DNA of 64,000 bases from Polytrichum commune (lineage: Eukaryota; Streptophyta; Polytrichopsida; Polytrichales; Polytrichaceae): the NCBI GenBank assembly GCA_950295325.1, contig OX485805.1, positions 27,081,501 through 27,145,500 on the forward strand. Reading direction: 5' to 3'. Each line of letters opens with the position of its first letter. Within the stretch, counting starts at the first letter, position 1. The notes beneath the pieces were generated by a model. That model saw only the letters and a list, made by a program, of their open reading frames with translations, had not been told where the DNA came from and searched no databases. Both the position numbers and the translations under genes were made by a program. Shown one piece after another: positions 1-64,000 of the stretch.

Positions 1-819
1 AGTGACACTAAACACCGTAAGCGGTGGGTGTAGTGTAAAGAGGCCCTTAGAAGACGGCCGTTCAAAATTCCTCCTAGAAAAGGCTACCAAGTACACAAAG
101 CTATTCAATAGTGGGTCCTTTCTTGGTAAGTCGTCCACTACGGAGGAGGTGTGAGAACTGACATGCCAGTTCTTCAATCCCGGAAACCTGTCATTTGCAA
201 TTATAAACACGGAAGTCGACTCTTTTTTAACTTCCCGGCTCGAATCATTTGAGCCCTAGCTAGTGGACGTGGCGAGAAGAAGCACGAACAAGCTAGTGGA
301 GCCTCTAAGTAAAGTAAAGTAAAGTAAAGTGAAGTGGAGGTACACTACACAGTCCGGGGTCAAAACAAGTTTCAACTTACGTTAGATTTCTAGTGGAAAA
401 TTAGTGTGGACCACGGTACTTGTTTTTCTAGGAGAGTAATGTGAGCGACTATTTTATTTAGTGTGGGCTAGTTTTATCCTATGACTCGTATTCAATGTGT
501 TGGTCGGAAGCGCACATGAAAACGTAGGGAGCCTTGGGTCTTGGACCCACGCTTATTCCACCTTGACTCCAAAAATAGTGTGGCCCATGTTAATCATTTC
601 CACGCTAATTTTCCCACCCAGTACCACCAGGCAACAACAGTCTTTCAAACTCCTGCAAGACTTATTCAAAATGCAGGATCACGTTATGATGCACTAGTGC
701 ATGGCTGGCAAGGGAAAATCAACCCTCCATAGGCCCAGCCAAATTGTCCTCCAAAAGGTGCAAATAATTTGGGGCATAGGGCCCGCTGTGGGCCAATGAG
801 ATGGGAAAACCAACCGCTA
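1..819. other. Non-coding, element end at the window edge
   Basis: Bases 7-36 run from CACTAAACACCGT to GGTGTAGTG and form a near-palindrome like the termini of the CACTA...TAGTG MITEs in this window, so an element is probably cut by the window start. An (AAAGT)n run lies at 308-336. Phrases such as AATTAGTGTGGACC (near 400) and TTAGTGTGGGC (near 460) resemble the internal TIR part of the second MITE subfamily. No gene is seen. Confidence 0.5.
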
Positions 820-1036
820 CACTATATATGATATTTAGTGTGACTTGCTATTTGGAATTACGCAATATTATATCTATGAACTGTACATCTCTTGTTTTGC
901 CAACAAATGTTAAACTGGTAGTTTGGACATTATAGAAAACTAACAACTTTACTTGGTAAAAAAATATTTCAACAGTAAAAAGATATAGCACCGTGCAACT
1001 CCAAATGGTAAGTCACACTAAATATCATATTTGGTG
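820..1036. mobile_element. Group A MITE, TA target duplication
   Basis: The element is 217 bp and flanked by TA (818-819 and 1037-1038). The left terminus is CACTATATATG then ATATTTAGTG; the right one is CACTAAATATC then ATATTTGGTG. The TIR continues inward for about 55 bp (TGACTTGCTATTTGGAATTACGCAAT). It has no coding capacity. The TA duplication points to a Tc1/mariner-type mobiliser, despite the CACTA-like first bases. Confidence 0.85.
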
Positions 1037-1044
1037 TAGTTACA

Positions 1045-1226
1045 TATGAATTGGTTGAGTTTGAGACTTTTGGATAGTGAGCGATCCTTTTAGAGGAGTT
1101 TAGAGAAGATGCCTCAACACAATAAAGAAAAAGAAAAAGAAACTGAAAGATGTCACCGTGGAAGAGGTTGGACTTGGAAACATTGGGATCTCGACAGATT
1201 ATGCCCAAAATTCTCCCCATAAACTG
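1045..1226 (-). mobile_element. hAT-like 220-bp family, degenerate reverse copy
   Basis: Read on the minus strand this matches the copies at 7112, 16290 and 61151: GGGGAGAATTTTGGGCATAA, then the shared phrases for GAGATCCCAATGTTTCCAAGTCCAACC and AAACTCCTCTAAAAGGATCG. It abuts the group A MITE at 820-1036. Its far end is eroded. Confidence 0.7.
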
Positions 1227-2030
1227 GGCCAAACTACCTAGGTCTAGTCGATTATAAGTGTAACTGCGAAGTGACAAGAGTATTTTGCCCTAGTATTGTC
1301 TTGCATACATGGCTAGGTATGGTTGGCTATTTGACCAGGATCAGGCTTTGGCTCGTTTTAGAGACCACTTTACATCAATAATTAATCACTTGCAGTTGGA
1401 CTCCACTTGAAGGGCGACTTACTAACACCATATGTGGTTGGTTCTAGTTGGCTACCAAACTTTGGCCCATTTCATAGATCGCCACTAAGTCTCGTCCCAC
1501 ATGGCAAAGCCAATATAATCTAGTAGCAGCTAGTCAACATGGACAATTGTGGTGCAATGTTTGCTACTAGGCCCAAGAACAAATGAAATGGTAGTTAAGT
1601 ACATCTGAAGGGTGCAATGGACACACATAACATTTCTGAGCCCCACGTTCCTCATCCTAGGCATGAGAATAATACATCCAAACACCGGGAATAAACATAC
1701 TCTCATTCTAACAAAACAAGGGCCTTAGTTTCAGTGCCACACCAAGGATCCATGGAACATGGCATTTATTTCATTTAGAAAGGGTGAAGGAGTATGAGCC
1801 TCAGCAATGTTATGCATGAGGTATGTGGGCCTATCGTGGGCACTTTGAATTCTATAGACAATTTTGACCCTTGGATGAGACAAGGAATTGTCTCATCCAA
1901 TTAGCTATTGCAGTTCACGAAGATTGCCGATTCAAGTTTGAACATCAACATTTCAAAGATACAAAAGTGGTAATGGGTCAAAGTGAACATTTAAAAAAAT
2001 AAAATAAAGTGAGTACACAACATCTCCCAA
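1227..2030. other. Non-coding stretch with one dispersed repeat
   Basis: No gene is visible. Bases 1826-1995 (GGGCACTTTGAATTC, then CTCATCCAATTA and CAAGTTT) resemble 9735-9890 in the same orientation, which marks a dispersed repeat of unknown class. Confidence 0.45.
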
Positions 2031-3600
2031 AGGTGTTCGCACCTGGACTGTAGAGCGGATTTTTTGGCTATAGTCTGAATGTAGGCTTTTTGAACCAAGT
2101 TTTTGGATAGATGGATGTTAAAATCGGACTATAGTCAGACGAAAGGACTTTTACAGTCGTTTTAGAAACCAAAAGACCTCGGGAAGAAGTTGTAACCGCC
2201 TGAGGGAGGAAGACGATAAGAGACTATCGACCAAGAAAGAAGGCAGGCCATTATCAAAGAGTGTATTCAGGCTATAGTCTAGAGTAGTCGCTGAGAAGCG
2301 AGAAATATGTAGGAATCGGCCAAATGCCGAGTGAACAACTTTGCTTCAACTCTGTGATAGAGTGAAGTTTGGATACTGTAATCAATTTGAAAGTAATTAA
2401 GTTATGTTGCGGAGTATACAAGGGTATGAAAACAATGTCAGGATGTGCATGAAATGATTGAAGCGAGTAAGAGAGTGAGAATGTAAGCGAGAGATGGAAG
2501 TCGCAGTGTGGTTGATGGAAATTAAGTAATTGATTGTGTGAAGAGGGAAGTAATGTGATAGAGAAAGCAGGAGTGAAAGTATCTTGGAATGTGAGGAGAC
2601 ACATCGAGGAAGGAATATACGAAAATAACAAAAGTCTGAGGAAACAAAGCGAAGATGAAATAAGCAATGAAAGGAAGAATACGATGTTGTAAGAGCGATA
2701 GGACTATAGTCAATCAGTGCACTACAGAAGAGGCAAGGACTGAGAGTAATGCGGAGAGACGACATTAATTAGCGTTATCGAAAACCAGGCACGATCAAAA
2801 TCTATGCAGAGAGAGAGAGAGAGAGATAATGTCGCAGAGTTGAACCTTAGCGTGAGTGTAGAGAGCCGCGAAAGACTATAGTCAGGACAATGAGGGTTAG
2901 CGATAAGCGAGAAAGGAAAGTGGAAGAGACAGAGAAGGAAACACGCAGGGATGCACAATGCTTTGGAAAAGTGAGGACAGACTCATCAATTAGGTTCAAT
3001 GTGGGCAAGAGTGTTGTTGAATGATGAGGATGCAGATAGGTTAACCTTGATATGATAGGAATGCAGGCTGAGAGAGAAAGTGGTCATTATTACTGAGCAT
3101 GTGAGATGACATTGCAATGTTAAGATAATGAGTTGAAGTAGAAGTGACTGAGATCACATAGTTGATTGGATGGAATAATACTTTGATACCTAAAGCTCAG
3201 AGCTAACGTGGAATATAGTCTTGTGTTGTTATTCTATCTTGGAATGTGCAGAGATTGCAAGCCAAATTGGAATGGAAAATGGTTCATGATTGAGATAAGT
3301 TCTTAAATGAAGATTAATGCGAATAAAACAATCAACTAATTCATTGTACGGAATGAGATAATTTGAGTTTGAATTGAAGATCTTGTGATGTTGTTTTATG
3401 GAAATCAAATGATACTAACCCCAATAGGATGAAAATCCATTGGATGACTATGGACCGGATACTCAAAGACAATAGACCAATGTTACGAAATTCATGAGAC
3501 TATAGACCAAAATTAATCACGACGGAAATAGGTCGAACCTTAGAGTGATAGTACCCACCTGAAAGATAGGACAGACAACACTCACTACCGAATCATCACA
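2030..3600. repeat. Purine-rich block with recurring GACTATAGTC palindrome
   Basis: The plus strand is strongly enriched in A and G across about 1.3 kb, so the minus strand shows only pyrimidine-biased spurious reading frames. The motif GACTATAGTC, or GGCTATAGTC, recurs near 2070, 2138, 2272, 2701 and 2874, with weaker forms near 3446 and 3503. An AG dinucleotide run lies at 2810-2826. Class unknown. Confidence 0.6.
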
Positions 3601-3719
3601 TAAGAACTAATAAAGAAGAGAAAGGATGGGATAAATTAAGAGGAAAGAGAGTCAAGAAGGAAAATTACCCTAAAATGTTATTGTGAACCTTAATCCAATG
3701 TGACATTAACCCTTATAGA

Positions 3720-4640
3720 CACTAGCTCAGTCTTCCTGGAGACCTTGTTCCCCGGGTTTGTTGTTTTTAAGTCATAGCAAAAAACTTACTACATGGACCG
3801 AGGATGGTCTTTATGTTTTGAGCACGTAGTCCAATCTCAATATGACACTCGTCTTTTTGGTATCCATTTCCTAATTACTAACCTTGGCCACCATATACCA
3901 CTCAAATTTAGGTGTTTGATTAGAAAGAGTGACCACATAAGACCCACATATGTTGGTTGATTGGATAAATGAGTCAAGATCTTCTCTAGGCCAAAAAAAG
4001 AGTGGGCTCCTTTGATTGTTTCACTATGTAAAATGATTACTCATTTAACATATCAAGTTACCATGGCATGAAAACTACGTCAAATATTGCCCCTTAATTG
4101 TAAGCACCATGCACGAAGTGTTCCCCCTATTGTGTTCCCTATTGAACCTAGAATGGCGTTTATATTATGAACACATAGTCCATATCTTTACAATGTCTAT
4201 TCTTAAATACCCACCTTGCCATATACCACTCGAATACGAGTGTCCAGTTAAGAAGGGTCAAGATTGGCACCACGTGGTTTTTTACAGTTGGGTTTTTCAT
4301 AGTTTTTTAATTAAAAAAAAACCTAATCATCCGAGGTCCAACAAATTCCGGTTTTATTCGGTTTTATTGCAAATAAATTGAGATTATAAGGCAGAGGGCC
4401 CAATGTCCATCAATGGCAGTGCCGATTGTCAAGTGCCAAATGCTGGAATAAAACCATGGTTTTAATCGCAGAAGTCAAGTTTTTTGCATTAAAACCAAAA
4501 AGCCAGTGCATTGGCCGGGAAAAAGTTGGGTTTTTCTCACCCTTTGAAGAAGGGTGACCACATGAGGCCCACGTACGTTCCGTTAGGTGATTGGATAAAT
4601 GAGACAAGATCTTGTGTAGGCCGGAAAGGAAGAAAGAGGG
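3720..4640. repeat. Two related repeat segments of an unclassified family
   Basis: The segments near 3800-4000 and 4130-4620 share ordered phrases: CACATAGTCCA or CGTAGTCCA, CTTTTTGGTATCC or its decayed form, CATATACCACTC, GTGTCC/GTTTG-ATTA, AGAGTGACCACATAAG and GATTGGATAAATGAG-CAAGATCTT. Related text occurs at 9890-10090, 30430-30520 and 47050-47312. The last is the best preserved and shows inverted ends, so these are probably decayed copies of that MITE or a longer relative. Confidence 0.55.
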
Positions 4641-5692
4641 AGGGAGGGGGTCACTTTGACTGTTTCACTTTGTAAAAGCTTGCTTTTAAAGACTTGGATA
4701 AGTTACTTGTGACCAGAATACGACGTCAGACATCCCCCTTTTAATGCACCGAGCTATCCATGAGGGGGCTCCACTGCACGATGCAAGGCTCAAAGCCAAC
4801 AAGCAAGGGCGGGCCTCTTTGTGGGGCCTCGTTATAAATTAAGTTTTTGGAATTTGGAATTTGGAATGTGTCTACACGCCGCCAATCCTCCTAGAAGTGA
4901 GGAGTCCACACCCATTATCCCAATGAAATGCGTGCTAACTATTTGGAGTTGCGTGGTGCTACAACTATTTATCGAGAATGTAATCATTTACCAAGCAAAG
5001 TCAGTTACGTTCTATAATGTCCAAACAATCTATTGAGCTTTCGTTTGTAGAACAATTGAACTCCTGAGTAAGATGTTATTGCGCTGCGTAATTTCGAATG
5101 GTACGGACCTTGCACAACTGCCAAAATAACTGTAGTTAACTAGATTTTCCTTTTCAATACATTTTAGGGAACAACTATAGTTTGCTAGGAAGAATTCCAT
5201 ACGACTATGGTTGATGGTTGATGGTAGGAATGAGTTTGATCGGTAAGTGTGAATGCAAAAAATAACTAGATTGGAGGTGAAGTAGCTGATTACGAACAAG
5301 GGTGGATAGACGAATAGTGTGGGTTGATCGAGTGTTGGTGCAAGAGGAGGATGACTTGGTTGAGTTGGGGTCAGTTTTCATGTAGACCGCTCACCCATCA
5401 AATTCTAATGAAAATGTAGATTTAACCTGATGGAATGTACATTTCCATGAGTGCACAATACATAGTTTATGGTATATGATGTCGCTTATCATTCAAAACT
5501 ACACCGTGTTATAACCTTGTACCATGATTGAAAGATGAAGGTATGAATCTCCCAATATAATAAATGTCTTTTCCTTTCACTTTGATGGGAATCAGTTTCC
5601 AATCTTGTAATGCAAACTCCCCGAAAATTGATTCAAAACTGTGGACCTCTAGTTTTGAGATTATGAATAATAATATGATGTAATTCTTTAGG
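4640..5692. other. Non-coding stretch
   Basis: No gene is recognised. Bases 5365-5410 (TTTTCATGTAGACCGCTCACC) match the TIR of the foldback at 14503-14767 and mark a decayed copy end. The remainder gives only short spurious frames. Confidence 0.4.
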
Positions 5693-5713
5693 GTTTAGGG
5701 TTTAGGGTTTAAG
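5693..5713 (+). repeat. Interstitial plant telomere repeat, TTTAGGG about x3
   Basis: Three contiguous copies of the Arabidopsis-type telomere heptamer are present, far too few for a telomere. Such telo-boxes occur in plant promoters and at old break-repair sites. No gene adjoins it, so I treat it as an interstitial repeat. It supports a plant origin. Confidence 0.8.
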
Positions 5714-5749
5714 ATACTTTACCAGTGCATCACAAAAAAGCAAAAAACA

Positions 5750-5779
5750 CAAGAAGAAGAAGAAGAAGAAGAAGAAGAT
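5750..5779. repeat. (AAG)n microsatellite
   Basis: An uninterrupted AAG run of about nine units begins shortly after the TTTAGGG array. Confidence 0.9.
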
Positions 5780-6495
5780 CTTCCCATTGCACTTAACATT
5801 ACATAACTCCTTGGTTGCATTCTATGGAACCATGTATCACATGAGCATAGTTCTTCTTTCATTATGAGATCCCTCGTTTATGGGGAGCATTTAGGTTGTG
5901 TAATGTGAACTTTTCGACAAGCAACTATAAATTATCAAAGTTTTTAATCGCAACTTCTTCCTTGGAAAAGAAACCATTATGTAGTTGCGTAGTGATGATA
6001 TGCACTACCTTCAATTCCCACTATTTGTTGTTCTTTCTTTTAATTTTTTTTAAAATTAAGTATGAGATGCACAACATGCTTGTTGAAAAATATCAATAAT
6101 TTTTTGACTCCATTTGAGTGGGACCCCTCTCCAAACGGCTCATTGCGGAAATAAATGTCCACGCCGGCATTTAGGAGCAAAAGCTCCATATGACTTCTGA
6201 AGGTCCAAAATGGCCCTCTCTGACCATTAAGGGTTAACTTCGATTGCATGACATATACTTGCATCCCAAGTGCATATTCTCACCAACGAACTGTAAATCG
6301 GGAATGAATTGTGGCATATAACATGCTAAATTTAAGTAGGAGGCTTAAGAAGGGTGAGGTTGCAAGTTGTAGTAGGCTTAGTTTGCATGTGACAACTAAG
6401 ACCACATTCTTAAGCAATGTGCGTTCGTTCATGTGGGCCCTGAGAATATACTAGCCCCCTTCATGTTGATTTTGCACTAGCTGCAACATTCATAG
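5780..6495. other. Non-coding stretch
   Basis: No supported gene, RNA or complete element was seen. Confidence 0.4.
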
Positions 6496-6695
6496 GATCC
6501 GAGATGACCTTAAACTATTGGATGATGGTGGAGAGATACCCAAATCTCAAGGAAGAGGTTGGCGGTTCGAATCCCGGCTGTGAAATATCCTCTCTACTTG
6601 ACGGAAATCTTGCTAGGTGGTCAACTGCCTCCTGTGCTTTGGAATTGGCCTATCGGCCTTCTGTCTCAAACAAAATTTTAAAAAAATAATTTAAA
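6496..6695 (+). mobile_element. tRNA-derived SINE, copy 1
   Basis: A perfect pol III B box, GGTTCGAATCC, lies at 6564-6574. An A-box-like TGGTGGAGAG lies about 35 bp upstream (from 6527), the spacing expected of a tRNA-derived head. The body carries CTCTCTACTTGACGGAAAT and ends in an A-rich tail near 6670-6695. A weak short repeat (TCATAG) flanks it. The copy at 30871 shares head, body and A-rich tail, which separates a SINE from a lone tRNA pseudogene. Confidence 0.8.
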
Positions 6696-6887
6696 ATCAT
6701 AGTTATAATCTTGGGGCCTACATGAACAAACACACACTGCTTGATAATTGTTATGAAGTTTATGTAGGTGTTTCACATCTCCCCAAGTTTGATTACGTAA
6801 ACGATAGTCTATTACTCACCTTTATGAGGTGTGGTCCCTTCCTTTCCTTTCTTTTCATGAAAGGTCTGGCTTGGCATAATAACACTA

Positions 6888-7100
6888 CACCATTTATGGT
6901 ATTTAGTGTCACTTACTATCCGGAGCTACGTTTTCCTATAACGTTTTCCTATAGATCTCACTTTTTACCAATAGAGGCAAAATTAGTTGTTTGGACACTA
7001 CAAACCATTAATATCTTTACTTGGTAAAAATTTACAGATGCTACAAAATGTTGTAGCAATGAGTAACTTTGAATAGTACATGACACTAAATAGCATAGAG
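6888..7100. mobile_element. Group A MITE, eroded right end
   Basis: The left terminus CACCATTTATGG then TATTTAGTG follows TA and continues TCACTTACTATCCGGAG. The right side keeps AACTTTGAATAGTACATGAC and ACTAAATA, then departs from the consensus. The hAT-like copy at 7112 begins directly after it. Confidence 0.75.
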
Positions 7101-7111
7101 ATTGCAAGGAA

Positions 7112-7330
7112 ATGGTGTCCGGGGAGACTTTTGGGCATAACCAGTCGAGATCCTAGTGTTTCCAAGTCGAACCGGTTGCATGTTCCGATTTTCTTTATTA
7201 GTATGAGGTATATTCCATAAATTCCTCTAAAGTGATCGGTAGTCTTCTTGAATTCTTGAACTTGGACCGGTTATTTCTCAAACTCAACCGGTTTATCTGT
7301 TACTTAGCGGCCAGTTCTCCATGGCCATTG
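7112..7330 (+). mobile_element. hAT-like 220-bp non-autonomous element
   Basis: The ends are ATGGTGTCCGGGGAGA and TTCTCCATGGCCATTG, an imperfect TIR. The body shares GAGATCCTAGTGTTTCCAAG, CATAAATTCCTCTAAAGTGA and the repeated ACCGGTT motifs with 16290 and 61151. The flanking 8-mers agree only partly, so the hAT assignment rests mainly on the better copy at 61151. Confidence 0.65.
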
Positions 7331-7353
7331 CATGGGAATTATCTGGATAATAA

Positions 7354-7856
7354 GGGCCACTTCACACACGAGCCAAGAGCCATGACCATGAAATTGTGAG
7401 AGCCCAAAAGAAAGTGTGCAAAGGCCGTCCCAAGACACCTCCAAAATCATGGAGTGTGGTCACGGACCCTCAAGTGTAGTGTGAAGCCATATGTGACGGG
7501 GCCCTCAACCAAATGTTATTTCAATGAATTTCTATTCACACGGATCCTCAAACATGATAAAATATAATAAACCGACAGCTCTGAGCGTTCATAGCATCAT
7601 GGTCTCCCAGTGGTTTTGTGTTAGGCCTACCTCCAAGAGGCGGTTTTTGAAAATAGTCCAAGTGACCATGAAACACGACCCATTGGATGCCACGTAAGAT
7701 TCCATGTAGACTTTTACATCCATCTTGCATTCACGTACTCCGTCGGTCCCTCAAGCGTAGTGTGAAGCGAGCTTGGACCGGCTCCGCCATTTCCACCAAT
7801 GGGAGTGCTTGAAGTGTAATGGTCACGGGCTCTCAATCTCAAGTGTGAAGTGGCAC
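7354..7856. mobile_element. Tourist-like MITE (PIF/Harbinger type)
   Basis: The 503-bp element is flanked by TAA at 7351-7353 and 7857-7859. Its ends are GGGCCACTTCACAC and GTGTGAAGTGGCAC, an inverted pair with one mismatch. TAA/TTA duplications with GC-rich GGGCC ends are typical of Tourist elements. It contains no coding sequence; the apparent frame at 7548-7730 is inside it. Confidence 0.8.
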
Positions 7857-7863
7857 TAAAGTA

Positions 7864-8073
7864 CACTAAATATGATATTTAGTGTGACTTACTATTTGGA
7901 ACTACGCAATGCTATATCTATTTACTGTACATCTCATAATGTACCAACAAATGTTAAATAGGTAGTTTGGACATTGACAACTCTACTTGGTAGTAAAAAA
8001 ATAATTCAATAGTAAAAAGATATAGCACTATGTAAATCCAAATAGTAAGTCACACTAAATATCATATTTGGTG
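7864..8073. mobile_element. Group A MITE, best-preserved copy
   Basis: This 210-bp copy is flanked by TA (7862-7863, 8074-8075). The first 21 bases form a palindrome apart from the central base (CACTAAATAT, G, ATATTTAGTG). The right end repeats this with one change. Inward the TIR continues GTGACTTACTATTTGGAACT. It lies 7 bp after the Tourist element at 7354-7856. Confidence 0.9.
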
Positions 8074-8128
8074 TAGTGCATGGGCTTCACTGGCAAGGTT
8101 GGCAAGGCGGCTAGAGGTGAAGAATAAA

Positions 8129-8606
8129 GGGCGCTTCACACAATGGCCGAAGGTTGAGAGGCCATCGATTTTTACCATTCAAATTGCAAGAAACCAAGAC
8201 TTCGGCCTCTCGACCCTTCACACTAAGGCCAAAGTCCAAAAGCCATCGCAATTTAAAATGATTACTTCATGAAGAAGGCGACGGACTCTCAAAGGCAGTT
8301 TGGATTGGACGGGAATGGAAACCCAAAACATGGTCGAGAGGCCGTCATTTAAAAAATCAATCATTGACAAGATCTCGGCCGTTAGATTGGAGGGGTTATT
8401 TCGAGCAAAGAATAAAGTGGGATGCTCCCTTGGGCTTGAACTTTGGGCTTGGCCTTTGGAGACTTCACACTATGCCCGACCGAAGACTCCACTTATTATA
8501 TTTTATCAGCTATCTATTTTCAGCCCAATTCTTTGGACTTTCAACAAAGATTGACCACTCAATCCCACGGCCTCTCGACTTGGACGGCCATAGTGTGAAG
8601 CGGCCC
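8129..8606. mobile_element. Tourist-like MITE with GGGC-GCTTCACAC ends
   Basis: The ends GGGCGCTTCACACAATGGCC and its inverted partner GGCCATAGTGTGAAGCGGCCC bound a 478-bp segment. TAA follows the right end; TAAA precedes the left end, so the duplication is off by one base. The inner TIR carries GAGAGGCC/GGCCTCTC. The frames at 8300-8609 lie wholly inside it and are spurious. Confidence 0.75.
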
Positions 8607-8609
8607 TAA

Positions 8610-10129
8610 CTTAACTTATTTCATGGACAAGCAAGCACTCTTTGATTTACTCCACCTCCAATGCACGCACATTGAAAATGCCACCCACGTACCTTTAATT
8701 TACGCTTTGTTCACACTGCCGAGCTCCCCTGAATTCGTACTAAGTTATTGGTGTGGGTTACCAGTTTGCAGCACTAGACGCGTTTGAAACTTGGGCAACA
8801 GTCTTGTGACTGTCGGTGACAGAATCCACGGATCTACCTCGGTGGTAGAATCTAGAATTATTTTTTCCCGTGACACGAGATAATCCTCGTCGATGTAGGA
8901 CGTGCTGTCCTAGTTTGATATGGTTGAAATTGGGTTAACGTTGGATGGTGCCAAACTTGTCATTTTTACACGTCGGGTGTATCTACCTAACATTTATAGT
9001 ATTCTTTGTGAAGTTTTAAGATGTCTCTTGTTAACGATTGAAGGGGAATTCCAACACATCAAAGCGTGTCTTGTTTGGATTCCGTATGAGAAAGTTAGAA
9101 GGATTCATTCATATTCATATACTGGTATAGGATAAGGTCATCCAGATGGCATACAAGATCAAGAATGTTTGGCACTAAGCAACTTTACCACGTACTAATG
9201 GCAAGAAAGGGAGGAAAGGGATTGCATACACCCAAGAGCACGATAGCCTCCTCATTTCAATACTATTGTGTAATATAAACATCAAGATTTGCAAAGAGAC
9301 CAATGCACCAACCAACACCTCAAACAACGAAATATGAACATGTTATGCACCTGCAATATTCATGTGCCCAACACCAAAGCGACTGCAACAAACACAAACC
9401 CTAAGCACCTTGGACGCAACAACCACACACACACCATAGCACCCGAGTAACCCCCCCCGGTGCGCGCGCGACCATCACCAACAACCATAATTGATGATGG
9501 GGTATGGGATGTGGTGGGTGATGAGACGAATGATGAATAAATAAATAAATTAATAGTGGAAAGTTTTAAATGTTCTATATACATATAGTCTTTTGACTTC
9601 AATTGTGACATGCAATAGCTTGAGTATTTGTGCATAATGCATAAAACAATACCCATGTTCTATGTAAGTTATGTATGAAAAATTCATGATTATTACACCA
9701 TTGCACACCCACATGAATGGCTACAACCTTATTTGTGAGCACTTTGAGCTCCACATATAATTTCGACCATTGGGTCAAAATCCGAACTTATCTCATCCAA
9801 TTAAGGACTGCGAATCACGCAGAATGTCATTTCAAGTTTAAAATTGGAGTTGAGATGCAAATGTAATGGGAGATGAAAGTGAAGATTATCTTTTCAAGTG
9901 ACCACATAAGCCCTCGCAATTAGGATAACAATTGAACCTACAACAAGTAACATATTATAACCACATAGTCCAATTTCATCATAACACATATGTTTTTGGT
10001 GACCATTCTTAACTACAAACCTTGCCATATACACTACTGAAATAGTGTGGTCATAAACCACTTGATATCTCACTCTAAAATGGTGTCTACAATAAAGACA
10101 ACTCTCCACATGGACGAGAGTGGACTTAT
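8610..10129. other. Non-coding stretch with dispersed repeat fragments
   Basis: GGTGTGGGTTACCAGTTTGCAG near 8750 looks like a decayed end of the TTAGTGTGGG MITE subfamily. Bases 9735-9890 resemble 1826-1995. Bases 9890-10090 match the repeat family at 3800-4600. A short C8 tract lies near 9452 and an ATAA run near 9537. No gene is supported. Confidence 0.45.
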
Positions 10130-11060
10130 TCTAATGACCTCGTTTCACACATGAAGTGAGATTTACAATGGTAAAGTATCATGTTGGCATGTGTAAAATG
10201 ACCACTTGGGGTGTGATTTCTTGGCATGTGGTTTTCATGGGCCTCTAGGAGTGAGATCACATGTTTGATAAGTTTCCTAGCGTTTGCACATGTCATTTTC
10301 CACATGCACTATGTTTTGGGGACTTTTCCCACACTAAAGCACCTCCCATTTTCCTCGTTCGCTATGTGAAGTCTTCCACATGTGCGTTGTATTTGGTTAT
10401 AACTTGACATACATGAATTTGGTTTGGTTCTTCCCATTGTCTTTGTCATATGAAGCCCTTCACATGCTCCAAATGTGCAGATTCTTCACTTAAAATGATA
10501 GTCTACTTCTCATTTCATTCAATGGTTGTTCGCACATGCACGTTATTAAGGATTCCCGAAATGCCTTCCTCCCACATGAATGTGGCTACTTCACAGTCTT
10601 CATGTGGTTTTCTTCACATTGCCGTGTTGATTTCCAAAAGGACATGGCAATTTCCATGTGTCCTTCTTCGCATTGGTGAAGTGGATATTTCCACATGTGC
10701 CTTCACGTAGTTTGTTCCAAATTGGTGAAGTGTCCTCCACTAAGTTATCGATAGATAGATAGATAGATAGATATGCACTACTAGCATACGAGTCCTATGT
10801 AATTGTCCCAAATCGATGAAAGAACAATGCAAATCTATCACTATACTAGATTTATGAATTTTCCAATCACATAGGACAAGTTTTCAGTGACATAGATCAA
10901 TTGCCCAAGGCTCTAATCCCTGGCTAATGTATGTGGTTCAATCCAATATGATGTGGCTTACTTCACATTGTTGAAGTGTTTTCTTCACATGAATGTGGTT
11001 ATTATAAGGTCCACACATCTTATTACACTTACATTTTCACATGTGCTTGTGCAATGTCAT
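10130..11060. repeat. Degenerate repeat region rich in CACATG
   Basis: Variants of TCTTCACATG, CCACATGTG and CACATTG recur every 30-60 bp from 10130 to 10740 and again at 10930-11050. A (GATA)n run of about six units interrupts it at 10750-10773. The spacing is irregular, so this is a decayed satellite-like block rather than a clean array. The frame at 10450-10710 is a by-product. Confidence 0.5.
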
Positions 11061-11224
11061 TCTCTGGGCCTCTTTAGAATACTGACAACGGAGCGGGATA
11101 GTTAGAGTTCCTATCTTAGTGGTTGTGTGTGTTCAACTCCACATGGATTAATGTAAGGCTTGCAATACTACAATAGTTTGTATCCTTCCCAAGGTGCTTT
11201 GTACAAATGTATTTATTTAGAAAC

Positions 11225-11440
11225 ATAGGGGATTGTTACAACGACCACACACTGTTTAAAACAACCACAAAGATGTATCACGCGGTCACATGACCTATCA
11301 AAATTTGAGCAATTCTAGTTGTAAGTTGAAATGTAATTAGAGAGGAAGAAGAGTAAATACCTTGATTCTCTTCATGTTTACGATGAGAAAATCAAATTTT
11401 GACAAGTCATGTGATCGATTTAATGATCCCCTAAATATAA
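11225..11440. mobile_element. Foldback element with inverted arms
   Basis: The left part GGTCACATGACCTATCAAAA followed by TTTGA is mirrored on the other strand by the right part (TCAAATTTTGACAAGTCATG, then TGATCGA). The outer ends TAGGGGATTGTTA and its inverted partner TGATCCCCTA enclose both. No duplication was defined. Confidence 0.6.
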
Positions 11441-11579
11441 TACATATATCCTAAGATGTATGCACACACATCATGAATATATATAATTATAATTATAATT
11501 ATGCTCCTTCCACATGACATGAACATCGATCTCTAATTATTAATAAGCATTTGCTCCAAATTACATGGGCTCGTGAATG

Positions 11580-12090
11580 ATTGAAGATGTATGCAAGCAT
11601 AATTTCACATTGAATGTGAAATGGTGTAGTTCCAACTAGAATACGGATAAAGAAACCAGGAAATTTTTTTTCATAAAGAGAGCATTCTCATGAGACTGAA
11701 TAATGTTATGTTATGAGCTACAATTCTACCCCTTGGTCAAGGATTTCATGCATTGAAACATGATCCATAATAATTCTTATTCTTCCTATGTGTGTATGTG
11801 ACTTTGAGTTGGTTTTAGAACAATGTTCCCTATACGTGATCTATACATTGATTTCATATCAGAATTCAACCTTTTGTACCAGTTTATGTAGGCCTTGAAA
11901 TATATGAGGATTTATGCAAGGATAATTTTCACATTAATGTAAATGCACATAGATGCAACCCAAACCTCACTAAGCCAACCAAGAAAATCACTTTTTTAGA
12001 AAGAAAACACTGACATAGGGTTGAACTATATGTTACGAGCTACAAGTATATCGACCTTATCCACAGTTACCTAGACCAATATTTCATTGT
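11580..12090 (+). repeat. Direct duplication of about 320 bp, diverged
   Basis: The order GAT(G/T)TATGCAAG-ATAA, TTTCACATT-AATGT, ACCA(G)GAAA, TTATGTTA(T/C)GAGCTACAA and CCTT-(G/T)CCA occurs at 11584-11745 and again at 11908-12065. Confidence 0.55.
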
Positions 12091-12162
12091 TGTGTAGTCA
12101 CAATGTAAGGTAGACATACTTAAAACCAACATGTAACCGAAAACTAACTCTATTTACCACTA

Positions 12163-12419
12163 ATCACTATATTCGTTAATTTGAGACTTTCTCTTGTCTC
12201 AAATTAATATATGGACCACAACAACATGGTCTAATGTTTGGGTTGTCCTACCTAAACCATCTTGATATGAGTTCTTAATTGGGTTCTTGATATGAACACC
12301 CGCTTCAAAGTATTTGCATCTTACAACATTCTCCAATATCCGTGTGATTTTATCCATGTTCTTATATTTGTAACTATCTCAAAATGCCGAAAAAGTCCCA
12401 AATTAACGAATATAGTGAT
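12163..12419. mobile_element. MITE with 26-bp TIRs and ACTA flanks
   Basis: The left end ATCACTATATTCGTTAATTT and the inverted right end (AAATTAACGAATATAGTGAT) match over about 28 bp with one G/A difference just inside. ACTA flanks both sides (12159-12162 and 12420-12423). The body includes a degenerate ATGAGTTCTTAATTG/GGGTTCTTGATATGA repeat. The superfamily is unclear. Confidence 0.75.
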
Positions 12420-12811
12420 ACTATCATAAATGTGGCACCCCCAAATGTATGATTACGATACATGTTGTTGGTTTTCCTAATCATAGGCTATCATGGTGAT
12501 TATTATTGCATCGCCATCTACTATACATGGAGGGGCGGTGCTTTTTGTTTGTGACTAGGAGACAGTTCTGGCCGTGGGAAAAAAATCATGCGCCCTTCAC
12601 ATACAATTCACTACATGGAATTTAAGTGTAAAGTTGTTTAACTAGGATCTCAACTGATGATATTGCCCAAAAATGTCCCATGACACTAGATGATGGACAT
12701 GTGGATAACTTATATGAAGGAAAGCTTCTATATTGTTGAATTGGGACTTGACTAGAATAACTACCGGAAGATGCAATGTGATTGAAACTGAGTGTTAAGT
12801 TACACTCAAAA

Positions 12812-13005
12812 CATATTGTTTATGGTACTTAGTGTCATTTTGGATTTGGGATTACACAATGTTATAACTTTTCATAATAGATTTCATTTTGCATCAACAA
12901 AGATTAAATAGGTTGTAAGGTCATTTAAACATAAATGACTTGGTGAAAATTGTAGTATTGTGTAACTTTGAATAATAAATGACATTGATAACTATGAACA
13001 ATGTA
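12812..13005. mobile_element. Group A MITE, strongly diverged
   Basis: The left part TTGTTTATGGTACTTAGTGT and the right part AATGACATTGATAACTATG with AACAATGTA are the decayed inverted termini. The interior keeps the family phrase for ACACAATGTTATAACTTTT and a TTGAATAATAAATGAC junction. Confidence 0.6.
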
Positions 13006-13689
13006 AAGGTGTTCAAAGGGAATACACTAGCACATCTTGCATGTATGTTGCAAAGGGAGTTCTTTCAACTGGAAGTCCTCAATTGTTTGATCATTTATTT
13101 TGTAGTGGTTGAATGTGCATGACAAGCAATTGGAGTTATTTTTTGCAAGTGGTTGGAAAGATTATTGCTACATCTTACAAGAAGTAATTGTCATAATCTA
13201 ACAAGAAATTAGAATGTCAAAATCAGCTAAAAAAGTAACATTTTATGTAGATTGCATACTACTTTAGGGTTTTTATGTTGGATGAATGAGAGGTACAATA
13301 TTATATGATCATTTTCTCTCGCCTTCTATTTTTGAGCAATATGTTATTTAAATTCATAATGATATAGTCACCAAGTGAGTGTCCGGCACGGGCCATCACT
13401 AGTAGGAAGGCATGGGATCACATGCCCAATGGTCACTTAGGTAAATAAACCCAATAAATTACCACATTTAGCATTTCGGGGTGTCATGGTTTCAATAATC
13501 CGCCAAAGAATCCAAACCACATACTTGCACAAATCACATAATCCTTACTGCAATGTTGACTTTATGTTATTCCAAATTGTCACATGCCACACTAATTCGC
13601 TATTATCATGCATCCATGTTAACACTACATACCTCCTTAACATCATGTCCACTTGGCTGCCACATGCATGATATTGGGAAGGTTAGAGT

Positions 13690-14040
13690 GTTGTCTTGCA
13701 TTGAAGTATGCAAGAGGAAGATAGTACACTAAAGACAAGTGTCATGTGTTTACATTTTAATATCCATCAAGAACATATTCTTGAGCATACTAATGCCAAT
13801 ATCATTTCTACACTTAAGTCAACTTGTAGACCATTATGTACCACAAACATACACCTCATAACACTATTGAACATACTCTTGGCTAAAATATAAGTAAGCG
13901 CACTTGAACGCCAAGTGTCATGAGGTGACACTAATGACGAAGTTGTTGGTCATTAGTGTAACTTAACATACACCTCCAAACAGGGTAAGTGACACTATTA
14001 CGCATGTGACGCTAAATACGCATAAACGGTGTAGTGTTAA
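13690..14040 (+). repeat. Single-arm copy of the 62-64 kb palindrome repeat
   Basis: Shared ordered blocks with the left arm at 62291-62990 include AGTATGCAAGAGG, AAGTGTCATGTGTTTACATT, AGTCAACTTGTAGACCATT, ACACTATTGAACATACTC, GCACTTGAACGCCAAGTGTC and GGTAAGTGACACT. It ends at CATAAACGGTGTAGTGTTA, an apparent element terminus. The opposite arm is absent here. Frames at 13708-13893 lie inside it. Confidence 0.75.
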
Positions 14041-14502
14041 AGCTACCACTCATTACTTATGTACCTCCACCTTGCAGGTGATCTGAATTAACTCGTTCCA
14101 AAGCACCGTCAACTTGCAGTCTGCAGACACAGCAAAATTCTAAGGACAAAATCACATGCACAAAGGGAATTTCCCCTAGCACACCCATGCCAGCATCGCC
14201 CACTACTTCACTTAACATTACTCCTCCATATAAAATTACACGACCTTGAATAATGCGTCCAAGGAGTTAGCAGACGACTGACAACCGACGACGGTTTTTG
14301 GTTGTTTTTTTGTTGTTTTTGTTTTAGGCTTGTTTTGTTATCACCTTGGCAGATTGATTGTCATGATGGGTGGCACTCCTTTCTGTGTGCAGGTGGGTTT
14401 TTTTATGCGTTTCTTTTCATTCGTTCTCTTTACGATACCAATTAACGAATGAATCGCAAGATGCCAGCAATAGTATAGCAAAGTTCTTACTCGGGGTAGC
14501 AT
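14041..14502. other. Non-coding stretch
   Basis: No gene or complete element was found between the repeat end at 14040 and the foldback at 14503. Confidence 0.35.
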
Positions 14503-14767
14503 AAGGGTGAGTTTGCAAGTAGGCCGCTCGCCCACTAGATTCTAGATAGTAATAGGTTGGAGGTGTTCTCATGTGGATAAACAAAAGCGACTAGTCAAGC
14601 ACATTCTAATGGCCTACTAGAATGTATAGGGCTATGGCCCTGGGCTGCTAGATTTGCATGCGTCCACTAAACACTTGCATGTAGTAATAATTTGTCCATT
14701 AGTTCTACATTTGTTCTTATTCCCACCAATATTTGATGGGTGAGCGGCCTACATGGAAACTCGCCTT
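14503..14767. mobile_element. Foldback MITE with 38-bp imperfect TIRs
   Basis: The left end contains AAGTAGGCCGCTCGCCCA after GTGAGTTTGC. The inverted right end contains TGGGTGAGCGGCCTACAT before GGAAACTCGCC. The core phrase TAGGCCGCTC is shared exactly. A decayed end of the same family lies at 5365-5410. No duplication was resolved. Confidence 0.65.
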
Positions 14768-14879
14768 GACCTTACTCAAGGCCCACCGTTCGTTTGGTTT
14801 TCTATCTTAAGTAGTGTGAGGTCATGCTTGTCGGCTGAAAATCTAAGTTAGTCGCCCTCAAACTTCTTCCCTTATAGAG

Positions 14880-15720
14880 ACATTTACTTTACACATTCAT
14901 ATTTTCCCTCCCCACTCACATGTCCCCTACAATTCACACAATTTTAATCCTCCCCATGTAAGAGAAATTTTGTGTGGCTCTCTAGGACCAATATTTAATT
15001 TCCAATGACTAGGACACAAATATGCACATCTCCCGGACATAGCCATGCTCCCAAAAGCAGTTTGTTGGGCAAAACATGCCACTCAACACCATTTTAATAA
15101 CCTTGCCACACTTACCATCCCCCATGAAGATTGAGCCCAAATACCCCCCGAATATATCCAAACCAACAATCCAATATCTACTCACCATTGCCCCATTTAC
15201 TTACAACGCTCCTCCTCATTGGAACCAACGTAGTACAACACCAATGAACCCCTCCTCCTATGATATACCTAACCCTCACATCATTGGCACACTAATATCC
15301 ACACTCCCAGACGCACTTATCTCAAAACGCCGCCTTGCTACACCTTCCAATTTACACTAGTCCCCATCCGTCCATCAATATGCCGTCAATTTATGGATTG
15401 ACATCCCCCATACCAGAAATAAATTTAAAATTTAAAAAACCCACCAATAGACATATCAAACCAAACCATGTCTTGGTCATATATACTCCTTACTCTAATG
15501 CAACTCAATAACTATAATAATGTCCCATCACAAAATATGTCGTTCCCTTCCTAGGAACTCATATTCACATGCTATATCCTCAACACGTAAGTGCTTGGCA
15601 AGATTGTGCCCAAATATCCTTTGCATCAAAGGCACAACTCCTGCTGACACAAACCCCCATCCCCTTAACCTCAAAATTCAATTAATTAAATTCACCTATT
15701 GCAATGGGGTTGTAATGGTT
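14880..15720. other. G-poor strand-skewed block
   Basis: For more than 800 bp the plus strand carries very few G and many C and A residues, so frames on this strand stay open by composition (15076-15360 encodes a Pro/Thr/Ile-rich string with no domain). I do not regard that frame as a gene. Confidence 0.5.
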
Positions 15721-16289
15721 GGTTTCCTCCAAATGTAGCCCAATGTAAACATGGTAAATGTCATACATTATTCTTAATAAACAAAAACTCATAAAACCGC
15801 CAAGCTCCAGTCCCACTTGAGCAACCATGGATGCTCGCACCGGCACCAACCAAGGTCCACCTATCGATACATAAATAGTATACCATCCTCCACTTTCATT
15901 TTCCTCACAAAAATAAAACAAAGTTGGCCAACTCTGATTGCCCAAAGTTGGTGCTCTTCTCAAACTGTCCTTATATCCTTCTAACACCGCCACTATGATT
16001 AGCCAAAGTGGCGTTGTTTAGTACTTAATGCTACATATGATTAGTGACTTTAATCTTTGACTTACTTAAAGCACCGTCGCACTCATTTATTGTCACTTTA
16101 ACGATGAAATATTGGTGTTACTTTAAGACTGGTGTTACTTCTAGGTACACATGCCTTTAAACCTTACAACACTCCAGATGATTCGATTAGACTTTATGCG
16201 CTCGAAACTAAACCTGATTAGGCTTAATTACAAGGTCTTGGATAACGAGTGTGGGTCTTAGACCACTATATGTTTGAAATCACCATGAT
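15721..16289. other. Non-coding stretch
   Basis: No supported gene or complete element. AGTGGCGTTGTTTAG and nearby TGTTACTTTAA phrases repeat loosely. Confidence 0.35.
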
Positions 16290-16505
16290 CAGTGTCTGAG
16301 GAGATTTTTGGACATTATAACCGGTCGAGATCCTAGTGATCCCAAGTCCAGCCGGACGTTACATGTTGGCATCTTTCGGTTATTTCTTTACTATTCCAAG
16401 GTATATTCTCCAAATTCCTCTAAAATGTTCAGTAAATTTCTTGATGTCTTGATGAAATTCAACCAGTTGCATCTTAAACCGAACCGGTTCAGCTGTGATT
16501 TGATA
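16290..16505 (+). mobile_element. hAT-like 220-bp family copy
   Basis: The left end is CAGTGTCTGAGGAGATTTTT. Internal phrases GTCGAGATCCTAGTG, CCAAGTCCAGCCGG, TTCGGTTATTTCTTTA and CAAATTCCTCTAAAATG match 61151-61376. The right terminus is eroded. Confidence 0.65.
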
Positions 16506-17078
16506 TAAGTAAGAATAGGGGGTATCATGCTCATGAACAAATTTTGGGAGGACGTTCTCGGGGTCTTGGTTTTCTTCAAGCGTCTTGGCCTTGCCTTAAC
16601 TAGCGCCAATGTAGACTCAACCATCGCATCGACCGCTACACGCTGGCGCTTGTTCCGGCGCGTGGTTGGGGGCCGAACTTCCCCATTCCACTCGTTTCAA
16701 TATGGGACTGACGAGCTACTGGAGGTGCTAGACAGTACGGCAGGGTTCCGGGGCGGGATGGAAAAGTACTTCTTGCTAAGCGAGATCAACTTCTTGTTAG
16801 TCTCGCGATCTAACAGATGCAATCGGTAATGACTTCCAGCCAACATCTACAAGCGCAACCACGGACACTGCAATCCACAAGTTGCAATAGAAACACTCCA
16901 ACAAAATAAATAATTAATGGTGTTTTGAGACGGAGTCTATGCGCCCCCCCCCCCACCACCACCACCATAAGGGTTTTCATATGTGGAAGGGAAACATGAC
17001 AAGAAGGAGTGAGAACATCCGTTCCCTACGGTTTCAGGATACAAGAGAGGGAGTGACATTACGGAGGGTGGTGTGGGG
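16506..17078. other. Non-coding stretch with poly-C tract
   Basis: A C11 tract at 16942-16952 runs into CCACCACCACCA. The open frame 16527-16829 has mixed codon use but no recognisable domain, and no splice context was convincing. I leave it unassigned. Confidence 0.35.
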
Positions 17079-17364
17079 GTGTAGTATAATGGTCGGGGAA
17101 AACCGACGGCTAGTTCATTATCAACCAATGGATCTCCCCTCATGGCCGGTCCAAATTTCCAACCATCGGATGGCAATCCGACTGTAATTTCAATCCTCCG
17201 GCAATTAGCCGATGGACCAGAAAATGTCCCAAAAATGTAGCCGATTCTTCTTGTGAGTTACTGGATTTCAGCCGGAAGAAATATTCAAATATTGGCCGAT
17301 ACCCGGGAAATGGTAACCGATACCCTCTAGGTCATGAGCATGGGTATCTGAGTGCAGGCAGGTA

Positions 17365-17595
17365 TTGAGGGATGCAGGTCAGGGCTTTGAAGATGAACGG
17401 CAACTTGCTCCGCGGCGGCGCCTCCATCAGATGGTGATGCGTGTTGCTATAGAAGGCCCAAACAATGGTTTTGATGACATTCTAACAAGTGCTCTAGATC
17501 TTTGGAAGGATGTTGCTAAGTTTCGCTATTTGTATAGCAATCCAGAGCGCTATTTGTCTGGGGCATCTGATGATGCACTTGAGGAAGTACCCTAA
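17365..17595 (+). pseudogene. Captured coding fragment inside the hAT element
   Basis: The frame reads GFEDERQLAPRRRLHQ, then DDILTSALDLWKDVAKFRYL and ends GASDDALEEVP-stop. It looks like protein sequence rather than composition noise. It is preceded by AG-ending, acceptor-like text (TGAGTGCAGGCAG at 17351-17363; GATGCAG at 17371-17377), as expected for a captured last exon. The last 17 codons survive in the second element copy with one visible change, CGC to CGT, which is synonymous. I do not recognise the family and assign no function. Confidence 0.55.
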
Positions 17596-17667
17596 ACCTT
17601 AAACTTTTTGAATTATGCAACCTTTCCATGACCAAATCCAATTGCTTCTATGAAGAATTGGGGGGAC

Positions 17668-17717
17668 CCTTGGCCTTCAAGCGGTGAAGGCATTGCTAGG
17701 TTCAATTCCTGCCAAGG
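17668..17717 (+). other. tRNA-like fold lacking an anticodon arm
   Basis: CCTTGGC (17668-17674) pairs over 7 bp with GCCAAGG (17711-17717). CTTC/GAAG closes a D-arm-like hairpin with loop AAGCGGT. AGG-TTCAATT-CCT forms a short T-arm-like hairpin, and GGTTCAATTCC resembles a pol III B box. Only about eight bases stand where the anticodon arm should be. In the second copy (63397-63446) the same fold is kept with one G-U pair. It may be a relic of a tRNA or SINE head. Confidence 0.6.
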
Positions 17718-18015
17718 ATAATAACTCTTCAAATTTAAAGTTTTGAGCATGCCTTTCTTTTCACTTATTCAAGATTTTGTACTAAGAAATGATTTCTAAT
17801 AACTTTCCATACATTTTTTAAACAATTAGTGCCGATATGAATTCCATTTAATCGGATATTGGCCAATGAAAATATGAAAATATAGGCAATTGGCCGATTG
17901 ATTTTACAAAAGACCGGCTCTTGCCGATGTAAATTGGGAAAAACCCGACCCTTCGTAGCAACTACCGGCAATTAGCCACGAAGGCTTCAAAAACTTCCCG
18001 AACTCTGGTGTAGTA

Positions 18016-19800
18016 CCCTACCATACACATATAGCTGCGCCTAGAATGATGAGTAGTAGGGAGGGCAGGAAAGGAAACGGCCCAGGCCATGTGAGGGGGG
18101 GAGTAAAGGGAGTGGGCCGGAAGTGATGGCAGGTGCTGCTTCCTTAATGGAAATTCTGTGTGCAGAGCCGGGACTAGTAACTTTTCGCCCAGGACAAGGG
18201 CAAGGGGGCGAACGGATACTCATTAATGTTAATTCATCTTATCACTAGGAGGAGGAGTCGGACGCACAATAAACAAACAAGTACTCCAATACTTACTTCC
18301 AACATGAAATGAATGAAGGATGTGCTTGTCCTCCATGTTAGGGTTGGGGGGCAGGCCGTGGGCATGATCCATCTGTTTTCCCCTTCTTCTTTTTTTATGT
18401 GGGCACTCACCATTTATGTATGTGTTGCTAGCTAGCTGCTACTACCAGAAAATAAAAGAAAAAAAGGACGAGAGGGTAGTGTTGTAGTAGTAGCGGTTCA
18501 GGTGGTGGTGTAATAATAATAATATTATTAGGGAATTATAATTGTAAATAAGTACAGACGATGTTCAAGGGATACTATATATCAGGTGCCCCTGCTAGCA
18601 GCTGGTCACAGTACGTACCACTAGATCATCATTCTCATCTGCACCGGCTACGTACCACAATCCTTTTACATGTTGGTTGTTGGTTCGTCCCAAGTTAAAT
18701 TCAATGGACTGATTTGGGGTTTCTGGTGTCTACAATAGGTATCACCGTTTTCATCTCCAGCCCCACCCATAACCTAGTTCGATTTTCCCCTTTGTAGGTG
18801 TTGTGAACATTCACCACCCGATCTTACACATGTGAGTAAGGGGCCGTGAGAAAAAAAAATTGATTCAGGATTTTCGCGGTCATGGTCGGTAGCCTAAAGC
18901 CATGATTGTGAGAAATCTCTAGTTATTTTTTTACAACCTTGGTCATGGGTCGCAGCGGGAAGCAAGTTTAGTGATAATAATGAATAGTTGTTGATATATA
19001 TCTGGTTAAGAGAAGAAGAATTTTTTTTTGGGTATGGTCACTTTTGTTTTTTTGTCGAGACAACTTATTTGTGTTGTCTTGCCACAAAATATGGGAGACC
19101 GCCAAACATTGTCCATATCTGGACATGTAGGATTTTGTGTTCCTTTCTCATCCATTTTCTGACATAACGAATCTTACTTTTGATGACAAAGTGGAATTGT
19201 CACTTATTTCTCAACCACTGATGGAATTTAGAAAGCGGCGGTCATGGTCTTTGATCACTAGTGTAAACAAGCCCAAGAGGCCAAAATCATGCTAGACGTA
19301 ACACATGGAGGTTAGATGACTCCAAAGTACACCATTCATGCTTGTTCACTTGTCCTTACATTTTTTTATGTTTAAAGTTCATGTTAATCAAGTTTGCGTA
19401 TTTGGTTATAAGCAATAGGGTTAAGGGAGGGGGTCAAGGCATTTCATTCCACCTTGTCCTATGTGGCATTTCCTAGGGATTCTTTACCCATCTGGTTTTG
19501 TAACGGGAGACTCTTAGTTCTTATCTAGTAACTATAAACTTATGCATGAAGTTGGACATAATGAAATCGTACACCATAGGTAATAAGCAAGTTTGGCACT
19601 TTAATGTCAAAATATTGATTTGTAGAGGTGACAAGTGAGATTTTGGAGAGGTTCAAAGTAGTAATGAAGTGGTGTGTGGCATTTAACTCAAATCTTGAAA
19701 TATGTGTCAAACATGCTCATCACTTGTAGTACATGCATTTCTATTGTTGGACATTATGATATAAATGGCATGTAACTTGGTCTTAGAAGTGGGTCATGCA
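18016..19800. other. Non-coding stretch
   Basis: No gene is recognised. It contains a TAA/ATT-rich run near 18510-18535 and short poly-T or poly-A tracts near 18850 and 19021. No complete transposable element was delimited. Confidence 0.35.
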
Positions 19801-20055
19801 TCCCTTGTTGTAGAAATGTTTTAAGTTGCATGTATGTTGTGTTATTTGCGTAAAATATGCATCTAGAGAGATAATATAACTACAATACCTCTCAAAGTAT
19901 ATATAATTAGGGTCTCTATCATAATTTGCTAGTTTCTTGTCCCAAATAATTTATTTTGTAGTATGCACATCTCAACATGCTAAGAATACTATCATACCTA
20001 ATTATTGTTTGTGGACAAGTATTTTGTTGCCAGTCACTTATATCTTATTTTCGTC
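19800..20055 (+). repeat. Dispersed repeat shared with 48070-48320
   Basis: Ordered blocks TTGTAG, TTTTA-GTTGCATG, TTGTGTTATTTG, AAAATA-GCAT or ACACAT, CTCAAAGTAT, TTATTTTGTAGTATGCACAT and GGACAAGTATTTTGT occur in both places in the same orientation, at moderate divergence. Class unknown. Confidence 0.6.
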
Positions 20056-20221
20056 CAATAACCTTAAGGTGCATGAAGGTCCTTCAAGAAATTGCTTGAG
20101 GTGCTAAACACACTTAGAATTTGTCTCCTTGATTGTGCTACCCCTAGAAAACTTAATACCTGTTAGATATGGGTTGGTAACCTAATACCTTTATGTGCAA
20201 CACAATCGTAGGCATGGTAAG

Positions 20222-20310
20222 TATACCCAAAACCAACGCGATGTACCATTATCGTACATTTAAATCCCCCAAATGTACGACGGTGGTACATGGTGTTGGT
20301 TTTAGGTATA
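20222..20310. repeat. Compact hairpin, 40-bp arms
   Basis: TATACCCAAAACCAAC to CGTACATTT pairs with AAATGTACG to GTTGGTTTTAGGTATA across a loop of about nine bases. The arms are roughly 80% complementary. Related arm sequence occurs at 21581-21658, 12440-12465 and 37636-37711. It looks like a small foldback MITE and has pre-miRNA-like geometry if transcribed. Confidence 0.7.
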
Positions 20311-20523
20311 TGTACCTTATTGAATGAGTGTTGTTGACTACAATTCCTTTCTAGATCGTTGAATTAGTAACCTTACCTAGAAACATGAATAGAGTATGAG
20401 GAGTGGGTCGTATGGACAACATTTACTTGCTCACATAGGTACAATATACGTCTAATTTGGAGTGCCCAACCATACTATTCATCATTGATCCATGTTAATC
20501 AATTTGTAGTTGTTGAATGGCAA
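20311..20523. other. Short non-coding stretch
   Basis: Nothing specific was found between the hairpin and the next dispersed repeat. Confidence 0.3.
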
Positions 20524-20616
20524 CCAAAGAAGGGGGCACAAAACACTTGGTGCTACATGACAAGTCACAAAGACCATTTTGATGAACATGCCACACCAAT
20601 CTCAATGCCACACTAG
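20524..20616 (-). repeat. Dispersed repeat, inverted relative of 59748-59835
   Basis: On the minus strand it reads TAGTGTGGCATT, GGTGTGGCATG, AATGGTCTTTGTGACTTGTC and ATGTAGCACCAAGTGT, closely matching 59748-59835 on the plus strand. Confidence 0.7.
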
Positions 20617-21580
20617 ATTAGATGCAGAGCATAGGATATTCAATATGTCTAGAATGTAGTAATGATAAGCTTTGAAATATATATATATATATATATATAA
20701 ATACACACACACTTTTTGTAGTGATACACTATAAACATTGTTGACAATTTTACATGCTAAACTATTATTTTGTAATGATTGTGTTGGACTTAATTTATGA
20801 GCTTTGTGACAAAGAAAAATAGGATTGGAACCCAAAGTGAATATTGGAACTAACCTATAAAATAATTTATTGGTCAAGTAGCTTTTTGCATGCATTTTGT
20901 ACCATGATAAGCTCTCACCACAACCAAGCTATTCCAAGACCAAGGTGTGAATTGCCATCCACTTGACCTATGCTACATGTTCTCCAAGACAAGAAATTTT
21001 TGGTTCCTAGTGGACCATCACCCCTCTCTTATGGTCCTTCATGCATACGATACTTTTAACACTCTTGGAAATGTTCAACTCTTACTACATAGCATAAGCA
21101 ACTAGGAATTATTTGTTATACATACTTTTGAGGCAAAGCCATGTATATGCCAATGTAATTCAAGCTTACATGAAGTTCCCCTCTTACGAAGGGTTCAAAA
21201 AGAACATATCGACCCCATTCCACAAATTTCATCATTTTATTTATCTTTGAGAGGTTGGTGAATAACTTGACGACGTGCATTCAATAAATAGAAATAGTCT
21301 AGTAGTGTAGTCGAGATCATTGACAATTAGTGGACATGACATCTCTAGGCTTCTAGACAATTTAGTGTAAGCCTTCACAAATCGTACACAAGGCACTAAA
21401 CACCATGAACAATGTAGTTATAGCTAAATATGTAAAGCATCGTTTATTGAGTGAAACTTGAAGTTTGACTAGATTGATGTCTCCATACACACTCTAATCC
21501 TTTTGAAGTTAGCAACATGCAACCCCGACTTTAATGACCACGGTACCCTCATATGGCTAGTATGAGGTACATACTATACT
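20617..21580. other. Non-coding stretch with AT run
   Basis: An (AT)n tract lies at 20678-20699 and is followed by ACACAC. No gene or delimited element is evident. Confidence 0.35.
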
Positions 21581-21658
21581 CCAAACTAACACTATATACG
21601 ACATTCATGCATTTGGGACGTTCAATTATATGATTATGGTACATAGTGTTAGTTTTGG
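21581..21658. repeat. Small foldback related to 20222-20310
   Basis: CCAAACTAACACTAT pairs with ATAGTGTTAGTTTTGG; the centre is longer and less paired than at 20222-20310. Confidence 0.6.
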
Positions 21659-22319
21659 GTTATGTGTTGCTTTTGGGTATGCCTACTACGGTAAGTACCC
21701 AAACATTGTGATGACCATCAATACGCTAGTTGTATGGGGGAAAGTTAGTTGTTTGAGTAATAAATACAAGTGGATAGAAGTCACAACAAAGAATCATCAT
21801 GGGGTTGTTTGTTTGTGGGAATAATTATGGAAAATGACCCCACTCCCACCCCCACCCCCACCCACGGCCATCCATCTCTCCAAATCACTCACGTACAACA
21901 ACTAACTTAACTTGGGTATAGCCCAACAACTCCAATTGTGGGGAACTACAAGGGCGGCCAACCAATCGCGAATCATGGCCAATAACTTTCAACACACCTC
22001 ATGATTTGTCCATGATCTTCTCGGCATGCCCGAACCTACCAACTTGGTAAGCGACGCCCTATTCCCCACAATGATGTAGGCTAGCTACTTATTATAATAA
22101 GGCCATTGGCATGAATGCCATGACATTGACGGTGAGGCTTTTATCATGGATTGTGGAAAAGTGCCACCTAGCTAGCTAGAGCATGGGGGCACATGTGACT
22201 CAACATACGTTTTAAATATAACACTTCACTTCCAAAGGGAATGACTGACCTGCTCACCTCACCTCCCCACCCACGTCACATGCATGTATTAACTCTATGG
22301 CCTAATGAACTCGATGTAT
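21659..22319. other. Non-coding stretch
   Basis: A CCCCCA-type tract lies at 21840-21865. No gene is seen. Confidence 0.35.
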
Positions 22320-23170
22320 TGTAATCATACCCATACACCAACCCCGGGGCCTCTTCCTTGCCTTCAAAGTCTCTATGATGATTAGGTTTGAGTCAATGCA
22401 TAGGCAAGAGACTAGGGCATATTGCAGCCAAAGTGGCAAGAACAGTTTAATCAAGTAATTACATACATCGTCCCTAAGCATTCACGATGAGCCCCATACT
22501 AGGCCTCACCAAGCAAAAAAGAAATAGTGTATTTGAGTTACATACTTTCAGTTTTAGTTAATCAAGAATCCACACACCAACCCGGCTCTTTCCTTGTCCT
22601 CAAAGTCTTTAACTTATGATGATCAAGTCGAGTCAATGCATAGGTAAAAAAACTAGGGCAAATTGCATACCTGATATGGCCCAACCAAAGCTACAAAGAA
22701 GAGCTTAATCAAGTAATTACATACTTAACCCTTATGCAGCCAGAGGGCTTGGACTAACTAGGCCTCTCCAACTAGAATAAAGTAAGATAGTGCAGTCGAG
22801 CCACATACTTTTAGTTTCAATTCACAACGTCAAAAAGTGACCTTATTTTCTAAGATTGTAGAAGACTTGCGAAACAACTCATGATCACTTATGTTGTGTT
22901 TCTCTTGCTCACTCTCTCTCTCTCTTTGGATTCATTGCACATGAGAAGAGGCCACTCAAACCTCCTAGGAAATAGCCGTAATAGGCTTGTCCACCCTTTA
23001 GTCGGATATGAAGGTGGGGGGGGGGGGGGGGTAAGGAGAACTTTTAGATTGGGCCTCTCCAAGTAAACCAGATAAAGTGAAACAGTGCAATCGAGCTACA
23101 TACTTTCATTTTCAATTCACAATGTCAAAAAGTGACCCTATTTTTTAATCGTAGAAGACTTGCTAAACAA

Positions 23171-23215
<45 letters not shown>

Positions 23216-23570
23216 GATTCATTGCACATGAGCAGAGGTCAATTAAACCTCCTAGGAAATAGCTGTAATAGGCTCGTCCACCTTTTAGTCGGATGTGAAG
23301 GTTTGGGGGGGGGACTTTTAGACTGTGCCTCTCCAAGTAAACTAGAATAAAATAAAACAGTGCATTCGAGAGCTACATACTTTCACTTTCAATTCACAAT
23401 GTCAAAAGTGACCTTATTTGAAATCGTAGAAGACTTGCTAACCAACATATGGTGTGTTTCTCTCTCTCTCTCTCTCTCTGGATTCATTGCACATGAGAAA
23501 GAGGCCAATTAAACCTCCTAGGAAATAGCCGTAATAGGCTCGGCTCGTCCCACCTTCGAGTCGGATGTGA
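22320..23570 (+). repeat. Local tandem array, units about 230-290 bp
   Basis: Early units (from about 22340 and 22580) share CTTTCCTTG-CCT or TCCTCAAAGTCT, GAGTCAATGCATAGG, ACTAGGGCA and AATCAAGTAATTACATAC. Later units (from about 22860, 23150, 23425) share AGAAGACTTGC, a CT run, ATTCATTGCACATGAG, CCTCCTAGGAAATAGC, GTAATAGGCT, a G tract (G18 near 23015), GCCTCTCCAAGTAAAC and CACAATGTCAAAAAGTGACC. CT and G tract lengths differ between units. Frames here are products of the repeats. Confidence 0.8.
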
Positions 23571-24535
23571 AGGTGGGAACGTGTGATGGGCAGCCGGATG
23601 GAGCACGGGGTGGATGGAGGTGTGGGATCATCGCCCATCCCATGACCTGCGAGCGAGATCATAGGTTTAGTGTTGCAGAAGATTGAAGCAGAGAGGCCTG
23701 ACACAACGGCCAAGATCATGCATTCTGTGTGCGCCTATTCAATAGGCGGTAAAGGCTCCTATCGTACAACACACACCACAACACATGATCCCGTGACCAC
23801 TTCAGTAACTTCATTGGCAGGAACATAGAGCAGGCCAGGGCAGGCCAGGACGTCGTCGTAAATAAGTCAATAATACGACGTTGAGTTAAGTTAGCAGGCT
23901 TAGAGTGGCGTTAATAAGTTACGGTTTATGCATATGCTGGCTGGCCCTGTGGTAGTGTGAGGGGAGGGGAGGGGGCCTTCTTCAATACTAGCTTAGCTAG
24001 AACGAGTCATTTGGCAGTGCGCGGATGTGGCCGCATCAGGCAGGCAAGGAGGGCAGGCAGTCAGTGTGTGAGTCAGTGAGTCAGTGAGTGGAGGAGTCCC
24101 TGCTTTCATTATGGGATTGTCTGGGTCAAACCCCTTCAAGGAAGGCAGGCAGGGGAAAGTATATTTTGTCTGCTTACTTGGTAGTGGTACCAGTGTTACC
24201 GTTGGCTTCCAAGTTCCACGCCAAAGTGGCTGGGAGAGAGTGGACGTGAAAGAAAGGCCCAAGCGACACCTGGCCCGGCTGATGCCTTTAGCGATTCCAT
24301 TACTTCACGAACTGCAGCGGCGATGTGGCAGTTGAATTGCTAGAATAAGAACTAGTCTTTTCCTTGCCTTACACGCACCCATGTTCTCATTGCAATAGTG
24401 AACTTGCAGATGTCGCAGATACACTCCCTTATGACTAGCTGACCTGTAATATTACATCCGTCATTTCGTAAAGAGCACCACTGCTACTGTGGATGAGTCT
24501 TAAATGGCGACCGTTTCTTTTCCATTTCCCAACTA
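23571..24535. other. Non-coding stretch
   Basis: It contains GTGAGTCA-type short repeats at 24065-24090 and CAGGCAGG repeats. Overlapping frames on both strands at 23993-24335 show no domain. No gene is supported. Confidence 0.35.
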
Positions 24536-24752
24536 CACTATTTTGTCTAATTAAATTAGCCATTTGTAATTACGCATTGCTATAGCATTCTACTGAGAGT
24601 ATCGGTTTTTTTATCCAAATAATTTGAGTAGTTAGTATGGCACGGAAGAATATCGATATAACTTAGTTGGTAAAGAAAAAAATAATGTCTGTGAGTAGTT
24701 ATAGCAACATGTAATTGTGAATGATAACTTGCACTAATTCGACAAAATAGTG
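24536..24752. mobile_element. Group A MITE, TTTTGTCTAATT subfamily
   Basis: The 217-bp element is flanked by TA (24534-24535 and 24753-24754). It begins CACTATTTTGTCTAATTAAA and its right end is the inverse of CACTATTTTGTCGAATTAGTG. The length equals that of copies of the other subfamily at 820 and 52290. Confidence 0.85.
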
Positions 24753-25167
24753 TATGGAACACTTGATCGCTACGAGGTGGTCAACAAATTCAAATTGAGG
24801 CCGTAGTTGTTTTCCTCGTACACTCTAAACTTTGTAATATCGCGCTCGTGGCAACCAAAGTGCACATGGTGTTAAGGAATTTTGTAGGGTTAACATGGAT
24901 GCGTGATTGAAAGAAAATTAGTGTGACATGTGACATTATGGAATAACACAAAGTCAACATGTCAATGATTACAATGATGGTAGATTTGAAGATTATCCAA
25001 TGATGTATGTCACTCATCCAAGACTTATATGCTCGAGGTGAAGTTAATGTGACATGAATTACATACTTGGTCAATCAGAATGGTTCAAACAAAAGCTTAA
25101 ACCATGCACATGTTTGCAACTTGAAAAAGATTGTATCATAAACATGTAAGTCGACGTGATCAAACAA
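24753..25167. other. Non-coding stretch
   Basis: No supported feature. Confidence 0.3.
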
Positions 25168-25595
25168 AAGTGGTTGTCCGAACAATAAAAACCAGGCTTG
25201 GCCTTCAAAGAATAAAAGGATCAATTTGCCTCAAAATAAATAAAAAACCCCGAGCTGCACAAGACAAGACTTTGTTACTTACGTATTCGCCCTCCCCGAT
25301 GGTAGGAAGGTGAACAGAATTGGTGGTCCAAACAATTAAAACCAAACTTGGCCTTTAAAGGATAAAGATCAATTTGTCTAAAAACTAAAAACACCCCCTG
25401 AACTATACAATACTTCGTTACTTATGTTTTCGCCCTCCCCGATGGTAGGAAAGCAAACTGAAGTGGTTATCCGAACAGCAAAGACCAGGCTTGACCTTTA
25501 AAAATATGAAACCCCCCGAGCTATACAATACAATACAATACAATACTTCGTTGCCTTACGGTTTTTTGCCCGCCCTCCTTCCCTCCCCAATGGTA
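25168..25595 (+). repeat. Three tandem units of about 145 bp
   Basis: Units start near 25168, 25316 and 25461. Each has GTGGT-(G/A)TCC-AACA, CCAGGCTTG-CCTT, CCCC-GAGCT, CTTCGTTAC or equivalent, and CGCCCTCCC-GATGGTAGGAA. The last unit carries an AATAC expansion at 25527-25546 and ends at CCCTCCCCAATGGTAG. Confidence 0.8.
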
Positions 25596-26175
25596 GATGT
25601 CACGAAACTTTACCCACAAATGACGGTGGCCGGTTCGGTCGTCCTCTCATCATATATATGGGCCAAGTGTACCACAAAACAAATCCACTACAAGGGGGAT
25701 GCGGTCAGATTCCCCTACGGGTACTGGCCACTAGAGTCGACTCGAGGCCTAGTAATACCAGCCTTACACAAAGGGTTTTAGGGCCCTGCTAATAAAGAGA
25801 TCTGTATTGAAACAAGGCAAGGACACCTCCGGCGGGTGTCCTGCGTGACGAGGGCGTCTCCGGCTGGTCTGTCCCCCCCGGCCCGGGTTCTGATAGGCTG
25901 GTGTGGTAATTGAGTGAACCGGGGGTCACGGGATGGCTGGCCGCCGGGCCGGGGGGGGGGGTCATAATAAGTACCACTATTTATTAGGGTTGATGAATGA
26001 GCTTGCTCAGGAGGCACGGCCTTTAATGGCCGGGGAGGAGGAGGAGGAGGAGTGGACGATCACCATCACCACAAAAGGTGGGTTTTGTTTGTACCCTTTG
26101 TCCTCCCTCCCTTGCTCTCTCTGTCTTTGCACGTGATCCATTTTGGAATTACGAGACCGTCTTTACTTATTTTTA
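25596..26175. other. GC-rich non-coding stretch
   Basis: The part 25820-25960 is unusually GC-rich and ends in a G10 tract near 25950; GAGGAG repeats follow at 26035-26050. Several overlapping short frames exist without a recognisable product. Confidence 0.35.
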
Positions 26176-26178
26176 TTA

Positions 26179-26791
26179 GGGCCGGTTCACACAAGGTCCC
26201 AAGTCATTTGACGTCGATCCGTGCAATCTCGGCCGTTGAGATCCTAGTGGAAGTTGGGACTTACCACTTCACACGGGGTTCCAAGTCACTTGACGATGAT
26301 CACCTTAATGGAAGTTTGGACTTACCACTTCATACGGGGTCCAAAGTCACTTGACGTCGATCCGTGCAATCTCGGTCGTTGAGACCTTAATGGAAGTTGG
26401 GACTTACCATTTCATACGGGGTCCCAAGTCACTTGACGTTAATCCGTGCAATTTCAGCCATTGAGACCGTAGTGGAAGTTGGAACTTACCACTTCACATG
26501 GGGTCTCAAGTCTTGAGTCCCAAGCATGACATGGATATTTACAAAGAAACATGTTTTGAAGGCGAGGCTTAGGACTTGGTGTTGAGAGTGGGGTTGAGCA
26601 AATAGCTAGAACCCAACTCTCAACACAAGTCCCGTGAATATTTTTGCATTAAAGGATCAAGATCCGACTTTAATGATGATTAACCATGTTTTAAGAGTTT
26701 CTCGAGGCTCAAAAGTTGGGACTTTGCCTCCATGTTGGGACTTGCTAACATGAGAGGGACTTGGGACTTGGGACCCCATGTGAACCAACCC
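26179..26791. mobile_element. Tourist-like element with internal tandem repeats
   Basis: The 613-bp element is flanked by TTA (26176-26178, 26792-26794). The left end GGGCCGGTTCACACAAGGTC and the inverted right end (GGACCCCATGTGAACCAACCC region) form the TIR. Behind the left end stand four units of about 62-82 bp (from 26196, 26275, 26337 and 26419) containing CCAAGTCACTTGACG and GAAGTTGGGACTTACCACTT. A central hairpin pairs GTGTTGAGAGT with ACTCTCAACAC at about 26579-26626. Confidence 0.85.
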
Positions 26792-26794
26792 TTA

Positions 26795-28122
26795 CTATCA
26801 TACAATGCTCCTTTGGGTACTTGTCATAATAACGTTTGTGGATCTCATGTAGTTGCTTCTCTTCTTCTTTTCTCTTTTAGTTTTGGAACAAAATTGACAA
26901 ATCCAAGCCCTTCAAGGTGATATTTGTCCCATAACCGATTGTTCATCCAAGAGCAGATAGGTTATCATAAACCATCGAAAAGTCTCATCCATAGAGGCAT
27001 GATGTCATCCATATTTCACAAACTATGTTCACGAGTAATCACTTATGATTGATAACCTGCTCGAGTGGGTTAAAGACAAGTTGTGGGAGCCATGAGTCAT
27101 TCACTCTCTTCTTGTTGGTAATCTAGTCCATACCTTTAGCTTTCCATATGACCATCGTAGTACTCTTATGAGTAGTGAGTTCTTTCTCACACCATTGAGA
27201 GCCAAAGGCATCCAAGTTACTTTGCTAAGCAACTACATGGTGGTGGTGGGTGGGTGCTCTGTGGTACCCTTAAAATTCTCCTGTCAATCGGGTGTCAATC
27301 TTAAATACCAAATATCATGATGAATTTTTTGCACTTCCCCCATAACATTGTTTAGCTTAGTTTGTATGTTGGGCGGGGCTGGAAATAAATCATATTCTAT
27401 TTGAAATTATATAAAGTTTATTCTCATAGCAAAGCATTGCATTGGCAAATTCAAGCTGAAAAACTCGGGTGAAGTTCTTATTGGAAGCCTCTATTTGAGT
27501 AGTGTTCGGTAAGGTGTGGATCTAAAAGGACACCAAAAAAATTGGATTACATGCTCAAAATCTGTTAATTATTTTAAGTTCCGTGATTGTAAGGGGGGGG
27601 GGCGGGCTATGTGATCATTTACATGAAGAGAGAATATTTTCATTTTGATAACAAAGAAGATATTCATACAAACTTAAAAAATCACAAGGAAAATAACTTC
27701 ATCCTCAATTTGGATTTTCTAATTATTCCATATTAATCATGTGCTAAACATATTAGGGAAGTGGGTACAAAGCTAAATTTTTTTTTGGACTACTTACCAA
27801 AGTTTGGATGTTGGTTTGGGTTATTGTTGGCTTCTATGTAAGCTTATTCATTTGGAGATGAAGGGGCTTTAGTGAAGTCATGTATAACACGCATGGTCTT
27901 TGGCAGTAAAACTCATTAGAATTTGGGTTTGTTGATTTTCAAACAAACTATGAAAAACATAATATCCAAAAAGTTTTATCTATGTTTTTTTTAAATAAAA
28001 GATTACTTTGATATTTTTATAGCACTGACTACTTTAAAAGTAGAGTAGAACGCCTACTAGAGGTGCTAAAGTTCATAATATGTACACCAACCCCTTTACA
28101 AAAGTTAGCTACCCTATATTTT
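26795..28122. other. Non-coding stretch
   Basis: No gene. A G9 tract lies near 27593 and a T9 tract near 27778. Confidence 0.35.
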
Positions 28123-28130
28123 GTAATTTT

Positions 28131-28415
28131 CTCGGGGGTTCACTGGCGAAAATCGTAGAACAACGTGCGATAAAAAATAAGGTCCAATATATTCATTGTA
28201 GATAAATTTTGTAAAAAATGTGCATGTAAAATAGGGGATTTAAAAATAGTGAAACATGTTTACATGTAAAATACCATCACATATAATATTTTCAGGTTTT
28301 TTACATGTAAAATACCATTACCTTATAATATTTTCTGCAAGGTAAATAATCCCCCCAATAAATAGGTCCCGAACGCACGTGTATGCAAAATATAAGAGGG
28401 AGTGAACCCCCCGAG
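28131..28415. mobile_element. Short MITE with 8-bp duplication (hAT-like)
   Basis: The 285-bp element lies between exact copies of GTAATTTT (28123-28130 and 28416-28423). Its ends are CTCGGGGGTTCACT and the inverted AGTGAACCCCCCGAG, differing by one G. The interior repeats TTTACATGTAAAATACCAT. The 8-bp duplication suggests hAT, although the ends are unlike those of the 17087 and 61151 families. Confidence 0.85.
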
Positions 28416-28501
28416 GTAATTTTTCATATAGGAAATATTTTAATTATTTAACATAAGACCCAAGTATTTGGCTAGTTTGCCCTAGGACACATGTATTGAA
28501 A

Positions 28502-28506
<5 letters not shown>

Positions 28507-28534
<28 letters not shown>
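28507..28534. repeat. (CT)n microsatellite
   Basis: A run of about 14 CT units. Confidence 0.9.
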
Positions 28535-28535
<1 letters not shown>

Positions 28536-30663
28536 GATGAAAAGAAATTTGACTCGCCAAAGTCTACTAACTTTTTACTACAAAAAGATGTGTGTTGGGC
28601 TCTTCTATGCAAGGACTATAAGACTTTCTTAAACTATAAATGTTTAGAACACTTCAAGTTGCATTCTCATACATCATGAGTAGTTAAAAACCCGTATGAT
28701 CTAATATAGGAGTTGCCTATCCGTGCCTCCAACACAAAAGATTGATTTATTCCAATTGAATCCCATTAGAATAATTTGAGGTCTCTGATGACATTTCATA
28801 AGTCCAAGCATCTGAATATAAAATTTGCCAGATCTAGGATTGTTTACTACTTTTTCTGCTTCATACTGGATTAGTTTACTTAGACACTGCTAATACTTCG
28901 CATGTGGTTTTGGAAAAGGTGTGTATAGGTTTGTGGTTTGTAGAAGCCTAATTATCATACTACACGTTGCAACCCGTAAAAAAATGTTTAAAGAGAAGTG
29001 AGGTAACCTCACATCCAACCTCATAGACAAGGGTGGTCCACAACCCCACTTTTTAAGGCAAAAAAAGTCACATTGCAAAATTTAATACCAAACACATAAC
29101 ATTTCGTCTTTTGTATGGATGCCATTGCCATAATCATCTGCAAAGACATACAATTGAATGAAACCATCAAATTTTGAACAAATGAAAACATATAATATCA
29201 TTTGTATGTGGCTTCATCACTCCAATGATTGTCGCCATTTCGGCTTTCTTGAAAATTTGAAACCAAAAAACATCGATTATGGACGACTTACCCAAAATAG
29301 ACAACCTTTTTTCTGTATTTCTTTCTTTCGTTCATACTTATGAAAAGTCGGGATGCATTAATTTGCTATGGGTTGCTTTTTAGGTTATACCAATGGCATC
29401 ATTTGATGTCGGGATGTTAGCTTTTTGTGTGCACCAATGAATGCAAATTCCTCACTCACAATTACTTACTTACAATTAATCCTCCCCCTATTGTTGGCAG
29501 TCAGTGACTAAATCTGGTTCTAAATACAAGTCATACGGAGGCTATGTACAACTATTTAAAGAGTTGTTTCCATTACGGGAAATTGTGGTTGTGGTTTACT
29601 TTTAAAGCTTCTATGTTCATGGGAAAGGCATAATCACGACCACATCCGGCCCCTACTTGATGTACCTATCGCATTCAATGTTCAAGATTGAAGCCCTCAT
29701 ATGAATTTCATTTTCAAGGGCTCTCAAATTTATGCTCTTCAGTTGAAAGGTTGGTTCAAATTCAAGATGTCAATCCATGAATATAGAAATGAAATACAAA
29801 ACTCATATGAAACTTGTGCATGAATTATATGATACATGTTTCCAATACAATGTGAAGAATTAAGAATCGACCATCTAACTCTACTTCTTGTAGTGACAAT
29901 GCCCTACGCTTGTTGATTCTTGTGGCAGGCATATTCTATTGAGGACTTCAAGTGACATCGTCATTTTCAATTTGGGGTTGCATTCTGAAGGGTTGTTTTG
30001 AGAGAGGTGTATTTTGAAGGGCCAAATTGCGTTTGAAGGGCATTAAAGACTTTCAATCTTGAACCTTGATCACATTACTTCATATGGCTAATTGCTAAGT
30101 CTATGGTTTAATAAAGTGGACAAAAGTTGATTTGAATCGTATTCACCAAATGAGGAGTGTGTAAGGTAGATGGGTCTTAAATGGTTAGTTTATTTTTCCT
30201 ACTAGCCCACTTCTCTTGGGATGTGAACTTATGTTTCATCCAAGATGGTTAGCAAATCTGAATCGAGCTTGTAACCATTTTTCTTCTAATTTTTGGAGTT
30301 GATGTCAATATCTTATGTATTATCAAAGTGAATATTCTCACAATCATTAGATGGTCATATAGATGTCCCTAATTATGTTGATTATTGAACCTAGAACAAT
30401 TATCAAATTTTGAGCATTTGCCCAATCTTTTTAAAGTACACGCCTTTTTGGTATCCATTTTGAGGCTAAACCTGACAACATACCACCCAAATATAGGTGT
30501 CTAATTAATATACGTAATCAAATTAGGCACATCTACCATATTGTAACGATGAACATTCAACAACAATTGCTTTAGGATTCATTGGATACTTCTATGGTTT
30601 ACTTTTCTAGTATATGTCCAATCTATATTCATAGATTTCAACCCATCTAGTAGATGGGAACTA
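28535..30663. other. Long non-coding stretch
   Basis: No domain-bearing frame, RNA or complete element was found. Bases 30430-30520 keep phrases of the 3800/47050 repeat family (GCCTTTTTGGTATCCATTTT, ACATACCACCCAAATATAGG). Confidence 0.4.
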
Positions 30664-30870
30664 CCTTGTTTATGATATTTAGTGTCATTTACTATTCATA
30701 GTGACACCGTGCTATAGTTTTTTTCCTATATACTAATAACAATCTTTTCAATCAAGTGAAGATCTATATATTCTACAATGCCTAAACAACTCAACTAACC
30801 TTTGTTTGCAAGAGATATCATCTATACTAAAAAACTATAGCATTACACAATATCAAATACTTAGTGAGTG
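30664..30870. mobile_element. Group A MITE interrupted by a SINE at its right end
   Basis: The left terminus is CCTTGTTTATG then ATATTTAGTGTCATTTACTA. The right side shows ACTATAGCATTACACAATAT then CAAATACTTAGTGAGTG, the inner part of the right TIR, where the SINE begins. The outer right terminus is no longer recognisable after the SINE. Confidence 0.65.
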
Positions 30871-31040
30871 GGGTCCAAGATGACCCTTAACTACCGGATA
30901 ATAGTGGAGAGGCACCCAAAACCAAACGGAATGGTTGGCAATTCGATTCCCAGCCGAGAAATCTTTTCTCTACTTGATGGAAATACTAGCAAGTTGGCCA
31001 CACGCCTCATGTGTTCCAACACAAAACAAAACAAAACAAA
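30871..31040 (+). mobile_element. tRNA-derived SINE, copy 2, with 15-bp duplication
   Basis: The head AAGATGACCCTTAACTACCG, the B-box relic CAATTCGATTCC (30939-30950), the body TTTTCTCTACTTGATGGAAA and the tail (ACAAA)n match copy 1 at 6496. The flanks AATACTTAGTGAGTG (30856-30870) and AATACATTGTGAGTG (31039-31053) agree at 13 of 15 positions, as expected of LINE-mobilised retroposition. The left flank lies in the right TIR of a group A MITE. Confidence 0.82.
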
Positions 31041-31280
31041 TACATTGTGAGTGAACCATCATTCAATCTATTAGAACAAGGTTTACAACGTGTAGTTGAA
31101 GTGGCATTGTTGATCCGCCCCGATTTTGTATAAACTGCCAAGAGTTTTCAGGTATTTACGTCAACCTCTGAAGTGTTAATTTGCGTGTGGGGCTTTTAAC
31201 CGAGAGGTGGTTACTTTGACCCTAACACTATCTAGCCCAATGGTGATAAATAAGAGAGGCCGCTCCCCAATGTCATATAG

Positions 31281-31446
31281 TGGCCACACCGGGGGGTCCT
31301 GCTAGCCCGGCCGGTGTGGGGGCCCCTCGCAGCTGGGGCCGCCCATCCAAGGTTTTTTGGGACGCTATTCCATCTGCCCTGGATGGGCGGCCCCAATTGT
31401 GAGGGGCCCCGCATCGGCCGGGCTGGTTGGGCTCCCTAGTGTGGCT
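31281..31446. repeat. GC-rich long hairpin
   Basis: The left arm 31281-31349 (ends GGGGCCGCCCATCCA) pairs with the right arm 31380-31446 (starts TGGATGGGCGGCCCC) around a loop of 30 bases. Arms of about 68 bp match at roughly 80%, including AGCCCGGCCG and GGGGCCCCTC. The surrounding DNA is AT-rich. It may be a foldback element; it encodes overlapping mirror frames on both strands that are not genes. Confidence 0.75.
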
Positions 31447-31559
31447 AGGCTATCAGGGTCTTTTTGTCTCGTACACCTTCCCTCGACTACCACCTTCGCC
31501 CCAGCCCATCGTCTCCCAACCTACACACCTAGGATGCCACATCCGTTGTTACAATTGAG

Positions 31560-32399
31560 CTAGTCTGTGTCAATTGGCATGAGGTCCCACATGGTTACGG
31601 GACGCGGAAGTATGGACCCCCACATGCGACGTGTAACCCACCCATGCACCCCCTCATGGCCTCATGGTCTCATGCCATCATACCTCCCCCATCCCCCATC
31701 ATGGCCCATCTTTCATTAGTCCATTAACCCATCAACCATCACCTATCATGTTACCCCATGTTGTCATGCTAACATAGTGCTAATTCTAGCATTTCTACGA
31801 ATTGCTTCATTGATTTACACATCTCCTCACTCGCTGCAACCTAATTATGCAACATGGAGCAAATATATGGTCTTATTCATTGTGCTCATTGTGGATGCAA
31901 GGATCATCAATCTTAGAAGGACGATGAGTGAGGATTCTCTTAGTTGGAGTGGGCGACCTAAGTCTTGAGTGAGGTTACAACCATGGTTGTTTGGGCTCTG
32001 TTTTGTAACTTTCATTTTGTGTAAAGCAATCCATGCATGATTGTCATTTTTTGCATTGTAACTACTAATGAGCATATCCAAAGATATAAAATTTTGTAAC
32101 ATGCATTCTATTACCATTCGTGTATGTCCCATAATGTTTTCATCCAGTTTTTCCATTACGCTTCCCATGCTCTTCTCCCTCATGCCCTCATGTCCATTGC
32201 AATGTGGTTAAGCATTCTCCGGAGCCTCATATCATTGGTGTTGCATCTAATGCTTTTTGGACTTACTTAGTGTTAATTTTTGTGCCATCTTAATGTTATA
32301 GCAGGGTTTTGTGTTTTAATCCAATGGCTAACCTACCTACCTTTTTTCCATGGCTATGATGGTTAACAATTGCATCTCTATGTCCCCCATGAATGCCTT
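31560..32399. other. Non-coding stretch
   Basis: A run rich in CCCCAT/CATCA motifs lies at 31640-31760. No gene is supported. Confidence 0.35.
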
Positions 32400-34778
32400 C
32401 CCTTCATGCACATGGTACCATTGTTTACAATTGACATTCACTCACCCACAAACGAATGAAGCATACATGCGTTGTTGGTGAGGACTATGAGGTCATGTAC
32501 TACATGTATCGAGACTTGGCAAGCTAGGTGAGGCAACATGTGCGAAGGCACCTATACATTGAGTTGAAGCTACAAGCGATGAAGAGCCGCACCTGGCAAT
32601 AACACCAAATCGAGAGATGATTGGCAATGCATGTATTGTTTAGGGACATTTCCAAGCACACTCTACCTCACAAACCACATAGTGGGAGGGTGCCCTTGCG
32701 GATTACTTCATCCCAACCAGCTTTGCATGGAGTTGCTCAATTACCCTAATTTACAAATGCAAAGGATGGGAAGGACCTCGAGATGGCATTGTAGAGGGGT
32801 GACACAGTTGGATCGGTCATTCAATGTTGATGTGTGGTTAAGGCTAAATTTGGAGCTTAGGGATGTAAAAAATTATACCCATGGGAACACATGTGCAGAA
32901 ATAGTGTTTCATGCTTCCTGCCATTGCACCTTTGAGGTCGTGTTCACTTGACCATGTTGAGGGAGTTGCTTGGCCGAAGATGGCAACTCCTAATTTACTC
33001 CCTATCGTTGTTGACTTGTTGGGGGGTTGCTATCTTTTATGCTAACATGTCCAATATTTATGTTACAACCCCCATGGATGTAAGAACTCATCCTATTCCA
33101 TAGAATATTCATTTAGGGTTTTTATCCTTGATTGTAACATGATTGGTCTTTATCTTGCATAGTCCATTTATGTGGGACCTCATCCTCTTGCATGCAATCT
33201 TCGCTTAGGGTTGCTATCGTTACTTGTAACATGACCAATACAATAAATACTCTTATTTCTAGAAATTTTGTGACCACTATTATTCTGTTACAAAAGATCA
33301 TTGGTGTAGTCTATGCTACAATGCAAACACAAATATTGTGAAGCTTAAGGCATTTTCCTCCCATGTTGAAAAAATAACTAGAGGTTACCCCGGTCAAAAG
33401 AAATATTGTCATCACGATGATCACTAGGATGAAGGACCCTAGGTTACTCAGCATCGTGATCCACTCTTTGTTGGTGTATGTCAACCACATGTTCTCACAT
33501 AGAGATCATGAACAAGAGGGCACAATGGGTGCATGTTAGAGATGCCAAGGTTCAAGCCATGATCCAACATGCTCTCAAAGACTACGATTGCCAACAATAC
33601 CCTAAGATACTAGAGCACAAATGGGGTTGGCACTCAATTTATCCCGCTTTCATTTGCAATCCTCCGTGCATCACTCATAACTCATTCCCAACTTCCTTCT
33701 AGAACACAAAGAACGAGAAGCATTGTCCCTACACTTATACCTTATGTAGCATGCTCTTATTTCAAGTTGTGCACCCAAACTATGATTAGTGTTGTTCATG
33801 TAGTGCCTTTTCAAGATCAAATGCAAGATGTATCCTTGCATCTTCCATTCATTCTAGGGCTACACCAACGCTAACATGGAAGAGCATTTGGTGGAGGTGT
33901 GAGAGTGTGGTCATTGGAGAGGGGTCCAATGCATGGCACATTGCAAAAAAAAATCCGAAGAAGGTAGATATATCTTCTAGGGTGTTGCTAGGCATGTTGT
34001 TGTTCATGACAATTGGATGTTGCAAGGAAACAACCTGGACCGAGTTGACGTAGGCAACCACTTTTTGGTTCGACGACCTTCACACATGGTGCCGTTCCAC
34101 CCAAATATGTGCAATAATTGATATGGTCCATCACGACAATTTCTTTTCATGAATGTGTGTGAAGTCATGGATGAGAAGCACCATCACAACAACTGCGTTG
34201 GAGTGTATAGATATTGTGTATTGGCTAGCATATAGAGAGGACTTAGATACTGGATACATTCTTTTCCATCCTCGTAAGTTTTTTGCAATTTTATTTAGAG
34301 TTGTGTTATTCTTGTCAATACACATGTTCGCATTTGCCTCTTTGCTCTTCACTCCACAAAACTAACTATGCATTATTGTATGCCCTCCTTAGATGGTCAC
34401 ATCCAACCCAACCATGACCTTTTTTTGGTCACATGTATGACATGAACACCATCTCCCACACAATTGCATGCCTAAGGGGTGCATTGTACTAAACACGTAC
34501 AACTATACATGAGTGCACAAAAAGGGTATTAATTTGAACTTTTCCATACTACGTATACACATGCTACACAAATTATAACTTGCAAGTACATACATGTATG
34601 GAGGACCTTTAAAAACTAAAGAACATTTGTACTTTCATGGTAGTGCCACTAGACTTTATAGCATAGATTTCTTTATATTGGTTATGTTGGTATATAAAAA
34701 AGAAACCACCAACAAGTGGACATACAATCACACTAATCAATTGATGGTAAGACTTTAAAAAAATTACATTAACTTTTA

Positions 34779-34819
<41 letters not shown>

Positions 34820-36420
34820 CTTAGATGCTTATGAGTTACATGAAAAGTCTTCAACGACTATTTTAATGAATGTGGGACTGATGCTAAGTTACACACACAC
34901 TGTTAGTTACAAATACAATGTGGGCTACAAGTATAGTTTATGTTACAAACACAATGTGTGTGATATGTTGAAAGATTTTATATGTTATGACATACTTTGC
35001 ATGAGAAGTAGCTAGGGCTTCCTGCAAATAAGGTGACGGACGTTCTATATTGGGCAAGCCAACAAAGGAGAGGGCTAAGGTGCACCGCTCTAGCCGGTAG
35101 CATCAAATAATGATGTATATGTGGGGAAAGGACTTGTCAATGGGGTGGAGGTTTTGGACAACAACAACATCTGGGCGATTTGGGGAAAGCATTATGCAAA
35201 CAAACATAGGAGAATAACGAATGGATGGAGGTCACATCCTCCAAGAAGCCATTTTGAGTAGTTAGGTAGAGATAGGGAATATCATAGACTACTATGATGT
35301 TAATATGGTTTTGGTACAAAAATACTAGAAACATCATCCACTAGACATTCTGTCTTTGAAAATATATGCGTCGAATGGTCCAATGAAAAATGCTCACATG
35401 AATGTACATTGATCCAATCAATCATGGCATACAAATGTAAATAAAAGGTAGATAAACAGTGGAAATAATGCTTGTATACACATGGATGTCCAATTAAAAA
35501 TAGTGCATGTGTGAGATGTTGGAGTGTAACAATGAGAAATGTTTGTGTATGAAGCTACAAGATATAGAGATTGGTATTGCAAGCTTGTTGCAAGGCTGAT
35601 TGCCAAAATGATTCAACCTTCATGCATAAATCCTTATATACACCACAAGGTGTTCTACTTGGAATGTTGCAATAAAGAGGACGACAACACATACTCAAAT
35701 GCATCAAAGTCAAAATGTGCTAATGGTGATACATCAGAGGGAGAGCTTTAAGGACTGCCATTTCAAACTTACACAATGTGTATACTTCCAATGACATAGA
35801 AACACAAAGGGGATGGCAACAATACTATTGTGGAAGAGGGTCAACCACCGGAGTCGGTGCTACTAGGTCCTAAACGACATTGGCATGTGCTCTCCACAAG
35901 CGTTGGGGGCCTGAGTGAGTGACAACAAAACATGCGCATGATGGGGAGATACAACAATTGTTAACATGTTTACTTTTGCACATTATGAATGTGAAGATCA
36001 ACTCTGAAACATTTAGGGATGTAGGTGGCATCAAAAATTCATTCTTCAAGTCCTGACATCCCCAAGTACTTTGGGTTGACAACAATACCACTCTCCAAAT
36101 TGCTATGCTTACCTGCTGTACGTTCACTGCCGCCATGGAAGTCTTCAGTTGTTGTAATTAAAAAATTCATGCAGTTGAGGCCATGTTGTGCTTGGAGGTG
36201 CTCGCATTGATGCCTTTGAAAGTACGTATTTATAATCCACCTCCAACATTTTAGTCTCATCGATCCATTGCTTCCAAGTATTGTTCAGAGTGCGAAGAGC
36301 AATTGTTGTTGATGTACTACAATCTATAGGTGGCCAAATCTTATTTACCCTTAAATCAATTGAAATAAGAAACAACAAAGAAGATGCCATGCAAGAAAAC
36401 ATGAACATGAGAGGAGGAAA
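32400..36420. other. Possible decayed coding element, unassigned
   Basis: Several short frames have a protein-like look: 32631-32951 (plus), 33478-33702 (plus, with VRDAKVQAMIQHALKDYDCQ), 35539-35751 (plus) and 36145-36408 (minus, with WKQWIDETKMLEVDYKYVLS). They lie on both strands, are short, and none shows a motif I can name. This may be a decayed transposon body or chance. An (AT)n run sits at 34780-34812. Confidence 0.25.
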
Positions 36421-37630
36421 AAAGAAGATGACAAAATATAAACACTAAGAGTGGAGGAGTAATGGGGGAGTAATGCAAAAGAACATAGGAGATGTGTTCC
36501 TTATAGTGTAAGGGCAAAGAGGTAACGGGTTGCGGATGTTATGAACCTTTCAGCAATACGTGGGTAGATGTAACAAAACATGGTCCCAACAATCATGCAT
36601 GTTATAGTAAAGGAAGTGAAGTTATAGAGCAATGGAGGATAAGGTGAGGGCATGAGTCTTGCATGTAGGTTACAATGTATGTAAAGATTAGAATGGCACC
36701 ATTCAATCGTGGTCAAGGAAATCTCTCTTGCGCTTAAGACCATGCCTAGGCCATCTCGGATAGGGGTATAATGTGGCTCACTTTGGGAAGGTTGAGCACA
36801 CCATGACGCATTTGAGCATGCAATATTTTATGTTCCCCATGGAGTACATGCATGTCGACCATTAGCCATGTCGGGAACTAGCCTATTTAAAACCACCATG
36901 ATGTACTCTCATTTCCATTAGCCTTTTGGCTTCCCAGACTTTAAGATTCATTTCATTTCATTAGGTGCTTCAAGAGAAAATTGTCACAATGTGCACAAGT
37001 TCACAAGCTCGATAGGTTAATGACCCATGACTCGTAGGCTTGTAGTGTCTACATGTGTTGAAATGCAAAAGTGTCCATAGTAGGTGCACTAACCTCATTT
37101 ATTATGCCTTGTACCTAAAATGTCAAGAACTGATCATCAATACCTTAGTCCCATGTTTGACAATAATTCTCAATCTTTGCGGTTCAAAGTTTATGGTTGA
37201 TGGAGCCATACACACCTATTTACTGAGAGCATTGGTTACCTTGACCGAGTTAGTTTCCTTTTGGACCATGCACGGGAAGTTAAAGCTATGTTATCATGTA
37301 GCCATGGGATTCTTCTCTCTCACACACTTTAAAGCATTTCAAGTTACCTAAAGAGCATGTTCAAAGGCATGGTGCAATGGTGCAATGGTGCCCGCAAGCC
37401 AACTTTGACTCAAATTTTCATGTGGATTCAATTTTAAAGTTCTCATCGCAAATGCCTTCCAGACAAAATTTCCACCAAAAACAGTGAGGCAGTTGATCAA
37501 ATGTGAGGACGAATGAAGTGATTGTTGCTTTTTTTTTGTGTGATTTCTAAACCTTACTGCAAGGATCCCGTGCTATTATAACAACTGCTCCCAACTAGTA
37601 GATGCTTATATAACTATTAAGATAGGCATT
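36421..37630. other. Non-coding stretch
   Basis: No supported feature apart from a TGCAATGG triplet at 37370-37390. Confidence 0.35.
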
Positions 37631-37635
37631 TTTGA

Positions 37636-37711
37636 GACCAACCCATAGGTAACCTAAGACCAACACATGGGTAACCTAAAACCAACACATAGATAACCTA
37701 AAACCAACACA
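37636..37711 (+). repeat. 22-bp tandem repeat, about 3.5 units
   Basis: Units follow ACCAACACAT(A/G)G(G/A)TAACCTAA. The core AAACCAACAC matches the arm of the hairpin at 20222-20310, so it may be an amplified piece of that family. Confidence 0.8.
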
Positions 37712-38545
37712 ATGTGACGAGATATAACTCCAAAGTTGCCACCAACATGATTTTATGGTGTTGCTTCATCGTTGAGTTAGTTGGGTGGACCGCAATGGTA
37801 GGGTGCACTTGAAATCAAGTGTTAGGAAGTCACCCATCTGAGCACTATTTTGGCCTTAGGTGGTTTGACATAGAGTTCGCATGAAGCCCGTGTTATGGCC
37901 TTGGGTTTAAGCCCACCCAACATTATGTACCACTATCACATGGTTGAAGCCTCAAAATGCATAACTATGGTATGTAGTATTAGTTTTAGGCTCACTGTTA
38001 GTTTGGGATATATGCACCTTAAGTATATTTGCTTCATGCACATGAAAACCATAAAAGTGTACACACACGCGCGCGCACTAAGATATGATCATCTTCATAG
38101 AAGCACAATCTATATGACCCAAGATACGACTAGGTGTATATGATGCCCAATGCTACATGGCTTAGGGACTAGGATTCATGGCAACCATGTAGGGTGTCTA
38201 ATTTAACTTATCCCTATTGAGTTAGCAATTCTAGTTGTTACTGCATTACTTGTTGAATCTTGTATGAACTATTATTCAAAGTCACATTGTGGCATAACAT
38301 TTCATCCTAGATTTGTATTTCATGTATATATATATATATATATGGTCCACATTATTCATTATTTATTCACATAAATTATTTTGCAATCATTGGATGACAA
38401 CTAGAGAAAGTGGACAAATGTAATTTTTGTTTTTAATAATGTACTAGTGTACACAAAAAGTTGTACTATGTGTCCAAGGTTATGATAATTGCACTCCATG
38501 CATAATGTTAACGTCTATCAACTACAACAAGGAAGTTTTCTTGCA

Positions 38546-38579
<34 letters not shown>

Positions 38580-39649
38580 TTCATTCACACTTGTAGTTTG
38601 CAAATCATTGTGGTTGTGATTGATTACAGGGTTGGTCTTCAAGTCATAGTCTATCATTGTTTAGGCTTTGGACTCTACCATAAAATCAAAATGATAAATA
38701 TGCATGTTGGCATGATACCATAGTGTCGAAGTGATTGTGTGCCATATCAAGATGAACAACCATGCTCACAATTATTGATTTTATAAAGTATTGCAATACA
38801 ATATATCAACTTGAGGGCAATTTTGGTTAGGATTTAATAATCCTTTTCCATGAAAAATAAGAAAACCACAAATGCCCGTAGCAGAAAGAACCCTTGGCCA
38901 TGTTGGTTATGATAACCCCAACTTGTTACCTTTACCTTATGTAGGAACCCCCACGTAATTCTCTTTGTACAAACAAGTCATCAACAATATGCAATGACCA
39001 CCACAAAATGCAATGGTGTTCAGTACATAGCCTCCCTTTCACTTTTGGTACACATCTAATTATACATCTAGACCACGTTAATTAGAACATTATTTAGAAC
39101 TTGTCATGTAGATAGTGGCACCGACCTCTCAAAGGACCACCAACTTGTCACAGTGAACATGCAATGATGAATTTGAAAAAACCAATTGAACGGAGGTTGA
39201 ATACAGTCATGCAATTGATGACCACAATCTTATTATATTATGTTGAGCTTTGATTGGGAATATAAAATGTGGTTTCCGACACTGGGTGGAGTGTTCTCTT
39301 GCTTTGAAAACATGGAAGGTTCAAGAAAAAAATGGGTCCTTGATAGGTGTCGTCACTTCATTTTCACATACTTTTGACTTTGTCCTAATGTACAGACGCT
39401 TTTAGTTCAATTCTAGGATATTGGCCAACAGTGTCGCATGATTTTGAAGTGTCCCGTGAACAATCCTAACTTTACAAAGATTCCGTCCATATGGTGAGAT
39501 CTACCCTTGGAGATATGAATTTTCTTTAATAAGCTATGGAATTGGGATGGCATCTATTGAGATGATTTTGGGGAGATTTCGCTCGGAGCTAAGAGGAGTA
39601 AGCGAACTAGCTAGGCCCACTAGCTTAGGTAGCTTAGGTAGCATCTTTT
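37712..39649. other. Non-coding stretch with microsatellites
   Basis: An (AT)n run lies at 38325-38343 and a (TTA)n run of about ten units at 38549-38579. GCGCGCG occurs near 38070. No gene is supported. Confidence 0.4.
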
Positions 39650-40951
39650 GTTGGTTCCGACAATTCGGTTGGGTGAATGCGGACATGGGGCCATGCAGAT
39701 GGACGGACAAAGAAAGAAAGAAAGAAAGAGGAAGGCGCAGACTCATGAGATAAATGGGAAGTAAAAATAAGGTAGAAAAGAAGGACGGAAAGGGAGGGTA
39801 AAGGCAGGTAAGGACAGGCCTAGACTCCAGTCCCACTGACCTGCCACAACTCCACCAGGGCTCTCGTCTGTCCTTGTTCTTCCTGCTTAAGCTTACCTGC
39901 CTGCCTGCCCGCCTGGGACTCAACTCCAGCAATTGCAAGGAGACTCCTCACACAAGGGAAGACAGAAAGAAAGACTCTTGTATGATCAGGACAAGAGGAG
40001 AAGCAGAGGGATAACTTCAAACATCTGCAGTCATGCTAACCCCGCCTGCACACACCGAGAGAGACAGATAGACAGACGGACGGACAGACAGACAGACAGA
40101 GAGGTGAGAGAGAGATTTGAGAGAGAGGATTGAATTCCAGGTTTGTGAGTTGGTATGATATGATACCATCCAAAGGTCACGGTAGTTACAGTTATAGCAG
40201 GAGGATAATGTTGCAATGTCGGAGGGGGCAGTGAGGTCACTCCTCGAGTCCATATCATTATCATTATCATCACCATCACCATTATCATTATTATTGTTAC
40301 TATTGTTACCTGCTTCTGCATTTCCCTTGCTCCTCACCTACCTGCTGCTGCTCCTGCTCCTTGCTGCTCCTTGTGAAGCTGGCCTTTTGATGATGACGGT
40401 GTTGGCAAGTTGAAGGAGTTGAAGAAAGTGGAGTGATTGGGTTAGGTGACTTACTGGGAAGTTGGAACCAACTTGGACTCATGTCCCATGCTGCCTTGGA
40501 GTTCTTGAACCTCACCCTGGGTTCCCCAAGAATTCCTGTCTCGTAGGGAATTGCTCTCCGCACGACTATAATCTTGGAACCTATCTTATATCTCCATACT
40601 TCCTACTTCCTCCTCCTGCAATTCTTCGAATTGATCCACAGCTGCTCACAGCAAGAAACTGTTGCGGAAGTGAACTTGGGTCGATTTAATTCCTCCGAAC
40701 ACAGTCCTGGCATTTGATCACCTCCAATTGGGAACTCAGAGCAGCCTCGGGTTGGTTCTTTAGCAAGATTTGGATTGTCTTTCCACACTTCAGTTTCAGA
40801 AACCACCAACTTTGGGTTTCGCTCTTCTTTCTTTCCTTCTTTCCTTCTTTCCCGATAGGTATTCAGACCGTTGAAAGAAAACTTCGGTGGCTGGATCTTC
40901 ATTTCCAAGGCACAAGTAGCGTCCTGAAGTTCCATTTCAGATTGGGGGAAA
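39650..40951 (+). promoter_or_regulatory. Putative promoter and 5' leader of the RING gene
   Basis: This stretch has a composition unlike its surroundings. It contains GAAA repeats near 39710, a (GACA/GACG)n and GAGA run at 40055-40125, an (ATT/ATC)n run at 40250-40300, then CT-rich sequence. GA/CT-rich tracts of this kind are common around plant transcription starts, where BPC-type factors bind. A long pyrimidine tract at 40820-40852 followed by AG at 40857-40858 looks like a splice acceptor, so a leader intron is likely. Several upstream ATGs, including an open frame 40714-41028 that overlaps the main start in another frame, would matter if the leader is unspliced. No clear TATA box was chosen. 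Boundaries are estimated. Confidence 0.4.
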
Positions 40952-43894
40952 ATGGCGGTACAGGCCCAGTATCCATCGAATGTCATCTTGCCAGATTACC
41001 GCAACATCAGGTACTTAGAGTCTCCTGACTCAATCCGCAACAAAGAATAATCACCAACTTACATCCACACTCCAAAAATAGGGGTGGGATAATTATCATC
41101 ACAGCATGCATCGTGCGTCGAGAAATTGGATTTGAGTTTGAACGAGGATTGGAGGGATTGATTGTTTAGAAATTGAGAGCACACGAGAAGATTTATGATC
41201 AAACAATCAAGTAATCATCGCAAATGGATGGATGGATGGGGAGAGACAGTCTATTAACTGGGAATGGAATTGTGTGTGAATCATCACAGGGCGAGGCAGA
41301 TGTTTGGTGCAGGAAGCCACAGCCGTAGTTTTATGCATCCCGTGACATTCAATCAATCTTCTCTCTTGGACGACTTTCAAATCCAACCTGATCTTGTCAC
41401 CGTCGTGCCTGGAGCGGCGCATCCGCAGCTGCGCATGAACTTCAACCAATGTGAGTTTCTTTTTCTTTTTCTTTCAACCATTGTTGAGATAAGTTACCCT
41501 TTGAATCGGCATCTCGCACCTCCGGAGGGTTATCCTTGGTTAAAACCCATAATTGACTTATGTGGAGACAATTCAGAGGTCGATTCCTTTCCAAATATCC
41601 AGAGGCTTGAATTCTCGGTGGAATTCGGCTCCGCCATGAAGCAGGTTAGGTGTAGGTCGCTGGATTGGGGAGCAGCAGTTCTTTTGAGATTTGCTGTGCG
41701 ACCAGAATTGGGTTTGAGTTTCCTCAAATCGATTAGCAACGATATTCTTCAGCATTCACAATCTTGCTTCAACTGCTAGTAGTGAGCTTTCAGGTTTTTC
41801 CAGTTAAGATAGTTTGAGCAACGAATAACACCAAGCGTCAACTTCGTCCTTCGGAAAGAGCGCCGTCATTGATGCGTAATGCTGCCATTTCTGGAGGCTT
41901 GACATTGTTTCAAACCTTCAACTTTGTGGAGAATTGAGTATGGAAAAGCAAACTGGCCCTGCCGTTACTACCGAAAACCAACGGAAAGACATTTTTTCAC
42001 AACTGTCAATAATGTCAGTTGGAGTTCATCCTTGACCTCAAAGAGTTCGTCCATTATCATTTAGTTTCCCATCGGTGTTTTGCATACCAAAATGGAAAAC
42101 TTCTTTCCACTCGCAAGTGCATGCTTGGAGGTAGTGTTTGAAATTACATGAAGAGCCAACCTCATTTCAGCACCTCTAGGCATGCCAAAATGAGTTTGAC
42201 CCTCAATGAATTACTGCCGATGTAGATACTCTTTGTTGAGTTGAAGGATCAAGCCGGCGCTTATAATTTGGAAATCTCAAAAATTCCAGAGACATTCTAG
42301 AGTGCAAGGTCTTTTGTGTTATAAACTGTTGCACAGATCAGCTAATTTGTTGATGTGATTGTTTTGGGTCCCTGCAGTGAATGGTGTAACAAGCCATAGA
42401 GAACAATCACCAGCAATTCAGATGAGTAACACACTTATCAATAAAGCTGCAGAGAGTGAGCTTGCATGTAATCTGTTAACCTCTCGCAAACGAGCCCGGG
42501 AAGATGAGGAGCTGATCCTTGTAAATTCAAGGCAGCAACATCAACAACAGCAGCAACTTCAACAACAGCAGCAACTTCAACAACAGCAGCAACTTCAACA
42601 GCAACAGCAACTTCAACAACAGCAACAGCAACAGCAACAGCAACAATTGCTGAACATAGAGTACCAGCAAACTCATCATGGGTCAGGCACAGTTTTAATT
42701 TCTCAAGGAACTGGAGTGTCCACATGCCTAAACCTTGCCTTTGAGGAGGACGACCGTCTCAACTCTACCTCTTCTGCTTCCACCAGCTGCAGGGACGTGT
42801 CTCCTTCTCTGTTGGCAGCCATGGGTGAAGATTTGAGCAGGCAACTACAGCAGCAGCGAGAGGAGGTGGAGCAGTTTTTCAAACTTCAGGTCCAAAATCT
42901 GCTCCTTCACAGTCTTATTACTATTAATTAGAGTTAAGTTGCATGGCTGTTGGTGCTAAGAAAGTTTGGGTTCGTTGAGTTTGGGATCCTACCGGCTCAG
43001 TTCGTCCGGGGTATATTAACCCTTAGGTCATGAATGACATAAAAGGTTTATGAACTCGGACACTGGTCAAATGGTTTGCCACCATTTGGCTATTGCCGCC
43101 GAGTGTGTTTGATTTGTTCCCTATTTCATTCCGGTTTCGGATTGGTAAGTTCTGTTTGCATGCTTTGTATTGAGTATGTATCCTAAACCCTAAACTCTCT
43201 CTCTCGCGATTCTTATCTTTGAGTTGTTCTTTACAAAGGGTATATCGTAGCACTACTGGTGTGGTATGGGCTTATTTATTATAACTTGCAAGTGATCTGT
43301 AGCGGAGGTGATTAGATTTGATGTCAAATTGCTGATGAAGAATTTCGTAACTTTCAGGGAGAACAAGTGCGGCAACAGCTAGAAGAGAAACGACAACGGC
43401 ACTCGCTCGAGCTACTTGGAGCAATTGAGGAAGGCCTGTCGCGCCGGCTCCGGGAGAAGGATGTGGAGATTGACAAGATGAGGCTCCGCAACCAGGAACT
43501 CGCAAAGCACGCGGAGCAGCTGACAGTGGAGGCTCACCACTGGCAGGCGAAGGTGAAGAGCAGCGAGGCCCTAGTATCCACGTTGCGGGCGAACTTGCAG
43601 CAGGCGCAAGCGGCCAGCCGAGAGCAAAGCAAGGAGGGTTGCGGGGACAGCGAAGCGGACGACGCCGCGTCCTCCCATCACGGGGACGTCGATGACATTC
43701 ACGCCCGGACGTTCAAGGAAAATCGTGAGCTCCGTGAGCAACGCACTTGTAGATCGTGCTGGACCAACGACGTCTCGATCCTACTGTTACCCTGCCGGCA
43801 TCTATGTCTCTGCAAGGAGTGCGAGGCCCGTTTGGATGCTTGCCCTCTTTGCCATTGCCTCAAAAACGCCAGCGTCCAAGTCTACATGTCTTGA
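40952..43894 (+). CDS. BOI/SBP1-like RING-type E3 ubiquitin ligase, four coding exons
   Basis: Exons are 40952-41010, 41290-41450, 42378-42889 and 43358-43894. All three introns are GT-AG and the phases join exactly, giving 422 residues. The protein begins MAVQAQYPSN, the usual start of plant BOI/BRG/SBP1 proteins, and the ATG lies in a good context (gggaaaATGGCG). Residues 109-118 are a basic NLS-like patch (SRKRAREDEE). Residues 126-163 are a polyglutamine tract broken by regular leucines. Residues about 205-325 form a charged coiled coil around the exon 3/4 junction (KLQ|GEQVRQQ), the conserved substrate-binding region of the family. The C-terminal RING is C3HC4 with ligands C375, C378, C390, H392, C396, C399, C406 and C409; all are present. 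Known family members ubiquitinate or restrain transcription factors and limit cell death and gibberellin responses; the substrate here cannot be read from sequence. The family call is strong; the specific orthologue is not resolved. Confidence 0.93.
42533..42650 (+). repeat. 18-bp coding minisatellite (polyglutamine-leucine)
   Basis: Within exon 3 the unit CAACAACAGCAGCAACTT recurs about four times and then decays into CAACAG repeats. Each unit encodes five Gln and one Leu, so copy number changes keep the frame. Glutamine-rich stretches are known in some members of the family, but the perfectly spaced leucines here come from the DNA repeat unit. Confidence 0.9.
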
Positions 43895-43945
43895 CCTAAT
43901 TACAAGTTCATCACCAATCCGGTCTGAACCCAGGTGTCGATCCAA

Positions 43946-44106
43946 TTGTTCCCGGCCGGAATCTATGTTTTTGCAAGGAGGGCGAGGCGCGTCTGGAAGC
44001 ATGCCCCCTTGGCCATTGCTTAAAAAATGCCACCGTGCGAGCCTACATGTCTTGACCTAATTACGACTCCATCACCGGTCCGCTGCGATTCGATGTGTCG
44101 ATCCAA
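43946..44106 (+). pseudogene. Second, frameshifted copy of the RING C-terminal segment
   Basis: This is a tandem copy of 43784-43945, the last 111 coding bases plus stop and linker of the RING gene. It starts at the stretch matching the LLLPCRH codons and ends at a TGA and linker that match the first unit. One base is missing near the start (ccggccgg against ccctgccgg), so the RING frame is lost, and codons for two zinc ligands are altered. No intron or upstream exon is repeated. The unit period is 162 bp. Confidence 0.85.
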
Positions 44107-44233
44107 TTGTTCCCCTGCCGGTATCTAAATTTGGAAGCATGCCCGCTCTGTCATTGCCTCAAGAATGCCATCGTGCGAGTCTACATGTCATGACCTGACG
44201 ATTTCATCACTGGCCCGGTCTAAATCCGATCCG
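44107..44233 (+). pseudogene. Third, internally deleted copy of the RING C-terminal segment
   Basis: The third unit begins 161 bp after the second. It reads in frame as LFPCRYLNLEACPLC and on to a VYMS-stop ending at 44193. The His ligand is replaced by Tyr, and the segment encoding the second cysteine pair (CLCKECEAR region) is deleted, so it cannot form a C3HC4 RING. The frame and the CPLC motif survive. It is followed by the same linker type (catcac-ggcccggtct) seen after units 1 and 2. Confidence 0.82.
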
Positions 44234-45100
44234 AGGTGGTCATAGTTAAATGCCAGGACCCTCATTTTCTCTCTCATCAGCCCTGCACATTTCTCTATGA
44301 CCATTTCCCCCCCCCCCCCTCTCTCTCTCTCCCTCTCTCTCCCTCTCTCAATGTACATGCTCCACTTTTATTCATCATAGAAATAGGATCTTGTATACTC
44401 CTCACCATGGCTGGGCTTTCAGTGCCCTCCAATTACATGTTCAATTTTCAATCGCAGCATCATCACACCTCTTTCATGTTGCAATCCTCTCTCACCTTGT
44501 TGTTGCTCATGGAGTGGAATCATGGAGATCATTTGATATATATATATATATGTCATGACATGTCATGACACTTTCATTACCGATCCGAGGTGTTCATAGC
44601 TAAATGTGAAGAACCAGTGTTGATATCATAATTCCCTTTGACCATGTTTTCTTCTCCAGATACACGCTACACTTGTCATGTAGAAATGGGATCTTGTAGG
44701 GGTAGATAATTGGATACTTCTCACCATGGTTGGGCTTTCAATGGCCTCCATGTTCAATTTTCACTCTAGTATCAAACTTCTTCCGAGTTGCAATCCTCAC
44801 CTTGTTTGTGGACTGGAATCCCGGAGCGTTCATCACCAATTCAAGGTGGTCATAGCTAGATGTCAGGGCTGGCATTGCTTTCATTGTTGTCTCTCATCAA
44901 TTGTTGCATATCTCTCTATGACCATGTTCCCTTTCTCCATGTACATGCTCCACTATTCATTGTATACTATGATTCTGTGTACTTTGATTAGCAAAATAGT
45001 TAGGCTTTCAATGACATCGAGTTACATGTGACCGTGTTTTCAAGTTGCAGTCTTTTCACCTCATTGCGCATGGAGTGCAATCTTGAAGCTTGTGTGAGAT
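44233..45100 (+). repeat. Degenerate tandem repeats of the 3' flank
   Basis: Three related units start at the motif GAGGTGGTCATAG: 44233, 44587 (GAGGTGTTCATAGC) and 44843 (AAGGTGGTCATAGC). Each continues with ATGACCATGTT, TCCATGTACATGCTCCAC-like text and GGGCTTTCA(G/A)TG. Spacing is 354 then 256 bp; the first unit holds a poly-C/CT run at 44308-44350 and a TA run at 44538-44552. They continue the duplication that produced the truncated RING copies and probably derive from the gene's 3' UTR and flank. Confidence 0.75.
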
Positions 45101-47049
45101 AAATACATGCTCGATGCATATCATCTCATTCGTGGCCAAAAGGAGAATCACTCGAGATTCATCTGAATATTCATTACATGACACCTGAACATGTGATGAT
45201 TGTGGCAAGTTCATGTAGTGAGTTGCTAGGGAAAGTTACACCTTTAGTCGAATTCTACTTGAATCTCAAATACTTTATATAACATACCTGATGCATTGGC
45301 CGGGGGACAATCGGCCCTAAAGAATAATGAAATAGAAAAGAATATCTTGTCCTCAAAGTTCAAAAAACCACATTGAGACCAGTGCCGCACTCGAGTTGTT
45401 GCACTTTCTTCATACTTTTGTGTTTCATGTCTTAATGTACAAAATGGGGGGGGGGGGGTGACAACCTTGACTGATGGAGTACTGTACTTCGAAGTGGATT
45501 GAAAGACATAACTTATAATCTAAATAACCCACAACCTACACGACTCCGGAATGATATTGTCATGCATGACATTAATAATGGCATGTTGGCGGTCAAATAA
45601 AGATTGGATTGCTTCACATCGGAAGGCTCATGTTTGCAATGCAGTAGGTAGTCTAGTACAAGTAAACTTATTTGTTGTGGGTTGAATCTCATCGCACTTG
45701 AATGACAATATATAATTAAACCGTCTCCTTTCAGTCAATTACGTGCTTGTTTGTTTGTTGGTCTGAAAGTGACGTGCTAATAATAGGCAAACTGCCCTAG
45801 CACATACTTACTATGTGTTCAAACGTGAAGCTTAAGCTTACTACAGTAACCTACTCAATTCTTTTGAAGCTACAAATTATCAATGGGACATCATGCAAAA
45901 ACTACTCATATATGGGTAGTTAGCTGGTTGTTTTTGGTGGTTTGGGGTTGTCCTTTGTGGGTGGGTGGGTCACTTGTGTCTTGGCTCTATTACGTGGCGA
46001 TGTGTCAAGCTTGAGATCCTCCCCTCCTTTCTAAGTGCCCTTGTCTTCCGGTTTCTCGATTCACTCTCGGCACTGGTTTATTGACCATTTGTCTATTTTG
46101 CTTTGATTTTTCCAAAACCAAAGAAACAATGTGTCAGTGTATGAAAGCCAAGTACGATAACATGCAATTACTTTCACCACAATGGCTAGAAGTTATGCAA
46201 GTGTCTAAATCTTCACGTCTGTTTGATTTTTATTTCAATTTATTGTTTTTGCTTTGGGGTCTCAACCAGATGTTGCTCCTGTTCTCATCATTATCATTAT
46301 CAGTTGGTGGGGAGCGGGCTATTGGAGAGGGCTCCCTATTCCAACAACTGTAAAAACATTTACCTGACATTGTCATGTGTCATTCCTCTATAGATTGAGA
46401 TCCAGTGGAATCCCACATGGAAACTATAGTCTGGCAATATATTTTATTCTAAATAGAATATACAGAGCGTCCTCTTTGGTACTCGTAAATTTCATCAGAT
46501 GAATTCCTTGTAGGAACTTACCTCACCCAATCATTTCCTCAATAAGTTTAAGTATTGTAACTGCCTGGAACCACTCGAGTTGCATATATGTTAACTTGTT
46601 AAGTCTTCTGCACACTGATCAATGTGACCTACTTAGCCTTTGTGTGGTTTCAATTTCAGTCCACATGATTGATTTGTGAGACGGATTGATGGCTTGGCAG
46701 CCGAAATTCTGGTGTTACATAACTAACTTAGACACAAGCTTAATTAATGGCAGTTTATCTGATCCATCTGTAGGGATTGTGTGAGCTTTGATTGCTTCGT
46801 CAAGTTGATTATTTACTGCCCAACGTAATCATCAGGCATCGGAGTTAATTTACCTACAAAATTAAGGTTGTCCTTGGCCCCATAGCGTTGTCGGGTTTCC
46901 CAGTTTCTGCATTGGCCCTTGTGGTGCTTTGGAGGTGCTCATCATCAGTGGTGGTAGGAGAGATATCTATAGCTCGCATGAAAAGGGGGCCGAAAGTTGT
47001 CATCATCAAGCAACGAGTCACATGATGTGTATCAATCTTTTAAGATATG
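45101..47049. other. Non-coding stretch downstream of the RING gene
   Basis: A G10 tract lies near 45450. The frame 46081-46353 has no recognised domain. No complete element was found. Confidence 0.35.
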
Positions 47050-47312
47050 TGGGGCTTATGCGGTCACCCTTCTTAATTTGGACACCTACAAATTGAGTGG
47101 TATATGGGCGGCACATGGAGTGGAGTCATGATCACATAGGCCCTCCCGGTCAAGCTCACTATTCAACCTAGAATGGTTATGTTTATGTTACGGATCCCTA
47201 GTCCAATCTCATCATAACATTTTGTCTTTTTGGTGTCCACTATCAACAAGAAGCCTTGTCAAATACCACTCCAACGTAAGTGTCGAATTAAGAAGAGTGG
47301 TCACATAAGGTC
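47050..47312. mobile_element. MITE with about 50-bp TIRs, unclassified
   Basis: The left end GTGGGGCTTATGCGGTCACC then CTTCTTAATTTGGACACC is mirrored by the right end (GTGTCGAATTAAGAAGAG then TGGTCACATAAGGTCCAC). The pairing extends inward to the GTGGTAT/ATACCAC pair. No clear duplication was found. Decayed relatives occur near 3800-4600, 9890-10090 and 30430-30520. Confidence 0.75.
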
Positions 47313-48069
47313 CACATGTGACTTTATATGTAACTCACGGGCACTTTGTGAAGATTCGGAGCTATGATCATGAAAGATAAGTTTGAGTGGATATTGGATC
47401 ATATAAGGTGAATGTACCTATCATGAACCATGACTTATTCTGGATTCTAATGTGCATGTACACATCGGAAAGAAAACCATTACATAAGTAATATATGACA
47501 TGACTTTCACTTCAAGTTTATGAAAATAATTTATCATCTTGACCTCAAAAACTGCAAGCTCAACATTCATGTTCCTCATTTGGATTTGCTAATGTGCTCA
47601 TGCAATAAATTTATCTGTAAATGGTACCGGTGATTCACCGTGGGTCTAACATATCTTTTCTAGTGAGCTAGCTAGAAAAAGGCGGCACTTTGAACCCTAA
47701 ATTTAAACAAAGTTTCCCTGGGACCTTGGATTGTCTCTAAGGTACCCATTCCCATTTATTCAATGCATGATCCTGGTATGCTTACTCGTTGGGTTTGCAA
47801 GCACAGACTGGGCATCAGATTGGGCATCAGATTGGGCATCAATAGAACTCATGGTCAAGCACATGGGAAAACCTTGAGTCAACTAGGGTCCAACCCCGGT
47901 CTCGTTCATTTACTTACAACACAAACATACAAGTCTTGGGTTAATGACCCAACTATGTTTCAAGTAAATTTAGACTCATGTACAAATTACGGACATATTT
48001 TAATATATATATGCACTTCTATCGCCAACACCTTCAATGGCAATGATAAAAATGAATCCTAGATGTGGA
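47313..48069. other. Non-coding stretch with a 12-bp repeat
   Basis: GGGCATCAGATT is repeated three times at 47810-47841. The frame around it (47763-48062) is therefore repetitive and unconvincing. Confidence 0.45.
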
Positions 48070-48320
48070 CTACATCTCTTGTTGTAGCGCATTTTAGTTG
48101 CATGCACATTGTGTTATTTGTGGCAAAATACACATTTAGAGATGTTTGTTGATCACATTGTTTCTTAAAGTATGTTTTCAACATATTCTTCTAGTTACTT
48201 CCCCCAATTCATTTGTTTTGAAGTGTGCATGTCTCGATTGTGCAAAAACAAAATGCTCTCAAACACATGACTAATATTGGACAAGTATTTTGTCCATATC
48301 TACTTAAACCGTAATTACTT
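48070..48320 (+). repeat. Dispersed repeat shared with 19800-20055
   Basis: See the matching blocks TTGTGTTATTTG, TTAAAGTAT, TTTTGAAGTGTGCAT and GGACAAGTATTTTGT in the same order as at 19800-20055. Confidence 0.6.
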
Positions 48321-48348
48321 GTGTCCCTGAAAAATGTGAAAAACTTAT

Positions 48349-49056
48349 GACAATGGTGGATTTCTGCACTCCTTCCCAACATGAGGATTGCCCAAAGAGT
48401 CTTAAGTTGGTTATATCAGTTTTGTTTGTTTACCAAAAAAGCTGGAACATATGTTGGAAACGAAAAGGTGTCCATTATAGGGATGATATGGACATGCACA
48501 AACAAAAGAAGTCGTACTGGTGCGGCGAGAAAGCGAGTAGGCGATGAGTGGGGATGACTTACGACAACGTGAAAACTTACGACAATGGTAGATTTCCGCA
48601 CTTCTTCCCAACACGAGGATTGCCCAAAGAGTCTTAAGCTGGTAATGTTAGTTTTGTTTGTTTATCAAACGATTTGGAGCATATGTTGGAACCCAAAAGG
48701 TGTCCATTATAGGGATGCTACGGACACGCACAAACCAAAGAAGTCGTGTTGCTGCGACGAGAAAGAGAGTAGGCGAGGGAGTGGGTAGACTTACGACAAT
48801 GGTAGATTTCCGTGCTTCTTCCAAACACAAGGATTGCCCAAAGAGTCTTCAGCTGGGTATGTCAGTTTTGTTTGTTTATCAAATGATTTGGAACATATGT
48901 TGGAACCCAAAAGGTGTCCATTATAGGGATGCTACGGACACACACAAACAAAACAAGTCGTGCTACTGCGACGAGAAAGAGAGTAGGCGAGGGAGTGAGT
49001 AGACTTATGACAATGGTAGATACAGATTTCCATGCTTCTTCCAAACACGAGGATTG
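48349..49056 (+). repeat. Tandem array, three full units of about 213-232 bp plus a partial
   Basis: Units begin at GACAATGGT-GATTTC (48349, 48581, 48794, 49008). Each holds GAGGATTGCCCAAAGAGTCT, TTTTGTTTGTTTA, AACATATGTTGGAA, AAAGGTGTCCATTATAGGGA and GAAGTCGT-CT or its variant. The fourth breaks off near 49056. Mirror frames on both strands here are repeat products. Confidence 0.88.
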
Positions 49057-49496
49057 CAAACACAACATAAGATCTGCCACTTAGCAAGCGCAACCTGCAA
49101 CATAACTTGCTTACTTCAAGTTCCCCTGCCCCAGCAACAGCAGCTGGCCCACTTCACAGCAGGCTCCAACCTCTACCTCCCACACCAACCTCCCATAATA
49201 TGCCCCATTGTACACTCTTTCTCTTTCCATTGGGAACTTTCGTTGGCAACATTAGATCATTGTACGTTGACCTCCTGAGCGAGCGACCACGAGCATTCAG
49301 ACAAACCAAGGGCTGGCTGGAGGTGGTCGCTAGTTGTTGCTGCTTCTTTGCCCCCCCCCCCTTTCTTATATTTTTTCGTTTCATTTTGTTTGACAACGTA
49401 GCACCTTTTCGAGGATTCGAGCGAGAGGTTGGCCCATGGACCCGCGGGTGGGGGGGGGGTCCAGATAATTGTGCATGGCAACATGCGTGAATTATA
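49057..49496. other. Non-coding stretch
   Basis: A C10 tract lies near 49352 and a G9 tract near 49450. The minus-strand frame 49154-49909 spans this and the next tandem repeat and has no domain. Confidence 0.4.
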
Positions 49497-49870
49497 GGGT
49501 GGTGGTTCCTTTGGCCCATGTTGAACTGGTCGGGGTGGTGTGTATGGTAGCACCCCCTAACGTGAGTGCACCTATTATGGACATTTTTTTGGATTTCAGC
49601 GTATGATGATGTAGAGGTTTGATAACAACAACAAAGAAGAATGAAATCTAACATGCTAGAGTTATCTTTACAAAGACAGGGGGACCATCCAATGTTTCTC
49701 GTCCCATGTTGAATCGGTCGGGGTGGGTATGGCCACACACGCCTAAGGTGAGTGCACCTATTAGATATGGACACTTTTTGGATTTGGACATACGATATAG
49801 AGGTTTGTGAAATAAATAATAGTATATGAAACTTAAGCACTTTAAGTACAAGATTAAAAGGACAGAGTGA
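49497..49870 (+). repeat. Two tandem units of about 190 bp
   Basis: Both units contain CCCATGTTGAA(C/T)(T/C)GGTCGGGGTG, GTGAGTGCACCTATTA, GGACA-TTTTTGGATTT and TAGAGGTTTG; they start near 49497 and 49690. Confidence 0.75.
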
Positions 49871-52190
49871 ACCATTCAATGTTCCAACTAAAGTTTCATA
49901 TGTAGACATGCTTGGCCCACCAACCTTGCAACACCTTCCTGGCTACAAGAATAGAATTGCATCTGAAACTATTTTTTTTCTTTTTCTTTCTTGTGTTTCA
50001 CCCTCTATTTGACATTTAACAAGTGGATAACAAGTTAAGCTTGTTGCTTTTGGAGTAGAGACGAATAACCTTATGATTTTTTTTATGGTGAGAATCATCG
50101 ATGACCTATGATGATATTCTCAATTTGGATATGTCCATTTAAAGCTTTAATTTGCACTGATTGACACGTTAGAGCCCACTATACGACGCAACGGTTCATG
50201 ATAGGTGCACTTTTCTTAAGTACCGTCATCACAACTTTTTAATCGATAAACCGACAGTGTGAGTCTGTATCATCATACCCTCCTCCTGCATATTTTATGA
50301 CGTTTTATGAGCCCAGCCCTGCCATTCTGCTTTGCTGATCCAACAAGCAGTGAGTTCCAAGTCAGCCAGAACTAACAAAGCTGCTCGAACGTCTGTGCCT
50401 GTTGGATTTCCAGGCAGTCTACCAGAGCTTACTCCACTAAACTAGGGCTCATTAGTGTCACCAACCCTAATTTTCCCGACAGTTTGTAAGCATCCCAAAG
50501 AGTTACTATTACTAAGGTAGAAATACCATTACCCGTGAAAATAAGGTGATTCGCATTGAAGATCTGGTCTGACAATCATGAGATAATTTCTCAATATAGA
50601 TGAGAAGGATTCATGAAGAATGCAAGTTGTTTCATATTTTTTTGCCATATACAAAAAATGCTATAATTTTTCAAAGTGGAAAGTTGTCCAACCCCTTACT
50701 TGTTCATTAGATTCTCCCTACACCGAACACGGTAATCCGCATTTCCATACGGAACATCGCCTAAATCGGTTACCTCATGAGTACATGAACACTTGACTCC
50801 CATTGGCTACACTAAGTGTACACGCATTGAAATTGCCGCTGAGTCATGATCCGTTTTAGAAATGGCACTTCACCATTATGACGGCGGTCTAGTGCACGGC
50901 TAAAGGGTGGTTAATGGGTTGTGGTATTTCTATCTTATAACATTAATATGTATTACCACGTTGTTACATACCTATCAAGGTACATTGCTTATTGTGATAC
51001 TTGGGTCCATACTATACCTAGCATAGTATGTCCTCGAAAAATACTCATGTTGAGACCATTACTACGGAAGACATATCTTGAGAATAGTCTAGGTAGGAGT
51101 ATTTAAGGCTTGATAACCTATGATAAATAGAGGAAAGAATTGTGGTGGTTAAGTGCTCCCTCTTAGGGAGCCACATTGGTTGGATGTCTGAGTGGGTGCA
51201 CACAATATTGGTTATTGTAACATGAAGATGCAAGTGGGCACGATCACGTGAATCGATTTTGGATTAAGTGAAATGGTTGAGGTAATCAATTGAAAGGTCT
51301 ACAATACCCGTACGTTGGGTACCCGATGTTGGGTGAGGGAATCTTAATGCCAATACCATACTTATATTTAGTCACAAATAAATATATTACTTGTACCTTG
51401 CCTATATCATACCTGACCTTTATAATGGAATACCATTAACATACCCACCCTATCAAATTTGGGAACTCTTTGTACTAGGGCCAGTCCGGTACATCATAAT
51501 TGTGATACCAATTCAACATTGGCCAATACCATATTGATACGAGGATGATTTTGCCTAGGGGTATATGGAGGTTCTTGCATGGTATATAGACCCGAATGAT
51601 CATTGATATCAATTGAACACAAACACATCGTCACACACCCATACCCGATTGGTATAAAAAAATGTGAACTCTCCATTAAAGATACCATAATGGTTCCAAA
51701 ACAAAGGCAATCCGAGACCAACACCATACTAAATATTGTATTTAATGTCATTGTGGTAATGTTTCTAGTAACACTTCTTATGTTTAAGTGTACAAATATT
51801 GTCATCCCAACTTACATTTAGTGCATCCAATTGCCAATTATTGAAACTAAGATTGGTATATTTTGCATCCTTACATTTATGTAAGGAAATATAGTCATGG
51901 ATAATTGAAATCTGGATGAAAATCACTTAGTAAGTTACAATTTTCACAGTGTTTACAATGGGATTTGAACCCGCAACTTTTGGAGATAGAATGTCCCATT
52001 TTTTATTTGATTTTCAACAAGGAATAACAAATAATCTTAGGTCTACATTTAATGTTGGTGACGCTACACGGGCGGTTTAGAATTCACATTGAGCAAAACA
52101 AATCGAACTGGTGACACTAAATACAATTTTGGTATAGTTTTTACTGCACTCCCAAAATGGTGGATGTGGGGAAACAAACTCCATCAATTA
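49871..52190. other. Long non-coding stretch
   Basis: No gene or complete element is recognised. The part 51290-51830 is rich in short phrases such as AATACCATA and CCCGATTGG without a clear period. Confidence 0.35.
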
Positions 52191-52625
52191 CACTATTTTT
52201 TCTAATTAGCGTGGGTTACCAGTTGGAGTTATGAATTGCTATAACATTTTCACTGAGAGTATCATTTTGTAACTCAAACAACATCAATACACTAAATATG
52301 ATATTTGGTGTGACTTACTATTCAGAGTTACTTGTTCCTATATCTTTTTACTATTAATGTACTCTTTCACCAAGTAAAGATGTTAATGTTCTACAGTGTC
52401 CAAACAACCAATTCGACCAGGGCTGGTAAAAGATGAGATGCACAGTAGACAATTATAGCATTGCGTAATTCCAAATAGTAGGTCACACTAAATATCGTAT
52501 TTAGTGTAGTTATGCACATTGAAGAATACGATCTAACTTGCTTGGCAATGAACGATCGTGTCAGTAAAATGTTTCAACCACATGTAATTCCAAATGGTAA
52601 CCCACACTAATTAGACAATTTTGTG
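52191..52625. mobile_element. Group A MITE (TTTTGTCTAATT subfamily) split by a nested MITE
   Basis: The outer ends CACTATTTTTTCTAATTAGC with GTGGGTTACCAGTTGGAGTT, and the inverted CCAAATGGTAACCCACACTA with ATTAGACAATTTTGTG, are flanked by TA (52189-52190, 52626-52627). Removing the inner element and its TA leaves about 216 bp, the normal length for the group. Confidence 0.9.
52290..52506. mobile_element. Group A MITE (AAATATGAT subfamily), inserted into the preceding element
   Basis: The 217-bp element is flanked by TA (52288-52289, 52507-52508). The termini are CACTAAATATG with ATATTTGGTG, and the inverse of CACTAAATACG with ATATTTAGTG. It sits near the middle of the outer element. Confidence 0.92.
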
Positions 52626-52627
52626 TA

Positions 52628-53344
52628 AACCCCCCAAATTTTCCCACGACGCCCATTTACATTGGCGTTTGGAACCGAGCTCGAAAAACAAGACATCTAT
52701 CTATCTATCTAGCTAGCTAGCTAGCCAACCACGGCCGACTCATGGAGTCGGCTTCGAACGTTGAGGAGCCCACACACACACCCACAAAGTATGGGTGATG
52801 ATCGAGTGTGGTCCACATTCACATCGCTAGTTTGCAAATTATAGCCATTTTGGGAGCGGTTGCCGAGGTGTGACACATGAGGAGGAGGAATCCTCATTCA
52901 ATTGTGTGCAAAAGGCTCGACGTCCCTCCATCTCGCATGAGGGTGGCCACAACTTTCTTGGGGCCCACTCAACTACTCCTCCACATTGCGCCCTAGCTTG
53001 CACATGAGGATCGGAGAAGGGCAAACCAAAAGCAAGATGCGTAGCTAGCTACCGGGGCATAAAATCTTGATCCGTGTGGCGATTCGTGCACTTTATCTGG
53101 GCCTTGATTTCTTGAGGCATGTGTAGCTCTCCGCAATCCGTGAGACGATTGGGTATTGGGAGAATAGAATCTCCACACGGGGCAATATATATATATATAT
53201 ATGTACACACATACATATACTTTGCTTTTGTACACACGTAGCTTGCTAGCTAGCTAGCTAATGCATGCTCCGTGGGTGGGTTGTAGGCACTAATTGGGTG
53301 CCTAGCTACCATCTGGGGGGCCGAGTCCCAACAAATAATGAAAC
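52628..53344. other. Non-coding stretch with microsatellites
   Basis: ATCT then AGCT tetranucleotide runs lie at 52694-52723, an (AT)n run at 53186-53202 and AGCT repeats at 53241-53260. No gene is seen. Confidence 0.4.
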
Positions 53345-54460
53345 AATATGTTGGTTGATTGATTTCCACATGCAAGCGAGAATTGGAGGCTACGTGGTGA
53401 GGAACTTCACCAAACTGCATCGTTTGCTTATGATTTCCAGAAGCAAGTGAAAATGGAGGTTAGGTGTAAAACTTAACAATGCTGCATCTTTGTTAATTAA
53501 CTTGGTAGCCGAGCCTACTGCGATTATTTCAAGCCTCAAGGAGTTTGGCCTCTTTTGACATGCAATAAGGAAAATCCTTTTCAATTAGTGAATCTTGTAT
53601 GTATTCAAGGTCACAAGAATAAGATCAAAATGACGAAAATTTCAATACATGTCGATGAATTTTCAAAGAGCATATATGCAATCTTTGTGGGTGATTGCAT
53701 AGATGTTCATAATTACACTATTTTGCATGATTAGTGTGGGCCACACCAATTCCCAATTACACACACAATTTTAAAAAAAAAATTGAAGTGGCTCACTGTA
53801 ATTTTCATTGTGAAGAATTAGTGTGGGTTGTTTTGTTTGCATATCAACGAAATGCAAGTACTATAAAATTATTGTTGTTAATCGAGGCAAGCACTATAAA
53901 ATTAATGTGGGCCATACTAAATTTTAACCCACATGAATTTCCCACCCACGCAAATTAGACAAAATAATGTACTAGACCAACAAGCAAAAAACAACATGTT
54001 GATCCCGTGTTGTTTGACTTCCACAAGGAGGTGAAAACGGAGGTTAGGTATGGAACTTAATACTATTGCATCATTTCTCATTAACTTGGTAGCCGAGCCT
54101 ACTACGGTTACTTCGAGGAGATTTGGCCTCTTTTGATGTGCAATAAATGGCGTGGTAGATTCCAGAAACCCCAATCGATTAGTGCATCTTGTACGAATTC
54201 AATGTCATCAGAATGAGATTAAGGTGACTCAAACCTCAAATATGCGTCTAAGAACTATTGAAGAGCACGTATGTGATCTTCTTAAGTGATCTTGTAGATG
54301 TTCATGTCCAGACCAACATACAATAAAACCCACATGTTGTCCCCATGTTTATTTAACTTCCACAAGCATGTAAAAACCGGAGGCAAACCTCAGTTTGTGA
54401 CGAAATTCCAAAAAACATATTTGCGATCCTCTTAATTGATCATACAGGCATGCACATCAA
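53345..54460 (+). repeat. Tandem repeat of about 600 bp, interrupted by a MITE
   Basis: Unit 1 (53345-53711), unit 2 (about 53990-54305) and a short unit 3 (about 54335-54455) share TTCCA-(C/A)AAG-A-GTGAAAA, CGGAGGTTAGGT or GGAGG, TTAACTTGGTAGCCGAGCCT, TTTGGCCTCTTTTGA, AGTG(A/C)ATCTTGTA and GCAATCTT/GATCTTCTTA. The MITE at 53716-53969 sits between units 1 and 2. Confidence 0.75.
53716..53969. mobile_element. Group A MITE, enlarged copy
   Basis: The element is flanked by TA (53714-53715, 53970-53971). It begins CACTATTTTGCATGATTAGT and ends with the inverse of CATTATTTTGTCTAATTTGC. It is 254 bp; the extra length comes from an internal repeat of GTACTATAAAATTA/GCACTATAAAATTA. Confidence 0.75.
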
Positions 54461-57400
54461 AGAGACCACGTTACAAAGTCCGTAAAAATGATAATACTTT
54501 CATGAGCAATCCCTTATCTAAAACAATCATTCTTCATACCAAGCAACGTCGAAATCGAGGCAAAATTGATTGCTTCACCTTAAAAGACACAATTATAAGA
54601 CTACGAATGTCCTCAATTGAACAAAGAAGTCCACCACAAGAAAAGGATCAACATGTTGACACTAGAATTTTAGTTTCCCATGATAATCAACTATATATAT
54701 ATATATGCCAAGTCACATGTGAACGAAGATGCATTATGTCGCTCATATATATATATATGGAAGGCTAGGTTTACAACCGTACTGTATATACACGATATTT
54801 CATGCTCACGGGCCACCACTCAGGTCCTTCTCATGTTTCCCGATTCGGGATCTTTGCGCGAATATCATGCATATCATCATGTGTACTACAACACCAACTT
54901 GTCTTACAAAATCATCGTCCGGCTTCGCAGTAGCTCGAAGCTTCATCCTTTTTGGCCCATGAACATGTTCCAAAATTCAATTCGAGGTCACGTCAATTGG
55001 AACTTACGGTTGATCATTCTACTCACAAGAATGTGAACGCGTGGCAGCACGACTTTATCAATCGCTTGAAGCCACCACCACCACCACCACCACCATTATT
55101 ATTATTATTGTTTGGAACTCGGTTCCATGGAGGGAGTACGGCGAAGACACACTTATGCAAGCATGTATATACTACTGCTGCACATGAAGTCGTTACAGCT
55201 CAGGGAAAAGTGAGCCTCGTAGCCAACATGGACATCGAACCAATAAATTTCAAAAGCAGAGAAAGTGTGAGCATCGATCGATGGATATGTAGGTAGGTAT
55301 AGAGCGCTTGATATAAATTGAGGCCAAATCTTGTCCTTGGGCCACCAACTGGTCCTTGGGTGTCTAACCTTGTGACTACAGTTGTTGTGGTACTACTACG
55401 CTTTCCCGACGTTTGGAATTGATGGATTGGTAGACATCCTTATAAAAGTGGGTGTTCTTTCTTTCCTTGGAATCGAACAACATGTCAAACACCAAATAGG
55501 AATATTATGTCGATGCGTGTTCTAACTTATCCGCCCCGGAATCTCATGCTACTAACCCTATGATGGGCGTGTACGTTAGGTGGAAAGGAAAGGCACTTTC
55601 AAAGTGGCATGGAAAGCATATGCAACTTATGTTTGTCCACCCACATCCCTTAGCGCATTATGTGAAGCATTCAAACCAAGTGACGGAACAGCCGAGGGGT
55701 GAAAACGTAGAGGAATAATGTATACAAGCTGGTGTCTTGTCATCAACATTACTCAACGTTCAACTCTCGTTCCGTGGGCCCCTCGTAATTTAATAATCGG
55801 ATGCTCGAAAAGTTGGGCGGGGAGACTCCGATTCAGACTGATGAGCTCCCAACATCCCCCTGTTTTATTCAAAGGGCCCACGTCGTTCAGTAATGTATTG
55901 ATGTTTTTAGCCTTGTCCTGAGTGCATATAATGTGAATCAAAAGTTTGCACATTACGATTATCATTGAAGGTCTAGTACGAGTCAAACTCTAGGTGGGTT
56001 GGCTAAAAGGCGAGTACGGAAACTTATGCATACAGTGACCCCCCCCCCCTTGAAGCATGTTTATAATAAACCACATTTGTGGCTTGTTAGACCCGAGCTA
56101 CCCTTTAATATAGGGTTTAGGTTGAGTTGGGGTTTAGGGTGACATATTTCATGAAACAAACCTTATTACAAGTTTTTAAATTTTATCGAAATTCTAAGTT
56201 TCATCATGTTCCAAAATCAAGCTCCTACACAAGACGCTCTAACGAGCTTTTGATTTTTACTTAAATATCTTTCAAAGAGATACCAAACTTCTTGTTTGGT
56301 GCATCTCTGGAGGTATTTAAAAATAACTTATTACGCTAGTACAAAATCTTGCCAATTCATGTCCCTTTACAAGTATGGACACATGCCATGTGCAAGTACA
56401 ACACGGACTAGGGCTTCGGAGTCGTGCCACTCAAGTAAAGAGGTCCAAGTAAAAAAAACAAAACCGACCCCCTGTAGATTTATGTTGGATTCATCCCAAC
56501 TCAATCCCACTCTATTAATTCCACCATCTCTTACACTAATTCCATAGGCGAATAGGCCAAACAAAGAAACCTCCAAGATATAATGGGTTGCCATCGTTTT
56601 CACACACAAATTACTTGAGAGGCACGAATCCTTGGGCCGTCGGACTAGTCTCGGTATGATACTTGGACTCCTCACATACGTTCGTGATGAGTGATTTGCA
56701 AAGATCTCAAACGTGGGCCCAAAGAAAGAAAGAAAGAAAGAAAGGGAGTGTGAACTAGTAGCTAGAGGGCCTCATGCATATCGGTGGCATGTTGCATGGC
56801 CAACCGCAGACCGGACTCACAAGTGGATAATGTAGGCATGGGCCCCCCCCCTCCCCTCCCCTCCTCATGACCCCAACTTATTTCTAAGTGTGTCTCGGAA
56901 GTAGGAGTCGGAAGTTTGCAAACACCGAGGAGAGAATCGTTGCACCCAACTTAGTTGGTCGGCTCCTAATTCGCATCCCTCCCACATTTCAACACTTACT
57001 ATAATCATGTGTCCCGTGTTTCAACGTATACATATATACGGATGGTCTAACCTGCACTAGTAGAAAACATGGGTCCAAACAACATGGCTTGGAAATTGAC
57101 ACGATTGCGGTTCAAAACGACGCGGATTTGTGTTGTTTTAGTCCACGGCGGTGTTGGTTGTACTATTGTAATTCTAAACTCTTCCCCCCCCCCCCCCTTT
57201 CTCGTAACACGTTCTTGTCACAATGCTCCAATCCAATAGGAGAAGATTGTTCCAGATGATGTGATCATGAATTTGATCCAACCACACATAGCTTGAGCTC
57301 AAGCCCCTACAGCAAGTTTGATGGGATAAGATCAAGAAAAATGAAACCATATGTGTGACTTAAATGGTGGAGATTGTATCCATCCTTTTACTAGATTCGT

Positions 57401-57471
57401 TTTTCAAATTCAATCCTAAAATTGAAGTCATAACCACAGGTCTTGAAAATCTTACGAGTTCAAGTTCGAGT
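54461..57471. other. Long non-coding stretch with simple repeats
   Basis: It holds (AT)n runs at 54691-54705 and 54747-54759, CCA then TTA runs at 55072-55109, poly-C tracts near 56040 and 57185, and GAAA repeats at 56721-56742. Overlapping frames at 54436-55296 lack domains. No gene is supported. Confidence 0.4.
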
Positions 57472-58524
57472 TCAGATTTGAACTTGAAACCAAACCAATA
57501 AAAATGAACCAACTTTGCGACAAAGCTTTGTAAGGCCTCGTATTCTTTTTAACCTTGGCCCACCAATTTGGCAAGAGTGGCTCAAACTCAAGGCAAGGAG
57601 CTCAAGTTCCGTGTGGCAAGGACATGAAGTAGGGGAACTAACGAATGGATTATCGTGATGTGTATCGGGGGACCGGCCAATCGCCATGCATGTATGTTTA
57701 GGAGCTAGTATAATATTATCCGCCACAAGCATCTCTCGTCCCTCATTGACCTGCCGTCCATGTGGAAAGCGCGCAAAAGAGATTGTGGATACGTGTAGAG
57801 GACTACCGTATACTTTTGGGGGGTTTATAATTCACCTTTGTCTAGTTCCGCTGCGTAGTGTGAATTGTCGCATTGCCTTAAACCATGATGGCCCAAGAGA
57901 CCACTTGGCCACGGGGAATTGACTTTGTTGGGCTCTAGAACACCGTGAAATAGGAAGGAAGGGAAGGCGAGTGGGGCACGGCAACTCGGGAGCTCTTTTG
58001 TGCGGTCGGTGGGGTGCCTTTGGGATCGTGTGGTGGGGACAACCCCTTCCCTTGGGAGGTGGCATGCCACGTGGACATTGGATGGGTTTCCTCTTTTTTC
58101 TTCCAACTTCATAACAAGTGTAGTAAACTTATTTGCAAACTCGAGCTTTGCACACACTCATCGATTCATGCTTTTTGAAACATTCAAGCATCCGTGGCGT
58201 CGGGTCCAAGGAGAGGTCGCAAATAATCAAATCTAAAGTCTTCTCTCTCAATCAACAAGGACATCATAAATATCTAACTTATCTCAATGGGAAAGAATGA
58301 TGGAGGGAGGAAAATGCGGAGAAGCCGGTTGTGAGAGAAGTGGTCCACTGTGTCTTTATCCGAATAAGGGATTTCCACGTCACGCTTTCCTACGAGACTA
58401 CTACCCAACCCTTAAAGGTCATCAAGGACCGCCTTGCTTGCTTAAATTTGTGTATATTTCAAAGCATCAATAATGCCCTTTGAAGTTCGAGGGTTAATAT
58501 CTTGGCTCATTCTCATTGAAGTCA
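57472..58524. other. Non-coding stretch
   Basis: The mirror-image frames at 57825-58236 on both strands have no domain. A small inverted pair (GTTCAAGTTC / GAACTTGAA) lies at 57459-57488. Confidence 0.35.
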
Positions 58525-58845
58525 TGCGCAGCCAACTTCCTTGGAAGTTGGTGCAATTCCTCCATCAAATTTGAAGTAGTGATGTGAACCCCATGTGATT
58601 GCAATACACCTTGCATGAAGCGATTGGCATTAACGAGCCGGAATGATTGCAAGGACTGCAATGTCTATGATATTTGCAGTGTTGCAAAGCAAATTTCCTT
58701 GGGAGTCAGTGCAATTTCTCCATCAAATTTCAAGTAATGATGTGAACCCTATGTACTTGCAATACACCTTGCATGAAGGAATTAGCATTAATAACCCGAA
58801 ATCAATGGCAAGGACTATAATGTCTATAATATTTCTAGTGTCATG
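58525..58845 (+). repeat. Two tandem units of about 160 bp
   Basis: Both units carry TTCCTTGG-AG, GTGCAATT(C/T)CTCCATCAAATT, GATGTGAACCC-ATGT, TTGCAATACACCTTGCATGA, TAGCATTAA or GGCATTAA, and GCAAGGACT-(G/T)AATGTCTAT. Confidence 0.85.
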
Positions 58846-59747
58846 TCCCTTACACCCAAAATAATTAATAAATAAATAATCTAGATGTCCTATTTGTTCA
58901 GAACCTTATCAAAGTCGTCACCATGTTCAAAGTGTCAACAAAATGGTGACCTTGTGCTTTAAATCAATCCCACCAAAGATTAGTGTTAGGCAATGTTGAA
59001 TTTGTGCACATAACATTCCTTACTAACACTAGCATGTTGGCAAGTTTGTGAAGAATCATTCTGAACATGTTCAAGGCATTGATCATAATTGCATGTTTGG
59101 CATTCTTTGACCTCTGTATTAATTACCATCATAATTCTTCAAGGAGACCATATACGATAAATAATTCTAACCTCTAATTTGTAATGGATAACAATAAACA
59201 AACTTATGTGTCTTGATGGTCTTACAAGCTACGCTTGACAAATACATGCTAGCCTTGTTAGTTCACAAATAAGTGTTAGATTTCAAAAGAAACATTGACT
59301 TTCTTGATCAACATTTATAATCTCGATATAAAATTATAGCACATTCAACTGTGATTGGTAACGCACACTAATAGGACTATATAGTGTAGTCTTTGTCCTA
59401 GTCTTTGTGGCACTTGTTTTCTAATCTAATAGAATTTTGTTTTGTTTCTTAAAGATAAACGCTTGCTCGAAACATTTTAGTAAATCTCACTAGGATTTAA
59501 ACATTTGGAGTGCTTGTGGTGCATAGCCAAAGACTAGTAGGTTTTGATTTTGGCTCCTAGTTTAGGGTTTCAATCTATCAAAAAACTTGTTGGCATGAAT
59601 CCTACATTGGATGTGTGCGTCCTCCTAAGCCTTATCATGGAACAAGGAAAGAATTGCAAAATGGAATTGATTCCAATTGTTTATTGAAGTCCATGTGTTA
59701 GTCTCACATGTAGTTGTGGATGGCATATCACTACATTAAACACTTGA
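58846..59747. other. Non-coding stretch with a MITE end
   Basis: Bases 59350-59388 (GTGATTGGTAACGCACACTA then TATAGTGTA) are a right terminus of the TTAGTGTGGG-type group A MITEs; no matching left end was found. The rest shows no gene. Confidence 0.45.
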
Positions 59748-59835
59748 TTTAGTGTGGCATTAAAAATGGTGTGCCATGTTAATTATAATGGTCTTCATGA
59801 CTTGTCATGTAGCACCAAGTGTCACGTGACATCCT
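59748..59835 (+). repeat. Dispersed repeat, inverted relative of 20524-20616
   Basis: The phrases TTAGTGTGGCATT, AATGGTCTTCATGACTTGTC and ATGTAGCACCAAGTGTCA match the other copy read on the minus strand. Confidence 0.7.
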
Positions 59836-60129
59836 CTCTTATTGTCACCCAGTCATTGCAAGACTATCAATATTGGTCGTTGATGAATAGTGTGGGCAAC
59901 ATTAAATTTGATGTTTAGTGTACAAGAATTGTGGAGTTTCATTGTTGGTTCTCCTTCACTACATGAGTATGAAATATATGAATATGGATCAAGAATCTAG
60001 TAAACCATAGAACCACCTAATGGAAGAAAACTAATGTCAACCCAAGTGATCTTTGTAGTGTATACATGTCACATTATGCACATTATAGTTCAACAAGTAG
60101 CATGGTATCCAACTGGAAAGGCAAGCCAT

Positions 60130-60132
<3 letters not shown>

Positions 60133-60166
<34 letters not shown>
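60133..60166. repeat. (CT)n microsatellite
   Basis: A run of about 16-17 CT units. Confidence 0.9.
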
Positions 60167-60167
<1 letters not shown>

Positions 60168-61150
60168 ATGATCTTAGACATTTCATGCTAGCCTTGAAGA
60201 CTAGGACATTTGAATACCGACAATGTTTGTGCACAACCTCATGTATGTGGGCCGACTTCATGACCAAGATGTGCATAGAAGAGTATGTGCAACAACATTT
60301 GAGAAGATCCATTAGTTTTGAAGTTCAAAAATTTCAAGTTGGGGCATCTAGTAATTTTTCTAATCTTGAATAGTAGTATGAATGAGCACTTTACACTAAA
60401 ATTTGAACCCTTGTGTTCAATATTATAATACATAAATGTTGGATTTTACATCTCATGATTTGGAGTTCAAAAGTCTATTCTACATGGTGTTCAAAGTTCA
60501 TTGACTAGACAATGGGTGTCTCTCATCTTGGGCACGAGTTTTACTTTTTCAGGCGATTGGATGGATGCATTGCCCAAATTGCTAGAAATAGTTTACATTT
60601 ATAATGTGCAATGCCCATGAGCAAGCGAGTTTGTCTACCACTCAAGCCTTAATGATCAACAAATCGCACTTCATAGCAATGTTCTCCTTTAAATGCAACA
60701 AAACCTTACAACACTTGCATCTATATTTTCTCGCAAACATATAAGAATCTTTGTGCCAAGTAGAAGGGGGAAGAGGGGCAATAATGATAGTAACATGGCA
60801 TCATGAAGCACTTGAATATAAAAGAGGAGGCCCCTCATGCTTAAGTTTAAGAATTTGTATATGCTATAGAATAAACATTAGAGTTATATCCTTAATAAGA
60901 CGGGATTAACCATCCATCCATGGTTTGGAGGTAAGCTTTCATCTTGTCTTCGGTGTATTAATTAAATACTCTCCACTTCCAACAAATGCTCCGGATATAG
61001 AGTGGCCGAACCCACCAAACCCGCAACTCCCTCGAGCCTCTCAAGAAGTTTCCAAGCTCAATTCTCACGAAACTTGGGAGTAAACACCAGTGAGGTTGAG
61101 GGGTTGATCACACCGGCCACTTTTGGCACCATTTGTCGGCATCTCTAGCT
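60167..61150. other. Non-coding stretch
   Basis: No gene or delimited element. The frame 60128-60373 begins inside the CT run and is spurious. Confidence 0.35.
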
Positions 61151-61376
61151 CAGTGATCGGGGAGATTTTTGGGCATAATCAGTTGAGATCCTAGTGTTTG
61201 CAAGTCCAACCGGTTACATGTTGACATCCTTCGGTTTTTCTATATTAATTTGAGATATATTCCATAAACTCCTCTACAATGATCAGTAATTCTCCTGAAG
61301 TCTTGAACTTCAACCGGTTATCTCTCAAACTCAATCGGGTCATCCGTAACTAACTGTTGGTTCTCCCTGATCATTG
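61151..61376 (+). mobile_element. hAT-like 226-bp element, best copy
   Basis: The ends CAGTGATCGGGGAGA and the inverted TCTCCCTGATCATTG form an imperfect 15-bp TIR starting CAGTG, as in many hAT elements. The flanks CTCTAGCT and CTCTTGTT agree at 6 of 8 positions. Internal ACCGGTT motifs recur, as in the copies at 7112 and 16290. Confidence 0.75.
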
Positions 61377-61865
61377 CTCTTGTTGTAATAGTGTGAAAAG
61401 TGGTAGGCCAACATCTATTTCTCAACACAATCCCCAACAATTTCACGGCTGGAACCGGACGCAAAGTTTGGTGTGATCGGACCCTAAGAATAGAAGGGAA
61501 AACTATTCTAGAATGTGTTCATTTATAAGTCACCAACACAATAAAAGCAAGCTACACAAGAATAGACGTGCATTATGAAACTTGGGAGTTTCTTCTTCTT
61601 CTTCTTCTTGTGTTTCACCCTCTACCTGACCGTTAAAGGAGAGCTTTAAAGCAACATGACTCCATCATGTAACGGACTTCAGGAGGCTGGAGCGTTATAG
61701 ATATTAGAACCGCATAGTAACTTAATAAGCGTGCTCACGATTCATTGCTCCATTTGTCAGGGAAATCATCCTTGGTCACCGGAATAGTGAACCGAAATCC
61801 CTGCATTAGGGTTAACTGGCTTTCCCACCCACTACCGTAATTAGTGGTGGCTCCACTGACCACTA
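61377..61865. other. Non-coding stretch
   Basis: A CTT run of about seven units lies at 61590-61610. No gene is seen. Confidence 0.35.
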
Positions 61866-62084
61866 CACCATTTATGATATTTAGTGTCACTTACTATTTG
61901 GGATTACGCAATGCCATAATTCATTTGCAATCGCTGAACTCTCATTTTTTTTTACCAAAAGGGCAGACTTGGTTGTTTTATGGAACATGAACATCTTTAC
62001 GTGGTAAAAATTTACATCAATAGTAAAAAGATATAGCACTACATAACTTCGAATAGTAAGTGATACTAAATACCATATATGATG
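61866..62084. mobile_element. Group A MITE
   Basis: The 219-bp element is flanked by TA (61864-61865, 62085-62086). The termini are CACCATTTATG with ATATTTAGTG, and the inverse of CATCATATATGG with TATTTAGTA. A partial extra terminus (TTGTTTATGGTATTTAGTGT) follows at 62095-62115. Confidence 0.85.
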
Positions 62085-62377
62085 TACTCCTACATTGTTT
62101 ATGGTATTTAGTGTCATGTACATTATTTGCGAAGGGCTTAAACTAGATGTCTAGAGGACTCCAAGTGTCACGCCTGCTAATTGCAAATATGATACCATTC
62201 ATCAACATAAGTTTCTTTCTAAAACTAAAAACAATAATATCTACATTATGACAATTAGAGTAGCGCATTGGGATACTCTAGATGATAGTTTAGTATGTAA
62301 GGGGAAGATCTCTTTGAGCGTACTAATGGTAAGTGTCATGTGTTTACATTATAGTATGCAAGAGGGAGATACTCTAA

Positions 62378-62742
62378 GGGCCGGTTTACACTACGGTGGA
62401 GAAGTCCACCGGTCATGAAAAAAAGGGCGTTTCTCAATTGTGATTGGTTGAAAATGCAACTCTTGACCGGTGGGTGTTTACACTAGGTGAAGAAAACAAT
62501 GTTGGTGAACTTTTCTCATGGATGATAAAATGACATGTAGGCGGCACTTTTTGGAGTTGGGCTTCTCCGGCCTCTTGAGGCCGGACAAGAAACTCCTCCT
62601 CCGGAGAAGCCCAACTCAATAAAAATATTTTATTGCCTTTAATTCTTCTCCGGCACATCCACCATTTGCCTCATATAACCATGTCTTGGCCAAGCATTCT
62701 TGACCGACCGGAGGCCTTCTCCACCGTAGTGTAAACCGGCCC
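62378..62742. mobile_element. Tourist-like MITE inside the palindrome's left arm
   Basis: The 365-bp element is flanked by TAA (62375-62377, 62743-62745). The ends GGGCCGGTTTACACTACGGT and GGAGAAG form a perfect 27-bp TIR with the right end. The palindrome's arm text (ATACTC before, GCATGCTAATGG after) continues across it. Confidence 0.93.
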
Positions 62743-63106
62743 TAAGCATGCTAATGGCAAGTGCTATTGGTGTACACTTTAGTCAACTTATAGACCATTG
62801 TGTAACACATGCATGCACCTTGCAACACTATTGAACATACTCATGCCAAGATATTAGTAAACGCACTTGAACGCCAAGTGTCATGAGGTGACAATCATGA
62901 TGAAATTGTTGGTCATTAGTGTAACCTAGCATGCACCTCAAAATAGGGTAAGTGACACTTTTATGCATGTGACACTAAATAAAGTAGAAGTACACCATTT
63001 ATGGTATTTAGAGTCACATGCGTAATAATGTCACTTCCTCTATTTTGAGGTGTATCGTAGGTTACACCGATGATCAACAACTTCACCATAATTGTCACCT
63101 CATGAC

Positions 63107-63766
63107 CAGAGTTTGGGAAGTTTTTGAAGCCTTAGTGGCTAATTGCCGGTAGTTGCTACGAAGGGTCGGATTTTTTCCAATTTACATCGGCAAGAGCCGG
63201 TCTTTTGTAAAATCAATCAGCCAATTGCCTATATTTTCATATTTTCATTGGCCAATATCTGATTAAATGGAATTCATATCGGCACTAATTGTTTTAAAAA
63301 TGTATGAAAAGTTATTAGAAATCATTTCTTAGTACAAAATCTTGAATAAGTGAAAAGAAAGGCATGTTCAAAACTTTAAATTTGAAGAGTTAATATCCTT
63401 GACAGGAATTGAACCTAGCAATGCCTTCACCGCTTGAAGGCCAAGGGTCCCCCAATTCTTCATAGAAGCAATTGGATTTGGTCATGGAAAGGTTGCATTA
63501 TTCAAGAAGTTTAAGGTTTAGGGTACTTCCTCAAGTGCATCATCAGATGCCCCAGACAAATAACGCTCTGGATGCTTCCGGCTGAAATCCAGTAACTCAC
63601 AAGAAGAATCGGCTACATTTCCGGGACATTTTTTGGTCCATCGGCTAATTGCCGGAGGATTGAAATTACAGTCGGATTGCCATCCGATGGTTGGAAATTT
63701 GGACCGGCCATGAGGGAAAATCCATCGGCTAATAATGAACTAGCCGTCGGTTTTCCCCGAACATAG
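63107..63766 (-). mobile_element. Non-autonomous hAT element, short copy, inside the palindrome's right arm
   Basis: The 660-bp element is bounded by exact CTCATGAC duplications (63099-63106 and 63767-63774). The undisturbed site can be seen in the related text near 13910-13930 (AAGTGTCATGAGGTGACA, inverted). The ends CAGAGTTTGGGAAG and, inverted, CTATGTTCGGGGAA match those of 17087-18007. It lacks the 262 bp between GCCGGAAG and TCCAGAGCG but keeps the reading-frame tail and the tRNA-like fold. Confidence 0.93.
63397..63446 (-). other. tRNA-like fold, second copy
   Basis: On the minus strand CCTTGGC pairs with GTCAAGG, where a C-to-T change turns one G-C pair into G-U and so keeps the stem. 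The D-arm-like CTTC/GAAG and T-arm-like AGG-TTCAATT-CCT hairpins are unchanged. Confidence 0.6.
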
Positions 63767-64000
63767 CTCATGACACTTGGCGTGCAAGTGCGTTTCCCAA
63801 CATCTTGGCATGATCATGTTCAATAGTGTTGCGAGGTGCATGCATGTGTTACACAATGGTCTACAAGTTGACTAAAGTGTACACACATGACACTTGCCAT
63901 TAGTATGCTCAGAACATCTCCCTTTCGCATACTAAAATGTAAACACTTGACACTTGCCCACTACTATGCTCAAGAAATATCAACCCCTTGCATACTCAAA

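Follow-up and report, generated by a model that had tools for sequence, protein, structure and literature searches.

Two related elements lie in opposite orientations within a 64,000-nt stretch of the Polytrichum commune genome, here called the window. A sequence-only reading had taken them for hAT elements that carry a tRNA-like fold and the tail of a captured exon, and had proposed that both were transposed independently. Has this family picked up a piece of a host gene and a structured RNA? Or, are the coding-looking frame and the fold parts of the element itself? We put the probability at about 95% that the two loci belong to a single plant hAT family as non-autonomous, MITE-like members, derived from a parent of about 5 kb by internal deletion, with the ends kept, and moved in trans.

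The paired elements are real, as are their ends and the exact 8-bp duplications that flank them, which differ between the two copies as had been reported (GTGTAGTA and CTCATGAC; Table 1). Aligned over 660 nt, the copies differ by 26 substitutions, of which 19 are transitions, and by one 1-nt indel. A 260-nt block of copy 1 (17279-17538) is absent in copy 2. The terminal inverted repeats are short and imperfect, with 7 of 12 and 8 of 20 positions matching in each window copy. At the deletion junction of copy 1, most of the other copies read hold extra sequence between the 5' part and the transposase tail. The identification of the elements as hAT and non-autonomous is borne out by the 8-bp duplications of both window copies and by dozens of relatives in the genome.

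Table 1. Features of the two hAT copies and of the repeat interrupted by copy 2 (window coordinates).
Feature	Position	Strand	Remark
Copy 1 target-site duplication, left, GTGTAGTA	17079-17086		same 8 bp flanking both sides
Copy 1, 921-bp non-autonomous hAT element, probable internal-deletion derivative	17087-18007	+	ends common with the 5050-bp element L041
Copy 1 left (5') end; its subterminal repeats are GCCGAT / CGGCAATTAGCC	17087-17428	+	matches left end of L041
Copy 1 deletion junction (query 342/349)	17429-17434		extra sequence here in most other copies read
Remnant of the element's transposase gene (final ~53 codons), stop TAA at 17593-17595 (formerly 'captured exon tail')	17435-17595	+	
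Element 3' non-coding sequence (formerly 'tRNA-like fold')	17665-17720	+	structure not significant
Copy 1 right (3') subterminal and terminal region; other-strand terminus CAGAG	17831-18007	+	
Copy 1 target-site duplication, right, GTGTAGTA	18008-18015		identical to left 8 bp
Long-palindrome repeat interrupted by copy 2	62742-63912		other arm and 13736-14033 give the unoccupied site
Copy 2 target-site duplication, CTCATGAC	63099-63106		same 8 bp both sides
Copy 2, belonging to the 660-bp deletion class, whose junction lies at 192/454 of copy 1	63107-63766	-	
Copy 2 target-site duplication, second half, CTCATGAC	63767-63774		same 8 bp both sides

The family was surveyed by searching copy 1 against the genome of the window (407.8 Mb in 64 contigs). 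With 40 of 1075 first-look candidates scored, at least 78 matches were obtained. At least 41 copies span from position 349 or earlier to position 919 or later, 38 of them at 96–98% identity and the rest at 100% (copy 1 itself), 94% and 89%; this sample is biased toward copies that retain the right part. Sequence was fetched for 40 loci (L001-L040), in which both ends could be set in 39 element copies, copy 1 included as L001; L004 and L029 have no left end within the fetched stretch. At the predicted ends an exact 8-bp duplication is present in 27 of the 39 and a 7/8 match in a further 6, leaving 6 that do not fit. One of these, L015, becomes exact if its right end is shifted by 1 nt, so that even with L015 counted 5 of 39 copies have no fitting duplication. 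The Ac-like group of hAT elements has the duplication consensus nTnnnnAn, and here 22 of 34 duplications have T at position 2 and 23 of 34 have A at position 7.

A second search used only the left 184 nt (40 of 820 candidates scored, 30 loci read). The script delimited 25 of these loci, including L052, which is the same copy as L015. Outside the 25 are L044, which is copy 1 and was missed by the rule of the script, and L051, L054, L056 and L071, none of which has a right end within the stretch fetched. Homogeneous amplified length classes are present in the two samples. An 822-bp class accounts for 11 of the 39 copies delimited in the first search, whose lengths range from 744 to 1765 bp, and the junction of copy 2 recurs in 20 of the 25 delimited left-end copies among the 30 loci read, which places copy 2 in an amplified deletion class. 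The duplications of this 660-bp class (n = 20) are exact in 14 copies, match at 7/8 in 1 and do not fit in 5. Copy 1 is a separate derivative outside this class.

One relative is a full-length, 5050-bp element (L041, an extended fetch of the place of L029) with CTGTGGCC on each side as an exact 8-bp duplication. It matches copy 1 at 93.8% over the left 341 nt and at 96.9% over the right 573 nt, and its interior consists of broken transposase pieces that end in the 'captured exon' frame of copy 1. The short copies have both ends in common with a longer transposase-bearing element and lack a complete transposase, as do MITE-like deletion derivatives. In the sequence of events that we favour, a parent of about 5 kb with a transposase would lose its interior and keep both ends. 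A hAT transposase able to recognise the common ends would then mobilise the shortened copies in trans, each new insertion generating an 8-bp duplication. Varying breakpoints would leave different lengths of the transposase 3' end, about 53 codons in copy 1 and 17 in copy 2, and the frame and the 'fold' would simply travel with the right end and drift.

Is the right end kept for a reason? The sequence-only reading held that copies lacking both the fold and the frame would count against it, and such copies were not clearly found among the 25 delimited left-end copies. The fold is kept in all 25; the frame is absent in 1, and the first of the last 17 codons is absent in 2 more. In three further loci (L051, L056 and L071) the fetched stretch contains no complete fold, but the right end is missing there too. 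The retention in 25 of 25 is a point against our reading; it may only mean that breakpoints rarely fall so far to the right, or the right end may be required in cis. It is conceivable, though we think it unlikely, that the long right end kept in nearly all derivatives is an extended cis-acting transposition signal, perhaps with the hairpin region as part of it; right ends would then be retained because the transposase needs them, rather than through chance placement of the breakpoints.

Very unlikely, though slightly less so than the two rival explanations taken up below, is a functional role of the 56-nt segment as a tRNA-like or tRNA-derived (SINE) module under selection, for example a pol III promoter. 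Besides its retention in the 25 delimited copies, such a module would be consistent with a B-box-like string, GGTTCAATTCC, at 17699 in both copies, and with a 7-bp outer stem in copy 1; similar B-box-like strings are, however, also found at 6564 and 51961. The minimum free energies of the segment are -19.2 kcal/mol in copy 1 and -17.3 kcal/mol in copy 2, and only 126 and 260, respectively, of 11,628 window 56-mers equal or beat them, placing both among the best 1–2% by raw energy. This low energy is largely due to composition, since against dinucleotide shuffles the values do not reach significance at 5% (z -1.64, p 0.057; z -1.45, p 0.085). The predicted branching is also unlike between the two copies.

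Neither a covariance model nor a tRNA finder recognised a tRNA. Rfam gave no match at gathering level in the window and none in the 86 nt around the fold; over 1101 nt at E ≤10 it gave six weak matches, all below the gathering score and none to a tRNA. ARAGORN found nothing at default settings. At very low thresholds it returned hundreds of candidates, weak ones near the fold included, and these were set aside.

Nor is the segment conserved above its neighbours. The right 573 nt were aligned for 42 copies, comprising 38 delimited copies (without L001), L029, L004 and both window copies, with copy 2 represented only by the part that it has. Variability of the fold is 0.0140, and 65% of non-coding stretches of that length vary as little or less; for the 660-bp class the corresponding figure, taken over all equal-length stretches, is 72%. 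Across the 17 predicted pairs, which give 714 cells, 9 cells are broken, 9 stay paired through a one-sided change and none shows a compensatory change. The tRNA-like fold of the sequence-only reading is thus not upheld, and we read the segment as 3' non-coding sequence of the element.

Where does the frame come from? In longer copies the reading frame extends upstream of the part kept in copy 1, and its end, ATCERAFSVQNTIKQKLRNRMSTSNLESMMRVAIEGP, is found in several of them. The tail of one such copy, L018, matches the hAT C-terminal dimerisation region (PF05699, Dimer_Tnp_hAT) with E 1.7e-7 and a score of 31.3 bits, above the cut-off of 21.4, and this match stops where the frame of copy 1 starts. 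The tail of L029/L041 matches PF05699 at 18.9 bits, below the same cut-off. Together with the transposase ending of L041, the PF05699 stretch adjoining the frame in longer copies shows that the frame is the tail of the element's own transposase and not a captured exon. Related transposase-like long frames are common in the genome, many at 53–66% identity and some free of stops within the match. Of two such frames compared with PF05699 both match, L090 above the cut-off and L078 just below, so that a hAT transposase with its C-terminal dimerisation region is represented in the family above cut-off by the L018 tail and by the relative L090. A 321-aa core piece of L029/L041 had no match in Pfam that marks a transposase, and among 124 of 649 candidates scored no intact transposase above 90% identity to this core was found besides the match of L041 itself. 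Searches of the longer tail and one relative against solved structures gave no useful match.

The 76-residue peptide, for which a search for a host parent gene had been proposed, was misdescribed. It is a composite of the 5' part of the element and, from about 17432, the last ~53 transposase codons, and the two parts meet at the deletion junction (about 17429-17434). Stop-to-stop stretches of at least 85 codons are not rare, numbering 86 of 7140 in the window. The peptide matched no family in Pfam or NCBIfam. As is usual for a plant sequence, neither the peptide in genomes of bacteria and archaea nor two DNA patterns in viral_contigs and genome_contigs gave a match. In PDB the peptide matched 13 sequences at E ≤10; the best two (E 1.5e-5 and 2.6e-4) arise only by summing weak matches to repeated zinc fingers, no single stretch passing, and were set aside.

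These observations leave it highly improbable that the elements are Pack-TYPE hATs that took up the terminal part of a host gene together with the adjoining 3' flank. Such elements are known, the available portion of PMC8903248 describing Pack-hATs of maize and rice that carry parts of host genes, and the frame is indeed open up to its stop, with one synonymous difference in its last 17 codons. The same frame, however, terminates the transposase in full-length L041 and directly follows the hAT dimerisation region in longer copies. In a protein search with the tail (150 of 2153 candidates scored, individual matches looked at in part), several matches at 66–69% identity adjoin matches to the transposase core, the arrangement expected if the tail belongs to a transposase. 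The interior that looks coding is the end of the transposase and does not come from a host gene. An internally deleted DNA transposon can therefore mimic gene capture: two copies alone suggest a captured exon, and the family in the same genome reveals the transposase's own tail.

The frame had also been credited with constraint. Over the last 17 codons (PERYLSGASDDALEEVP) the two window copies do show a single, synonymous difference (CGC/CGT, at 17550), as noted from the sequence alone. The count stands but is no evidence of constraint: one difference in 51 positions of the frame and one in 56 of the fold are ordinary against 26 in 660 overall (binomial p 0.375 and 0.32), the differences leaning toward the left end (dispersion p 0.05). 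The expectation that the fold and frame evolve more slowly than their flanks fails in the 42 copies, where the fold is ordinary and the frame faster. The frame varies most among six regions, with a mean minor-allele frequency of 0.0213 against 0.0134 for the remaining, non-coding sequence. Its first, second and third codon positions have 0.031, 0.024 and 0.011, so that the third is the least variable. Within the 660-bp class (21 copies including copy 2) the frame, at 0.026, again varies more than the left end (0.012) and the remainder of the right side (0.017). Relative to the majority, the distinct changes in the frame comprise 12 that are synonymous, 52 that are non-synonymous and 3 that create a stop, with a non-synonymous to synonymous ratio of 4.58 against 2.59 expected under an assumed transition weighting. 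Uneven mutability might account for this excess, and is the only explanation that we offer. An in-frame stop is present in 9 of 41 copies. By these measures the frame bears no sign of purifying selection.

Eight of the stop-bearing copies of the 42-copy alignment have the same G->T at 17545, and they differ in length and deletion structure. The stop may stem from repeated origin from one stop-bearing parent, from recombination between copies or from recurrence.

The insertion history of copy 2 can be read directly. It interrupts a repeat whose arms of 146 nt each (62742-62887 and 63767-63912) are 90% complementary. When the flanks of copy 2 are joined at a single CTCATGAC, they align continuously through the other arm of the repeat (within 62742-63106), and the relative at 13736-14033 is continuous with the joined flanks as well, again with only one CTCATGAC. 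Two related sites with a single CTCATGAC thus demonstrate both the empty site of copy 2 and its 8-bp duplication. No unoccupied site for copy 1 was found within the 64-kb window. That the two copies are instead products of a segmental duplication is next to impossible: they do lie in one 64-kb window and are 96% identical over 660 nt, but their duplications are unlike, their flanks unrelated (no homology was found between them beyond the duplications), their deletion structures different, and copy 2 has a direct empty site. Independent transposition, as the sequence-only reading had it, is upheld by the duplications, by the unoccupied counterparts of the copy 2 site and by the differing duplications of dozens of copies. 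Its other interpretations, hAT identity and non-autonomy, also hold; those of a captured exon and a constrained tRNA-like fold do not.

The elements make up a MITE-like hAT family, a kind already known. In Ac/Ds of maize an autonomous element is accompanied by internally deleted derivatives moved in trans. The present family is like that system in its internally deleted derivatives and probable mobilisation in trans, a likeness of description. For the Mar MITEs of Drosophila, the accessible part of PMC3517528 explains the elements by internal deletion of a hAT followed by amplification and reports a relic full-length copy; for the BuT2 MITEs, also of Drosophila, internal deletion and amplification is the suggestion of the authors in the portion seen of PMC3942097. 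As far as these partial texts go, the P. commune elements are, like both, short and non-autonomous, with the termini of a larger hAT and 8-bp duplications. Unlike them, they reside in a plant genome, measure 631–1765 bp among the derivatives read and in many cases keep part of the transposase 3' end; here too the likeness is one of description. With the Pack-hATs, as presented in the same portion of PMC8903248, they have in common a non-autonomous hAT structure, a coding-looking interior and 8-nt duplications, the difference being that the interior here is the end of the element's own transposase and not a host gene. For annotation the family is useful, offering a full-length relic, several classes of deletion and a clean empty site; it introduces no new principle.

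Several other features were observed. One fetched locus (L013, G000:C5:44990922-44991492, 44991535-44992105) contains two element copies tail to tail, 42 nt apart, whose right arms show 0 differences over 571 nt against 3% in the median pair of copies; recent aberrant transposition or gene conversion is suggested. The repeat at 62742-63912 and the one at 13736-14033 belong to a family of long, near-symmetrical palindromic repeats. Without copy 2 the former measures 365 nt and is self-complementary at 84%, and related fragments occur elsewhere in the window. The B-box-like strings GGTTCGAATCC at 6564 (+) and GGTTCAAATCC at 51961 (-) are possibly SINE fragments. Open frames resembling exons lie at 42359-43891 and are probably an ordinary plant gene; one has a C3HC4 RING finger (PF13920, E 1e-9), the other a glutamine-rich stretch. 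A 161-nt stretch (43790-43950) is repeated in tandem to 44111, and at 48343-49002 a 214-nt unit is present three times, nearly in tandem, the other two copies being 85 and 93% identical to the reference copy.
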